Positions 1 to 48,303 of a DNA stretch of 48,303 nt are shown in pieces. The stretch comes from Muribaculaceae bacterium (GTDB taxonomy: Bacteria; Bacteroidota; Bacteroidia; Bacteroidales; Muribaculaceae): contig JAGAYZ010000038.1 in NCBI GenBank assembly GCA_017940245.1, positions 1 to 48,303 of the forward strand, in the 5' to 3' direction. The notes beneath the pieces were generated by a model, which saw only the letters and a program-made list of their open reading frames with translations, did not search any database and was not told the origin of the DNA. The first letter of the stretch is position 1, and each line of letters begins with the position of its first letter. A program made the position numbers and the translations under genes.

Positions 1-54
1 AGCCACCGGAACCCACACTTTTTCCCGATTTTTTCAATTAGGGGGGCTTACTTT

Positions 55-96
55 TTTGAAAAAAACATCCGCAACGCCTGTTGATCGGCATTGCGG
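55..96 (-). terminator. Rho-independent terminator of the 344-3376 gene
   Basis: On the minus strand a stem pairs ccgcaatgcc with ggcgttgcgg around an 8-nt loop (plus positions 69-96) and is followed within three bases by a run of seven T. It lies about 250 bases downstream of the stop codon of the minus-strand LRR/InlB-repeat gene, the only gene it could serve here. Confidence 0.6.
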
Positions 97-255
97 ACGG
101 GTCATTTATCGATTTTTAAGTTTTAGCGGACACCAATAAAAATAATCCTATTGTGTAGGGCGAGGAGTCCTCACGTAGGAAAAAATCGCGACCCTCAGCA
201 ATGAAGGCCGCGTAGTTAACTCGTTAATGAATAATTAATAATGAATAATTAATTC

Positions 256-318
256 CTTGACTCGGAATCCTCAGAGCCCTCGGAGCTCTCAGAGTTCTCG
301 GAGCATAACCGAGTCAAG
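256..318. repeat. Inverted repeat around a 4 x 9-bp tandem repeat
   Basis: The arms cttgactcgg (256-265) and ccgagtcaag (309-318) are perfect 10-bp inverted copies and continue into looser AT-rich complementarity. Between them lie four 9-bp units starting at 270, 279, 288 and 297 of form ctc(a/g)gag(n)(n). The same ccgagtcaag arm with a single 9-bp unit recurs near 3564-3588 and 7079-7104 behind the next two genes, so this copy looks expanded. Confidence 0.7.
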
Positions 319-343
319 CAATTATTAATTGTTCATTCTTAAT

Positions 344-3300
344 TCATAATTCATAATTCTTAATTACCTTATAGGTCTTGCCTCCGTCGACCACGATGTT
401 CACGCCCTGGAATGGACGGTCGCTTACCTGGCCCATGGGGTTGACATACTTCACGCCATTGTCGCTGTTCACGCGCAGGTCGTTCACGCCGGTGATGATA
501 GTCTGTACGAGCGAGACATCGATGGTGACAGACTCTTCGGGCATCACGAAGGTGTAGCGGTTACCACTTCCATTGACATCCACAGGAGCGCGGTGTGCGG
601 GAGCGCCAGCGGCGGGAGTCTCGGTTTCGGAAGTCGTCTCTACAGTGACCGATTCTACCTGATAACCCTCGGCGGGAGTGATGGTGATGCTCACGGTTTC
701 GCCAGCCGCCACAGCATCGCCACTGTTAATCTCAGTGTCGCCCACGGCCACGGCCACGGTGCCGTTCTCCAGTTGAGCGGTGTAGGTGACAGTGTAGAGC
801 ACTGGCGGAATTTCGGTGAAGGTAGCGGTCACGGTCACGTTGCCGGCCGGCATGGTGAAGGCGTTGTCCACAACTTCAACTTCTTCCTCTCCGTTCATCA
901 CGGTGAGGGCTTCCAGCTGGTAGCCTTCGGCGGGAGTGACGGTCAGTGTCACGGTTTCGCCTTCCTCAGCTTCAGCCTTGTCGGCGGTAACGGTTCCGTT
1001 CTCGGTCTCAGCTACTGTGATGGTGTAGAGCACGGGCGGAATTTCGGCGAAGGTAGCGGTCACGGTCACGTTGCCGGCAGGCATGGTGAAAGCATTGTCC
1101 ACGACTTCAACTTCAACCTCTCCGTTCATCACGGTGAGGGCATCCAGCTGGTAGCCTTCGGCGGGAGTGACGGTCAGTGTCACAGTCTCGCCTTCGGCGG
1201 CCTCAGCCTTGTCGGCGGTGACGGTCCCGTTCTCGGTCTCAGCCACGGTGATGGTGTAGAGCACGGGCGGAATCTCCTCGAAGGTGGCATTCACGCGGAA
1301 CTCGGTGTTGTCAACATAGTTGGGCGTGAGGAAGTTGGGCAATTCCTCTGGCAGCACGAATGTGTAGTGGGTGTCATCCACCTTGGTCAGTGTGATGCTA
1401 CCCTGGTTGTACCACGTGCCACCGGCCTTGCGCGGAGCGCGTCCACCGTCATCTCCGTTGTCGGCTTGGATTTCATAACCGGCATTGACGGTTATGGTCT
1501 TCAGCTGGTAACCCTCGGCGGGAGTGACGGTCAGCGTCACGGTTTGGCCGATGGCTGCAGCGGTCGGGTCGGCGACCACAGTACCGTTTTCAGCTGCTAC
1601 GACATTGATGGGATAAGTTACCGGTGGAATTTCGGCGAAGGTAGCGGTAACGGTCACGTTGCCGGCCGGCATGGTGAAGGCGTTGTCCACTACTTCCACT
1701 TCTACCTCTCCGTTCATCACGGTGAGGGCATCCAGCTGGTAGCCTTCGGCGGGAGTCACGGTCAGTGTCACGGTCTCGCCTTCCTCGGCTTCAGCCTTGT
1801 CGGCAACTACTGTTCCGTTCTCGGTCTCGGCCACGGTGATGGTGTAGAGCACAGGCGGAATTTCGGCGAAGGTAGCATTGATAGTCACGTTTGCGGCCGG
1901 CATGGTGAATGAGCCGTTCTCAATGGCCACGGGCTCAGCGCCCTCGGCTGTGTAGGTCAGCGAGGTCAGCTCATAGCCTTCGGCGGGAGTGACGGTCAGT
2001 GTCACGGTTTCGCCTTCGGCGGCCTCAGTCTTGTCGGCAACTACTGTTCCGTTCTCGGTTTCTGCTACGGTGATGGTGTAGCGGGCTGGTGCGAATTCAG
2101 GAGTAACCAGCACTTTGTAGGGTTCTTCGGGCATCACGAAGGTGTAGGTTTGGCCTTCGACGACGGGTGTCAGTTCCACGTTTAAGCCCACTTCAGGACC
2201 TTCAATTCGTCGGGGAGCTTGGGCATTCTCACTGTCAATGAAGGCTTCGGCACGGATGCTCTCAAGTTTGTAGCCGGCTGCGGGGGTTACGGTCAGTGTG
2301 ACCGTAGCACCGCCGGCTGGACCCAGATTGTCGGCAGTCACTTCACCATTCTCGGCCTCGGCAAAATAAACCCTCGTTACAGGAGGCGCCGGCGGAGTCT
2401 CGGACCAGAACTTGTACCAATTCGGGTCGTTTTGGAATGTCTCAAGATCGGCTGCGGGAACGGTGATGCTACCACTTTGGCGGATGCGATTGTACACGGC
2501 ATCGTCGAATACCATGTCCTTTACTGCATCGTAGCTGCAATTAACCGTCACTCTTGTAAGAGACGTATTCCCTTCAAAAGCGTCGGCGGCAACATGGGTG
2601 ATGCTAGCCGGGAAGGTGATGGTCGTCAGCACAGTGTTCTTGAACGCGGCGGTGTCGATCACCTCCACGTTGGTCAAATCGATTTGTTTGTAGTTGGTGC
2701 AGTTCATCATCGCGTATGCACCGATAGTCTTGATCTCTGCGCCAATTACCACCTTGTAGACAGGAGCCCAACCAGCGCTTGTTCCGGCGGGATAGCTCCA
2801 GGGAAACGCAATGTATTTAGTCCCATGTTCGGCAGCCAGATACATGTTTGCATCGGATGAATAGCTAGATGTGACAAGACTATTTACCTGGCTGAAACCA
2901 TTCACGGCATCACCAGAGGTGATAAGGATTGAGCCTTGCAGCCGGTTGTCGAGGAACGCCTTGCTCGATATGTAGCGCAACGCATTGCCATAGAAGCGGA
3001 TGCTGCCGCGCGAAGTGGTTGATCCACTTTTCACCCCCATGAAGGCGTAGTCGCTAATGTAGCGGATGTTGGCAGGCATGTTGGTGTTGCCATTAGAAGG
3101 GAACTGAGCATTTTGGAACGCATACTCACCCACGCCCACAATGGTGTAGGTAATACCTTCATTTGTAACGGTTGCCAGGCTTGAAAACGCCGTTGTAGAT
3201 GTTACGTTGTAGGATCCGCTTGCTTTAGGAGCAAATTCCACTTCATTTACATCGCCTTCGGCCACAACCTTAAAATTGTAGCCGCTGGCGGTGAATGTGT

Positions 3301-3376
3301 CACCCACGGCGGCGGTGGCACTGAACCCCAGGCTGGTGAGCAGTGCCGCAATTAATAATGTAAATTTCTTTTTCAT
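344..3376 (-). CDS. Exported BspA-type LRR protein with seven InlB-type repeats and sorting-like tail
   Basis: This 1010-residue protein starts with a signal peptide (about residues 1-23, lysines then a hydrophobic core ending in TAA). Residues of about 25-330 are irregular LRR_5/BspA repeats with the pattern IxxIxxxAFxxxxL. From about 335 to 930 come seven divergent InlB B-type repeats, recognisable by ENGTV, GETVTLTVTPAEGY and FTMPAxNVTVTATF. The last 50 residues (VKYVNPMGQ, then GVNIVVDGGKTYKVIK) resemble type IX secretion C-terminal signals. Such proteins are extracellular or surface bound; BspA of Tannerella is an adhesin, but the ligand here is unknown. It has its own promoter and terminator. 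Central repeats are nearly identical at DNA level with a 231-bp period, so copy number may vary. The family call is firm; adhesion and T9SS export are inference. Confidence 0.85.
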   Translation of the reverse strand: MKKKFTLLIAALLTSLGFSATAAVGDTFTASGYNFKVVAEGDVNEVEFAPKASGSYNVTSTTAFSSLATVTNEGITYTIVGVGEYAFQNAQFPSNGNTNMPANIRYISDYAFMGVKSGSTTSRGSIRFYGNALRYISSKAFLDNRLQGSILITSGDAVNGFSQVNSLVTSSYSSDANMYLAAEHGTKYIAFPWSYPAGTSAGWAPVYKVVIGAEIKTIGAYAMMNCTNYKQIDLTNVEVIDTAAFKNTVLTTITFPASITHVAADAFEGNTSLTRVTVNCSYDAVKDMVFDDAVYNRIRQSGSITVPAADLETFQNDPNWYKFWSETPPAPPVTRVYFAEAENGEVTADNLGPAGGATVTLTVTPAAGYKLESIRAEAFIDSENAQAPRRIEGPEVGLNVELTPVVEGQTYTFVMPEEPYKVLVTPEFAPARYTITVAETENGTVVADKTEAAEGETVTLTVTPAEGYELTSLTYTAEGAEPVAIENGSFTMPAANVTINATFAEIPPVLYTITVAETENGTVVADKAEAEEGETVTLTVTPAEGYQLDALTVMNGEVEVEVVDNAFTMPAGNVTVTATFAEIPPVTYPINVVAAENGTVVADPTAAAIGQTVTLTVTPAEGYQLKTITVNAGYEIQADNGDDGGRAPRKAGGTWYNQGSITLTKVDDTHYTFVLPEELPNFLTPNYVDNTEFRVNATFEEIPPVLYTITVAETENGTVTADKAEAAEGETVTLTVTPAEGYQLDALTVMNGEVEVEVVDNAFTMPAGNVTVTATFAEIPPVLYTITVAETENGTVTADKAEAEEGETVTLTVTPAEGYQLEALTVMNGEEEVEVVDNAFTMPAGNVTVTATFTEIPPVLYTVTYTAQLENGTVAVAVGDTEINSGDAVAAGETVSITITPAEGYQVESVTVETTSETETPAAGAPAHRAPVDVNGSGNRYTFVMPEESVTIDVSLVQTIITGVNDLRVNSDNGVKYVNPMGQVSDRPFQGVNIVVDGGKTYKVIKNYEL
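821..2100 (-). repeat. Tandem InlB-type repeat DNA, 231-bp period
   Basis: The sequence ggtagcggt(c/a)acggtcacg recurs at 821, 1052 and about 1640, with diverged equivalents at 1283 and 1871. Successive distances are 231, 231, 357 and 231 bases, all multiples of three. The 357-base unit carries an extra insert coding for a glycine- and arginine-rich loop. Every unit codes for one 77-residue InlB-type repeat. Confidence 0.75.
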
Positions 3377-3446
3377 AGGAAATTGAATTTGGTTATTATT
3401 GATGTAAATATTTAATGAATTCTGGTTGTATAGTTAAGAATCGCCC

Positions 3447-3478
3447 CAAAATTAGTGAATATTATTGTGATTTGCAAG
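3447..3478 (-). promoter_or_regulatory. Bacteroidota-type promoter for the 344-3376 gene
   Basis: Read on the minus strand, CTTG (3475-3478) is followed after 20 bases by TAATTTTG (3447-3454), matching the TTTG/TAnnTTTG consensus except for the first base of the upstream box. It lies about 70 bases upstream of the start codon and just after the terminator of the preceding gene. Confidence 0.6.
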
Positions 3479-3521
3479 TTTTGCGCCAAAAACTACTGAA
3501 AAAATGCGGCAATCCCTGTAG

Positions 3522-3555
3522 AAAAAAGGCTGCGCAGCCATTGCCACGCAGCCTT
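3522..3555 (-). terminator. Rho-independent terminator of the 3613-6894 gene
   Basis: A perfect 9-bp stem pairs aaggctgcg (3526-3534) with cgcagcctt (3547-3555). On the minus strand it runs directly into a T-run (plus-strand a-run 3522-3527). It follows the stop codon of the 1093-residue protein by about 58 bases and is copied at 7038-7071. Confidence 0.8.
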
Positions 3556-4461
3556 AATCAGTCCTCGGAGCTAAACCGAGTCAAGAAATTATTAATTATT
3601 CATTGTTCATTATTAATTCTTAATTACCTTGTAAGTCTTGTTTCCGTCGACCACGATGTTCACGCCCTGGAACGGTGTGTTGCTCACTTGGCCCATGGGG
3701 TTGACATACTTCACAGAGCCGTCGCTTGTGACGCGCACATCGTCGATGGCAGTCACCACTCCGCTGTTCTGGCTGATGCTCAGACGCATCGGAGCACCGG
3801 CGGGTGCCTGTGCCTTGGGCAGGTAGCAGCGGTGGGCGGGCAGTGTGCCATTGTCAGCAAGCACAAAGACATCTTTGTAGAGCACATAGCCGTCGGCGAT
3901 GGCAGTGTCCTCAAAATAGCCTTGGAGCATGCTGGCCACCTCGGCGGTCTGGCCCGTGTAGGCAGTCGTGTTTACCACATCGGCAGGAGTGGTGCTGTAG
4001 AGCAGCACACCCACACCGGCGGGGATGTAGCCCACCTCTTCGATGATGGTCACGTCGCCCTCGATGCCTGTCACCACATAGGCGGTCACATTCTCGGGAA
4101 CAGCCAGATTCTGGTCTCCATACCACGAGGCATAGGTGTTGTTGGCGAACGAGACTCCATTGAGCTCAGCGGTAATCAGACTGAAAGTGGCGTTGATGGT
4201 CACGTTGGCTGCCGGCATGGTGAACTGCCCGTTCTCGATGGCCTGGGGCTCAGCACCCTCGGCGGTGTAGGTCAGCGAGGTCAGTTCATAGCCCTGTGCG
4301 GGAGTGGCGGTCACGGTCACGGTCTCGCCTTCTTCGGCCTCGGTCTTATCGGCAATCACAGTACCATTCTCGGCTTCGGCCACAGTGATGGTATAAGAGT
4401 CGGGAAGCGGGCTGAAGAACTTGCCCCAGTTCTCATCGGCGCGGTAAGCGGCCTCGCTGCC
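3522..4461 (-). repeat. Duplicated block, copy 1 (partner 7038-7977)
   Basis: This 940-bp stretch covers a terminator, the intergenic region and the last 270 codons of the 3613-6894 gene. It aligns without gaps to 7038-7977 at a constant offset of 3516 bases, and only scattered substitutions are visible, mostly around 3750-3900. The similarity continues to the left through the promoter and signal-peptide region (3358-3500 against 6876-7018, offset 3518). Confidence 0.85.
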
Positions 4462-6894
4462 TTCGGGCACCACAAGCCGATCTTTGAGAGCTTCATATAC
4501 ATCGGTTTCAAATACACCGCCTGTGGGAGGCACTGTGGCGTTCACCGTGAGGCTGGTGAGTGATGTAATACCCTTGAAAGCATCCTCGCCAATCTCGGTG
4601 AGTTCGGCAGGCAGGGTGAGGTTCTTCAGAGCAGTCATGTAGGCTAGTGCTTCGCGACCAATTTTGGCGGCCTTCTGAATGGTGACCGTCTGCAGGTTGG
4701 CGTTGCCATAGAGTGCATAGTCGCCAATTTCATCATAGATGCTGAAAGTGTAGCTAGTGGTGATGGTATTGTAACCGCTGTCGGAGGTGTAGTTGCCATT
4801 GCGACGGTCACCGCACCAAGCCCAGAGAATTTTCTTGCCATCAATATTCTTATATAAGTCGCCAACATAACGGGTCTGCCCGCTGCCTTGAGTTGCCCCA
4901 AACACATCTTGACTATTGGCGTTCATTGCATTGATTTTGTTGTTGCGGAAAGCAGTGGGATCAATATCTGTTGCACGTAATCCTAGCATGTTGATTTTCC
5001 AACCATTAAATGCGTCTGCCTTAATAGTGGTAGTATTAGAATCAAACCAAATCATGTAGTTGGGAGAATTGGCTCCTTGAATAGTGGCATCTCTAAAAGC
5101 ACCTTCACCAATGGTAGTTACACGATAAGTGACGTCGTTGTGTGTAACAGTAGCAGGGACTTCTGATAATCCAACAGAGCCACTGTAAGGACCCAGGTTG
5201 GGATCGTATTCGCTGGGATGGATGTATTCCACTTCGTCGGGACCGATGGGGCGGAAATAGAACACACCACTCTGGAACGGGGTTACATCGAATGGAATTT
5301 CAGAAATGTTGAGGTTGTAGTTCTTCAAATCTAAGGCCAAAGTGTAGGAACCTGCTGGAATCTTGAAAGCGTTAGTGCCGTGAGTGAGACTCAGTGGCTG
5401 GCCGAGCATTTCATCGGTAACCAAGAAATCACCGTCGCTCACTGCGCCGATGCGATAATTTGCGATGTCATCCCATCCATCGACGGCACTGGCCAGTTCG
5501 GTGGTGAAGCTGAAGAAGCTGTAACCATCATTTTCACCATTCGCTTTCATGTTGAGAGTGTAGGTCTTGCTGTTGGCATCATACGTCATCAGAGCGCCGG
5601 CGTTGGCTGCCCAATCGGCACCATTCACATTGCCCAGTACCCACACATTGCGTGTCACCTCACTGATGGTGAGCGTCATGTCGGTCAGGCTCAAGGTTAA
5701 GTTCCATTTACCTTCGGGAATTTTGAAGGCGTTTGTGCCAGTGGTGAGGCTCAGCGGCTGGCCGAGCAACTCTTCGGTTACGAGGAAATCACCCTGGCTC
5801 ACTGCGCCAATTCGGCTGGAGGCAATTTCGTCCCAGTTGCCCAATGCTTTGGTAAAACTGAAGTAGCTGTAACCATCACTGCTGCCAGCGGTATAGACAG
5901 TGGCACGATAAACGTCGTTGTTCTGGTCGTATGCCATCTGGACACCGTTGGTGGGATCCCAATTAAGGAAGTTCACTTCGCCCAAGATATAGACGTCGTC
6001 GGATGCCTTGGTGAAGAACTTGCCCCAGTCGGGGTCGGCCTGAAATGCTGCAATATTGGCATCGGCAGCGAAATTCACCCTGTCGCGCAGGGCGTTATAA
6101 ACTGTGTCGGCGAAAACCACGCCGGGCACCGGTTCCCTGAGGTTGACATTCAAGGTGGTAATACCCGTAGTACCTGCAAACGCATCGCTGGCGATGGTGG
6201 TGGCAGTGGCCGGGATGGTGAGCGTGCGCAATGCGGTCATGTTGGCCAGAGCCTCACTCTCAATCGTAGTCACGTTGCCTAAATTAAGGGTATTGACTAC
6301 CGTGTTGCCATAGAAAGCGTAGGCTCCAATGGTGGTAGTTGCCGCAGGCAGGGTATAGTTGGTGCGATTGCTTGCCGTGGTGGATATGCCAGTGCGCCAT
6401 TCACCGGGCACCGCAATCAAGCGGCTGAGGTCGGCATTCCAAAGGGCTCCTATTTCAGTGCCATTGACTTTGGCTGTAAATGATTCTGAGTTATTGCGAA
6501 AGAAACCCAATTTGTTGTTTTTGAACGCTGCTGGGTCTACGCTGGTAGTCGTTCCCTGCAGACCCACGAAACTGATGTGGCAGTTGTCGAAAGCACCAGC
6601 TTTGATTTCGTGTGCGAAACTCCAAATGAAAGGATAATTGCCACTCAAGGTGCCGGTGGCATCTTTAAACGCATTTTCGCCTATGGCCACAATGGTGTAA
6701 CCATTCACCGTTTCGCTGATGCTGTAAAAGCTGGCTCCAAAATGGTAATTACCATTAGGGTTCTGAGTAACCTCAGCAGTCTTGGCATCTTCATCCAGGA
6801 TTTTATAATGGTAAAATCCATCGGTGAAGTCTGCGGCTTTGACAGCGAGGAGTGTTGTCATCACCGCAATGAGTAATGTAAATTTCTTTTTCAT
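3613..6894 (-). CDS. Exported LRR protein with two SusE/F-like domains, one InlB repeat and sorting-like tail
   Basis: The protein has 1093 residues and a signal peptide of about 20. Its order of parts is: LRR_5/BspA block (about 20-295), two SusE/SusF-like beta-sandwich modules (about 300-410 and 413-530, with VWVLGNVNGADWA, SFFSFTT and GTNAFKIPAG motifs), a second LRR block (about 535-815), one divergent InlB-type repeat (about 820-895), a domain with AYVVTGIEGDV and IPAGVGVLLYS (about 895-1035), and a sorting-like tail ending GNKTYKVIKN. SusE/F modules bind starch-like glycans on Bacteroides surfaces; here they sit in a larger LRR scaffold, so glycan binding is only inferred. Its last 270 codons and terminator are nearly the same as those of the next gene (7129-11925). 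Its promoter and signal peptide nearly match those of the 344-3376 gene. Confidence 0.85.
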   Translation of the reverse strand: MKKKFTLLIAVMTTLLAVKAADFTDGFYHYKILDEDAKTAEVTQNPNGNYHFGASFYSISETVNGYTIVAIGENAFKDATGTLSGNYPFIWSFAHEIKAGAFDNCHISFVGLQGTTTSVDPAAFKNNKLGFFRNNSESFTAKVNGTEIGALWNADLSRLIAVPGEWRTGISTTASNRTNYTLPAATTTIGAYAFYGNTVVNTLNLGNVTTIESEALANMTALRTLTIPATATTIASDAFAGTTGITTLNVNLREPVPGVVFADTVYNALRDRVNFAADANIAAFQADPDWGKFFTKASDDVYILGEVNFLNWDPTNGVQMAYDQNNDVYRATVYTAGSSDGYSYFSFTKALGNWDEIASSRIGAVSQGDFLVTEELLGQPLSLTTGTNAFKIPEGKWNLTLSLTDMTLTISEVTRNVWVLGNVNGADWAANAGALMTYDANSKTYTLNMKANGENDGYSFFSFTTELASAVDGWDDIANYRIGAVSDGDFLVTDEMLGQPLSLTHGTNAFKIPAGSYTLALDLKNYNLNISEIPFDVTPFQSGVFYFRPIGPDEVEYIHPSEYDPNLGPYSGSVGLSEVPATVTHNDVTYRVTTIGEGAFRDATIQGANSPNYMIWFDSNTTTIKADAFNGWKINMLGLRATDIDPTAFRNNKINAMNANSQDVFGATQGSGQTRYVGDLYKNIDGKKILWAWCGDRRNGNYTSDSGYNTITTSYTFSIYDEIGDYALYGNANLQTVTIQKAAKIGREALAYMTALKNLTLPAELTEIGEDAFKGITSLTSLTVNATVPPTGGVFETDVYEALKDRLVVPEGSEAAYRADENWGKFFSPLPDSYTITVAEAENGTVIADKTEAEEGETVTVTATPAQGYELTSLTYTAEGAEPQAIENGQFTMPAANVTINATFSLITAELNGVSFANNTYASWYGDQNLAVPENVTAYVVTGIEGDVTIIEEVGYIPAGVGVLLYSTTPADVVNTTAYTGQTAEVASMLQGYFEDTAIADGYVLYKDVFVLADNGTLPAHRCYLPKAQAPAGAPMRLSISQNSGVVTAIDDVRVTSDGSVKYVNPMGQVSNTPFQGVNIVVDGNKTYKVIKN

Positions 6895-6964
6895 AGGAAA
6901 TTGAATTTGGTTATTATTGATGTAAATATTTAATGAATTTCGGTTGTGTAGTTAAGAATCGCTC

Positions 6965-6996
6965 CAAAATTAGTGAATATTATTGTTATTTGCAAG
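6965..6996 (-). promoter_or_regulatory. Bacteroidota-type promoter for the 3613-6894 gene
   Basis: CTTG (6993-6996, minus strand) is followed after 20 bases by TAATTTTG (6965-6972). Sequence and spacing repeat the promoter at 3447-3478 almost exactly, as part of the same duplicated block. Confidence 0.6.
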
Positions 6997-7037
6997 CGTT
7001 ACCCAAAAACTACTGAAAAATACAGCAATTCCTGTAG

Positions 7038-7071
7038 AAAAAAGGCTGCGCAGCCATTGCCACGCAGCCTT
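7038..7071 (-). terminator. Rho-independent terminator of the 7129-11925 gene
   Basis: The stem aaggctgcg (7042-7050) / cgcagcctt (7063-7071) is followed on the minus strand by a T-run. It is the duplicate of the terminator at 3522-3555 and lies about 58 bases past the stop codon of the 1598-residue protein. It likely ends the transcript that enters from the dockerin-type LRR genes. Confidence 0.8.
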
Positions 7072-7128
7072 AATCAGTCCTCAGAGCAAAACCGAGTCAA
7101 GAAATTATTAATTATTCATTGTTCATTA

Positions 7129-10100
7129 TTAATTCTTAATTACCTTGTAAGTCTTGTTTCCGTCGACCACGATGTTCACGCCCTGGAACGGACGGTCGCT
7201 CACTTGGCCCATGGGGTTGACATACTTCACAGAGCCGTCGCTTGTGACGCGCACATCGTCGATTGCGGTTACCACTCCGTCGTTCTGGATGATGCGCAGG
7301 TACCTCGGAGCACCGGCGGGAGCCTGTGCCTTGGGCAAGTAGCAGCGGTGAGCTGCCAGCGTTCCATTCAGAGTAAGCACGAAACCATCGTTGTAGAGCA
7401 CATAGCCGTCGGCGATGGCTGTGTCCTCAAGATAGCCCTGGAGCATGCTGGCCACCTCGGCGGTCTCGCCCGTGTAGGCAGTCGTGTTCACCACATCGGC
7501 AGGAGTGGTGCTGTAGAGCAGCACACCCACACCAGCGGGGATGTAGCCCACCTCTTCGATGATGGTCACGTCGCCCTCGATGCCTGTCACCACATAGGCG
7601 GTCACATTCTCGGGAACAGCCAGATTCTGGTCTCCATACCACGAGGCGTAGGTGTTGTTGGCGAACGAGACTCCATTGAGCTCAGCGGTAATCAGACTGA
7701 AAGTGGCGTTGATGGTCACGTTGGCTGCTGGCATGGTGAACTGCCCGTTCTCGATGGCCTGGGGCTCAGCACCCTCGGCTGTGTAGGTCAGCGAGGTCAG
7801 TTCATAGCCCTGTGCGGGAGTGGCGGTCACGGTCACGGTCTCGCCTTCTTCGGCCTCAACCTTATCGGCAATCACAGTACCATTCTCGGCTTCGGCCACA
7901 GTGATGGTATAAGAGTCGGGAAGCGAGCTGAAGAACTTGCCCCAGTTTTCGTCGGCGCGGTAAGCGGCCTCGCTGCCAGCCGGGATAACGAGCTTGTCTT
8001 TACAAGCCTCATAGACCACATCCTCAAACACAGCGCCTGTGGGTGGCACAGTAGCGTTACAAGTGATGCTGGTAATCGAAGTCACGTTCTTGAATGCGTT
8101 GGTTTCGATGGCCTCGAGATTAGTACCCAGTGTAATCGCCTGAATGTTCGGATTACCATAGAAAGCGTTCTCGCCAATCACGTTGAACTCGCTCAAATCC
8201 ACGCTTGTTGTGAGTGTATAGTTAGGATTAGCCTTCCCTTGCGTTCCATCAGGAATCTTTTCCCAGCTAGACCTGTGGTGGTCACCACCAAAGACAAGCA
8301 AGGTTTTCTTGCCATTCTCTTCACAATAGAGAAGTCCTGAACGACCATTGGCATCACCTGTATTACCTGCATTGTAGTCGGTCACCTTGTAGTAATCGCC
8401 CGATGCGGCCGGATTGAACTGATTGATGCGGTTGTTGATAAATGCGGCTTTGTCAATCGAGCCGGGAGTGAAGCCGGAATTGAACCTGATGCAGGGGAAG
8501 TTGCTTGAGGTGTTCTCAAAAGCACCGGCACGGATGTAAGAAATGGTGTTGGGCCACCACCACATGTGGTTGTAGGATATAGCTCCTGTTGCCGCATTAG
8601 AGTTGATGGTACCATCCTTGAAGGCGTTCTCGCCGACACCAATCACCGTGTAAGTCTTACCGTTGTTGGGATTGACCACGGTGGCCGTCAATGCTGATGA
8701 TGAAGCAAATGTCACATTATACGGTCCATTGGGGTTGGGAGCATATTCACAAGTTGCAGCGTTTTCGTCCACCACCTTGTAGTACATTGGGTCAACAAAG
8801 AATACATCGCCGGGCAGTGGCTCGGGAATGGCCTCGAATATGGCAGTCACGGTCACTGCTGCGGCCGGCATCACGAAGGTGGCGCCGGTTTCGGTCGTGG
8901 TGGTCTCCACTTCGGTCTCGCCGTTCATCACGGTGAGCGTGGCCAGTTGATAGTCCTCGGCGGGAGTCACGGTCAGCGTCACGGTCTCGCCGGCCTTGGC
9001 GGTCTGCTTGTCGGCAGTGACGGTTCCATTCTCGGCCTCGGCCACGGTGATGGCATAGGTGGTAATGGGGGTGAATGTGGCAGTCACGGTCACTGCTGCG
9101 GCCGGCATCACGAAGGTGGCGTCGGTTTCGGTCGTAGTGGTCTCCACTTCGGTCTCACCGTTCATCACGGTGAGCGTGGCCAGTTGATAGTCCTCGGCGG
9201 GGGTTACGGTCAGTGTCACGGTTTCGCCGGCCTTGGCGGTCTGCTTGTCGGCAGTGACGGTTCCATTCTCGGCCTCGGCCACGGTGATGGCATAGGTGGG
9301 AATGGGGGTGAATGTGGCAGTCACGGTCACTGCTGCGGCCGGCATCACGAAGGTGGCACCGGTTTCGGTCGTAGTGGTCTCCACTTCGGTCTCACCGTTC
9401 ATCACGGCGAGCGTGGCCAGTTGATAGTCCTCGGCGGGAGTCACGGTCAGCGTTACAGTCTCGCCTTCGGCGGCTTCGGCCTTGTCGGCAGTGACGGTTC
9501 CATTTTCGGCCTCGGTCACGGTAATGGCATACTTCGTGCTGAAGAATTTACCCCAGTTCTCATCGGCGCGGTAAGCGGCCTCGCTGCCGGCCGGGATAAC
9601 GAGCTTGTCCTTGCAAGCAGCAATCACAGCGTCTTCAAACACTGCCCCAGTGGGCGGCACGGTTGCATTACAAGTAATCCTGGTGATGGCAGTCGCGCCT
9701 TTGAAAGCATCGGTTTCGATGGCAGTGGTGCTGGCACCAAAGGTCACGCTGGTGATGTTCTTATTGTTGTAGAACGTATTGGGGCCAATCACATTGAAGA
9801 AACTGAGGTCGGCACTAGTTGTCAATGTATAATTAGGGTTGTCTTCATAGGGAGTATATGAGTAAGTCTTGTAGGCTGATTTGTGTCGGTTTCCGGGATA
9901 GCATACTAGAGTCTTAACACCGTCAATCTCCTTGTATAGCTCACCTCCGGTTGCGCTACCAGCCACAGAGTTATCTCCGTTAATCTTGAAAACGGGGCCA
10001 CTCATTGCCGTATTGAACCAGTTGATCTTGTTGTTGACAAACGCAAGGTCGTCGATTGTGGTCATGTTATTCAGGCGAATACCCGGATAGTTGCTCGTGC

Positions 10101-11925
10101 AGTTGTCGAACGCATGGGCACTGATGTAGGTAATTGTGGCGGGCATGAAGAAATACTCCATGCAATGCGCAGTACCATTAACAGAAGGATTGGTTCCAAT
10201 CGCGCCATCCTTGAAGGCGTTCTCACCAATTCCAATCAAGGTATAGACCATGCCGGAATTAGGACTGGTAACGGTTTCCGTAATTTCGTTGGCATTGTCG
10301 AGCTTCACATTGTAGGGCACGCCCGACGGGTCGGGGGTGATTTCTACCTCGGTTTTACTCACGGGCTTGTACCATAATTTTCCTACCTGGAACGCGGCCT
10401 CCAGGGGCCTAGGCTCGATGGTGAACTTCATGTTGGCCTTGTCGAAGGTGAGTACGTAGGTGTTGTCTGCCGTGATTTTGAAGTTTTCGCCCGGCGAGGT
10501 GACGCTCAGTTCCGTATTGAGATATTCGTCAGTAACAACGAAAGCTCCATTGCTCACGGCACCGTACCAAGTGTTGGCGTAGTCAACGAATTTGAATTCG
10601 TCGCCAGCAACCATCTCGCGGGTAATGGTGAACTTGCCATCGCTGACGATGAGTTCCTCACGGTCGACCCAGTTGTTGGTCATTGTGCCGGTGAGGTAAA
10701 CTCCTGCGGCCCATCCGGTGATGGTGAGCTTCATGTCGGCACTCACGTTGAATGTGAGTGTGCCTGTGCCGTCGATGATGAAGTCCTGGCCGCTGGTGCT
10801 CAAGGCGATGTCGGTGCACCAACCGCTGTGCACGCGGTAGTTGGCATCGGTGGTTTCACCGCCATACCAAACAGAAGCGTCTTCGTTTACGAATTTGAAC
10901 TTGGCGCCATTGGCCACGTTAGCAACAGTAATGCTGTAGTTGCCGTCGTTGTCGCAGTTCATTTCCAGCTTTCCGTTGGCCCAGTCGGTCATGTCGCCGG
11001 CCAGATACAGCTTGGGATAGGTCTTGGTGAAGAATTTGCCCCAGTTGGGATCGGCCTGAAATGCTGCAATGTTGGCATCGGCTGCAAAATTCACCTTGTC
11101 GCGCAGACGTTCATATACTGCATCGTCGAAAACTACGCCCTGAACAGGCTCGGTGAGATTCACGTTAAGAGTTGTGATGCCGCTGGTCTCCAGGAATGCA
11201 TCGGGGGCAATGGTTGTGGCTGTGGCAGGAATGGTGAGCGTCTTGAGTGCTACCATGCGTGCGCAGGCCTCCTTGCCGATGCTTTGCACTGAACCCAGAT
11301 TGAGCGTGGTAATCTTCTGGTTGCCACTCATGGCATAGTCGTCGATGGCCACCGTTCCCGACGGTATGGTGTAACTAGTCACAAAGTTTGTTCCGCCTTG
11401 TGTAGCGGAACAGTGCACACCTCCAAAGATAGTGAGGTGAGTGCTGTTCTGCGTGAAAATTACTCCGTTCACCGACGTGTAGACACTATTACCACTGATG
11501 TTGAACCAGTTGATTTTGTTATCTTTGAAAGCATCGGGCGCAATGGTTGTGAGCGCACTGCGAAAACCTGTCAAGTTGAGCGAGCAACCCGCAAAACCTT
11601 CCGATTTGATCTCAACCAGGTTATAGCCCAACCACATCATTGGGTAGACTTTGTTGGTGTTGGACGATGAGAATCGGGCATTTTTAAAGGCTCCTACACC
11701 CACCGTGGTCACGGTGTAGGTTTTGCCGTTGTAAGTCACCGTTTCAGGAAAGGTGTAACCAGAAGCAGAACTCAGATTGTATGAGCCACTAGGTGGCGCA
11801 CACACTTCTACGGTCGCGGCATCCTCATCGAGAATGTTGTAATACAAATCCCCGCTTTGGAAGTCGGCTGCTGTGGCGGCGATGGTTGCCGCCAGCAAGC
11901 AAAAGGTTAATAGTATTTTTTTCAT
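7129..11925 (-). CDS. Giant exported LRR protein with SusE/F-like and InlB-type modules and sorting-like tail
   Basis: At 1598 residues this is the largest gene here. After a signal peptide (about 1-20) come LRR_5/BspA block 1 (to about 320), two SusE/F-like modules (about 325-520, with LYLAGDMTDWANG and VYLTGTMTNNWV), LRR block 2 (about 530-805), three tandem InlB-type repeats (about 810-1045), LRR block 3 (about 1055-1330), a fourth InlB-type repeat, the AYVVTG/PAGVGVLLYS domain and a sorting-like tail ending GNKTYKVIKN. Each LRR block ends in the same ADENWGKFF-type motif, which suggests the protein grew by fusing whole LRR units. It starts 37 bases after the stop of the 655-residue dockerin LRR protein, so it may be the last gene of that operon. 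An adhesin or glycan-binding surface role is inferred. Confidence 0.85.
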   Translation of the reverse strand: MKKILLTFCLLAATIAATAADFQSGDLYYNILDEDAATVEVCAPPSGSYNLSSASGYTFPETVTYNGKTYTVTTVGVGAFKNARFSSSNTNKVYPMMWLGYNLVEIKSEGFAGCSLNLTGFRSALTTIAPDAFKDNKINWFNISGNSVYTSVNGVIFTQNSTHLTIFGGVHCSATQGGTNFVTSYTIPSGTVAIDDYAMSGNQKITTLNLGSVQSIGKEACARMVALKTLTIPATATTIAPDAFLETSGITTLNVNLTEPVQGVVFDDAVYERLRDKVNFAADANIAAFQADPNWGKFFTKTYPKLYLAGDMTDWANGKLEMNCDNDGNYSITVANVANGAKFKFVNEDASVWYGGETTDANYRVHSGWCTDIALSTSGQDFIIDGTGTLTFNVSADMKLTITGWAAGVYLTGTMTNNWVDREELIVSDGKFTITREMVAGDEFKFVDYANTWYGAVSNGAFVVTDEYLNTELSVTSPGENFKITADNTYVLTFDKANMKFTIEPRPLEAAFQVGKLWYKPVSKTEVEITPDPSGVPYNVKLDNANEITETVTSPNSGMVYTLIGIGENAFKDGAIGTNPSVNGTAHCMEYFFMPATITYISAHAFDNCTSNYPGIRLNNMTTIDDLAFVNNKINWFNTAMSGPVFKINGDNSVAGSATGGELYKEIDGVKTLVCYPGNRHKSAYKTYSYTPYEDNPNYTLTTSADLSFFNVIGPNTFYNNKNITSVTFGASTTAIETDAFKGATAITRITCNATVPPTGAVFEDAVIAACKDKLVIPAGSEAAYRADENWGKFFSTKYAITVTEAENGTVTADKAEAAEGETVTLTVTPAEDYQLATLAVMNGETEVETTTTETGATFVMPAAAVTVTATFTPIPTYAITVAEAENGTVTADKQTAKAGETVTLTVTPAEDYQLATLTVMNGETEVETTTTETDATFVMPAAAVTVTATFTPITTYAITVAEAENGTVTADKQTAKAGETVTLTVTPAEDYQLATLTVMNGETEVETTTTETGATFVMPAAAVTVTAIFEAIPEPLPGDVFFVDPMYYKVVDENAATCEYAPNPNGPYNVTFASSSALTATVVNPNNGKTYTVIGVGENAFKDGTINSNAATGAISYNHMWWWPNTISYIRAGAFENTSSNFPCIRFNSGFTPGSIDKAAFINNRINQFNPAASGDYYKVTDYNAGNTGDANGRSGLLYCEENGKKTLLVFGGDHHRSSWEKIPDGTQGKANPNYTLTTSVDLSEFNVIGENAFYGNPNIQAITLGTNLEAIETNAFKNVTSITSITCNATVPPTGAVFEDVVYEACKDKLVIPAGSEAAYRADENWGKFFSSLPDSYTITVAEAENGTVIADKVEAEEGETVTVTATPAQGYELTSLTYTAEGAEPQAIENGQFTMPAANVTINATFSLITAELNGVSFANNTYASWYGDQNLAVPENVTAYVVTGIEGDVTIIEEVGYIPAGVGVLLYSTTPADVVNTTAYTGETAEVASMLQGYLEDTAIADGYVLYNDGFVLTLNGTLAAHRCYLPKAQAPAGAPRYLRIIQNDGVVTAIDDVRVTSDGSVKYVNPMGQVSDRPFQGVNIVVDGNKTYKVIKN
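8844..9530 (-). repeat. Three tandem 237-bp InlB-repeat units
   Basis: The word cagtcacggtcactgctgcg begins at 8844, 9081 and 9318, giving an exact 237-bp period. Each unit codes for 79 residues with the core NGETEVETTTTET and FVMPAAAVTVTATF. The units differ by only a few bases, which indicates recent duplication or continuing homogenisation. Confidence 0.85.
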
Positions 11926-11962
11926 AACTAAAAATTTTGGTTATATATTCATTCGATACTGA

Positions 11963-13930
11963 TTAATTAACCTTAAGAATCAGGTTAATGAGGATGTTCA
12001 CGTCGCTCACGTCCACTTTGCCGTCACCGTCGAGGTCGGCGAGTGCCTTGACTGCCTCATCGGTATTTTGACCCAGAATGATGTTGATGGCGATGTTCAC
12101 GTCGCTCACGTCCACCTTACCGTCACCGTCGAGGTCGCCCAGCACTCCAGGCTCTTCCACATCGATTTCTTCAATGTTGAAGAACTGGCCCCAATTCTCA
12201 TCGGCCTGATAGGCCTCCTTGGTGCCTCGCGGCACATAGAGTGTGGCATCGATATAAACGCCACCTGAGAAGACACCTCCGGCAGGAGGCACGCGGTTGA
12301 GCGAGGTCACCTTGCGGATGGCTTCACAATCGTTGAAAGCCATTTCCTTGATGCTGTCGAGGCGTGCACTCAGGGTGATTTCCTCAAGCACAGGATTGGA
12401 GGCAAAAGCATTTGCTGCGATGTAGCGCACGTTGTTGCCCATGGTCACCGTTTTCACGCGTCCGTAACGCACGGCCTGCTCGCCGATGGTGTCGACCGTT
12501 TCGGGCACGACCAGTGCCGAGTCGGGCTTGCCGCACGGCACGGCATAGAGCTTGGTCACATCCTTGTCGTAGAGGCAGCCGTCGATGGCGGTGAACCACT
12601 CGTTGGCGGGATTCACCTTAATTTCCGGCAGTGCATAGGTGCCAACCAGAATACCCCTGCCGATTTCCTCCACATTGGCCGGGATGGTGAGGTCGGCCAG
12701 CGCTGAGCAGTTGAAGAAAGTGGTTCCTTCCATCACGCGCAGGCTTTCGGGCAGGTTGATGCCGGTGAGCGCCTTGCAGCCAAAGAAAGCGGTAGCGCCC
12801 AGACGCTCCACATGGTCAAGCTTGACCGACGAGAGCGACGGACAGCTCTGGAATGCAAACGCTCCCAGTTCTTTTACGTTCTTCAAATCGATGCTGGTAA
12901 TGGGCAAAGAACCGAAAGCACGCTCGCCCACGATTTCCAGCGCGTCGTTGACAGTGATGCTGGTCAGGTTGGGAGCGTAGGAGAACGAGTTATAGCCGAT
13001 GCTCTTGAGCGTGGACGGGAACTTCACACTGGTGATGCCGCTGTAGTTGAAGGCAAAGTCACCGATGGTCTCGATGCCTTCGGGCAGTGTGATGCTGCGC
13101 AGCGCGTCGCTGTCGAAGAAACAATAGGCGGGAATCTCGGTTTGGCCGCCGCCCAGGGTCACGCTGGTGAGATTGAATTCACAGGCACCAAAACTGCCCA
13201 CACCCAGCTGGCAACCATAAGGGATGCTCACCGAGGTTAGTTCCAGACATTCATAGAAGGCATAGTTGCCAATCTTCTTCATGCCATTGTGGAAGGTGAT
13301 GGATTGAAGGTCGGAATGATTCTGGAAAGCGTAGGCACCGATGCTGGTGATGAACGAAGGCACGGTGTAGCTCGTCACCGGCCGCTGGAAAATCCACATC
13401 GTCGTTGTTTTTCCGCCCGGGAAAAACACCAGCTCGGTCTTGTCTTTGCTGACCAGCACGCCCTCAGAGTTGGCATCGTCGCTGGCCGTGAGCACGGTGA
13501 ACAGCGGATTGGCGGCAGAGCATTTGAACTCCTTGAGCTTATTGACGGAGAATGTGCCCAGTCCCAAATTGGTGAGTCCGGCACCGATGGTGACCGAGTT
13601 GCCACTCACCTCGCGGAACGCCCAGTCGGCCAAATAGGTGTAGGAGTCGGGGATGATCAGGTCGCCCGACAGCTTAGCTCCCTGCATGGCGCGCTCGCCC
13701 ACGCCCACCACTGTGTAGGTCTTGCCATTGTAGGTCACCGATGTGGGCAGTGTGCCGCTGATGCCGTTATAATACAAGTTTTGGTCTCCGTTGAATGGCC
13801 GTTGGATTTCGACCTTCGCACCCGCAGCGTCCACCACTTTATAGAAGAAATTTCCAGTCTCAAAAATCTGTGCGCTGCTCAGCAGAGCGGCACTCAGTGC
13901 GAGGCTGAATATAGAAAAACGTAGTTTCAT
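11963..13930 (-). CDS. Exported BspA-type LRR protein with dockerin-like tail (655 aa)
   Basis: A signal peptide (about 1-20, ending LLSSAQ) is followed by a long LRR_5/BspA array (about 60-575) with about 23-residue units such as LRSITLPEGIETIGDFAFN. The block closes with YVPRGTKEAYQADENWGQFF. A short acidic linker (IEEIDVEEPG) leads to two dockerin-type calcium loops, each DLDGDGKVDVSDVN followed by a hydrophobic helix, at about 597-655. Dockerins bind calcium and normally cohesins, but no cohesin is visible here, and in Bacteroidales such tails occur on many exported proteins. It is last of four similar LRR-dockerin genes; the gap to the previous one is 6 bases, so co-transcription is likely. 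A 68-bp part of its tail DNA is identical to that of the 17871-19778 gene. Confidence 0.85.
   Translation of the reverse strand: MKLRFSIFSLALSAALLSSAQIFETGNFFYKVVDAAGAKVEIQRPFNGDQNLYYNGISGTLPTSVTYNGKTYTVVGVGERAMQGAKLSGDLIIPDSYTYLADWAFREVSGNSVTIGAGLTNLGLGTFSVNKLKEFKCSAANPLFTVLTASDDANSEGVLVSKDKTELVFFPGGKTTTMWIFQRPVTSYTVPSFITSIGAYAFQNHSDLQSITFHNGMKKIGNYAFYECLELTSVSIPYGCQLGVGSFGACEFNLTSVTLGGGQTEIPAYCFFDSDALRSITLPEGIETIGDFAFNYSGITSVKFPSTLKSIGYNSFSYAPNLTSITVNDALEIVGERAFGSLPITSIDLKNVKELGAFAFQSCPSLSSVKLDHVERLGATAFFGCKALTGINLPESLRVMEGTTFFNCSALADLTIPANVEEIGRGILVGTYALPEIKVNPANEWFTAIDGCLYDKDVTKLYAVPCGKPDSALVVPETVDTIGEQAVRYGRVKTVTMGNNVRYIAANAFASNPVLEEITLSARLDSIKEMAFNDCEAIRKVTSLNRVPPAGGVFSGGVYIDATLYVPRGTKEAYQADENWGQFFNIEEIDVEEPGVLGDLDGDGKVDVSDVNIAINIILGQNTDEAVKALADLDGDGKVDVSDVNILINLILKVN
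11997..12064 (-). repeat. 68-bp dockerin-coding segment identical to 17902-17969
   Basis: The segment in the tail of the 655-residue protein is base-for-base identical to 17902-17969 in the tail of the 635-residue protein, while the sequence on both sides differs. It covers the last dockerin loop and the end of the preceding helix. This looks like gene conversion or strong homogenisation between tails. Confidence 0.75.
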
Positions 13931-13936
13931 AATGAA

Positions 13937-15883
13937 TTAATTAAGAATGATATTAATGATAGCATTCACGTCGCTCACATCGGTTTTGCCGTCGCCGGTC
14001 ACATCGCTCTTGGCACGTTGCTCGTCGGTTACATCACCGCCCAGGATGATGTTGATGGCGATGTTCACATCGGAAACGTCCACCTTGCCATCACCGTTGA
14101 GGTCGCCCGGCACGCCGGGTTGCTCCACGTCGATTTCCTCGATGGTGGTGAACTTGCCCCAGTTCTCGTCGGCTTGATAAGCCTCCTTCGCCCCACGAGG
14201 CACATAGAGCGTTGCGGCAGCATAAACCGCATTGTCAAACACGCCACCCTTGGGAGGTGTGGTGTTGAGGCTAGTGACCTTAGTGATGGCCGGGCATGAA
14301 CAGAAAACAGTCTCACCAATACTGTCGCAAGCCGCGCCCAGCAGCACTTCCTCTAGTGACGAACTCTCGCTGAAGGCCGATTTGATGAAGACCTTCACTC
14401 CAGGCGCATTGAGTTTGGTGAGATTGCTCCAGTGGCCTGCCTGCTCGGCAACAGTGGTGACCGTTGCCGGTAGGTTGAGTTCGGTAGGTTCCCAGCCTCC
14501 GGGGATGGCCACCAGCGTAGTGAGCGCTTTGTCGTAAAGCACGCCATCGATTGTAGTAAAGTATTCACTGTCTTGCTCCACCGAAATCTGTTTGAGAGCT
14601 GTAGCTCCTGCTGCCGTGCCGCCGCCTATGTATTGCACGCTGGCGGGAATGGTGAGCTCGGTGAGTCCGCGGCACATCATGAAGGTGACGGGATCCATAT
14701 ATACCAGCGTCTCGGGAAAATCAATTTTGGCGATTTTACTGCACTGGTAGAATGGCGCGCGCCCTAGATGGGTGACATGATCAAGTGTGACATTGGTCAA
14801 ATTGGCGCAACCGTTAAAAGCAAGTTTGTCAATGATTTCTACATTCTTGAGGTCGATAGACACCAAAGCATTACATTGGCTAAAACACTGTGGGCCCACA
14901 TAGCGGCAATTGTCATTGAAATTCACCGTGGCAAGCCGTGTGCAGTTGGAGAACGCCCCCGTGTCGAGAATCTTCAAGTTCTCGGGCAGTGTGATGGAGG
15001 TGATATTCTCTAAGTAGCACAACGCGTGATCTCCGATGCGTTCAAGGGAGCTTGGCAGTTGCAGAGAAGTACAATTCTCGGCATCGAAGAAGCAATAATC
15101 GGCGATGTCCTTCACCCCTTCATGCAGGATGATGGTCTTCAGATTGGTTTCGCAAGCGGCAAATGCGGCATAGTTCAGTTTTGCGCTGCCCGGAATTTCC
15201 ACGCGGGTCATTTCGAGACATTCATAGCACGCATATTCACCGATGTCCTCGATGCCGTTGTGGAAGGTGATGCTCTTCAGGTGAGGGGAGCCATGGAAGG
15301 CATGCGGGCCAATGCGCTTGACAATCGACGGCACGGTGTAGTTATAGACATAAGCGTTATTTACCTTCTTGTTGCCTGGGAATGCGATGATGGTCTGCTT
15401 GTCCTTGCTGGAGAGCACACCGCCAAAGGTGGTTTCGCCATCGGGCATGTCGCTCGGGTATATTACCGAATACTTGGGGTTTTCGTCAACGCAAAGCAAG
15501 TTGGAGAGTTTATTGTAGGCAAACGCCCCCACTCCGAGTGAATCCACATTAGCGCCTAGGCGAATAGCGATTCCCTCGGCACTATGGAAAGCCCAAGGGC
15601 CGATGTAGCGATAGCTGTCGGGCGTGGTCAACATGCTCACGATTTCGGCATACTGGAAGGCACGCTCGCCAATACCGACCACCGTATAGGTTTTGCCGCC
15701 ATAGCTCACACTAGCGGGCAAATTGATTACATCTTTGTAACCGCCTTCTTCGCTGGTATCGCTAGGACGGGCTATTTCCACTTCATTGTCACCTACGATG
15801 GTGTAGTTAAAACCACCCGAAGTAAATGCGCTGGCGCATAGTGATGCGACAACTGTGAGTACTAGAAAATAAACCCTTTTCAT
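13937..15883 (-). CDS. Exported BspA-type LRR protein with dockerin-like tail (648 aa)
   Basis: The signal peptide (about 1-19) ends at SAFTSG, and the mature N-terminus (FNYTIVGDNEVEIARPSDTSEEG) is shared with the next gene upstream. LRR_5/BspA units fill about 60-565, many with cysteine in the form AFxxCxxL. The YVPRGAKEAYQADENWGKF motif and the linker TIEEIDVEQPG precede two dockerin-type repeats (DLNGDGKVDVSDVN and DVTGDGKTDVSDVN, about 590-648). The start codon is 11 bases from the stop of the 15895-17847 gene, so the two are surely one transcript. The close match along the whole length says that these are tandem paralogues. An extracellular binding role is inferred from the family only. 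Confidence 0.85.
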   Translation of the reverse strand: MKRVYFLVLTVVASLCASAFTSGGFNYTIVGDNEVEIARPSDTSEEGGYKDVINLPASVSYGGKTYTVVGIGERAFQYAEIVSMLTTPDSYRYIGPWAFHSAEGIAIRLGANVDSLGVGAFAYNKLSNLLCVDENPKYSVIYPSDMPDGETTFGGVLSSKDKQTIIAFPGNKKVNNAYVYNYTVPSIVKRIGPHAFHGSPHLKSITFHNGIEDIGEYACYECLEMTRVEIPGSAKLNYAAFAACETNLKTIILHEGVKDIADYCFFDAENCTSLQLPSSLERIGDHALCYLENITSITLPENLKILDTGAFSNCTRLATVNFNDNCRYVGPQCFSQCNALVSIDLKNVEIIDKLAFNGCANLTNVTLDHVTHLGRAPFYQCSKIAKIDFPETLVYMDPVTFMMCRGLTELTIPASVQYIGGGTAAGATALKQISVEQDSEYFTTIDGVLYDKALTTLVAIPGGWEPTELNLPATVTTVAEQAGHWSNLTKLNAPGVKVFIKSAFSESSSLEEVLLGAACDSIGETVFCSCPAITKVTSLNTTPPKGGVFDNAVYAAATLYVPRGAKEAYQADENWGKFTTIEEIDVEQPGVPGDLNGDGKVDVSDVNIAINIILGGDVTDEQRAKSDVTGDGKTDVSDVNAIINIILN

Positions 15884-15894
15884 ATTCTTAATGT

Positions 15895-17847
15895 TTAATT
15901 GCTTTTCAGAATGATGTTGATGAGTGAGTTCACGTCGCTCACATCCACCTTATTATCTCCGTTAAGGTCGGCAAGGGCTTTGATCGCGTCGTCGGTGTCC
16001 TGGCCCAGGATGATGTTGATGGCGATGTTCACGTCGGAAACGTCCACCTTGCCGTCACCGTTGAGGTCGCCCGGCACACCGGGTTGCTCCACGTCGATTT
16101 CCTCGATGGTGGTGAACTTGCCCCAGTTCTCATGAGCGGCATAAGCCTCCTTGCTGCCGCGCGGCACATAGAGCGTTGCTGCGGTGTAAACGCCATCGAC
16201 AAACACACCACCGATGGGCGGCGCGGGATTCAGGCTAGTGACTTTCACAATGGCCGGGCAAATGCCAAAGGCGTTATCGTTGATGCTGTCGCATGCCGCG
16301 CCAAAGGTCACTTCGGTCAAAGCCGAGCAATCGCCGAAAGCAGTGAGGCCTATCACCTTCACATTGGCGGCATCGAGCTTGGTGATGTTGCTCCAGCGGC
16401 AAGCCTGCTCACCGATTGTCTCCACTGTGGCGGGCACGGTGAATTCGGTGTTGTTGAGGCTGCCAGGAAGCGACACGAGGTGCTTCATGTCCTTGGTGTA
16501 GAGCACGCCATCGACCACCACATAGTTCTGGTTACCCTCGGCCAGCTGGATGGCGGTGAGTGCGGTGGCGCCACAGGCATATCCGTCGCCAACTACCTCG
16601 ACACTAGCCGGTATCATCGCATTGATGAGCGAGCGGCATTTCATGAAGGCGACGGGACCAATCTTCTTGAGTGTCTCGGGGAAGGTGACCGTCTCCAGAG
16701 CGGTGCAGTTGTAGAAAGCCGCACGGTCGGTTTCCACCAGGCCGGCAGCGGTGACTGTCTTCAATGCGGCGCAACTGTTGAAGGCCGTAGAGCCCAGATA
16801 TTGCGTGTTCTTGAGGTCAAAGCTCTCCAGTGCGTTGCAACGCATGAAGCAATTAGACCCAATAAACTCGAGCTTGTCGTTCACGTTGACTTGAGTGAGT
16901 GCGGTGCAGTTGGCAAATGCCATGGGGTCGCAGGCCAGCAGACCTTCGGGCAAGTTAAGGGTAGTGATTGCTTCCAGGTTGCTGAAGGCAGCCTCGCCAA
17001 TCACTTCAAGGCTGGCGGGCAACTGGAGGTCGGTGCACACGGCGGCATCAAAGAAGCAATAACCGGGAATTTCTTTCACGCCCTCGTGGATGATGATTTG
17101 CTGCAATTTGAACTCGTTGGCTGCAAAAGCACCGTAACTCAGTTTGGTGCCGCCGGGAATCTCTACCGACATTAAGTTGCCGCACTCGTAGAAAGCATAT
17201 TCGCCGATGTCTTCCACACCCTCGTGGAAATTCACCTTGCGCAGATAGGGGTTGCGGTTGAAAGCATGGTTGGCAATATGCTTGATGCGTTTGGGCACGT
17301 CATAAGTGTAAACATAAGTGCTGTTGTTTTTCTTGTTGCCAGGAAAGGCAATGATTGTATCCTTTGCTTTATTGGCAAGCACACCGCCCACCCATGTCTC
17401 ACCTTCTTCCATGTCGGCCGGGTAAATGAGCGAGTAGTTGGGGTTGTTCAGGTCACACAGGAAATTGGAGAACTGGTTGCCTGCAAACACGCCCATGCCC
17501 AGTTCGGTGACATTGGGACCCAGTTTCACCGCCACGCCGTAGGCCTGGAAGAAGGCAAAGTCGCGCACATAGCGGTAACTGCTGGGCATGGCAGGCGATC
17601 CAGCTATCTCGGCATACTGAAATGCGCGTTCGCCGATGCCCACCACGGTATAGGTCTTGCCGCCATAGGTGACACTGGACGGGAAACTGATGATGTCGTG
17701 ATAAGCCCCTTCTTCACTGGTGTCGGTGGGACGGGCTATTTCCACTTCGTTATCGCTCACAATGGTGTAGTTGTATCCACCCGATGTGAATGCGCTGGCG
17801 CTAAGCGATGCGAGTGCCGCAATAGATAAAAGAGTGAGATGTTTCAT
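15895..17847 (-). CDS. Exported BspA-type LRR protein with dockerin-like tail (650 aa)
   Basis: It has the same plan as its neighbours: signal peptide (1-19, ending SASAF), a mature start GGYNYTIVSDNEVEIARP, an LRR_5/BspA array (about 60-565), the YVPRGSKEAYAAHENWGKF closing motif, linker, and two dockerin-type loops DLNGDGKVDVSDVN and DLNGDNKVDVSDVN at about 592-650. The second loop has N in place of the usual G before K. It is the nearest paralogue of the 13937-15883 gene, from which it is separated by 11 bases, and lies 23 bases from the 17871-19778 gene upstream. I see no promoter between them. Its ligand is unknown. Confidence 0.85.
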   Translation of the reverse strand: MKHLTLLSIAALASLSASAFTSGGYNYTIVSDNEVEIARPTDTSEEGAYHDIISFPSSVTYGGKTYTVVGIGERAFQYAEIAGSPAMPSSYRYVRDFAFFQAYGVAVKLGPNVTELGMGVFAGNQFSNFLCDLNNPNYSLIYPADMEEGETWVGGVLANKAKDTIIAFPGNKKNNSTYVYTYDVPKRIKHIANHAFNRNPYLRKVNFHEGVEDIGEYAFYECGNLMSVEIPGGTKLSYGAFAANEFKLQQIIIHEGVKEIPGYCFFDAAVCTDLQLPASLEVIGEAAFSNLEAITTLNLPEGLLACDPMAFANCTALTQVNVNDKLEFIGSNCFMRCNALESFDLKNTQYLGSTAFNSCAALKTVTAAGLVETDRAAFYNCTALETVTFPETLKKIGPVAFMKCRSLINAMIPASVEVVGDGYACGATALTAIQLAEGNQNYVVVDGVLYTKDMKHLVSLPGSLNNTEFTVPATVETIGEQACRWSNITKLDAANVKVIGLTAFGDCSALTEVTFGAACDSINDNAFGICPAIVKVTSLNPAPPIGGVFVDGVYTAATLYVPRGSKEAYAAHENWGKFTTIEEIDVEQPGVPGDLNGDGKVDVSDVNIAINIILGQDTDDAIKALADLNGDNKVDVSDVNSLINIILKSN

Positions 17848-17870
17848 ATAGATAGAATGTTGGTTGTTAA

Positions 17871-19778
17871 TTAGTTTTTCAGAATGATGTTGATGAGGGC
17901 ATTCACGTCGCTCACGTCCACTTTGCCGTCACCGTCGAGGTCGGCGAGTGCCTTGACTGCCTCATCGGTGCTTTGTCCCAGGATGATGTTGATGGCGATG
18001 TTGACGTCGGAAACATCCACCTTGCCATCATCGTTGAGGTCGCCAGGCACACCTGCGGGCTCTTCCACATCGATTTCCTCGATGGTGGCGAACTTGCTCC
18101 AGTTCTCATCGGACTGATAAGCCTCCTTGCTGCCGCGCGGCACATAGAGCGTGGCGGCGGCATAGACCTCATCGAGGAAAATGCCACCAGTGGGCGGCAC
18201 GCGGTTCAGACTGGTGACACTGGTGATGGCCGGGCAGCTGGCAAACACATTGCCCTCGATGGTCTCCACGGTGTTGCCGAGCGTGATGGTGGCCAGCTGG
18301 CTGCACTGCATGAATGCTGCAAATTCCAGTGTCTTGAGACCGCTCGGGGTCACCAGTTCGGTGATGGCCAGTCGGCGTCCGGCTTGTTGCCCAATGCTGG
18401 TCACGCCCTGTGGCACAGTGAGCGTTCCGCTTGCGGCGCCCGGAATGGCCACCAGTCGCTTGAGGTCGGCACTATATAGCCAGCCGTCTTGCACGGCAAA
18501 GTGGGTGTTGGCGGGATCGATCTTAATCTCGTTCAAAGCCGTAGTGCCCACGGTGATGCCCGGGCCGATAATTTCCACTCCGGCCGGGATGGTGAGGCTT
18601 GTTAAGCCCGAGCAAAGATAGAAAGTGGTGCCTTCCATCTCACGCAGGCTGGCTGGCATTTCGTTTACGGCAGAGAGCGAACGGCAGCCATAGAACACGG
18701 CATTTCCGAGGAAGTCGAGTTGTTGTCCGAAGTTCACCGTTGACAGGTTGTAGTTGTTGCTGAACGCCTGACCGCCAACCCACTTCACGTTTTTCAGGTC
18801 GACACTCATGAGGTCGCACCCGTAGAAGGCAGAATACTCAATGGTGTCGAGTGACTCGGGCAGGTTCACTTGTTTCAAGAGATTGCAGGCCATGAACGAG
18901 CGTTCGCCCACAGTTTTAAGCGTGCTGGGAAAATTGATGGTTGTGAGACTCTCGCAACTACCAAACGACATGATACCTGTGTGCTCCATCCCCTCGGGCA
19001 ATGTGAGCGTCTGAAGGGATATTAAATCAAAGAATGCGCTGTGTCCCACAGTTTTCAATCCAGTGGGCAGACTCAAACTGGTCACCTGCTCACATCCCTT
19101 GAAAGCACCATCACCCACCACAGTGTTGCCACTCTGAATGGTGATGTTTCTCAGCTTGGGACACTGGAAGAAGGAAGAAATTCCTATCTCCTTCACACTG
19201 GCGGGAATGGTGATACTGGTCAGTGTGGGATTCTCGGCAAAAGCGTAAGGAGCTATCGTCACGTATCCATCGGGGATGGTGAGGTTGGCTGAGCCCCATT
19301 TCTCGTTGGTGGGACGGCCCGGGAATGCCAAGATGATGTTTTTCTCTTTATTGGTGAGCACACCCATATCGTGAGTGAAATAGGTGGTGGAGTAGCAGAT
19401 GATGGCTTGCAGGTTGTTGCCGATGAAAGCCCCATAGTCCATATTCTGCAGGTCGCCGGTGATGCGCACACTACTTGCGGTGAGTTTCTGGAACGCACAA
19501 AACTCAAGGTTGACTACCGTTGCGGGCAAGCTGAGCACACCCAGCATTTCGCACTGGTAGAAGGCGTTCTCACCGATGGTGTTCACCGTGTAGGTGATGC
19601 CGTTGGCGGTGACGGTCTCGGGAACAAAAACGTTGGAGGGCGATGACTTACCAACAGTCAACGTAGCGGTTTTGGCCACTTCATCGTTGATTTCAAATTG
19701 CATACCATCATAGGTGATGGTGGCACTGGCACAAAGCGATGCGGCAGCAGCCAGGCATAAAAGTAAACTTTTTTTCAT
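17871..19778 (-). CDS. Exported BspA-type LRR protein with dockerin-like tail (635 aa)
   Basis: This is the first LRR-dockerin gene in transcription order. The signal peptide (about 1-19) ends LCASA and the mature part begins TITYDGMQFEINDEVAKTATL. LRR_5/BspA repeats run from about 45 to 545, for example LTSITIPASVKEIGISSFFQC. The closing motif YVPRGSKEAYQSDENWSKF, linker IEEIDVEEPAG and two dockerin-type loops (DLNDDGKVDVSDVN, DLDGDGKVDVSDVN) follow at about 573-635. In the first loop D replaces the conserved G. A TAACCAAA word lies just before the start, as in several cluster genes. No clear promoter is visible in the 93-base gap upstream, so transcription may enter from the calycin-like genes. 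Confidence 0.85.
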   Translation of the reverse strand: MKKSLLLCLAAAASLCASATITYDGMQFEINDEVAKTATLTVGKSSPSNVFVPETVTANGITYTVNTIGENAFYQCEMLGVLSLPATVVNLEFCAFQKLTASSVRITGDLQNMDYGAFIGNNLQAIICYSTTYFTHDMGVLTNKEKNIILAFPGRPTNEKWGSANLTIPDGYVTIAPYAFAENPTLTSITIPASVKEIGISSFFQCPKLRNITIQSGNTVVGDGAFKGCEQVTSLSLPTGLKTVGHSAFFDLISLQTLTLPEGMEHTGIMSFGSCESLTTINFPSTLKTVGERSFMACNLLKQVNLPESLDTIEYSAFYGCDLMSVDLKNVKWVGGQAFSNNYNLSTVNFGQQLDFLGNAVFYGCRSLSAVNEMPASLREMEGTTFYLCSGLTSLTIPAGVEIIGPGITVGTTALNEIKIDPANTHFAVQDGWLYSADLKRLVAIPGAASGTLTVPQGVTSIGQQAGRRLAITELVTPSGLKTLEFAAFMQCSQLATITLGNTVETIEGNVFASCPAITSVTSLNRVPPTGGIFLDEVYAAATLYVPRGSKEAYQSDENWSKFATIEEIDVEEPAGVPGDLNDDGKVDVSDVNIAINIILGQSTDEAVKALADLDGDGKVDVSDVNALINIILKN

Positions 19779-19812
19779 TGCATTTGGTTATGTATAGAAT
19801 AATAAGCTTTTG

Positions 19813-19842
19813 ATTGCGGGCTCATCAAGTGCAACCCCGCAA
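19813..19842 (-). other. Intergenic hairpin before the LRR-dockerin operon
   Basis: An 8-bp inverted repeat, attgcggg (19813-19820) and cccgcaat (19835-19842), encloses 14 bases in the gap between the 242-residue calycin-like gene and the first LRR-dockerin gene. There is no T-run after it on the minus strand, so it is a weak terminator at best; it could be an attenuator or an RNA-processing site. Confidence 0.35.
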
Positions 19843-19871
19843 TGATGCGTAAGTGGAACCTCGCACCTCAC

Positions 19872-20600
19872 TTACTTGAGGATGATGTTGATGATGGCGT
19901 TCACATCGCTCACATCCACAGAGCCGTCGCCGGTGAGGTCGGCCTTAGCTTTCAGTTCCTCGTCGGTGCTTCCGGCCAAGATGATGTTGATGGCGATATT
20001 CACATCACTCACATCCACGATGCCGTCGTTATTTAAGTCGCCCAGCACGGGGTCGGGTTCAGGTTCGGGAATATAAGGTGCCGTTCCAGTGAACTGCTTG
20101 GTCACCGTCTCATCGAGCAGAGTCCAGAATCCCATGACTGAAATGGTTACTTGCGTCTGGAAGGTGGCGGTCATGTCGGTGTCGTTGAACTTGGCTTCCA
20201 TCGTCAGCGGGATAGATGAACCAATCGATGGGCCCAGCAGGTCGCCGTACTCTCCAAACATGTCAGTCAGCCCCTGCACATCGGGCATGATATCAATCAG
20301 GTTGAAATACTTCGTTCCTTTGATGGTCTTGTAACCATCGGCACCTGGAATGCCCATCATGTTGGTATATTCCAGTGTGCCCAGGTCGGTCACTTCGCCC
20401 ATGAGCACTAACTTGAAGTTGCGAATGGTGACGTTGCAGATGCCCAGGTCGTTTTGTTCCAGCGTAACGACGCTATTGTTCTCGTTGAGCGAACCGCCGC
20501 CGCTGGAAGTGGTGCTCATTGTACCGGTATAGTCAACAGCCAGGGCTGTTGCGTTGCAGCACAGAAGAGCGATGAGCAGAGAGGTAATTTTTTTAATCAT
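19872..20600 (-). CDS. Exported calycin-like barrel protein with dockerin-like tail (242 aa)
   Basis: After a signal peptide (1-21) the protein starts VDYTGTMSTTSSGG, the usual opening of Bacteroidales calycin-like (lipocalin_6) barrels. The family core continues with VTIRNFKLVLMGEVTDLGTLEY and IPLTMEAKFNDTDMTATFQ up to about residue 170. A proline-rich spacer (PEPEPDP) joins it to two dockerin-type loops (DLNNDGIVDVSDVN and DLTGDGSVDVSDVN, about 183-242). Calycins bind small hydrophobic ligands, but the ligand of this clade is not known to me. It sits 82 bases downstream of a larger calycin-like paralogue; a perfect hairpin lies between. No own promoter is apparent. Confidence 0.8.
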   Translation of the reverse strand: MIKKITSLLIALLCCNATALAVDYTGTMSTTSSGGGSLNENNSVVTLEQNDLGICNVTIRNFKLVLMGEVTDLGTLEYTNMMGIPGADGYKTIKGTKYFNLIDIMPDVQGLTDMFGEYGDLLGPSIGSSIPLTMEAKFNDTDMTATFQTQVTISVMGFWTLLDETVTKQFTGTAPYIPEPEPDPVLGDLNNDGIVDVSDVNIAINIILAGSTDEELKAKADLTGDGSVDVSDVNAIINIILK

Positions 20601-20632
20601 AATATATCAGTTATGTGTGGTGATAAATGTAA

Positions 20633-20670
20633 CGATAGGGTGTGCCCAGGCTTGTGGACACACCCTATCG
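20633..20670 (-). terminator. Perfect 12-bp stem-loop between two calycin-like genes
   Basis: CGATAGGGTGTG (20633-20644) pairs perfectly with CACACCCTATCG (20659-20670) around a 14-base loop. On the minus strand it is followed by ttacattt rather than a clean T-run. It fits a partial terminator or an mRNA-stabilising hairpin at the 3' end of the 20683-22119 message, which would uncouple it from the genes downstream. Confidence 0.55.
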
Positions 20671-20682
20671 TCGGGATATAAT

Positions 20683-22119
20683 TTATAGTTTAAGAATCAG
20701 ATTGATGATGGCGTTCACGTCTTCCACATCGATCTTGCCGTCGCCGTTCAGGTCGGCATTGCCGGGATAGTCGCCAGCCGTTTTCAGCTTGAGGATGATG
20801 TTGATTGCGGCATTTACGTCTTCCACATCCACCTTGCCGTCGCCGTTCACGTCACCGTTGGCAGGCTGGGTGCCTCCCAGTTTCTTGATGACGAGCGTCA
20901 TGGCTTCGCAGTTCACGGTGAGGTCATATTCGCCGGCAGGAATCTTGAAGGCGGTCTGCCCGGCTTGCAGGCTCAGGTCGGTGTTGAGCATGTCGTCGGT
21001 CACCCAGAAGTCTCCATCGCTCACGGCTCCGATGCGATAGGGTGCAATAGCATCCCAGTCGTTCTCGTTTTCGGCCAGTCGGGTGGTGAAGCTGAAGTAG
21101 TTGAAGCCATCGTTACGGCCGTCGGCGGTGATGGTGGCGGTGAAGATGTTGTGGTCTTCGGTGTCCATGGCCACACCCACGTTAGGTGCCCAGCTGTTCT
21201 CGTTCACTTCACCCAAGATGTAAAGCTCGGTGGGTTCGGGCTGTGGTTCGGGCCAATCGCCGGCGATAGTCATCGTGTTGTTATCTTTATCCACGGTGAG
21301 TGTCCACTCGCCAGCCACAGGAATCTGGAAGTTCATTCCGGGGTTCGACAGGGTGAGAGCGGTGCCCTCGGTCACCTGCTCGCGTGTGACGATGAAATTG
21401 CCGTCGCTCACAGCACCCAGCCAGTTGCCATGCTCATCTTTCAGCTTAAACTCGGCATCGGCATCCATGGCCTGTGTCACGGTCCACTTGCCGTCGGCCC
21501 CTTTTGTGAGCGGCACCATGGCCTCTTCGTTCCAGTTGTTGAACGAGCCCACCAGGTACAGAGCCGGGTCGGGTTGTGGCTGCGGTTCTTCGCCGGCCAC
21601 GTAGCCGTGGAACTCTTTGGTGATGGTCTGGTCGATGAGGTTAAAATTCATGACCGAGATGGTGATGTGGGTTTCGAATGTGGCGATAAACTCCTTGTCG
21701 TTGAATTTCGCGTCAATAGTCACCGGATAGGTCATTCCGGCTCCCATTGAAACCAGCCCTCTAAACTGTTCGGGGATGAGATTGAGGAAACTCTGCACAC
21801 CGTCGAGTGCATCCGCCAGATTGATTTGCTTGGTGTCCTTAATCGTTTTGTAGCCATCTGATCCACCAATCACCGACAAATCGCTAAACTCGAGGTCTCC
21901 GAAGTTAATCACATCTCGCCAAATCATGATTTTGAAATCTTTCACAGTAGCTTTGTAGTGAATCAGCAGAGTTCGGTCTAGTTCCACCACCGAATTTTCT
22001 TCGGTCATTTCTGTAGTACCGTTGGAGGTCTTCATTGTACCTTTGTAGGTAGTAGTTGCTGCTGTAGCAGCCATAGTGCATAAAAGCACAGCCAAGAGTA
22101 GGGTAATTTTTTTAATCAT
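20683..22119 (-). CDS. Exported calycin-like protein with two SusE/F-like domains and dockerin-like tail (478 aa)
   Basis: Signal peptide about 1-20 (ending AATAA); a calycin-like barrel follows (about 21-175: TYKGTMKTSNGTTEMTEENS, VDFGDLEFSDL-like strand, YPVTIDAKFNDKEFIATFE). Two SusE/F-like modules come next (about 183-290 with LYLVGSFNNWNEEAMVPL and about 297-410 with LYILGEVNENSWAPNVGV and YFSFTTRLAENENDWDAIAPYRIGA). The tail has two dockerin-type loops with E in place of S (DVNGDGKVDVEDVN, DLNGDGKIDVEDVN), about 418-478. It has its own promoter (22156-22186) behind the terminator of the neighbouring operon. The combination suggests an exported glycan- or lipid-binding protein; this is inference. 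Confidence 0.8.
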   Translation of the reverse strand: MIKKITLLLAVLLCTMAATAATTTYKGTMKTSNGTTEMTEENSVVELDRTLLIHYKATVKDFKIMIWRDVINFGDLEFSDLSVIGGSDGYKTIKDTKQINLADALDGVQSFLNLIPEQFRGLVSMGAGMTYPVTIDAKFNDKEFIATFETHITISVMNFNLIDQTITKEFHGYVAGEEPQPQPDPALYLVGSFNNWNEEAMVPLTKGADGKWTVTQAMDADAEFKLKDEHGNWLGAVSDGNFIVTREQVTEGTALTLSNPGMNFQIPVAGEWTLTVDKDNNTMTIAGDWPEPQPEPTELYILGEVNENSWAPNVGVAMDTEDHNIFTATITADGRNDGFNYFSFTTRLAENENDWDAIAPYRIGAVSDGDFWVTDDMLNTDLSLQAGQTAFKIPAGEYDLTVNCEAMTLVIKKLGGTQPANGDVNGDGKVDVEDVNAAINIILKLKTAGDYPGNADLNGDGKIDVEDVNAIINLILKL

Positions 22120-22155
22120 AGCTGATGAATTTTGGTTTGGTTAATAATCAATGCG

Positions 22156-22186
22156 CAAATATAGTAATAATATTTCAATCTGCAAT
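22156..22186 (-). promoter_or_regulatory. Bacteroidota-type promoter for the 20683-22119 gene
   Basis: On the minus strand ATTG (22183-22186), a 19-base spacer and TATATTTG (22156-22163) fit the TTTG/TAnnTTTG pattern with one mismatch in the upstream box. It lies about 35 bases from the start codon and directly after a strong terminator. Confidence 0.6.
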
Positions 22187-22216
22187 AAAAATAGATTGGT
22201 TTATTTTAAAATAATC

Positions 22217-22250
22217 AAAAAAACAGGGGCGAAGTAGACTCCGCCCCTGT
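22217..22250 (-). terminator. Rho-independent terminator of the 27063-22278 operon
   Basis: A perfect 9-bp GC-rich stem, acaggggcg (22223-22231) and cgcccctgt (22242-22250), is followed on the minus strand by seven T. It lies 28 bases past the stop codon of the 186-residue calycin-like protein and closes the four-gene group that begins with the PCMD lipoprotein. Confidence 0.85.
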
Positions 22251-22277
22251 CAATGCTTTCTTAAAAATAAACCTCGT

Positions 22278-22838
22278 TTAATTGACTTTGAGGATGATGT
22301 TGATCACGTCGTTCACGTCGGCCACGTCCACTTTGCCGTCGCCGTTGAGGTCACCGCGCACGCCGGTTGATGGCTCGTCGTTCACGCCGGGAGTCTCGAA
22401 GTCAACCTTTACTACCTGTTGCATTTCCACAAGGTTGATGTCGATGTGCACGCGGATTTCGTTCTGGTTGAACAGTGCGTTCATGCTGATGGGCACTTCG
22501 TCCAGTGTGGGACCCAGCCATAAAGGTTCGTCATCGGTGCCTTCGGTAATGATGATGTTTTTGCTTGCTGCCAGAGCGGTGAAACCGCAGGCCTTGATGG
22601 CCGGCACGCTGTCGACAACGATGTTGCCCACGGGAATGTTAGTCTCGCCAGTGTTGAGCTTGAAATTGTCCAAATTCAGCTTGTAGGTGCCACCTTCGTT
22701 CTCAGTGAGAGTGATGTTTACCCCATCTTGTGTGGAGCCTATACCATTAATGCTCACAGCGAGTTTGCCGGTGTACTCGGTAGCCATCATGGCCAGCGAG
22801 CACAATGCGGCAGCAAAAAATAATGCGATTTTCTTCAT
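22278..22838 (-). CDS. Small exported calycin-like protein with a single dockerin-like loop (186 aa)
   Basis: The signal peptide (1-20) ends MMA and the mature protein begins TEYTGKLAVSINGIGSTQDG. The core follows the calycin-like family closely: YKLNLDNFKLNTGETNIPVGNI, LWLGPTLDEVPISMNALFNQNEIRVHIDINL (about 50-145). After the linker GVNDEPSTGVRG comes just one dockerin-type loop, DLNGDGKVDVADVNDVINIILK, where its paralogues have two. It starts 27 bases after the 22866-25052 gene and is last in the operon. The single loop may mean a lost partner loop or a minimal tail. The ligand is unknown. Confidence 0.8.
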   Translation of the reverse strand: MKKIALFFAAALCSLAMMATEYTGKLAVSINGIGSTQDGVNITLTENEGGTYKLNLDNFKLNTGETNIPVGNIVVDSVPAIKACGFTALAASKNIIITEGTDDEPLWLGPTLDEVPISMNALFNQNEIRVHIDINLVEMQQVVKVDFETPGVNDEPSTGVRGDLNGDGKVDVADVNDVINIILKVN

Positions 22839-22865
22839 AATAATGTTGTTAAAAGATATTTCAGA

Positions 22866-25052
22866 TTAATTCTTGTGCAGAATGATGTTGATGAGTGCAT
22901 TCACATCGCTCACATCCACCTTGTTGTCGCCGTTGAGGTCGGCCTGTGCTCTTTGGTTGTCGTCGGTGGCTTTGCCCAAGATGATGTTGATGCAGATGTT
23001 CACGTCGCTCACGTCCACTTTGTTGTCGCCATTAAGGTCGCCCAGCACGGCCAGCGATCCGCCTATGGTGAGCTTCATCGTCTCGAGGTCGGCAGTGAGG
23101 GTGAAGTTGCCGGCAGGAATCTTGTAGGCCTGACCATTGTCGGCTGTGATGTCGAGCGGAGTGTTGAGGTATTCGTTGGTGACCAGGAAGTCGCCGTTGC
23201 TCACGGCACCGATGACCTGGTCTTGCTCACCGGCCAAGCGCTTGATCATCTTGAAGTAGCTGTAACCGTCGCCACAGTCGATCGAAGCATAATCGGCGGT
23301 ATAAACGCCATCGGCCAGTGTCATTTCGATCAGGCCTTCGTTGTTGTCCCAGTTATTGAACGAGCCTTGCACCAGCAGCTGAGCTGCGGGCCAGTTCTCG
23401 CCATCGATGATGAGGCGGCGCTCACCGTCCAGGTTCTTGATGGTGAGTGTCCACTGTCCTTCTGGCAGTTGGAATGCGTTATACCAGCCGTCTTGAGCCA
23501 GTTCCAATTCCTGGCCCAGATACATCTGGCGCATCACGAAGTTGGTGCCTTCGCCCTCGGTGTTGGCACCGAAGCGGTAGGGAGCGATGGCATCCCAGTC
23601 GATCTCGTTCTCGCCCAGGCGCTTGGTGAAGCTGAACCATGAGGTGCCGGTGGTGGTGATGTCGAGTGTGTAGGAGTTGTCGGCTTCGTTGTAGTTCATC
23701 AGCGCGCCCACGTTGGCGGCCCAGTCGTTGCCGTTCACGTTGCCCATCACCCACACGTTGTCGATGGGTTTGCTGATGGTGATGGTATAGACCGAAGCGT
23801 TCATCATGTCGGCCGAGTAGGCACCCAGGGTGATGCGGTAGTTGCCGCCTCCCAGGTCTTCTACGTTCTTCACGACGACGGCAGCGCGGCCATCGGTGGT
23901 GACAGTGAAGTTATCGGCAGTGATCGTGCCAAATTCGCCGGTCAGGTCATAGTGGTGCGTTGCGGCATCGAAGGTGAAGCCGTCCAGCCCGGTGGCAGTG
24001 ATGTCGGTGATGCCGGCGTTGTAGATTAGCGTCATGTCGTCAACCCACACCTGGTCGCCACTACTGCCCTTGCCAGGAGTGGCATTTGTTGACACTGTCA
24101 CAAGGATGGCAGCTGCAGCCGCATTGTTGCTTGCATAGCTTGCATAGTCGAATGGGATGACCATCTCGGTCCAGTCGCAAGTGGCAATGGCCTTATTCTG
24201 TGCCTTTGCGGCCACTCTGGCAGCCACATTGGCAGCATCGGTCTCACTATATGTCGTTCTGTTGAACATACTCCCTTTATAATCACCCGGCTTAGGTTCA
24301 GGATCCTGATAGAATTCACCATTGAAGGCTATAGAACTAAAAGTGGCGTAAGGGTAATCCGTGTTGGGTGTCTTTTGGGAGAATTTCATCCAAGCAGATA
24401 TTGCATCAGGAGCGGCTTTCAGTGCTGTATAGAATTTATCACCATATTTATCTGTCGCGGTTGCAGAAGCATCCATCTCGCTGTGATTCCATGTGTTATT
24501 GGCAGTAGTGCTCTCAGCGTTCAGACGACCATTTGTCATTGTTCCATTGTTGACAATGCCTATAACGTCACCCGATGTAATTAGAGCGCTATGAGTGCCG
24601 GTCGAGCCGGGACGAATAACATTAGAGCTTTGCAGTGTGCCTTTAGCCATACCTGCTAGACTGCCGTTAGCACTGTTAAAAGCGTGCCAATTACGTGGCT
24701 CTGTCGTTTTGCTGCTGTCCCAGACCTCGAAGTCGCTGTTGGGAATTTGGTATTCCAGCGCGCGAGTGGCTGCGCCGGCGGTGGCGTAGTGGATGTCGGT
24801 GCCATTGACGGTGCCGTCGGCAACGAGGGTGTTCACGTCGGTGAAGCGCACCAGCAGCGACACGCCGTCGCGGTTGATGGCAAGCACGTTCACGTCGCCC
24901 TGCACGATGGCGGGCACGTCGGTAATAGTGAGGTCGCCCACGGCTACGGTGTAGTTACTGCCGGCAGGCGTCACGGTGACCGTGGTGGCATCGGCTGCTA
25001 GCAGGCTCATCGAGCAAGCGGCAGCCGCAAGAATTGTAAAGATTTTTTTCAT
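22866..25052 (-). CDS. Exported PCMD-domain protein with SusE/F-like modules and dockerin-like tail (728 aa)
   Basis: I start it at 25052 because MKKIFTILAAAACSMSLLAA there is a clean signal peptide; the frame is open for 19 more codons upstream. About 21-100 is an uncharacterised beta-rich region (VTVTPAGSNYTVAVGDL). A putative carbohydrate metabolism domain (PCMD) covers about 100-350 (IPNSDFEVWDSS, TEPRNWHAFNSANG, DQVWVDDMTLIYNAG). A cadherin-like sandwich follows (about 352-430), then two SusE/F-like modules (about 433-550 with VWVMGNVNGNDWAANVGAL; 553-665 with LLVQGSFNNWDNNEG), and two dockerin-type loops DLNGDNKVDVSDVN at about 670-728. The operon also holds a PCMD lipoprotein and a porin-like barrel, so a cell-surface glycan-binding complex is plausible but unproven. 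Confidence 0.8.
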   Translation of the reverse strand: MKKIFTILAAAACSMSLLAADATTVTVTPAGSNYTVAVGDLTITDVPAIVQGDVNVLAINRDGVSLLVRFTDVNTLVADGTVNGTDIHYATAGAATRALEYQIPNSDFEVWDSSKTTEPRNWHAFNSANGSLAGMAKGTLQSSNVIRPGSTGTHSALITSGDVIGIVNNGTMTNGRLNAESTTANNTWNHSEMDASATATDKYGDKFYTALKAAPDAISAWMKFSQKTPNTDYPYATFSSIAFNGEFYQDPEPKPGDYKGSMFNRTTYSETDAANVAARVAAKAQNKAIATCDWTEMVIPFDYASYASNNAAAAAILVTVSTNATPGKGSSGDQVWVDDMTLIYNAGITDITATGLDGFTFDAATHHYDLTGEFGTITADNFTVTTDGRAAVVVKNVEDLGGGNYRITLGAYSADMMNASVYTITISKPIDNVWVMGNVNGNDWAANVGALMNYNEADNSYTLDITTTGTSWFSFTKRLGENEIDWDAIAPYRFGANTEGEGTNFVMRQMYLGQELELAQDGWYNAFQLPEGQWTLTIKNLDGERRLIIDGENWPAAQLLVQGSFNNWDNNEGLIEMTLADGVYTADYASIDCGDGYSYFKMIKRLAGEQDQVIGAVSNGDFLVTNEYLNTPLDITADNGQAYKIPAGNFTLTADLETMKLTIGGSLAVLGDLNGDNKVDVSDVNICINIILGKATDDNQRAQADLNGDNKVDVSDVNALINIILHKN

Positions 25053-25135
25053 ACTTATTAATTTATACCTATTTATATTTCTAATGTATAAAGGCGAATC
25101 GCTCATCACCCAGATGATTCACACCCGGGCTGTGG

Positions 25136-25894
25136 TCAGCGTATGCGGTAGGTGATGCCCAGCTGGCCATAGATGGGGTAGAGGTTTTGCTCGATGGTGT
25201 GGAACGAGCTGTGGAATGCCGCAGTCATACCCCAGTTGAGGTCGGCATAGAGTCCTAGGCGGTTGCTCAAATCCCAGTCGGCACCCAGCATCATGCCGAA
25301 TTGCACGCGGCGCAGGTGCTCGGTGAAGTCGTAATTGCCGCGCTCGTTCTCGGCTTCGCCCAGTTCCACTTTTGCGCCAGTGGGGTCGTCAACACGCAAG
25401 TAGCCCATGTGTGCCCATCCGCTGAAGTCCTGTCCCATAACGATAGAGACGTAGGGGCCGAACTTGAGGTTCACCTTGCGCACACGCCACACGGCCTGAG
25501 CCGGCACGGTGAGCATCCACTGCGACACCTTGGTGGTGACGTTGCCGGTGAACATGCCGGCGAGTGTCTGTCCGCCCTGGGTGATTTCCATGTGGTAGTT
25601 TTTTACGTTGGCATCCTCTTTCATGGCCTTGTGCTCAAAGAGCAGCCCCAACTGGATGCCGCGGGTGGCGTCGATGGGAAGCAGCACGTTGGCACCCACA
25701 GCCGGAGCCATCTGCAAGGCGTAACTGTTCAGCTTGCGTATCGAGGCCGGCATGCCCAGTGGCATGGTGCCGCCCACGTTGTAGCCCAGGCGGGCCTTGA
25801 CGATGGGTTTCCCTTTGGTGAAATCTTGTGCTTGTGCGCTCATGGCCATTAGGCCTGCCAGAGCGGCAATGAATATATGGCGTAAAAACTTCAT
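25136..25894 (-). CDS. Outer-membrane beta-barrel protein (252 aa)
   Basis: The signal peptide (about 1-22, ending MSAQAQ) is followed by alternating hydrophobic/polar strands and glycine-rich turns typical of the Bacteroidota outer-membrane beta-barrel family (PF13568 type). Signs include VKARLGYNVGGTMPL near the N-terminus, IQLGLLFEHKAM, FGPYVSIVMGQDFSGWAHMGYL, FGMMLGADWDLSNRLGLYADLNWGM, and the end GQLGITYRIR with a terminal aromatic/charged strand. The length suits an 8-strand barrel. It starts 11 bases after the stop of the PCMD lipoprotein gene and lies 83 bases before the PCMD/SusE-F gene, so all belong to one transcript. Function beyond membrane insertion cannot be told. Confidence 0.8.
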   Translation of the reverse strand: MKFLRHIFIAALAGLMAMSAQAQDFTKGKPIVKARLGYNVGGTMPLGMPASIRKLNSYALQMAPAVGANVLLPIDATRGIQLGLLFEHKAMKEDANVKNYHMEITQGGQTLAGMFTGNVTTKVSQWMLTVPAQAVWRVRKVNLKFGPYVSIVMGQDFSGWAHMGYLRVDDPTGAKVELGEAENERGNYDFTEHLRRVQFGMMLGADWDLSNRLGLYADLNWGMTAAFHSSFHTIEQNLYPIYGQLGITYRIR

Positions 25895-25905
25895 ATCCTT
25901 AACTG

Positions 25906-27063
25906 TTATTCTTCACGTGAACAAATCACTCTCACTCGATCGACCAGCATCTCACTGTCGATGGCACCCTCAAACAGGTCACCGTCTACACTCGACGAGA
26001 ACACCACTGTGAGGCTGTAGCCCTTGTTGGCCAGCAATTCCATGTCTACGTCGGCGAGGTAGTTGAATTCCACTTCCCAGGGTGTCCAGGTGTTGGTGGG
26101 GTGAATGTCGGGCACCTTGGCGATGGCCACAATGTTGGGATTGGTCTGCACATCGTCGCCAAAGAGCATCACCTCGTTGCCCTGTGCGTCGTGGTTGCGA
26201 TAGAGCACGGCATAGGCCGATCCGCAGTCGGTGCGTCCGGGCACGGGTTTCTTGTCTTTGTCGATGAACGTTGGACCTGGTTGATACTTGTAGAATCCGG
26301 TAAATTTCACCGGTTTTTTATCGAAAGGCTTGCCGAACCGTGTGGCTTTGAGCGGGGTGCGAGCCGCCACGGTGATGTCGAATTCGCCCATATAGAAGTT
26401 GCCGGCGGCGATAGCCTTTTTCATGCTCATGCCCAGCACACCGGTGTCGCGTGTAGTCAGGCGCAGGCAAGCTCCATCCAGACCATTGGCCTCGGGCACG
26501 GTGGGATACTCCATGGCCGTTGCCGAGCGTTTGGCCAGCCAGAATCCACCGTTACCGGTAGCCCAAAGCGGGGTGAGCGTGCCATCTTCTTCGGGTTGCT
26601 GCCACACGTAGTAGTTTTTGTATTTGGGATCAAGGTCGTAGTGCTCAAAATCGATTTTAAGCGTGTCGTTAACCGTGACCTTGACGGGAACAAACGAGAT
26701 TTTGTAGCGGCGATGCCAGTTGCCGTCTTGCGAGGTGACGGTGTAGAGCACCGGGCCTTGAGAAAAGTCCTGCACGCTGCCGCTGGCGGGAGTGATCGTG
26801 GCACCCGGTGTGAGACGGAAGCGGGGTGCCAGCGCCGTGATGTCGGCGTGGCCGCGCACGTTGAACACGATCACGCTGTCGGTGGAAATGACGGTGCGAA
26901 TCGAGTCGGTGACTTGAAAAAAGAACTGTTCCGGCTGGCTGACTGTGACCTGAACAAGTTCGATGTCACATTCTGCATTCAGCGGTTCTTCCTTGAAACA
27001 GGAAGTATTGAGAAAGCCTAGAGCTAATAGTAATGCTATAGCTGTTTTAGAAATGAATTTCAT
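25906..27063 (-). CDS. PCMD-domain lipoprotein, probably surface exposed (385 aa)
   Basis: The N-terminus is a lipoprotein signal with lipobox LNTSC, cysteine 22. The residues after it, FKEE, resemble the acidic lipoprotein export signal that sends Bacteroidota lipoproteins to the outside of the cell. An Ig-like DUF5018-type region follows (about 40-125: HADITALAPRFRLTPGATITPASG). PCMD then spans about 130-385 (IDFEHYDLDPKYKNYYVWQQ, LWATGNGGFWLAKRS, HPTNTWTPWEVEFNY, MLVDRVRVICSREE). PCMD proteins are thought to act on or bind carbohydrates, without a proven reaction. It is the first gene of the operon with the barrel protein, the PCMD/SusE-F protein and the small calycin. Surface placement is an inference from the export signal. 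Confidence 0.8.
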   Translation of the reverse strand: MKFISKTAIALLLALGFLNTSCFKEEPLNAECDIELVQVTVSQPEQFFFQVTDSIRTVISTDSVIVFNVRGHADITALAPRFRLTPGATITPASGSVQDFSQGPVLYTVTSQDGNWHRRYKISFVPVKVTVNDTLKIDFEHYDLDPKYKNYYVWQQPEEDGTLTPLWATGNGGFWLAKRSATAMEYPTVPEANGLDGACLRLTTRDTGVLGMSMKKAIAAGNFYMGEFDITVAARTPLKATRFGKPFDKKPVKFTGFYKYQPGPTFIDKDKKPVPGRTDCGSAYAVLYRNHDAQGNEVMLFGDDVQTNPNIVAIAKVPDIHPTNTWTPWEVEFNYLADVDMELLANKGYSLTVVFSSSVDGDLFEGAIDSEMLVDRVRVICSREE

Positions 27064-27095
27064 CGTATATTATCTCACGATTAATAAACAAACGA

Positions 27096-27103
27096 CAAAA
27101 TTA
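27096..27103 (-). promoter_or_regulatory. Probable -7 box for the PCMD lipoprotein operon
   Basis: On the minus strand TAATTTTG lies about 33 bases from the start codon of the 25906-27063 gene and matches TAnnTTTG. No TTTG is found at the expected distance upstream, so only the -7 half is supported. Confidence 0.4.
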
Positions 27104-27237
27104 CAAAAAAATCAGCGATAACACGGTATTAGTCGCAAAAAATGATTAAAAAAAGTGATTTTGTGCAGACAGAATGGCAAATAGGAGAGAATACGCCCAT
27201 TATTTTTGGTGATAAGGAGCGTTGGTTTAGCTACAAA

Positions 27238-27283
27238 CTACAAGTGACAAGCTACGAGTGACTAACTACGATCTACGAGTGAC
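27238..27283. repeat. Three 11-bp direct repeats ctac(a/g)agtgac
   Basis: Copies start at 27238, 27252 and 27273, embedded in further ctacaa/ctacga words between the PCMD lipoprotein promoter and the end of the sugar dehydratase gene. They are short intergenic repeats with no gene in them; nothing else recognisable is in the 240-base gap. Confidence 0.6.
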
Positions 27284-27303
27284 GCAATGCGCTTCATTCA
27301 TTA

Positions 27304-29325
27304 TTAATAGAAGCGCTCGGTGGTGGGCTCGGTGAGCTGGCTTTGAGACGTAGCCTCTTCGATTTCGTGGTCAATGGCTTCAAACTGCGAGTGATTGCTC
27401 TTGTACTCGGGCACGAATTTTTTCATGGTGTAGATCATGTCGTGTACATTGCCAATATTGGCCAGGTCGATGATTTGCTCGATGTGGTCGCACACGTCGC
27501 GGTAGTCGTAGGTGCGCACACGGGCTATCATGATTTTCTTGTTCACCGTGGCAGTGGTCTTTTCCTTGTCGTTGAGCAGTTCCTCATAGAGCTTCTCGCC
27601 CGGACGCAGTCCCACCTCGTCGATTTTAATGTCAACCCCCGGCTTGAGTCCTGCCAGCGAAATCATGCGCACGGCCAGGTCGTAGATTTTCACGGGCTGA
27701 CCCATGTCGAAGATGTAAATTTCGCCGCCATTGCCCATGCACCCTGCTTCGAGCACCAGTGAGCAGGCCTCGGGGATGGTCATGAAGTAGCGGATGATGT
27801 CTTTGTGGGTGACGGTGACCGGGCCACCGGCCTCAATCTGCTTGCGGAACAGCGGAATCACCGAGCCGTTACTGCCCAGCACATTGCCAAATCGCGTGGT
27901 GATAAACTGTGTGGCCAGGCCGCGCTTGCTGGCATCGAAAAAGAGTGACTGGCAGTAAATCTCGGCCAGGCGCTTGGAGCATCCCATCACGTTGGTGGGA
28001 TTGACAGCCTTGTCGGTGGAAATCATCACAAATTTGTACACACCATATTTCAGGGCCAGGTCGGCTATGTTTTTGGTGCCCATCACGTTGGTGAGAATGG
28101 CCTCGGTGGGGTTAATTTCCATCATGGGCACATGCTTGTAGGCCGCGGCGTGAAAGACAAATTTGGGATGGAACTGCTTGAATGCTTCTTCCATGCGGTG
28201 GCGGTTCTGCACGTCGCCCATGAAAAGCTCGATGTCGGCATCGGGAAACGACTTGCTCAGTTCCATCTGCATGTCGTGCATGGGTGTCTCGGCCTGGTCG
28301 ACCAGCACAATTTTGCTGGCGTGGTAGGCGGCTACTTGACGCACGATCTCACTGCCGATAGAGCCGCATGCGCCGGTGATGAGCACACATCCACCGCGCA
28401 CAGTGTTGCGCACCAGTGTGTTGTTGAGCACAATGGGGTCGCGGCCCAGCAAGTCTTCGATTTGCACCTCACGCACATAGGTGGAGATGTTCTTGGGCGT
28501 GTCATCGCTGTCGTTGCTGTTGTTGTCTTCGGCATCATATTCCTGCACCTTGTTGATGCCCAGCAAGGTGATGTTGTTGCGTATGAAGTAGTCGGCAAAG
28601 CCCTCGCGCATCAGTTTGTTGGCCGATGAGTCGAAAATGAGCGCATAGATGGCATGCTCGACAAAAAGGTTCCCCACTGTGTCGGGGTCGAAACGATAGA
28701 CGGGGAAACCATTGATGTTCTCATTTTCCTTGCCACTCTTGATGCTGAGCAGTCCCACAGGGTTGTACTTGCCGTCGATCTCATTCTTGAGCGCGTTGGC
28801 CAGGATGAGCGAGTCGAGCGAAGTGCCCAGCACCAGCACGCGTCGCCGGCTGGAAGTGACATTGGTCAGGCGCATGTAGAAGTACTTGATGAGCAGTCGC
28901 TCAATGGTCATAATCGAGAACGTCAACGCGCCCACCATGAGTATGTTCCACACGCGCATGATGGCCGAGTGGAACAGCAATGCCGCTGCACCATCGATAC
29001 ACAGCAAGATGAACGTGGAGACGATGACCACCAAAAAGGCGCGATACAGGTCTTCTATCACCGAGAGGCGAATCACGCAAGTGTAGCTCTTGCTCACATA
29101 GGTGACACCGAAATACACAACCAGAGTAATCAGCCAGTTGCCTATGAGGGCTGTGGGGTTAAGGATGGAACTATGGGCATACATGTCGGCCACGATGACC
29201 AGCATGTAGCTCGCCGTGACGATGAGCATGTCGATAAGCAAAATAATCCATCGCGGCGTGGTGTTTATCTTGAAAAACCTGATCCAGCGCAGGTCGTAAA
29301 GCCAATTGAAAAACTTGTCTAACAT
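27304..29325 (-). CDS. Membrane UDP-sugar 4,6-dehydratase, FlaA1/PglF/CapD family (673 aa)
   Basis: Four predicted membrane helices occupy about residues 25-150, followed by a CoA-binding-like domain (about 160-260: RRVLVLGTSLDSLILANAL) and an NAD(P)-dependent extended SDR domain. The dinucleotide loop TGACGSIG is at 317-324. STDK (436-439) and M447-x3-K451 form the active site; Met in place of Tyr is normal in this family. It converts UDP-GlcNAc or a similar UDP-sugar to the 4-keto-6-deoxy form for capsule, O-antigen or protein glycans at the inner membrane. Odd is an acid- and Asn-rich insert at about 262-280. It has a good promoter overlapping the end of the ATPase gene and stands alone, without glycosyltransferases nearby. 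The exact substrate is not certain. Confidence 0.9.
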   Translation of the reverse strand: MLDKFFNWLYDLRWIRFFKINTTPRWIILLIDMLIVTASYMLVIVADMYAHSSILNPTALIGNWLITLVVYFGVTYVSKSYTCVIRLSVIEDLYRAFLVVIVSTFILLCIDGAAALLFHSAIMRVWNILMVGALTFSIMTIERLLIKYFYMRLTNVTSSRRRVLVLGTSLDSLILANALKNEIDGKYNPVGLLSIKSGKENENINGFPVYRFDPDTVGNLFVEHAIYALIFDSSANKLMREGFADYFIRNNITLLGINKVQEYDAEDNNSNDSDDTPKNISTYVREVQIEDLLGRDPIVLNNTLVRNTVRGGCVLITGACGSIGSEIVRQVAAYHASKIVLVDQAETPMHDMQMELSKSFPDADIELFMGDVQNRHRMEEAFKQFHPKFVFHAAAYKHVPMMEINPTEAILTNVMGTKNIADLALKYGVYKFVMISTDKAVNPTNVMGCSKRLAEIYCQSLFFDASKRGLATQFITTRFGNVLGSNGSVIPLFRKQIEAGGPVTVTHKDIIRYFMTIPEACSLVLEAGCMGNGGEIYIFDMGQPVKIYDLAVRMISLAGLKPGVDIKIDEVGLRPGEKLYEELLNDKEKTTATVNKKIMIARVRTYDYRDVCDHIEQIIDLANIGNVHDMIYTMKKFVPEYKSNHSQFEAIDHEIEEATSQSQLTEPTTERFY

Positions 29326-29359
29326 AGAATAAAGTGCCTCAACTTGTGGTTTGAATCGG

Positions 29360-29391
29360 CAAATTTATATATTATGACAGATAAAAACAAA
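29360..29391 (-). promoter_or_regulatory. Bacteroidota-type promoter for the sugar dehydratase
   Basis: On the minus strand TTTG (29388-29391), 20 bases and TAAATTTG (29360-29367) match the consensus completely. The upstream box touches the stop codon of the ATPase gene, and the start codon of the dehydratase lies 34 bases beyond the -7 box. Confidence 0.75.
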
Positions 29392-32097
29392 TTATTTCCG
29401 AATTTTCGCTTTTTGGGAACAAAAATGCCAAATCTCGCCGATAATTAACACGGGCGACGTGATGGCCGCCAAGCCCAGCCATGTGTGCCAGTGCAGTGGA
29501 GCGACATTAAACATGGGACCGCAATACTGCACAATGAGCACTTGTCCCAGAAGGATAATCAAAGCCACAGAGAAAAACGTCTTGCTGCCGCCGATGTTGT
29601 GAAATGCGCTGTGGCCGCTGGCAAACGACTTGGCGTTGAACATGTTCCAGAACTGCAAAAACACAAATGTAGTGAAGAACATGGCCAGCTCGGTGGGCGA
29701 GATTTGTTGGCTGATGATGCTGCCGCCGGATCCGGCCACATGGTAGCGCAAAATGAGGACGAATGCCGCAATCATGATGGCGGCAAAAGTGAGCCCTGCA
29801 CCCAGGATGCTCTTCATCATCGAGCCGGTGATGATGCTCTCGCCACTGCGGCGTGGCGGCACGCGCATCACGATGCTGTTGGGCGGCAGTGAGGCCAGTG
29901 CCAGTGCCGCAAAGGTGTCCATAATCAAGTTCACCCACAACATCTGCGTGATGGATAGCGGCGGCTGTTTGCACAAAAACGAGCCAACGCCCACCACCAG
30001 ACAAGCGCACACATTCACTGTGAGCTGGAACAAAATAAACCGCTGGATGTTACGGTATAGCGAACGTCCCCACAGCACAGCCTTGTTGATGCTGGCAAAC
30101 GAGTTGTCGAGGATGGTGATGTCGCTGGCTTCGCGAGCCACGTGGGTGCCGTCGCCCATGGAGAGTCCAACTTGCGCCTTTTTCAGTGCGGGGGCGTCGT
30201 TGGTGCCGTCGCCGGTCACAGCCACCACTTCTCCCTGGCGTTGCAGCAGTTCCACGAGCCGGGCTTTGTCGGCCGGTCGTGCACGCGCCATCACTTTCAA
30301 ACCTGGAATCACTTCGAGTGCTTGCTCGTCGGTCATGGCGGCAAAGTCGTTGCCCGTTACCAGTGATGACGTGTCGCTGTCGTCGTCGGTCCAGATGCCC
30401 ACTTGACGTGCAATCTCGCGGGCCGTGTCGGGGGTGTCGCCTGTGACGATTTTCACCTGCACGCCAGCATTGCGACAATCTTGAATGGCGGCTGGCACAT
30501 CGGGGCGCACAGGGTCGCTGATGGCTACAAAGCCCATGAACTTGAGGTCGAGACGACTGTCGAGCAGATGAACTTTAGCGTCAAAATTGCTGGGGTCGCT
30601 AATGCGTGCCGTGGCAAAGGCCAGGGTGCGCATGGCCTTGCGCTGGAACTGGTGCAGGCGAGTGGTAATTAGCTCATTATCTACACCGCAAGCCTTGATG
30701 ATGAGTTCGGGTGCGCCTTTTACCAGCAGCCAGTGCTCACCGGCAGCAGAGGTGATGAGTGTGGCCATATACTTGAGTTCGGTGCTGAACGGCACTTGAG
30801 CCACGACCGTGTTTTCTTCGCGCAGCCGGGCATAGTCGATGCCTTGCTTGCGCAGCCAGAGCAGCAGGGCTCCCTCGGTGGGGTTGCCCAGTACCTTGAT
30901 ATGAGCCGGGTCGCTGTCGTCGAGATGGGCGGTAGAGTTGCACGCCATGCTCATTGCCACCAAAGGCGAAACGGCATCGGAGTTATCACTATTTTCCGGT
31001 GTCTCGTCGTTGAGTGGTTTTGTGTCTTGTTTTGCGCCGTAGACGAATTCTGCCACCTGCATCTGGTTTTGGGTGAGAGTCCCAGTCTTATCGGTGCAAA
31101 TTACTGTGGTGGCTCCCATCGTTTCGCAGGCGTGCATGCGCCGCACCAGGTTATTGGTGCGCAACATGCGGTGCATGCTCAGGGCCAGGCTAAGAGTGAT
31201 GCTCATGGGTAACCCTTCGGGCACACTCACCACGATGAGCGTGACCGCAATCATCACAGTTTCAATCATGTATTGCAGCGTGTCGATGGTAGTGGCTGGC
31301 GAGTCGTCGATCGAGAAGACCACCAGGCGCCCTACCACGATGAGTGCCGCAATCACGTAACTGGCGCGGGCAATGAGGCGACCCAGGTGGTCGAGTTGCT
31401 GCATGAGCGGAGTCTTCACGTCGCTGTCGATTTGCGACTCAGTGGCCACCTGGCCATACTCGGTGTGGTCGCCCACTCGCTCTACCTGCATCACTCCGTG
31501 GCCTTCCATCACCACCGAGCCGCGCATCACGTGGTCGGCAGGATAGGTGCCGTGGTGCTCGGCAGCCAGTTGCGGGTCGTGAGTCTTCCAGGCCTGCGGC
31601 TCACCTGTGAGCGAACTTTCATCGACGCTGAGCGACACACTGTCGAGCAAGTGGCCATCGGCCGGCACTCGCTCGCCGGTCTCAAGCAGCACCACGTCGC
31701 CCACCACGATGTCGCGTCGCGGCACCTGACGCACGCGGCCGTCGCGCACGACCGTTACCGGCAGATCGTCGTCGGTCTTGTTGAGAATCTCAAATTTTTT
31801 GTTGGCCTTTACTTCAACCACAAAGCCCACCATCGTAGCCAGCACAACGGCTACAAAAATGCCCACCGGCTCGAGCAATGCCTCGGATCCTGTGCCCAGG
31901 CTGAAGTATTCGTAACATGCCAGTCCCACCGACAGCAACAGGGCCACCAGCAGAATCTTGATGAGCGGGTCGTTAAATTTCTCAACAAAATGCGACCACA
32001 GCGAACGCCGTGGTGGCGGTGTGAGCACATTGTCGCCATGAGTGCGGCGACTGTCGATAACCTCTTGTTGTGTAAGTCCCTTCCAGGTTGTATTCAT
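29392..32097 (-). CDS. Calcium-transporting P-type ATPase, PMCA (P2B) type (901 aa)
   Basis: I choose the start at 32097 (MNTTWKGLTQQEV), because the open frame upstream runs into pyrC; this leaves 4 bases after the pyrC stop. The order of P2-type parts is intact: N-terminal cation-ATPase domain, M1-M2 (about 47-95), actuator loop with TGEP at 164-167 (TGES in most relatives; the catalytic Glu is kept), M4 PEGLP (293-297), phosphorylation motif DKTGTLT with Asp336, KGAPE (460-464), TGD (552-554), hinge TGDGTNDAP (628-636), and six C-terminal helices. It pumps cations, most likely Ca2+, out of the cytoplasm at the cost of ATP. Co-transcription with pyrC is likely from spacing, without an obvious functional link. 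Confidence 0.9.
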   Translation of the reverse strand: MNTTWKGLTQQEVIDSRRTHGDNVLTPPPRRSLWSHFVEKFNDPLIKILLVALLLSVGLACYEYFSLGTGSEALLEPVGIFVAVVLATMVGFVVEVKANKKFEILNKTDDDLPVTVVRDGRVRQVPRRDIVVGDVVLLETGERVPADGHLLDSVSLSVDESSLTGEPQAWKTHDPQLAAEHHGTYPADHVMRGSVVMEGHGVMQVERVGDHTEYGQVATESQIDSDVKTPLMQQLDHLGRLIARASYVIAALIVVGRLVVFSIDDSPATTIDTLQYMIETVMIAVTLIVVSVPEGLPMSITLSLALSMHRMLRTNNLVRRMHACETMGATTVICTDKTGTLTQNQMQVAEFVYGAKQDTKPLNDETPENSDNSDAVSPLVAMSMACNSTAHLDDSDPAHIKVLGNPTEGALLLWLRKQGIDYARLREENTVVAQVPFSTELKYMATLITSAAGEHWLLVKGAPELIIKACGVDNELITTRLHQFQRKAMRTLAFATARISDPSNFDAKVHLLDSRLDLKFMGFVAISDPVRPDVPAAIQDCRNAGVQVKIVTGDTPDTAREIARQVGIWTDDDSDTSSLVTGNDFAAMTDEQALEVIPGLKVMARARPADKARLVELLQRQGEVVAVTGDGTNDAPALKKAQVGLSMGDGTHVAREASDITILDNSFASINKAVLWGRSLYRNIQRFILFQLTVNVCACLVVGVGSFLCKQPPLSITQMLWVNLIMDTFAALALASLPPNSIVMRVPPRRSGESIITGSMMKSILGAGLTFAAIMIAAFVLILRYHVAGSGGSIISQQISPTELAMFFTTFVFLQFWNMFNAKSFASGHSAFHNIGGSKTFFSVALIILLGQVLIVQYCGPMFNVAPLHWHTWLGLAAITSPVLIIGEIWHFCSQKAKIRK

Positions 32098-32101
32098 GCC
32101 T

Positions 32102-33448
32102 CTATCTATTGAATGTGAGTGGCTGGCCCAGTGTGGAGTCGGTAATAGCTCCCTGGTCGAAGGCGCGGTGTCCATTTACCCAAGTGCGCATCACTCGCGA
32201 GTGCATGACCGCTCCAGCAAGAGGTGTCCATGCGCATTTCGACATCACGCTCTCATCGGTGATGATGTAGCCATCGTCGTCGAGTCGCACCTGCACCACA
32301 TCGGCATGATATCCCTTGCGCAAGAATCCGCGCCGGTCGATGCCAAAAAGTGTGGCGGGAGCGTGGCACATGGCTTGTACTACCTGCTCGATGGTGAATA
32401 CACCTCGACGAGCCAGTTCCAGCATCGTTACTAGCGAAAACTGTGCCAAAGGCATTCCAGAAGCAACTTTTATATTATTTTCACATTTATCGCTCAATAA
32501 ATGGGGGGCATGGTCGGTGGCTACCACGTCTATTATCCCGTGGGCCACAGCCTGCCGCAATGCGTCGCGGTCGGCGCGGGTCTTGACGGCCGGATTCACG
32601 CGGATGCGGTTACCCAGTCGGCTGTAATCGTCGTCGCAAAACCACAGGTGTCCCACGCATGCCTCGGCAGTAATGCGCTTTTCGGTCAGTGGCTTGTCGC
32701 TATCGAAGAGGTCAAGCTCGTCGGCTGTGGTCAAGTGCAATACATGAAGGCGGGCACCGGTCTCTCGAGCCAGTTCCACAGCTCGCCGGCTGCTCTTCAC
32801 GCATGCCTCGCGGCTGCGCACGAACTGATGTGCTGTGGCGGGAATGTAGGGGCCATGTTCGGCTTGGTAACGCTCGCGATTGGCGCTGATGATGCCTTCG
32901 TCTTCGCAGTGGGCCGCGATGAGTGCGGGCACAGTGCCGAACAGGCGTCGCAAAGCATCATCGTCATCGAGCAGCATGCCCCCGGTCGAAGAACCCAGAA
33001 AAACTTTCACGCCACACACGCGACTATAGTCCATGTTGCGCAACAGGTCGATATTGGTGGCGGTAGCGCCAATGTAGAAACTGTAGTTGGCTACCGAGTG
33101 CCTGGCGGCGCGTTCAAATTTGTCTTCCAGCGTGTCGATAGTCGTGGTGGGCGGTACCACGTTAGGCATATCCATGAACGACGTCACACCGCCGGCCACA
33201 GCAGCTCGGCTCTCGCTGGCAATGTCGGCTTTTTGGGTCAGTCCCGGTTCACGGAAATGCACGTGGTCGTCGATGACTCCCGGCATCACCAGGTCGCCAC
33301 GTGCGTTCACACGCGTGGTGGCGTGTTGCATCAGTTCGGCGGATGGATTGCCAAGTCCCACTTCGGCAATCACTCCATCGCTTATCGCCAGGTAGCCGTG
33401 GCCTGAAACACCTTCATTAACAAGGGTCGCGTTATAAATAAGTTCCAT
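32102..33448 (-). CDS. pyrC: Dihydroorotase (448 aa)
   Basis: This amidohydrolase carries out the third step of pyrimidine synthesis, ring closure of N-carbamoyl-aspartate to dihydroorotate. The metal site is visible as D61-HVH (62-64) followed by FREPG, which is the dihydroorotase signature; Lys148 in GVKVFLGSS is the likely carbamylated bridging lysine. His180 (AAHCEDE), His235/His238 (LHVLHLT) and TDHAPH with Asp312 complete the set. The length is normal for the family. The ATG at 33448 lies 26 bases from a TAnnTTTG box. The calcium ATPase gene follows after 4 bases. I see no attenuator or PyrR site. Allantoinase is the main alternative, made less likely by the signature and by the Bacteroidales context. 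Confidence 0.92.
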   Translation of the reverse strand: MELIYNATLVNEGVSGHGYLAISDGVIAEVGLGNPSAELMQHATTRVNARGDLVMPGVIDDHVHFREPGLTQKADIASESRAAVAGGVTSFMDMPNVVPPTTTIDTLEDKFERAARHSVANYSFYIGATATNIDLLRNMDYSRVCGVKVFLGSSTGGMLLDDDDALRRLFGTVPALIAAHCEDEGIISANRERYQAEHGPYIPATAHQFVRSREACVKSSRRAVELARETGARLHVLHLTTADELDLFDSDKPLTEKRITAEACVGHLWFCDDDYSRLGNRIRVNPAVKTRADRDALRQAVAHGIIDVVATDHAPHLLSDKCENNIKVASGMPLAQFSLVTMLELARRGVFTIEQVVQAMCHAPATLFGIDRRGFLRKGYHADVVQVRLDDDGYIITDESVMSKCAWTPLAGAVMHSRVMRTWVNGHRAFDQGAITDSTLGQPLTFNR

Positions 33449-33474
33449 TTTGTATTGTCGGTTAAAGTGTTGTG

Positions 33475-33482
33475 CAAAGGTA
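33475..33482 (-). promoter_or_regulatory. Probable -7 box for pyrC-ATPase operon
   Basis: TACCTTTG on the minus strand, 26 bases before the pyrC start, fits TAnnTTTG. The expected upstream TTTG is not clear. A divergent promoter for the plus-strand gene lies 70 bases away. Confidence 0.45.
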
Positions 33483-33551
33483 CAATAATAGTTACAAATA
33501 CTCTTGTTTTTTGTGGTTTTTTAAAAAATGAATGTATTTATGTGCAATTAA

Positions 33552-33583
33552 TTTGCAAAAGAAAAGAAGAGTCGCTATTTTTG
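33552..33583 (+). promoter_or_regulatory. Bacteroidota-type promoter for the 33620-35137 gene
   Basis: TTTG (33552-33555), 20 bases and TATTTTTG (33576-33583) match the consensus fully. The start codon of the GLUG-like protein follows after 36 bases. Confidence 0.75.
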
Positions 33584-33619
33584 TGGGGAAAACAAATTAG
33601 GAATAAAAATATTACTCTC

Positions 33620-35137
33620 ATGAAAATAAGAATGTTAATGCTGCCGGTGTTTGCGGTGTGCGTCTTGCTGTGCCGGGCGCAATCGGCCGGCGAGGTGTTG
33701 TTGGATGGCGAAGGCACATCCCTGTCGCCTTATCAGATAACCACCGTCCAAGACTTGCTGATGCTTGCTCAGGCCACTAATGAGCAGGGGCTGGAGTTTG
33801 ATGGACAATATTTTGAGTTGATGAATGACATAGACATGGCTTCAGCGCCATGCTTTACCGGACTGGGCGCCGATCCGCTCCACCCGTTTAACGGCATCAT
33901 TATGGGTAATGGTCACAAATTGATGAACTGGTCGTTGCATGAATGTGACCAGGGTGGATTTGTCGTGTGGCTTGGATCGAAAGGTGAGTTGGATGGAGTG
34001 CTAATAGATGCGTCGTGCACGTTTACTGGAGTAAGCTCCTTCGCGCCGCTGGTGTGCCATGCTGCGGGAATCGTGAGAAGCTGCAATAATTATGCCGCTA
34101 TCAATGGTGAATCTGACTTGGCAGGAATCTGCTGTTACACGGAGCGTGAGGCCTCCATCGAGAACTGCTATAACGAAGGACGCATATATGGAGCCGGAGG
34201 GGGTTATCTGGCAGGAATTGTTGCCATCAACAACGGTGTGGTGGTGCGAAGTGAGAATCTGGGTTGCATCGTTGCCGCTCGAGGTGCAATGGTGGGCGGC
34301 GTTGTTGGAGAGAATACCGGCGCGGTGTCAAATTGTGTCAGCTCAGGTAGCCTCACTGGCTACGGTGTGATAGGCGGAATCGTGGCAGTAGCGAAACCCA
34401 AAAGCAACATCACCTTTTCATTGTGCGATGCCGTGCTCAAGAGTTATGCCGATTATTCGCAGGTGGGAGCAGCCGTCGGACGGTCGGAATACGATGTGAC
34501 CTATAGCAATGTGTATTACGATTATCAGATTTCGCTCTTTAACAAGGAAGGTTCAAAAAGCATTTGGGCCAAGACCACAGCCGAACTCATCTATGATGAG
34601 TGGGACGGCTCGAGAGCGTGGACACGCGCGAAAGGCGAGTATCCACAAATCTACTCCATGTCGCATCACGAGGCGGCCAAGCTGGCGGCCGCACCAGTGG
34701 TCTTTGCCCAGGGCGATACTCGCTTTCATGTTACTCAGGCAGCCCAGCTTGCACAGGCCGAAGGTGTGACATGGACGGTGAAAGGCGGGCATGGCGTTTT
34801 CGAAATCGACGGGTCTACGCTGCAGGTTCATCCTCGAGATGAGTTCACCTCGGCCATATTGCAAGCCACCTGCGGCACCCATGTGAAAGAGATACCCATC
34901 TACAACATGGGGCTGAATACAGTTGTGGATGTTGTTGAAAATCTGTTGGCGGTCAAGACTTCAACCGATTTTAATGGCGACCATGTGACCGATGTGGCCG
35001 ATGTAAACCTGCTGATTAATGAAATCATGTATCATCGTGGTGAACCGGGTGAATTCGGTGACATGGATGTGGATGTAGATGGCAAAATAGATGTGGCCGA
35101 TGTGAACCAAATCATCAACAGAATTCTCGGGTTGTAA
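33620..35137 (+). CDS. Exported GLUG-like beta-helix protein with dockerin-like tail (505 aa)
   Basis: The frame is open from 33455, but the ATG at 33620 begins a signal peptide (MKIRMLMLPVFAVCVLLCRAQ) and lies just after a consensus promoter, so I start there. Residues of about 25-330 form glycine- and Asn-rich repeats of GLUG type, with units like LAGIVAINNGVVVRSENLG and GGVVGENTGAVSNCVSSGS, expected to fold as a beta-helix. About 345-430 is an uncharacterised region. The tail has two dockerin-type loops, DFNGDHVTDVADVN and a longer DMDVDVDGKIDVADVN, at about 438-505, both less regular than those in the minus-strand cluster. Exported and probably at the cell surface; GLUG proteins include adhesins, but no ligand can be named. 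Terminator at 35201-35246. Confidence 0.75.
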   Translation: MKIRMLMLPVFAVCVLLCRAQSAGEVLLDGEGTSLSPYQITTVQDLLMLAQATNEQGLEFDGQYFELMNDIDMASAPCFTGLGADPLHPFNGIIMGNGHKLMNWSLHECDQGGFVVWLGSKGELDGVLIDASCTFTGVSSFAPLVCHAAGIVRSCNNYAAINGESDLAGICCYTEREASIENCYNEGRIYGAGGGYLAGIVAINNGVVVRSENLGCIVAARGAMVGGVVGENTGAVSNCVSSGSLTGYGVIGGIVAVAKPKSNITFSLCDAVLKSYADYSQVGAAVGRSEYDVTYSNVYYDYQISLFNKEGSKSIWAKTTAELIYDEWDGSRAWTRAKGEYPQIYSMSHHEAAKLAAAPVVFAQGDTRFHVTQAAQLAQAEGVTWTVKGGHGVFEIDGSTLQVHPRDEFTSAILQATCGTHVKEIPIYNMGLNTVVDVVENLLAVKTSTDFNGDHVTDVADVNLLINEIMYHRGEPGEFGDMDVDVDGKIDVADVNQIINRILGL

Positions 35138-35200
35138 CGAAATCACTACACTTCCTAAATAAAACTGATTTTTTGTTGTGGGGCTCAAAAGCCCCTGTCA

Positions 35201-35246
35201 AAAGTGTCTTCAAATGAAATTCGTCACATTTGGAGACACTTTTTTT
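35201..35246 (+). terminator. Terminator of the 33620-35137 gene
   Basis: AAAGTGTCTTCAAATG (35201-35216) pairs with CATTTGGAGACACTTT (35226-35241) with one mismatched pair, followed by a T-run to 35246. A second small hairpin ggggctcaaaagcccc lies just before it. The stem could also act on the other strand, but no minus-strand gene ends here. Confidence 0.8.
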
Positions 35247-35293
35247 GATTATATGCACCAAGTTTTGAATTTTTGCATTAAATTTGCAGTCAT

Positions 35294-36427
35294 ATGAGAT
35301 GGCTGTGCTTAATAATATGTTTGTTGTCGGTGCATTGGTCCGCAATAGCACTTGGTACCCATGTGCGTGCTAATGTTGCCGATTCCATCACCGCCCAGCG
35401 CGACACAATAAGCTGGGTGGATGCTCTCAAGAAGAAAAAATTCAATCCCGATTGCGACACCATTCGCTACCCGGGTCTGGTTAAATTTTCGTGGAGAGCA
35501 ATTAAGGGCTATAACCACGCCTTGAACAACTACGACACTACCTACGTGAAGAGCTATGGCAAGATATTGAAAGTGAGCCTGAAAGGAAACACATGGTTTG
35601 ACAACTATGATTTCCGCGACGACAATGAGAACTTGCATTTACATTTCTATAGCTCGGCCACGAGTAGTGTGGGTTTCAATGTTTCGCTGTTTGGCATAGG
35701 CGTGGGCTACCAGATGGCATTTGACCAAATCCGTAAAATACGTCCGCGAAGTAAGAAATTTGAGATTGGTTATACCTGCGCGCGGTTTTCAATCGACTAT
35801 TACTACATGCGCAACACCGGCGACATGAACATCACCTTTGTCAATAAAGAAATAGGAAAAAACAATTATGATAATTTTCCCGGCATGGTGAGGAAATTGT
35901 GGGGTGTGAGCACTTATTACTATTTTAATAATAGGCATTACGCGCCGTCGGCAGCATATAGCAACTCGCTTCAGCAGAAACGAAATGCCGGGTCGATGTT
36001 TGCCGGGTTCAGCGTCAGTCATCAGTCGTTCAGTGTCAATCCCAAGGACATTCCACTCGAGGCCATAGGGGAGGACGACGATGATTATGACGAGATGGGT
36101 GACGAGTTGTCGACATGGTTTAATTACACCGACTATAGCCTGCACTTCGGCTATGGCTATAACTGGGTGCTGAGCAAGCACTTCCTGCTGAATACGACCT
36201 TACACGTCTATTCTGGAGTGAAGCATGCCAATGCCAAGTCGATAATGGATGGCGGAAGCACATTTTGGGCCGTTAATGGCAGACCGCGAGTGGGGCTGGC
36301 CTTCAACAGCAAGCGATTTTTCGCCAGCCTGCAGGGCTATATCAATTCACATTTCTACAATACCGGACGTTATCGTTTCCGCAGCACCCTTTTCGATTTC
36401 TCGCTCATCGGTGGAATACATTTCTAA
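35294..36427 (+). CDS. DUF4421 family outer-membrane protein (377 aa)
   Basis: The signal peptide (about 1-20) is followed by the DUF4421 pattern of Bacteroidales: KFSWRAIKGYNHALNNYDTTYVKSYGKILKVSLKGNTWFDNYDF, and then FNVSLFGIGVGYQMAFD. Many aromatic-rich amphipathic strands (YYYFNNRHYAPSAAYSNS, YSLHFGYGYNWVLSKHFLLNTTLHVYSG) and the end FDFSLIGGIHF with a terminal Phe point to an outer-membrane beta-barrel. The role of the family is unknown. A run of acidic residues (EDDDDYDE, about 255-262) may form an outer loop. A TAAATTTG box lies only 8 bases upstream of the ATG, which would make the message nearly leaderless, but no matching upstream box is present. It is not clearly linked to the neighbours. 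Confidence 0.8.
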   Translation: MRWLCLIICLLSVHWSAIALGTHVRANVADSITAQRDTISWVDALKKKKFNPDCDTIRYPGLVKFSWRAIKGYNHALNNYDTTYVKSYGKILKVSLKGNTWFDNYDFRDDNENLHLHFYSSATSSVGFNVSLFGIGVGYQMAFDQIRKIRPRSKKFEIGYTCARFSIDYYYMRNTGDMNITFVNKEIGKNNYDNFPGMVRKLWGVSTYYYFNNRHYAPSAAYSNSLQQKRNAGSMFAGFSVSHQSFSVNPKDIPLEAIGEDDDDYDEMGDELSTWFNYTDYSLHFGYGYNWVLSKHFLLNTTLHVYSGVKHANAKSIMDGGSTFWAVNGRPRVGLAFNSKRFFASLQGYINSHFYNTGRYRFRSTLFDFSLIGGIHF

Positions 36428-36547
36428 GCCGTGATAAACGCCGTTGTCATTTTGTCATCGCATGGAAGAGTCGCCGTAGCCAGGCCCTAGTTATCGTCGG
36501 CTTTGTGGTCATTTCAAGATACGCGCGAAAAAATATTTGCCAAATTG

Positions 36548-36578
36548 ATTGCAGATTGTGAAAAAATTTGTACTTTTG
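36548..36578 (+). promoter_or_regulatory. Bacteroidota-type promoter of rpsU
   Basis: ATTG (36548-36551), 19 bases and TACTTTTG (36571-36578) fit the TTTG/TAnnTTTG pattern with one mismatch. It predicts an RNA start at about 36583-36586, roughly 175 bases upstream of the rpsU start codon. The 120 bases between the DUF4421 stop codon and this promoter show nothing I can name. Confidence 0.65.
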
Positions 36579-36582
36579 CAGT

Positions 36583-36758
36583 CGCTAAAGTGAAAGGAGG
36601 TCGTTTCGATACTCACTAGGATAAAGATAAATCACATATAATCAAGCAGATGAGGCGTAGAGAAGCGCCTGTCGAGGCCGAAGGACATGCGCAGAGCATG
36701 GCCGCGTGCCGCAAATATAGAACTAAATATCAACAAAAATAAAAAAACAAAAAACATT
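36583..36758 (+). promoter_or_regulatory. Structured rpsU mRNA leader with Shine-Dalgarno core and 9-codon ORF
   Basis: The predicted message opens with AAAGTGAAAGGAGG: the octamer AAAGGAGG (36593-36600) is a perfect anti-SD complement. It is framed by AGTGA (36589-36593) and TCACT (36613-36617), so it can lie in a hairpin loop. No start codon stands at a normal distance after it. A 9-codon ORF from GTG 36590 to TAG 36619 overlaps it. Two further hairpins follow: AGGCG/CGCCT (36653-36670), and GGC/GCC with CATGC/GCATG inside (36676-36703). The last 50 bases are A-rich and unpaired up to the ATG. bS21 helps to hide the anti-SD in Bacteroidota ribosomes, so this leader may sense free anti-SD and control rpsU. 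That role is inference. Confidence 0.6.
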
Positions 36759-36950
36759 ATGATTATTGTACCTGTAAAGGATGGCGAGAACATCGAACGC
36801 GCCCTGAAGAAATTCAAACGTAAAACTGAAAAAACCGGTGTGATCAAGGAACTGCGCACCCGTCAAGCATTCCAGAAACCTTCTGTGACCAACCGTCGCA
36901 AGATGATGAAGGCCGTGTATGTGCAGCAGCTGCGTGCAAGCGAAGAGTAA
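36759..36950 (+). CDS. rpsU: 30S ribosomal protein bS21 (63 aa)
   Basis: The sequence MIIVPVKDGENIERALKKFKRKTEKTGVIKELRTRQAFQKPS is the standard bS21 of Bacteroidales, with the basic C-terminal part and normal length. The ATG at 36759 is chosen because the family starts MIIVPVK; the frame is open 24 codons further upstream through the leader. There is no Shine-Dalgarno site next to the start, just A-rich sequence. bS21 sits on the platform of the small subunit near the 3' end of 16S rRNA, and in Bacteroidota it takes part in sequestering the anti-SD. Followed by its own terminator and then xerC. Confidence 0.97.
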   Translation: MIIVPVKDGENIERALKKFKRKTEKTGVIKELRTRQAFQKPSVTNRRKMMKAVYVQQLRASEE

Positions 36951-36978
36951 TATCTCAGAACGATACACCGAAAGCATA

Positions 36979-37008
36979 AGCCAGAAACGAGAAGTTTCTG
37001 GCTTTTTT
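36979..37008 (+). terminator. Rho-independent terminator of rpsU
   Basis: A perfect 10-bp stem AGCCAGAAAC (36979-36988) / GTTTCTGGCT (36994-37003) with a 5-base loop is followed by six T. It ends the rpsU message before xerC. Confidence 0.9.
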
Positions 37009-37083
37009 CGTTAAAATGGGCAAAAAAGGTTGCAATTCTTAATTTTTTTTTATAATTTCGTGGCGAGCGTTTAAGTCATTGAG

Positions 37084-37989
37084 ATGATGAATGTGATTGT
37101 CGACCAGTTTATGCAATACATGCGCCTGGAACTCAACTACTCGGCGCACACGGTGGCTGCCTACGGCCGCGACCTGTGCCAGTTTGTGGATTTTCTTTCG
37201 GGCGAGAATAGCAGGCCTGTTGACTTGCTCGCGGTAGACAGCACCGATGTGCGCACCTGGCTGGCTCATCTGTCGCACGACGGCGACTGCGCGCGCACTA
37301 TGCGTCGCAAGGTGCAGGCGGTGAGGTCGCTCTACAAGTATCTCATGCGCACTGGGATGGTAGCCGAGAATCCTGCTGCCGACCTGGAGTTGGCACGCAC
37401 GGCACAACGGTTGCCCACGTTTGTGAGAGAAAAGAATCTGGCGGCATGGCTGGCGGTGAAGGTCGATGAGCAAGACGTGACGGCAGTGCGCGACCGGCTC
37501 ATGGTGATGATGCTCTATGAAACAGGCATGCGCAGGGCCGAACTCATTTCCCTGCTCGACCGCAATGTGGATACAGCAAAAGGCGAAATGCGCGTGCGTG
37601 GCAAGCGTGACAAGGACCGCATCATTCCCTTTGGCACGGAACTTGCAACATGGATAGAGCGGTATCGCCATTTGCGTGACAAGGCAGGCCAACGTGCCGA
37701 CACGTTGTTCACGCGACACGATGGCAGGCCACTATATCCGTCGCTCGTCTACCGTGTGGTGCACAGCGCGCTGGCTAGCGCGGGCGGCACCGACAAGATG
37801 AGCCCGCATGTGCTCAGGCACTCGTTTGCCACAGCCATGCTCAGCGACGGAGCTGGACTCGATTCGGTCAAAGAACTGCTGGGGCATGAATCGATAGCAA
37901 CGACACAGATTTATACGCACGTCACCTTGAGTGACATAAAGAATAATTATAAACTCGCCCATCCAAGGGCCCTAAAAAAAGGAGGATAA
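37084..37989 (+). CDS. xerC: Tyrosine recombinase XerC type (301 aa)
   Basis: An N-terminal SAM-like core-binding domain (about 5-95) precedes the catalytic domain (about 110-295). All six catalytic residues are present: Arg150 (TGMRRAEL), Lys174 (GKRDKDR), His242 and Arg245 (PHVLRH), His268 (LLGHES) and Tyr277 (QIYTHV). XerC with XerD resolves chromosome dimers at dif. Length and sequence are those of the chromosomal Bacteroidales protein that habitually sits between rpsU and hpf, so I do not read it as a mobile-element integrase. Two ATG codons stand in tandem at the start; I use the first. A possible weak promoter (gTTG ... TAATTTCG, 37029-37060) lies ahead. hpf follows after 1 base. Confidence 0.92.
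   Translation: MMNVIVDQFMQYMRLELNYSAHTVAAYGRDLCQFVDFLSGENSRPVDLLAVDSTDVRTWLAHLSHDGDCARTMRRKVQAVRSLYKYLMRTGMVAENPAADLELARTAQRLPTFVREKNLAAWLAVKVDEQDVTAVRDRLMVMMLYETGMRRAELISLLDRNVDTAKGEMRVRGKRDKDRIIPFGTELATWIERYRHLRDKAGQRADTLFTRHDGRPLYPSLVYRVVHSALASAGGTDKMSPHVLRHSFATAMLSDGAGLDSVKELLGHESIATTQIYTHVTLSDIKNNYKLAHPRALKKGG
37978..37985 (+). promoter_or_regulatory. Canonical Shine-Dalgarno site of hpf
   Basis: AAAGGAGG lies 5 bases before the hpf ATG (37991) and overlaps the last codons and stop of xerC. Such perfect sites are rare in Bacteroidota, and most other starts in this window lack one. Confidence 0.85.
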
Positions 37990-37990
37990 T

Positions 37991-38281
37991 ATGGAAACGA
38001 AAATCAAAGCCATCCACTTCGATGCAACTGAGAAATTACAGCTGTTCATCAACAAGAAAGTTGAGAAGCTTGTTAAGCATCACGAAGAAATCTCCGATGT
38101 AGAGGTCAACCTCAAAGTAGTTAAACCCGAAACCGCAATGAACAAGGAGGCTTCAATCAAGTTGCTTGTGCCCCAACGCGACGATTTGTATGCCTCGAAG
38201 GTGGCCGACACCTTTGAAGAGGCTGTGGATCAATGTGTGGATGCGCTCAAGCGCCAGCTCGAAAAGGGCAAAGACCGGTAA
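37991..38281 (+). CDS. hpf: Ribosome hibernation-promoting factor, short form (96 aa)
   Basis: It has the single HPF/YfiA fold (METKIKAIHFDATEKLQLFINKKVEKL, then VEVNLKVVKPETAMNKEASIKL, with the helix FEEAVDQCVDALKRQLEK). The length matches short HPF, with no dimerisation extension. HPF binds the decoding region of idle ribosomes and, with other factors, makes inactive 100S dimers in stationary phase. It starts 1 base after the xerC stop with a strong Shine-Dalgarno site, so it is translated from the xerC message, possibly at a separately set rate. A terminator follows at 38308-38345. In related genomes tRNA genes and tuf come next; here an unrelated minus-strand gene does. Confidence 0.93.
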   Translation: METKIKAIHFDATEKLQLFINKKVEKLVKHHEEISDVEVNLKVVKPETAMNKEASIKLLVPQRDDLYASKVADTFEEAVDQCVDALKRQLEKGKDR

Positions 38282-38307
38282 GCCTCAGAATAGGTTTTAG
38301 ATAGCAA

Positions 38308-38345
38308 AGCCGGAGCATGACTCGTGTCGTGTTCCGGCTATTTTT
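38308..38345 (+). terminator. Rho-independent terminator of xerC-hpf
   Basis: AGCCGGA (38308-38314) pairs with TCCGGCT (38333-38339), followed by ATTTTT. The inner loop can pair further (catga/tcgtg-like). It lies between hpf and the converging membrane phosphotransferase gene and may serve only the plus strand, since the A-run for the other direction is short. Confidence 0.75.
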
Positions 38346-38365
38346 GGACTAATGGTTGGGGTGGC

Positions 38366-40348
38366 TCATTTGGCCGTGAGGCGGTCTTGCTTCATTCTCT
38401 CTACATACTGTTGCAATATGGCTTCCATCTGGCGCTGCATGAGCGGCAATTGCGGAAATTGTGATTTCTGGTTGATGAGGTTGTTCTTGAGTGAGAAATC
38501 GTTTTTGAAGTCATAAATGCCTATCAGTTGGTCTGCGTTATACTCAATCATGAGCGAGTCGAGATAGTACATAGAAGTCCCGTTTCGGTCGTTAAACACA
38601 TAGTTGAGGTGCGACGGGCTCTGGTCGAACACGTCTTTGCCGAACGAGAAATAGGGTTTCTGGTAATTGAGCAATCCCAGCAGGGTGGGGGTGATGTCGG
38701 TCTGTTGCATGAGTCGCTCGGAATCGCGATTGGCCGGGAGTTGTCCGCCTGGTGTGTAGAAGAATATGGGAATCAAGAAACGTCCCATATTGTTGTTGTA
38801 GTCTTCGCGATGATTCACGCCGCAATGGTCGGCGGTGAAGACAAAGATGGTATTCTTGAACCAGGGTTGACTTTTCACCTTTTCAAAGTATTGCTGGATG
38901 GAATAGTCGGAATAACTGATGGCCTTGTGCATGGGGATGTCGCCGCGAGTGAAGGTGGCTTTGTGCTGGTCGGGGATTCGGAACGGGTCGTGGCTCGAAG
39001 CCGTGAATACGGTCAGCATGAATGGCTTGCCCCGGCTGGCAATCTGGTTTGACATATCGGCAAAATACTGGAGATATGGCTCGTCGAAGATCGCCCAAGT
39101 GCCATCGAAGTCGTCCTTGCCAGGATACTCGTCCATGCCGTAATAATGCTCAAATCCAATGAGATTGGCGAAGCTCTGGAAGCCCAGTGTGGAATTGGGT
39201 GCGCCATGAAAAAACGCTGTTGTGTATCCCTCGTCCTTTAACATCTGTGGCAATCCCTGGAGCGTGTTGTTGGAGTAAACGTAGTAGCAATAGGGATTGA
39301 TGTAGCGCGGAATGCCGGCAAAGCTGGCCGGCATGCAGTCGACCGAGCGGATGCCATTGGCAAAACTATAGTCGAAGCAGTAACTTTTGCTCAAAAGCTG
39401 GTCGAGGAACGGTGTGTAGCCCTGATAACGTCCGCCATCCTTGTCCTTATTGAAGAAGCCGGTGTATTCCATCGAGAAACTCTCCATGATGAACACGACC
39501 ACATTGAGTTTCTGCATCTCTCCGCCCCTGGGTTGTGTGTTCCTGATGGGGTTGAATATGCTGTCGAGTTGATTGGGGTCAAAGAATTTGGGGTCGACAT
39601 ATCCTTTCTTGTGCGCTGTGGTGATTAGGGTAAACGGCGTGTTGAGCACGATGGCCGCCTCGTGGGGCCTTTTGCAGTATAGGCACGCCGAATCTTGCCT
39701 TAATGGGTGCATCTTCCATGCCAGCCCGCCTCTCATGCCGCTGACGGTGAGAATGCCTGCAATGATGAAGATGAGAGAGTGCCACAGATAGTAACGCTTG
39801 CTGTTCCCGCTGTATGCTTCGCGTTGCAAGTCCCTTTTGATGGGATTATAGTAAAGCCAAAAGAGGGCGGCAATCATAATGGCTCCGAACAGCCACACTT
39901 GCCAGTAGGTGATGATGCTGTTGGCAAAAATGGTGCCCAGGTTGCTCTCACCACCAAACTCCGAGAATATGGTGGCTGTTGTGCGGCGTCCGCCAAACTC
40001 GAAATAAGCAATGTCGGCAACATTCACCGCTATTCCCAGTGCGTTGAACACGATAAACAGTATTTTCACCACCTTCTGATAGACGGCGGTGTGGCGGCAC
40101 TTGATGGGCAAGAATTGCAAGAGGATACACAAGGCGTTCAAGTAGCACAGCGCGCAAGCATCGAATCGGAGCCCTCCCCACGAGATGCTCATCATTTCGC
40201 TCAATGTGACATCCTTGAAGCTATTGATGTTCATATAATAGAAAAACCATCTCGACAGCATGTATATGGCCATCATTACCAGGAAATTGACAAGCATGAT
40301 GAATCCCGGTTGCTTTTTTAGATTTGCGAGTAAAGATGTATTCTTCAT
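38366..40348 (-). CDS. LtaS-like membrane protein with sulfatase/alkaline phosphatase fold (660 aa)
   Basis: Five predicted membrane helices lie in about residues 15-205, followed by an extracytoplasmic sulfatase-fold domain (about 280-590). Metal-site residues are visible: Glu289 in FIMESFS, and Asp507-His508 in FTADHCG; His453 in SSHDPF fits the substrate site. The nucleophile position, Thr in LtaS, appears to be Ser335 (NGIRSVDCMP). Relatives transfer glycerol-phosphate or phosphoethanolamine from phospholipids to envelope glycans. As Bacteroidales make no lipoteichoic acid, a lipid- or glycan-phosphate transferase or hydrolase is more likely. It is a single gene with its own consensus promoter. 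Family confident, substrate unknown. Confidence 0.88.
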   Translation of the reverse strand: MKNTSLLANLKKQPGFIMLVNFLVMMAIYMLSRWFFYYMNINSFKDVTLSEMMSISWGGLRFDACALCYLNALCILLQFLPIKCRHTAVYQKVVKILFIVFNALGIAVNVADIAYFEFGGRRTTATIFSEFGGESNLGTIFANSIITYWQVWLFGAIMIAALFWLYYNPIKRDLQREAYSGNSKRYYLWHSLIFIIAGILTVSGMRGGLAWKMHPLRQDSACLYCKRPHEAAIVLNTPFTLITTAHKKGYVDPKFFDPNQLDSIFNPIRNTQPRGGEMQKLNVVVFIMESFSMEYTGFFNKDKDGGRYQGYTPFLDQLLSKSYCFDYSFANGIRSVDCMPASFAGIPRYINPYCYYVYSNNTLQGLPQMLKDEGYTTAFFHGAPNSTLGFQSFANLIGFEHYYGMDEYPGKDDFDGTWAIFDEPYLQYFADMSNQIASRGKPFMLTVFTASSHDPFRIPDQHKATFTRGDIPMHKAISYSDYSIQQYFEKVKSQPWFKNTIFVFTADHCGVNHREDYNNNMGRFLIPIFFYTPGGQLPANRDSERLMQQTDITPTLLGLLNYQKPYFSFGKDVFDQSPSHLNYVFNDRNGTSMYYLDSLMIEYNADQLIGIYDFKNDFSLKNNLINQKSQFPQLPLMQRQMEAILQQYVERMKQDRLTAK

Positions 40349-40371
40349 ATATCGGCGTCATTATTGTCGTG

Positions 40372-40403
40372 CAAAATTACTGGATTTTAGCGATAGCGCC
40401 AAA
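40372..40403 (-). promoter_or_regulatory. Bacteroidota-type promoter for the LtaS-like gene
   Basis: On the minus strand TTTG (40400-40403), 20 bases and TAATTTTG (40372-40379) match the consensus completely; the start codon follows after 23 bases. Confidence 0.75.
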
Positions 40404-40454
40404 TCAAGTCGCTTCAATTTCGGTTGCAGGCGTTGATTGGCTAAATAACAGCGA

Positions 40455-40482
40455 GTGCGGCACCATCGAGGTGGCACCGCAC
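40455..40482 (-). terminator. Hairpin after the hydrogenase operon
   Basis: GTGCGG (40455-40460) pairs with CCGCAC (40477-40482), with further pairing CCA/TGG inside, 29 bases past the hydC stop codon. No T-run follows on the minus strand, so termination may be inefficient or Rho-dependent. Confidence 0.4.
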
Positions 40483-40510
40483 ACGCACTGTGTTGATGAT
40501 GACTAAAAAA

Positions 40511-40993
40511 CTAGTCGTTGTATTCTTCAAGAATTTTCTTCACGTCCTTGGGCTGGAGACGGCCATAGACCTTGTCGCCAATAGTGAACACCGGAGCCAG
40601 GCCGCATGCACCCACGCAGCGCAGGCAGTCGAGCGAGAACTTGCCGTCGGGGGTGGTTTGACCCACCTCGATGTTGAGCACGCGCTTGATTTCTTCCAGC
40701 AGTTTTTCCGAGCCACGCACATAGCAGGCTGTTCCCAGACACACCGAGATGGGGTGCTTGCCCTTGGGCGTCATGGTGAAGAACGAGTAGAACGTCACCA
40801 CGCCATAGACCTTAGAGGCGGGGATGCCCAGTTTGCGCGCGATGATGCGTTGCATTTCCTCGGGCAGGTAGCCGTGCATGTTCTGCGCTTCGTGCAGAAT
40901 GTTGATGAGTTCATTGGGCTTATTTCCGAATTTGTCGCAAATGGCCTCTACTTGCTCAACGACATTGCATGCCAGTTTCATTTCTTTTGCCAT
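40511..40993 (-). CDS. hydC: [FeFe]-hydrogenase subunit HydC, NuoE-like (160 aa)
   Basis: This is a NuoE/HydC-type thioredoxin-fold protein. The [2Fe-2S] ligands are Cys85 and Cys90 (CLGTACYVRG) and Cys126 and Cys130 (RCVGAC). The N-terminal helical part (NELINILHEAQNMHGYLPEEM, KVYGVVTFYSFF) is standard for the family. In bifurcating hydrogenases HydC joins HydB in the NADH-oxidising part. The gene is last of three, 29 bases after hydA. HndA of NADP-reducing hydrogenases is the same subunit under another name; which cofactor is used cannot be told with certainty. Confidence 0.9.
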   Translation of the reverse strand: MAKEMKLACNVVEQVEAICDKFGNKPNELINILHEAQNMHGYLPEEMQRIIARKLGIPASKVYGVVTFYSFFTMTPKGKHPISVCLGTACYVRGSEKLLEEIKRVLNIEVGQTTPDGKFSLDCLRCVGACGLAPVFTIGDKVYGRLQPKDVKKILEEYND

Positions 40994-41022
40994 AATATTA
41001 TATATAATGTATATGAAATGTT

Positions 41023-42789
41023 TTACTTGATTGACTTGTCACAATAACTGGTGTGGAGCAGGTGATGAGCCTTCTCGCTGAGCGGCGCACCCAGGAATTC
41101 CTTGTAGAGTTTCTGGATGTCGGGATTCTCGTGACTCTTGCGCAGTTGCTTGCCGGCATCTTCGGCATAGACGGCGCGCTGGCGAGCCTTGAGTGTCTCG
41201 ATGTTGCCATGGTGGTAGGGTTGTCCGGCACCACCAATGCAGCCGCCGGGGCAAGCCATTACTTCCACTACATGGTAGTTGAGTTCGCCCTTGCGCAACT
41301 TGTCCATGATGACGCGGGCATTGCCCAGGGTGTTCACCACGCACACGCGCAGTTCAAATCCGTTCAGGTCGATAGTGGCCTCGCGGATGCCGTCCAGGCC
41401 ACGCACCTGGTCAAACTCGATGCGAGGCAGCGTGTTGCCGGTGAATTTCTCATATACCGTGCGCAGAGCTGCTTCCATCACACCACCGGTGATGCCGAAG
41501 ATAGCGGCTGCACCGGTAGATTCGCCCAGTGGCTTGTCGAAGTCGCCGTCGGGCAGACTGTCGAAGTTGATGTTTGAGCGGCGGATGAGAGCGGCCAGCT
41601 CGCGAGTGGAGATGCTGTAGTCCACATCGGGATTGCCATCTACCTTAAACTCATCGCGGTTGCACTCATATTTCTTGGCCAGACACGGCATGATGGAAAC
41701 CACCACGATTTTATCGCGCGGAATACCCATTTTCTCGGCCCAGTAGGTCTTGGCTACAGCGCCAAACATCTGCGCGGGCGACTTGGCGGTGGAGGGGTAA
41801 TCCAGCAGGTCGGGATATTCATGCTCGTAGAAGTTGACCCAAGCGGGGCAGCACGAGGTCATGATAGGCAGTTTCACGTTCTTGTCGCCAGCCAGGAATT
41901 TCTGCAGGCGGTCGAGAATTTCTGCGCCTTCTTCCATGATGGTCATGTCGGCACCGAAGTCGGTGTCAAACACATAGTCGAATCCCATGTCCTTGAGTGC
42001 GGTGACCATCTTGCCGGTCACGCTGGTGCCGGGTTTGAAGCCAAATTCCTCGCCCAGTGCGTAGCGCACGGCGGGAGCGGTCTGCGCGATGACAATCTTG
42101 TCGGGGTGAGTGATGTCGGCAATGAGTTCCTCGGCATAGTCGCGCTCGGTGAGGGCACCCACGGGGCACACGGCCACGCATTGTCCGCAATAGGTACAGT
42201 TGGTCTCGTTGAGCATTTTGTTGAACGACGGGGCGATGGTCGTGGTGAAGCCACGGCCCACAGCACCCAGTGCGCCCACAGTCTGCACTTCGTTACAAAC
42301 GCTTTCGCATCGGCGGCAATAGATGCACTTGTCCATGTCGCGCTTGATGGCGGGAGTGATTTCCACTTTACGGTGGGCATGCTCGCCATCGTTATAGGGC
42401 ATCACGCGGCAGTTGAGGCGACGCACGAGTCGCTGCAGTTCACAGTCGCTGCACTTGGGACAAGTGAGGCAATCGTTGGGGTGGTCGCTCAAGATGAGCT
42501 CGGCCACGGTTTTGCGTGCACGCAGCACACGTGGCGAGCTGGTGTGCACCACCATTCCCTGGCGGCACTGAGTGGCGCAGGCAGGCATCAGGTTGTTGCG
42601 TCCGTCTACTTCCACCACGCACAGGCGGCACGATGCTGGGTTACTTTTCACGCATGTGCCTTCCAGGTCGATGTGGCACAAGGTGGGTATCTCGACGTTT
42701 ACCGTCTTGGCGGCCTCGAGAATCGTCGTATTAGCGGGCACCACGACCACATGGCGGTCGATGGTGAGTGTTATCATTTTCTCTTCCAT
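41023..42789 (-). CDS. hydA: [FeFe]-hydrogenase catalytic subunit HydA (588 aa)
   Basis: From the N-terminus: a plant-type [2Fe-2S] domain (Cys38, 46, 54/57, 71), a His-Cys3 cluster (His103, Cys107, Cys110, Cys116), two [4Fe-4S] clusters (Cys155/158/161/165 and Cys198/201/204/208) and the H-cluster domain. All three H-cluster signatures are present: TSCCPAW (311-317), MPCLAKKYE (367-375) and MACPGGCIGGAGQP (511-524); one Gly of the usual GGGQP is Ala. The C-terminal small-subunit region is fused. It makes or oxidises H2. With HydB and HydC it forms a cytoplasmic bifurcating complex (group A3-like), which drains NADH and reduced ferredoxin during fermentation. The maturases HydE, HydF and HydG are not in the window. 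Confidence 0.95.
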   Translation of the reverse strand: MEEKMITLTIDRHVVVVPANTTILEAAKTVNVEIPTLCHIDLEGTCVKSNPASCRLCVVEVDGRNNLMPACATQCRQGMVVHTSSPRVLRARKTVAELILSDHPNDCLTCPKCSDCELQRLVRRLNCRVMPYNDGEHAHRKVEITPAIKRDMDKCIYCRRCESVCNEVQTVGALGAVGRGFTTTIAPSFNKMLNETNCTYCGQCVAVCPVGALTERDYAEELIADITHPDKIVIAQTAPAVRYALGEEFGFKPGTSVTGKMVTALKDMGFDYVFDTDFGADMTIMEEGAEILDRLQKFLAGDKNVKLPIMTSCCPAWVNFYEHEYPDLLDYPSTAKSPAQMFGAVAKTYWAEKMGIPRDKIVVVSIMPCLAKKYECNRDEFKVDGNPDVDYSISTRELAALIRRSNINFDSLPDGDFDKPLGESTGAAAIFGITGGVMEAALRTVYEKFTGNTLPRIEFDQVRGLDGIREATIDLNGFELRVCVVNTLGNARVIMDKLRKGELNYHVVEVMACPGGCIGGAGQPYHHGNIETLKARQRAVYAEDAGKQLRKSHENPDIQKLYKEFLGAPLSEKAHHLLHTSYCDKSIK

Positions 42790-42807
42790 TTCGATATCAT
42801 GAGTGGA

Positions 42808-44715
42808 TTAAAAGACTTGGATGGCATCGAAGCGGCAGTGCGACTTGCACATGCCACAGCGTATACACTTGCTGGGATCGATCACATGAGGCTTGCGCAC
42901 ATCGCCGATAATGGCGTCGGCCGGGCAACCACGCTTGCAGGCACCGCAGCCCTTGCACTTGTCGGGACGCACGGCGTAGGTGAGCAGGGCCTTGCACTGT
43001 TTAGCGCGGCACTTGTGATTCTTCACATGCTCCACATATTCGTCATAGAAATTGTTCAGCGTGGAGAGCACGGGGTTGGGCGATGACTGGCCCAGTCCGC
43101 ACAGCGATGTCTCCTTGATCACCTCGCTCAAGCGCTTGAGCGTCTCCAGGTCTTGCGGAGTGCCCTTGCCCTCGGTGATGCGGGTGAGGATTTCCAGCAA
43201 GCGCTTGTTGCCGATGCGGCAGGGTGTGCACTTGCCACACGACTCATTCACGGTGAAGTCGAGATAGAACTTGGCTACCGACACCATGCAGTCGTCTTCG
43301 TCCATAACAATCATACCACCCGAACCCATCATCGAGCCGGCAGCTTCGAGGCTCTCGTAGTCGATGGGGATATCGAGGTGTTTCTCGGTGAGGCAACCGC
43401 CCGAGGGGCCACCGGTCTGAACGGCCTTGAACTTCTTGCCGTCCTTCACGCCACCGCCAATCTCATAGATAATCTCACGCAGGGTGGTGCCCATGGGCAC
43501 TTCAATCAGACCCACGTTGTTGATCTTGCCGGCCAGTGCAAACACCTTGGTGCCTTTAGACTTCTCGGTGCCGATAGAAGCAAACCAGTCGGCACCCTTG
43601 GTGATAATGATGGGCACGTTGGCCAGAGTTTCCACATTATTAACATTGGTGGGATAGCCCATGTAGCCGTGGTCGGTGAGGTGGGGCGGCTTCATGCGAG
43701 GCTCGCCACGCTTTCCTTCCATGGAGTGAACCAGAGCGGTGGCCTCGCCGCACACGAATGCACCTGCACCGTAGCGGATGTCGATATCAAAGCTGAAGTC
43801 ACTGCCCAGGATGTTGTTGCCCAGCAGACCCAGTTCGTTGGCTTGCTTGATGGCCACGCGCAGGCGACTCACAGCCAGCGGGTACTCGGCACGGATGTAG
43901 ATCAAGCCGTGGTTGGCACCGATGGCATAGCCACAGATGGCCATAGCCTCCAGCACCGAGTGGGGGTCACCCTCCATGATGGAGCGGTCCATGAATGCAC
44001 CGGGGTCGCCCTCGTCGGCATTACACACCACATATTTGTGCTCGGCATGCACGGCACGGCCGTGTTCCCACTTCTTGCCAGCGGGAAAACCGGCACCACC
44101 GCGACCACGCAGGCCCGACTTGGTAACCGTTTCGATCACCTGCTCGGGAGTTTGGTTCTTGATCACGTCGGCCAGTCCGGCATAACCGTCGCGGGCAATG
44201 TACTCGTTGATGTTTTCGGGATCAATAAAACCGCAGTTGCGCAGTGCGATACGCATCTGCTTGCGGTAGAAGTCCATGTGCTTGGAGTCGCTCACGGTGT
44301 GCTCGGTCTTGGGATCGACGTAAAGCAGGCGTTCCACACGACGGCCGCCGATGACGTGCTCCTTGATGATTTCCTCGGCATCCTCGGGCTTGACCTGAGT
44401 GTAGAACGTGTTGTCGGGGATGACGTTCACGATGGGACCCTTTTCACAGAATCCGAAGCATCCCGTGGTGATGACGTCCACCTTGTCGGCTACGCCATGC
44501 GCCTTGACACATTCTTTGAGGTTTTCTACGATTTTCTTACTTTGCGAAGCCTTGCAGCCCGTGCCACCACAGCACAAAATCTGGATGTGGTCGGAACCCG
44601 TCTCCAGACCGCAACATTTTTCACTCACAGCGGTGTGGCTCAATTCACGCACATTTAACGTGGCCTGAGCTTTTTGTCTGAGTTTTTTCAGACTTTCAAA
44701 GTTTAGGGGTTTCAC
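42808..44715 (-). CDS. hydB: [FeFe]-hydrogenase subunit HydB, NuoF-like diaphorase (635 aa)
   Basis: The start codon appears to be GTG at 44715, since no ATG is near and the next in-frame Met lies far inside the fold. An N-terminal thioredoxin-like [2Fe-2S] domain (CCGGTGC near 48-54, GCFGFC at 85-90) is followed by the FMN/NADH domain with GLRGRGGAGFPAGKKWE (about 205-222), SLBB domain, the CGKCTPCRIG [4Fe-4S] site (about 490), and a C-terminal two-cluster ferredoxin domain (CKGCGACKRGCPADA, CIRCGMCKSHC). This fused layout is typical for HydB of bifurcating hydrogenases. It oxidises or reduces NAD(P)H and passes electrons to HydA. First of three genes; hydA begins 18 bases after its stop. 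Confidence 0.93.
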   Translation of the reverse strand: MKPLNFESLKKLRQKAQATLNVRELSHTAVSEKCCGLETGSDHIQILCCGGTGCKASQSKKIVENLKECVKAHGVADKVDVITTGCFGFCEKGPIVNVIPDNTFYTQVKPEDAEEIIKEHVIGGRRVERLLYVDPKTEHTVSDSKHMDFYRKQMRIALRNCGFIDPENINEYIARDGYAGLADVIKNQTPEQVIETVTKSGLRGRGGAGFPAGKKWEHGRAVHAEHKYVVCNADEGDPGAFMDRSIMEGDPHSVLEAMAICGYAIGANHGLIYIRAEYPLAVSRLRVAIKQANELGLLGNNILGSDFSFDIDIRYGAGAFVCGEATALVHSMEGKRGEPRMKPPHLTDHGYMGYPTNVNNVETLANVPIIITKGADWFASIGTEKSKGTKVFALAGKINNVGLIEVPMGTTLREIIYEIGGGVKDGKKFKAVQTGGPSGGCLTEKHLDIPIDYESLEAAGSMMGSGGMIVMDEDDCMVSVAKFYLDFTVNESCGKCTPCRIGNKRLLEILTRITEGKGTPQDLETLKRLSEVIKETSLCGLGQSSPNPVLSTLNNFYDEYVEHVKNHKCRAKQCKALLTYAVRPDKCKGCGACKRGCPADAIIGDVRKPHVIDPSKCIRCGMCKSHCRFDAIQVF

Positions 44716-44768
44716 GCGGTTAATTAGTGTAAGTTATTAGTTGATAAATGTTTACTCTAGCGTTGAAG

Positions 44769-44790
44769 TGCGCGTCCTGAAGAGCGCGCA
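44769..44790. other. GC-rich inverted repeat in the hydB leader
   Basis: TGCGCG (44769-44774) and CGCGCA (44785-44790) enclose ten bases about 54 bases upstream of the hydB start. It could be an operator or a leader hairpin. A TAATTTAG box lies about 15 bases further upstream (plus 44803-44810), a poor promoter match. The rest of the 266-base gap holds a weak inverted repeat (CCATTG 44935-44940 / CAATGG 44953-44958) and nothing else I recognise. Confidence 0.35.
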
Positions 44791-44981
44791 GTAATTTTGC
44801 GCTAAATTACTCATTTTTTATCACTTCGTCACAATAAATTTGCAGTTTTTAACGACCCAATTCATCATGCCACTTGCGCCTGGCAGTAAACCCTATTATT
44901 ACCTCATTTCTATATGACAGTCATTTTGGTAATGCCATTGTCATAACCTTGTCAATGGACATGCCCACGGCGAGCATTTAA

Positions 44982-45389
44982 CTAGGGGTTCAGTGCTCTT
45001 GTCAATATATAAATAACTATGGTCAAAACGATATAAAACACTACCAGGTAACCTTTAAAGACGCGATATTTCTCATTTTTATACTTCTCATTCAGTTTAG
45101 CATAACTTTTTTTGCTTGACAGAAAACAACCCAGTAAAAGAAAGCCGATAGAGAACCATTTACTTCTAAATAATGAGGTGGTATCGGAATAAATAATATA
45201 ATGGTTCTCTAGGATGTGCAGGATGGTATCAATATTAAATAATAGAAGTACAGCTGTTATCATACCTCCTCGTATATAATACAAGTCTTTAATCATGAAA
45301 TCGTAATCCCATAAGTTCACAGGAGTTTCCTTTCTATCGTAAACATGCGAGATACGATAATAGACATATTTTATCAGCCTTATAATCAT
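44982..45389 (-). CDS. Small three-helix membrane protein, second immunity candidate (135 aa)
   Basis: I do not recognise the family. It has three predicted membrane segments (about 42-60, 78-92 and 112-130), with a basic Lys/Tyr-rich stretch before the last (SYAKLNEKYKNEKYRVFKGYL). The layout matches that of the 130-residue protein just upstream, and the stretch before the last helix looks alike in both, so they may be distant tandem paralogues. It starts 17 bases after that gene ends. The place behind an Rhs toxin-type cassette suggests an immunity protein; this is inferred from context only. The DNA is AT-rich unlike the core genome around it. Confidence 0.6.
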   Translation of the reverse strand: MIIRLIKYVYYRISHVYDRKETPVNLWDYDFMIKDLYYIRGGMITAVLLLFNIDTILHILENHYIIYSDTTSLFRSKWFSIGFLLLGCFLSSKKSYAKLNEKYKNEKYRVFKGYLVVFYIVLTIVIYILTRALNP

Positions 45390-45406
45390 CGTATTATACT
45401 AATTAC

Positions 45407-45799
45407 TCAAATGAATAGGTAACATAGTATTCTGTCATACAGATAAAAGAAAAGAACAAAGGATACCATATATATAATGGTAAAAAAAACGACATGTTTA
45501 TTACTTAAATGTTGATACCGTTGAATTATCTTCTTGCCGCGATTCCCTGCTCGGTAATACACAACAGTTAAAGCATAAACTATTATGAATGCAATTTCAC
45601 TTATAATATCTAGGTGATCCTGCCATTTATTAAAAAGGAGAGAATCAAGATCTAAGCCATTAAAAGTGATAATGATAAATACACATAGAATAAATGCTAT
45701 TCCGATAGCACCGGAATAAATATTTTCTTGTTGGATTCGAGGATTTCCCGGCACAAAAACCCTAGCCGACAGATAAAACCACAAATTGATTATTTTCAT
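45407..45799 (-). CDS. Small membrane protein, immunity candidate for the second Rhs tip (130 aa)
   Basis: No known family is recognised. Three membrane segments are visible (about 30-47, 65-82 and 102-122), split by a basic stretch RAGNRGKKIIQRYQHLSNKH. Its ATG overlaps the stop codon of the Rhs-tip gene by four bases (ATGA), so translation is coupled to that gene. Toxin-immunity pairs of Rhs cassettes are typically arranged this way, and an integral membrane immunity protein suits a toxin that acts on membranes. The function is inference. AT-rich DNA points to acquisition by transfer. Confidence 0.65.
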   Translation of the reverse strand: MKIINLWFYLSARVFVPGNPRIQQENIYSGAIGIAFILCVFIIITFNGLDLDSLLFNKWQDHLDIISEIAFIIVYALTVVYYRAGNRGKKIIQRYQHLSNKHVVFFTIIYMVSFVLFFYLYDRILCYLFI

Positions 45800-46659
45800 T
45801 GAACCGAATCGCTATGAAGTATTTGACCATATCTATTTTCAATAAAATCATAAAGATATTGACCATAAAGCGCGTCACATATTCCGACCCCTAGAGATAT
45901 TCCAGTTCCCACAACTGGAATAAACCCTATCAGAATAGTGGTACCCATTACGACACCTCTCATAGTGGCACTTGCCTTTTTGCCCTCGTTTATATCATCC
46001 GTTATATAGCCCAATGTAACAGCTATATCTGATATTAAAAGAGAAGAACTGAGTGTTTTTATGCTTTTCGCCACTATGGCAACATCTTTTCCATATAATT
46101 TCCCATATGAAGCTATACTGAACTTTTCACCTTCAGGAAGTTCTTTTTTAACTACAGCGTTCCACTTGTTTATTATTGTTTGTGGTAGAACAGTTACAGA
46201 ATTTATAAAGATACTTATTTTATCTCTACTACTATAATTAATGTCTCCATAAGTATAGCCGCCACCCATCGTGGTACCATAGCCGTAAGGGAGCGGTGAT
46301 TGAGGTTGGCCGTACCGGTTGGACAGCACAAAGGCATAATTATCTACATAGGGGGCATTGGGCGCAAAAACGCCGCAACCTTTCCAATAGGCCGTTCGGT
46401 ATCCCGTGACAACAAGCTCATAAAGCATTTCGCCATCATAGGTGTCGGGATCCAAATGCCGCTGTTTGTATTGTGGCGGCAACTGGTAGAACATTCCTGT
46501 TGGGTCGGCATAGCGCAGGGGGTTGTTCAGGCAGTAGGAGTAGCGGTTGTAGCTCTGGGTGTTGTCGGGCAGCTGCACCTCTGGGTCGGTGTTGAGGAAG
46601 CGCCCCAGCGCGGGATCGTACAGGCGCGCATTCATCGTATTTATTCTCTTGTCAGTCAT
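45796..46659 (-). CDS. Orphan Rhs tip with hydrophobic toxin-like C-terminus (about 287 aa)
   Basis: The first 56 residues hold the conserved Rhs end (MNARLYDPALGRFLNTDPEVQ, SYNRYSYCLNNPLRYADPTG). The long Rhs shell that should precede it is missing. The variable part after DPTGM includes a Tyr/Gly/Pro-rich region and then two hydrophobic, Gly-rich segments (about 200-216 and 230-262: GVVMGTTILIGFIPVVGTGISLGVGICDALYG). These could insert into membranes, so a pore-forming toxin is possible. I use ATG 46659, 20 bases after the preceding stop; ATG 46713 would overlap that gene by 35 bases. An even shorter start is MNARLYDP at 46635. The toxic activity is inferred from layout, not from a known domain. 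Confidence 0.7.
   Translation of the reverse strand: MTDKRINTMNARLYDPALGRFLNTDPEVQLPDNTQSYNRYSYCLNNPLRYADPTGMFYQLPPQYKQRHLDPDTYDGEMLYELVVTGYRTAYWKGCGVFAPNAPYVDNYAFVLSNRYGQPQSPLPYGYGTTMGGGYTYGDINYSSRDKISIFINSVTVLPQTIINKWNAVVKKELPEGEKFSIASYGKLYGKDVAIVAKSIKTLSSSLLISDIAVTLGYITDDINEGKKASATMRGVVMGTTILIGFIPVVGTGISLGVGICDALYGQYLYDFIENRYGQILHSDSVQ
46492..46635 (-). repeat. Rhs core-tip direct repeat, copy 1
   Basis: The 144 bases code for MNARLYDP to DPTGM and match 47895-48038 without gaps, with six substitutions (138/144 identical). Similarity stops sharply at both ends, at the ATG of MNARLYDP and at the end of DPTGM. This is how recombination between Rhs tips would look. Confidence 0.9.
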
Positions 46660-46678
46660 CGCCAGTTTTTTTCGTTTC

Positions 46679-47269
46679 TCAGTCTTCTTCGGGGCGTGCA
46701 AATGGGTTGCCATAGCATTCCCAGTAAATTAAAAATGACACTAAAGCGATTAAAGGCCACCATAGGCAGATTTCTATGAATTTGCGTTTGGCATGATTTA
46801 GTCCGTCCTGAAACAGACTAGTATCGCTTTTATAGCTCAGTCCGATGAGAACAGTTTGCTCAAATTTGCGGAATACGTTAATCTGCTCTATAAACAAGCC
46901 ATCCTCGTTGACTTTCCGGTATCTACCATTGGATTTAAAACAATATATACAAATAAGATTTTTAGAGGATTCACACTCAATGTCAATTAAAGTATTGCAG
47001 TCAAGTGGCCACCGATAATAGTCAAAGTAAGACGGGTAAATATTGTTAATACTTTTTTTATACTGATTCATTTCTCCGTTTAAATTAGAGCAATCATTGA
47101 AAAGAAGTGGAAGTGAATCTAGTCGTTGGATGGCAGTATTGAAGTTCGCGTCATCAAGAAAATAATTCTTTTCACCACTTGGTGTTGGAATTATTCCTAA
47201 AAAAGCGAATATATCAAGCCAAAAAACAATAGGCGTAACCCACCAAATAATATAAAACACTTTTTTCAT
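46679..47269 (-). CDS. Membrane protein, immunity candidate for the PLA2-like Rhs tip (196 aa)
   Basis: The frame is open from 47347, but ATG 47269 gives MKKVFYIIWWVTPIVFWLDIFAFLG, a membrane anchor, and lies 13 bases after the stop of the Rhs-tip gene. A soluble middle part (about 30-165) contains several Cys (CNTLIDIECESSKNLICIYC) and acidic stretches. A second membrane helix (about 170-188, LWWPLIALVSFLIYW) ends the protein. The family is not recognised. The position directly behind a toxin-like gene marks it as its immunity candidate; the middle domain would then face the periplasm and could block a phospholipase. This is inference. Confidence 0.6.
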   Translation of the reverse strand: MKKVFYIIWWVTPIVFWLDIFAFLGIIPTPSGEKNYFLDDANFNTAIQRLDSLPLLFNDCSNLNGEMNQYKKSINNIYPSYFDYYRWPLDCNTLIDIECESSKNLICIYCFKSNGRYRKVNEDGLFIEQINVFRKFEQTVLIGLSYKSDTSLFQDGLNHAKRKFIEICLWWPLIALVSFLIYWECYGNPFARPEED

Positions 47270-47282
47270 GACAATAATAATA

Positions 47283-48254
47283 TCAATATGAATTGAGATT
47301 TCCACTAAACCATAGTTTGAGCAGCGATATATTATAGAAAAAGCCAAAAGTTAAAGGTCCCCAAAACGAGGTGGAACCATCAGGATTCACAAGCATTTTC
47401 ATAGCCAGCAAAGCGTCCGCTTCAACTGTGTTAGGATTAAATAGAGCATCAAAAGTTCCGTTAGCCCCTACCAAATCATATCCTTGGTCATGCTGGAAAG
47501 CGAAATAATCATGTAAGTCTTGGGGAGGGACCGCATAAGAGTATCCTTTATTGTCTTTGAGCATAGGATTACGTGGACCTAAATATGAACCATGAAAGTT
47601 GTTTGAAATTGTTTTACTGTTAGTGTAGTTGGTGCTACCTATGTGTAAGAGTCCATTGTTATTGTATTCTTGGGTTTGGTTTACACCATCCATAGTGAAA
47701 TCACCATTAGGGAGTAAATCGAATTCATTTAGTGTCTCGCCGGTTTCTTTATCCCTGATAATGACTGTAATATCATCATCCAGGATGCTGATATCAGAGT
47801 TGAATCCATAGTTTTCCTGTAATTGCATCAGATCATTAACTCTGCTGTCATAAAAAAGGAAATATTCATTGCCGAACTTTGACATTAGCCATTTCATTCC
47901 TGTTGGGTCGGCATATCGCAGAGGGTTGTTCAGGCAGTAGGAGTAGCGGTTGTAGCTCTGGGTGTTGTCGGGCAGCTGCACCTCGGGGTCGGGGTTGAGG
48001 AAGCGCCCCAGCGCGGGGTCGTACAGGCGCGCGTTCATGTTCACCAGGCCGAACTCCGGCAAGTGCTCGTGGCCGGTGTAGCCGCGTCCCAGCAACAGCT
48101 CAGGCTGCGCGTCGGGGGCGTAGGCTTCGCCGGTTGACGGGTTGCGGAGTGCACCCCACGCATCGTAGGCATAAGTCACCGCACCGTCTGCCATTGGACT
48201 GAGAGCATGGTCAAAGCGATGGCACCCAGTATAGAAGCCTGTTTTTTTCTTCAT
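47283..48254 (-). CDS. Orphan Rhs tip with phospholipase A2-like C-terminal domain (323 aa)
   Basis: After a short start (MKKKTGFYTGCHRFDHALSPMADG) come Rhs core motifs: YAYDAWGALRNP, RGYTGHEHLPEFGLVNMNARLYDPALGRF and NNPLRYADPTG. An in-frame stop lies upstream (48291-48293), so it is not the end of a longer frame. The variable part (about 125-323) contains YLGPRNPM, then FQHDQGYD 36 residues on, then an AD pair, as in parvovirus VP1 and related secreted phospholipases A2: Ca2+ loop, His-Asp catalytic pair, and later Asp. PLA2 would cut membrane phospholipids. A TAATTTTG -7 box lies 32 bases upstream. It starts the cassette array; the next gene is its immunity candidate. The PLA2 call rests on motif pattern only. 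Confidence 0.7.
   Translation of the reverse strand: MKKKTGFYTGCHRFDHALSPMADGAVTYAYDAWGALRNPSTGEAYAPDAQPELLLGRGYTGHEHLPEFGLVNMNARLYDPALGRFLNPDPEVQLPDNTQSYNRYSYCLNNPLRYADPTGMKWLMSKFGNEYFLFYDSRVNDLMQLQENYGFNSDISILDDDITVIIRDKETGETLNEFDLLPNGDFTMDGVNQTQEYNNNGLLHIGSTNYTNSKTISNNFHGSYLGPRNPMLKDNKGYSYAVPPQDLHDYFAFQHDQGYDLVGANGTFDALFNPNTVEADALLAMKMLVNPDGSTSFWGPLTFGFFYNISLLKLWFSGNLNSY
47895..48038 (-). repeat. Rhs core-tip direct repeat, copy 2
   Basis: This is the partner of 46492-46635, 1403 bases away in the same orientation. It lies inside the longer Rhs remnant of the PLA2-like gene, so it is probably the older copy. Confidence 0.9.
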
Positions 48255-48285
48255 GAGGATGATAGTTGATATCAATATTTCACCG

Positions 48286-48293
48286 CAAAATTA
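48286..48293 (-). promoter_or_regulatory. Possible -7 box for the Rhs cassette array
   Basis: TAATTTTG on the minus strand, 32 bases before the ATG of the PLA2-like Rhs tip, fits TAnnTTTG. The upstream box would lie outside the window, so it cannot be checked. Confidence 0.4.
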
Positions 48294-48303
48294 CAACAAA
48301 AAC

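What the first reader, a model, noticed from the sequence alone, without database searches (positions are those of the whole stretch)
36548..36758. rpsU leader with a 5'-end Shine-Dalgarno core in a hairpin loop
The predicted rpsU RNA starts with a perfect AAAGGAGG about 160 bases upstream of the ATG, in a loop framed by AGTGA/TCACT and overlapped by a 9-codon GTG ORF. Two more hairpins follow. Bacteroidota ribosomes sequester the anti-SD with help from bS21, and SD-linked autoregulation of rpsU has been described in Flavobacteriia. Here the SD does not stand before the start codon, so a different mechanism is implied: ribosomes lacking bS21 could bind the leader and change its fold or stability.
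Basis: partly seen in the sequence, partly recalled or inferred. Interest (0 to 1): 0.76.

Follow-up and report, generated by a model that had tools for sequence, protein, structure and literature searches.

The report
Remote ribosome-capture site before bS21 gene
In a group of gut bacteria that normally ignore the classic ribosome-landing signal, the gene for ribosomal protein bS21 carries a near-invariant strong copy of that signal at the front of its message, far from the start codon and with no start codon behind it, which suggests that ribosomes missing bS21 are caught there to restore the missing part.

Summary
The extended Shine-Dalgarno (SD) at 36592-36601 is real: ten bases (GAAAGGAGGT) complementary to the 16S tail of same-genus genomes (-16.5 kcal/mol). 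In the window alone it is no rarity; conservation is what counts. Of 87 same-genus rpsU loci, 86 have enough upstream sequence and all 86 carry it, 19-27 nt behind a promoter (47 and 49 nt in two), while SD-to-ATG distance varies from 165 to 351 nt. Of 24 changes in its nine core positions, 22 are A-to-G, which keeps pairing. Start codons are nearly absent at initiation distance (1 of 88; shuffles average 27), so it looks non-initiating. CATAT about 44 nt on, then variable hairpins, follow. The leader was also found in six other genera of the family and in a second Bacteroidales family. McNutt et al. 2023 showed that bS21-less ribosomes use an extended SD beside the rpsU start in Flavobacterium and that no Bacteroidales met their criteria; they scanned near start codons only. 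My reading: here this bS21 sensor sits at the mRNA 5' end and captures bS21-deficient 30S subunits. How capture raises bS21 output (tethering or mRNA protection) is unproven.

The parts
36571..36578 (+). promoter element TACTTTTG (TAnnTTTG type); RNA start inferred at about 36583-36586
   Evidence: TAnnTTTG lies 19-27 nt before the SD in 84 of 86 same-genus leaders (47 and 49 nt in two); no 5' end was measured
36592..36601 (+). extended, non-initiating Shine-Dalgarno GAAAGGAGGT, ten bases complementary to the 16S 3' tail ACCUCCUUUC
36597..36614 (+). weak hairpin that starts in the 3' half of the SD
   Evidence: (mean z -1.05 over 87 leaders); no consensus structure by RNAalifold
36635..36639 (+). 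conserved CATAT motif, 43 nt from the SD start here
   Evidence: CATAT at 35-65 nt in 82 of 85 same-genus leaders against 0.04 expected per 30-nt window from the rest of the leaders
36653..36670 (+). hairpin P3 (AGGCGT..GCGCCT)
   Evidence: in other clades its loop pairs downstream, not here (z +1.22)
36676..36710 (+). hairpin P4
36715..36758 (+). A-rich start region of rpsU without any SD
   Evidence: one search gives 0 kcal/mol for the window's rpsU start region
36759..36950 (+). rpsU, ribosomal protein bS21 (63 aa)
36978..37004 (+). terminator-like hairpin with T run; rpsU is probably a unit of its own
   Evidence: 1 found, shuffles mean 0.5

Best explanation
The rpsU leader carries a remote capture site for 30S subunits that lack bS21. 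In Bacteroidia the 16S 3' tail is buried in a pocket made by bS21, bS18 and bS6, so ordinary ribosomes cannot pair with an SD; a 30S subunit without bS21 can. The ten-base SD near the 5' end of the rpsU RNA pairs with that freed tail. Because no start codon follows at initiation distance, the subunit does not start there but is held on this one mRNA, close to the A-rich, SD-less rpsU start region, and initiates there more often than it otherwise would. Shown here: conservation, fixed place behind the promoter, pairing-preserving changes, avoidance of start codons, near-uniqueness of the promoter-plus-SD signature in each genome. Taken from published work in Flavobacterium johnsoniae: bS21-less ribosomes favour SD-bearing rpsU mRNA. 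Inferred: that these act on this leader, and that tethering rather than mRNA protection is the output.
For: 86 of 86 same-genus leaders carry it, found by best match to GAAAGGAGGT within 15-55 nt of a TAnnTTTG rather than by requiring it; 22 of 24 changes in the nine core positions are A-to-G, which pair with U (-15.6 against -16.5 kcal/mol); the 16S tail used was read from same-genus genomes G033 and G072. Start codon at 4-13 nt after the SD in 1 of 88 leaders, ATG in none; shuffles mean 26.8, lowest 16 of 1000; 26 leaders under 60% identity: 0, shuffles mean 7.6. Pattern TTTGC-5..30-GAAAGGRGGTY: 79 of 101 genus genomes, five hits for the reversed pattern in all. SD-to-promoter distance fixed, SD-to-ATG 165-351 nt, which suits a tether and not exact geometry. 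bS21 Tyr54, whose mutation in F. johnsoniae raises SD-dependent expression, aligns without gaps. In F. johnsoniae rpsU complexes form even without fMet-tRNA and bS21-depleted ribosomes are poor on SD-less mRNAs. One Bacteroidales genome (L104) has the same promoter-to-SD spacing with the ATG directly behind the SD.
Against: No RNA, binding or expression data. The leader lengths leave tethering unproven, and the conserved CATAT is not explained by it. The SD is not predicted to be better exposed than in shuffled leaders (mean unpaired 0.48 against 0.49 for GAAAGGA; 0.17 against 0.23 for GGU; 29 leaders). The 5' domain has no alignment-supported fold. TTG at 1-3 nt after the SD is common (47 of 88 have a start codon at 1-10 nt), though too close for initiation by usual rules. 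In the second family the SD is followed by ATG (L356) or TTG (L354, L359). Purine-to-purine change is also the commonest kind of mutation. Leaders are related, so counts are not independent.
Confidence: 0.5

Rival explanations
1. STAB-SD-like protection: a 30S subunit without bS21 sits on the 5' SD and shields the rpsU mRNA from decay; translation itself is done by ordinary ribosomes at the SD-less start.
For: The cry3A STAB-SD has the same layout: an SD near the 5' end, more than 100 nt before the start codon, that binds 30S and does not start translation (review PMC4113751, passages). RNase E/G, a 5'-end-sensitive endonuclease by general knowledge, is over the cut-off in 7 of 7 genomes searched.
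Against: RNase J, the exonuclease of the known case, reached the family cut-off in 0 of 7 genomes (five had weak partial hits only). It does not explain the conserved CATAT or the hairpins. No decay data.
Confidence: 0.25
2. The SD captures any 30S subunit or assembly intermediate with a free 16S tail, not specifically those without bS21, and acts as a general ribosome-load or assembly sensor.
For: The tail is complementary whatever the reason for its exposure; the tail is bound by bS6 and bS18 too (sections).
Against: The promoter-plus-SD signature sits at rpsU; of the other places three lay on contigs other than that of rpsU, one of them a tRNA gene, two not examined.
Confidence: 0.1
3. A protein-binding autogenous leader: bS21 or another protein binds the CATAT domain or the hairpin/pseudoknot domain, and the purine tract is part of that site rather than an SD.
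For: CATAT conservation; pseudoknot in one large clade with pair changes above all 500 re-dealings (153 of 169 cells, re-dealt maximum 148).
Against: No Rfam match; hairpin domain differs between clades and the window lacks the pseudoknot; the second clade's pseudoknot does not exceed re-dealt controls (159 of 176, maximum 159). The ten bases match the 16S tail exactly and change in the pairing-preserving direction.
Confidence: 0.1
4. The SD drives a short upstream ORF (leader peptide or start-stop) that controls rpsU.
For: In the second family L356 has SD-TTTA-ATG GAT TCT TGA and L354 SD-TTA-TTG TAA.
Against: In 88 mainly same-genus leaders a start codon stands at 4-13 nt in 1; a start overlapping the SD (ATG, GTG or TTG) in 38 of 88 and of varying kind.
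Confidence: 0.03

Closest known systems
bS21 autoregulation through an extended SD in Flavobacterium johnsoniae and other Bacteroidota (McNutt et al. 2023, PMC9976891)
   Same: Same gene, same kind of 16S-tail complement (10 bp, -16.5 kcal/mol, within their stated -13 or better), bS21 with Tyr54.
   Different: There the SD lies in the translation initiation region; here it is 165-351 nt upstream with no start codon behind it. They report that no Bacteroidales met their criteria; their scan covered the start region and, as a mock control, 25-40 nt upstream, so this site could not have been seen.
STAB-SD of Bacillus thuringiensis cry3A (review PMC4113751, passages read)
   Same: SD near the mRNA 5' end, far from the start codon, not used for initiation.
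   Different: Known case blocks RNase J1; RNase J not found at cut-off in 7 genomes here. Here only ribosomes with a freed tail should bind, and the gene served encodes the protein that hides the tail.
Autogenous ribosomal-protein leaders with pseudoknots (uS15, uS4 and bS6:bS18 types; recalled)
   Same: Structured leader of a ribosomal-protein gene, pseudoknot in several clades.
   Different: No Rfam family matched; the most conserved element is a 16S-tail complement, not an rRNA look-alike.

Membership tests
Extended-SD autoregulation of rpsU (McNutt et al. 2023) | rpsU mRNA pairs with the organism's own 16S tail at better than -13 kcal/mol | tested here: met
   -16.5 kcal/mol, 10 bp, tail from same-genus G033/G072; the window's own assembly holds no 16S
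Extended-SD autoregulation of rpsU (McNutt et al. 2023) | SD lies in the translation initiation region of rpsU | tested here: not met
   SD 167 nt before the ATG; rpsU start region 0 kcal/mol in the window, at or below -9 in 3 of 74 loci
Extended-SD autoregulation of rpsU (McNutt et al. 2023) | bS21 with the tail-contacting C-terminal part (Tyr54) | tested here: met
   gapless alignment to 7jil chain z over residues 1-61, Tyr at 54 in both (that 7jil is F. johnsoniae is recalled)
Extended-SD autoregulation of rpsU (McNutt et al. 2023) | expression rises when ribosomes lack bS21 | not testable with these tools
   needs depletion or mutant strains
STAB-SD | SD close to the mRNA 5' end and far from the start codon | tested here: met
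   (5' end inferred from the promoter)
STAB-SD | does not direct initiation | tested here: inconclusive
   no usable start codon in 87 of 88 leaders; initiation itself was not measured
STAB-SD | blocks 5'-3' exonuclease RNase J | tested here: not met
   TIGR00649 over cut-off in 0 of 7 genus genomes; RNase E/G in 7 of 7
Known Rfam ribosomal-protein leader | covariance-model match | tested here: not met
   0 matches in the window at gathering score; 8 loci at E up to 1 gave one unrelated hit
Leader-peptide (uORF) control | start codon at SD distance with a conserved ORF | tested here: not met
   1 of 88; exceptions in another family
Terminator attenuation | intrinsic terminator inside the leader | tested here: not met
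   only terminator-like site found in 36500-37120 lies after rpsU

The most novel reading that the evidence does not exclude
Bacteroidales keep a small SD regulon read only by ribosomes that lack bS21: rpsU through a remote 5' SD, and hpf (hibernation factor, two genes downstream) through a strong SD at its start. A defective 30S pool would then make both the missing protein and the factor that parks ribosomes. The SD moved from the start region to a 5' landing pad, so that ribosome composition is sensed without the sensor itself starting translation.
Probability: 0.15. Interest if true: 0.88.

Novelty: new variant of a known kind. Interest (0 to 1): 0.74.

Why it matters
If true, the specialised-ribosome circuit shown in Flavobacterium also operates in Bacteroidales, the order said to lack it, in another form: an SD that captures ribosomes without starting translation. 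It separates 30S recruitment from initiation, gives a natural test of tethering or standby loading, and warns that SD surveys limited to the start region miss such sites. The question becomes testable with a two-base SD change and a bS21 mutant.

Tried and rejected
Fold of the 5' domain: RNAalifold on 87 sequences gave no structure; a second small hairpin after the SD had no support (mean z -0.41, median +0.30). SD sequestration switch: anti-SD 6-mers in 5 of 88 leaders; SD exposure as in shuffles. Pseudoknot as a universal part: good in group B (35 leaders), not above re-dealt controls in group A (22), mean z -0.77 in 31 leaders with an automatic loop search, z +1.22 in the window. Rfam: nothing relevant. 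A general SD-leader class: the pattern and the profile model R1 find rpsU as the main target; one other hit is a tRNA-Asn gene. Phage bS21 genes: 5 viral loci found, leaders not examined.

It reads GGAACACC, not the recalled GGATCACC. The order-wide scan still used the recalled GGAUCACC form.

Full report
What is there. The window (G000, contig 20, 48303 bases) belongs to a genus whose named twins are labelled Muribaculaceae and, in one case, Candidatus Sodaliphilus (loci L001 and L006 are identical upstream to the unnamed L082 and L087). rpsU is 36759-36950 (63 aa, Pfam Ribosomal_S21). Upstream lie TACTTTTG (36571-36578), GAAAGGAGGT (36592-36601), CATAT (36635-36639), two hairpins (36653-36670, 36676-36710), an A-rich start region without SD, and after the gene a terminator-like hairpin (36978-37004).

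Chance and conservation. GAAAGGRGG occurs once in the window and in 42 of 100 shuffles at least once, so the single site proves nothing, although it is the strongest 16S-tail match in the window. Relatives decide. In the genus, 87 of 101 genomes gave an rpsU match; I took the upstream DNA of all 87. One (L147) is cut off at 138 nt. In the other 86, the best match to GAAAGGAGGT within 15-55 nt of a TAnnTTTG was at least 8 of 10, in 84 of them 19-27 nt behind the promoter and in two 47 and 49 nt. This scan did not require the motif. Changes: A-to-G 22 times, other core changes twice, position 10 four times. Both other core changes fall in L144, which reads GAAACGGAGGTGT, a shifted match (my reading). 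The 16S tail of the genus is GGAACACCUCCUUUCU (G033, G072); pairing is -16.5 kcal/mol, and -15.6 with the common A-to-G change. The window's own assembly has no 16S gene.

Not an initiation site. In 88 non-redundant leaders (selected by promoter plus SD pattern, mainly this genus) a start codon stands 4-13 nt after the SD in one (TTG), ATG in none. Shuffling the 35 nt behind the SD gives 26.8 on average and never fewer than 16 in 1000 rounds. For 26 leaders below 60% identity it is 0 against 7.6. TTG 1-3 nt behind the SD is common (47 of 88 have some start codon at 1-10 nt). The distance from SD to ATG runs from 165 to 351 nt, so SD and promoter are locked together while SD and gene are not.

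The rest of the leader. CATAT lies 35-65 nt from the SD start in 82 of 85 leaders, CATA in 85 of 85, against 0.04 CATAT expected per such window. RNAalifold found no structure in the 5' domain; a weak hairpin beginning in the SD has mean z -1.05 (87 leaders). Further down, group B (35 leaders) has a hairpin whose loop pairs with a downstream strand: 153 of 169 cells paired, re-dealt maximum 148 of 500 rounds. Group A (22 leaders) has a similar pseudoknot that is nearly invariant and not above re-dealt controls (159 of 176, maximum 159). The window's own clade has two hairpins that keep pairing through changes (7 of 22 pairs, four sequences) but no pseudoknot. The SD is not predicted to be more exposed than in shuffles, and no anti-SD is conserved in the leader.

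How unique and how wide. The pattern promoter plus SD was found in 79 of 101 genus genomes, with five hits for the reversed pattern; compared by eye, three places lie on contigs other than that of rpsU, one of them before a tRNA-Asn gene. A sequence-only profile of promoter, SD and CATAT (R1) searched in 198 family genomes matched 54 at E up to 0.01; of the 30 loci fetched, 27 lie at rpsU, 16 in the genus and 11 in six other genera. The weaker rows were not inspected. In 295 genomes of the order, 8 matched at E up to 0.001; besides the window, three genomes of one other family (f20: G301, G414, G510) have it at rpsU, while the hits in G303, G336, G377 and G404 are not at rpsU. In f20 a start codon does follow the SD in L356 (ATG GAT TCT TGA), closely in L354 and L359 (TTG). 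Named relatives such as Duncaniella muris (L019) and Prevotella pallens (L076) have a promoter near the gene and no GGAGG within 330 nt. Of 108 rpsU upstream regions across the order, scored with a recalled tail, three reach -13 kcal/mol in the last 30 nt; L104 stands out at -19.5 with AAAAGGAGGTGAT directly before the ATG and the same short distance to the promoter. That suggests, without proving it, that an SD once next to the start was pushed away by growth of the leader.

Mechanism. McNutt et al. 2023 (PMC9976891; outline, sections 32, 33, part 1 of 34, and passages) show in F. johnsoniae that bS21-deficient ribosomes favour rpsU mRNA through an extended SD, that such complexes form even without initiator tRNA, and that bS21 Tyr54 matters. 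They state that no Bacteroidales met their two criteria; they scanned the start region and used 25-40 nt upstream as a mock. Our bS21 has Tyr54 in gapless alignment. Hence the reading: a remote, non-initiating SD that holds bS21-less 30S on the rpsU mRNA. Shown: the sequence facts. Inferred: binding, homeostasis, output. The output may be delivery to the A-rich start, my first choice because depleted ribosomes are poor on SD-less mRNAs, or protection of the mRNA as for STAB-SD (review PMC4113751, passages). RNase J, the nuclease of the known STAB-SD case, reached its cut-off in 0 of 7 genomes; RNase E/G did in 7 of 7.

A neighbour worth noting. hpf (37991-38281, Pfam Ribosomal_S30AE) has AAAGGAGG directly before its ATG. 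In 74 loci where hpf could be placed, 62 have a start-region match of -9 kcal/mol or better, against 3 for rpsU. How common such SDs are genome-wide in this order was not measured.

Novelty. Searches of open-licence papers for rpsU, bS21, SD, leader and Bacteroidales terms (listings) and passages of a 2023 review (PMC10931766) showed no account of such a leader; the library lacks most subscription journals, and the supplement of McNutt et al. was not read. I call it a new variant of a known kind.

Noticed in passing
window 37975-37993: hpf (ribosome hibernation factor) has AAAAAAGGAGG five nt before its ATG; a start-region SD match of -9 kcal/mol or better recurs in 62 of 74 loci where hpf was placed, Prevotella included.
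   Followed up: partly
L180, L181, L183 (16S 3' ends): The 16S tail of this genus reads GGAACACCUCC instead of the GGATCACCTCC that I recalled as usual.
   Followed up: no
L104, upstream of rpsU: One genome of another Bacteroidales family has a very strong SD (AAAAGGAGGTGAT, -19.5 kcal/mol) directly before the rpsU ATG, close behind the promoter.
   Followed up: partly
L292/L356, L354, L359 (family f20): 5' SD leaders of rpsU in a second family; in L356 the SD is followed by ATG GAT TCT TGA, in L354 by TTG TAA.
   Followed up: partly
L344, directly upstream of rpsU: GAAAGGGGGGCGGAATGTAACATATAAGG before the ATG: an SD followed by a start-stop pair and a CATAT-like motif, in a 1.3-Mb genome.
   Followed up: no
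L067, L238, L239, L242: In other genera the SD leader coexists with a second TAnTTTG promoter close to rpsU, which would give a leader without SD as well.
   Followed up: no
L214 600-660: A tRNA-Asn gene whose precursor begins TTTGCACCGCAATTCCCGAAAGGGGGTTGTAAAACC, resembling the rpsU leader start; probably chance.
   Followed up: no
order-wide rpsU start regions, e.g. L106, L107, L299: Many other Bacteroidales families share GAAAGAGGTATT or GAAAGAGAGnGTATT just before the rpsU ATG, like an SD with a base missing.
   Followed up: no
L353, L360, L362, L363 (G336): Four near-equal R1 hits in one genome that are not at rpsU, perhaps a repeated element.
   Followed up: no
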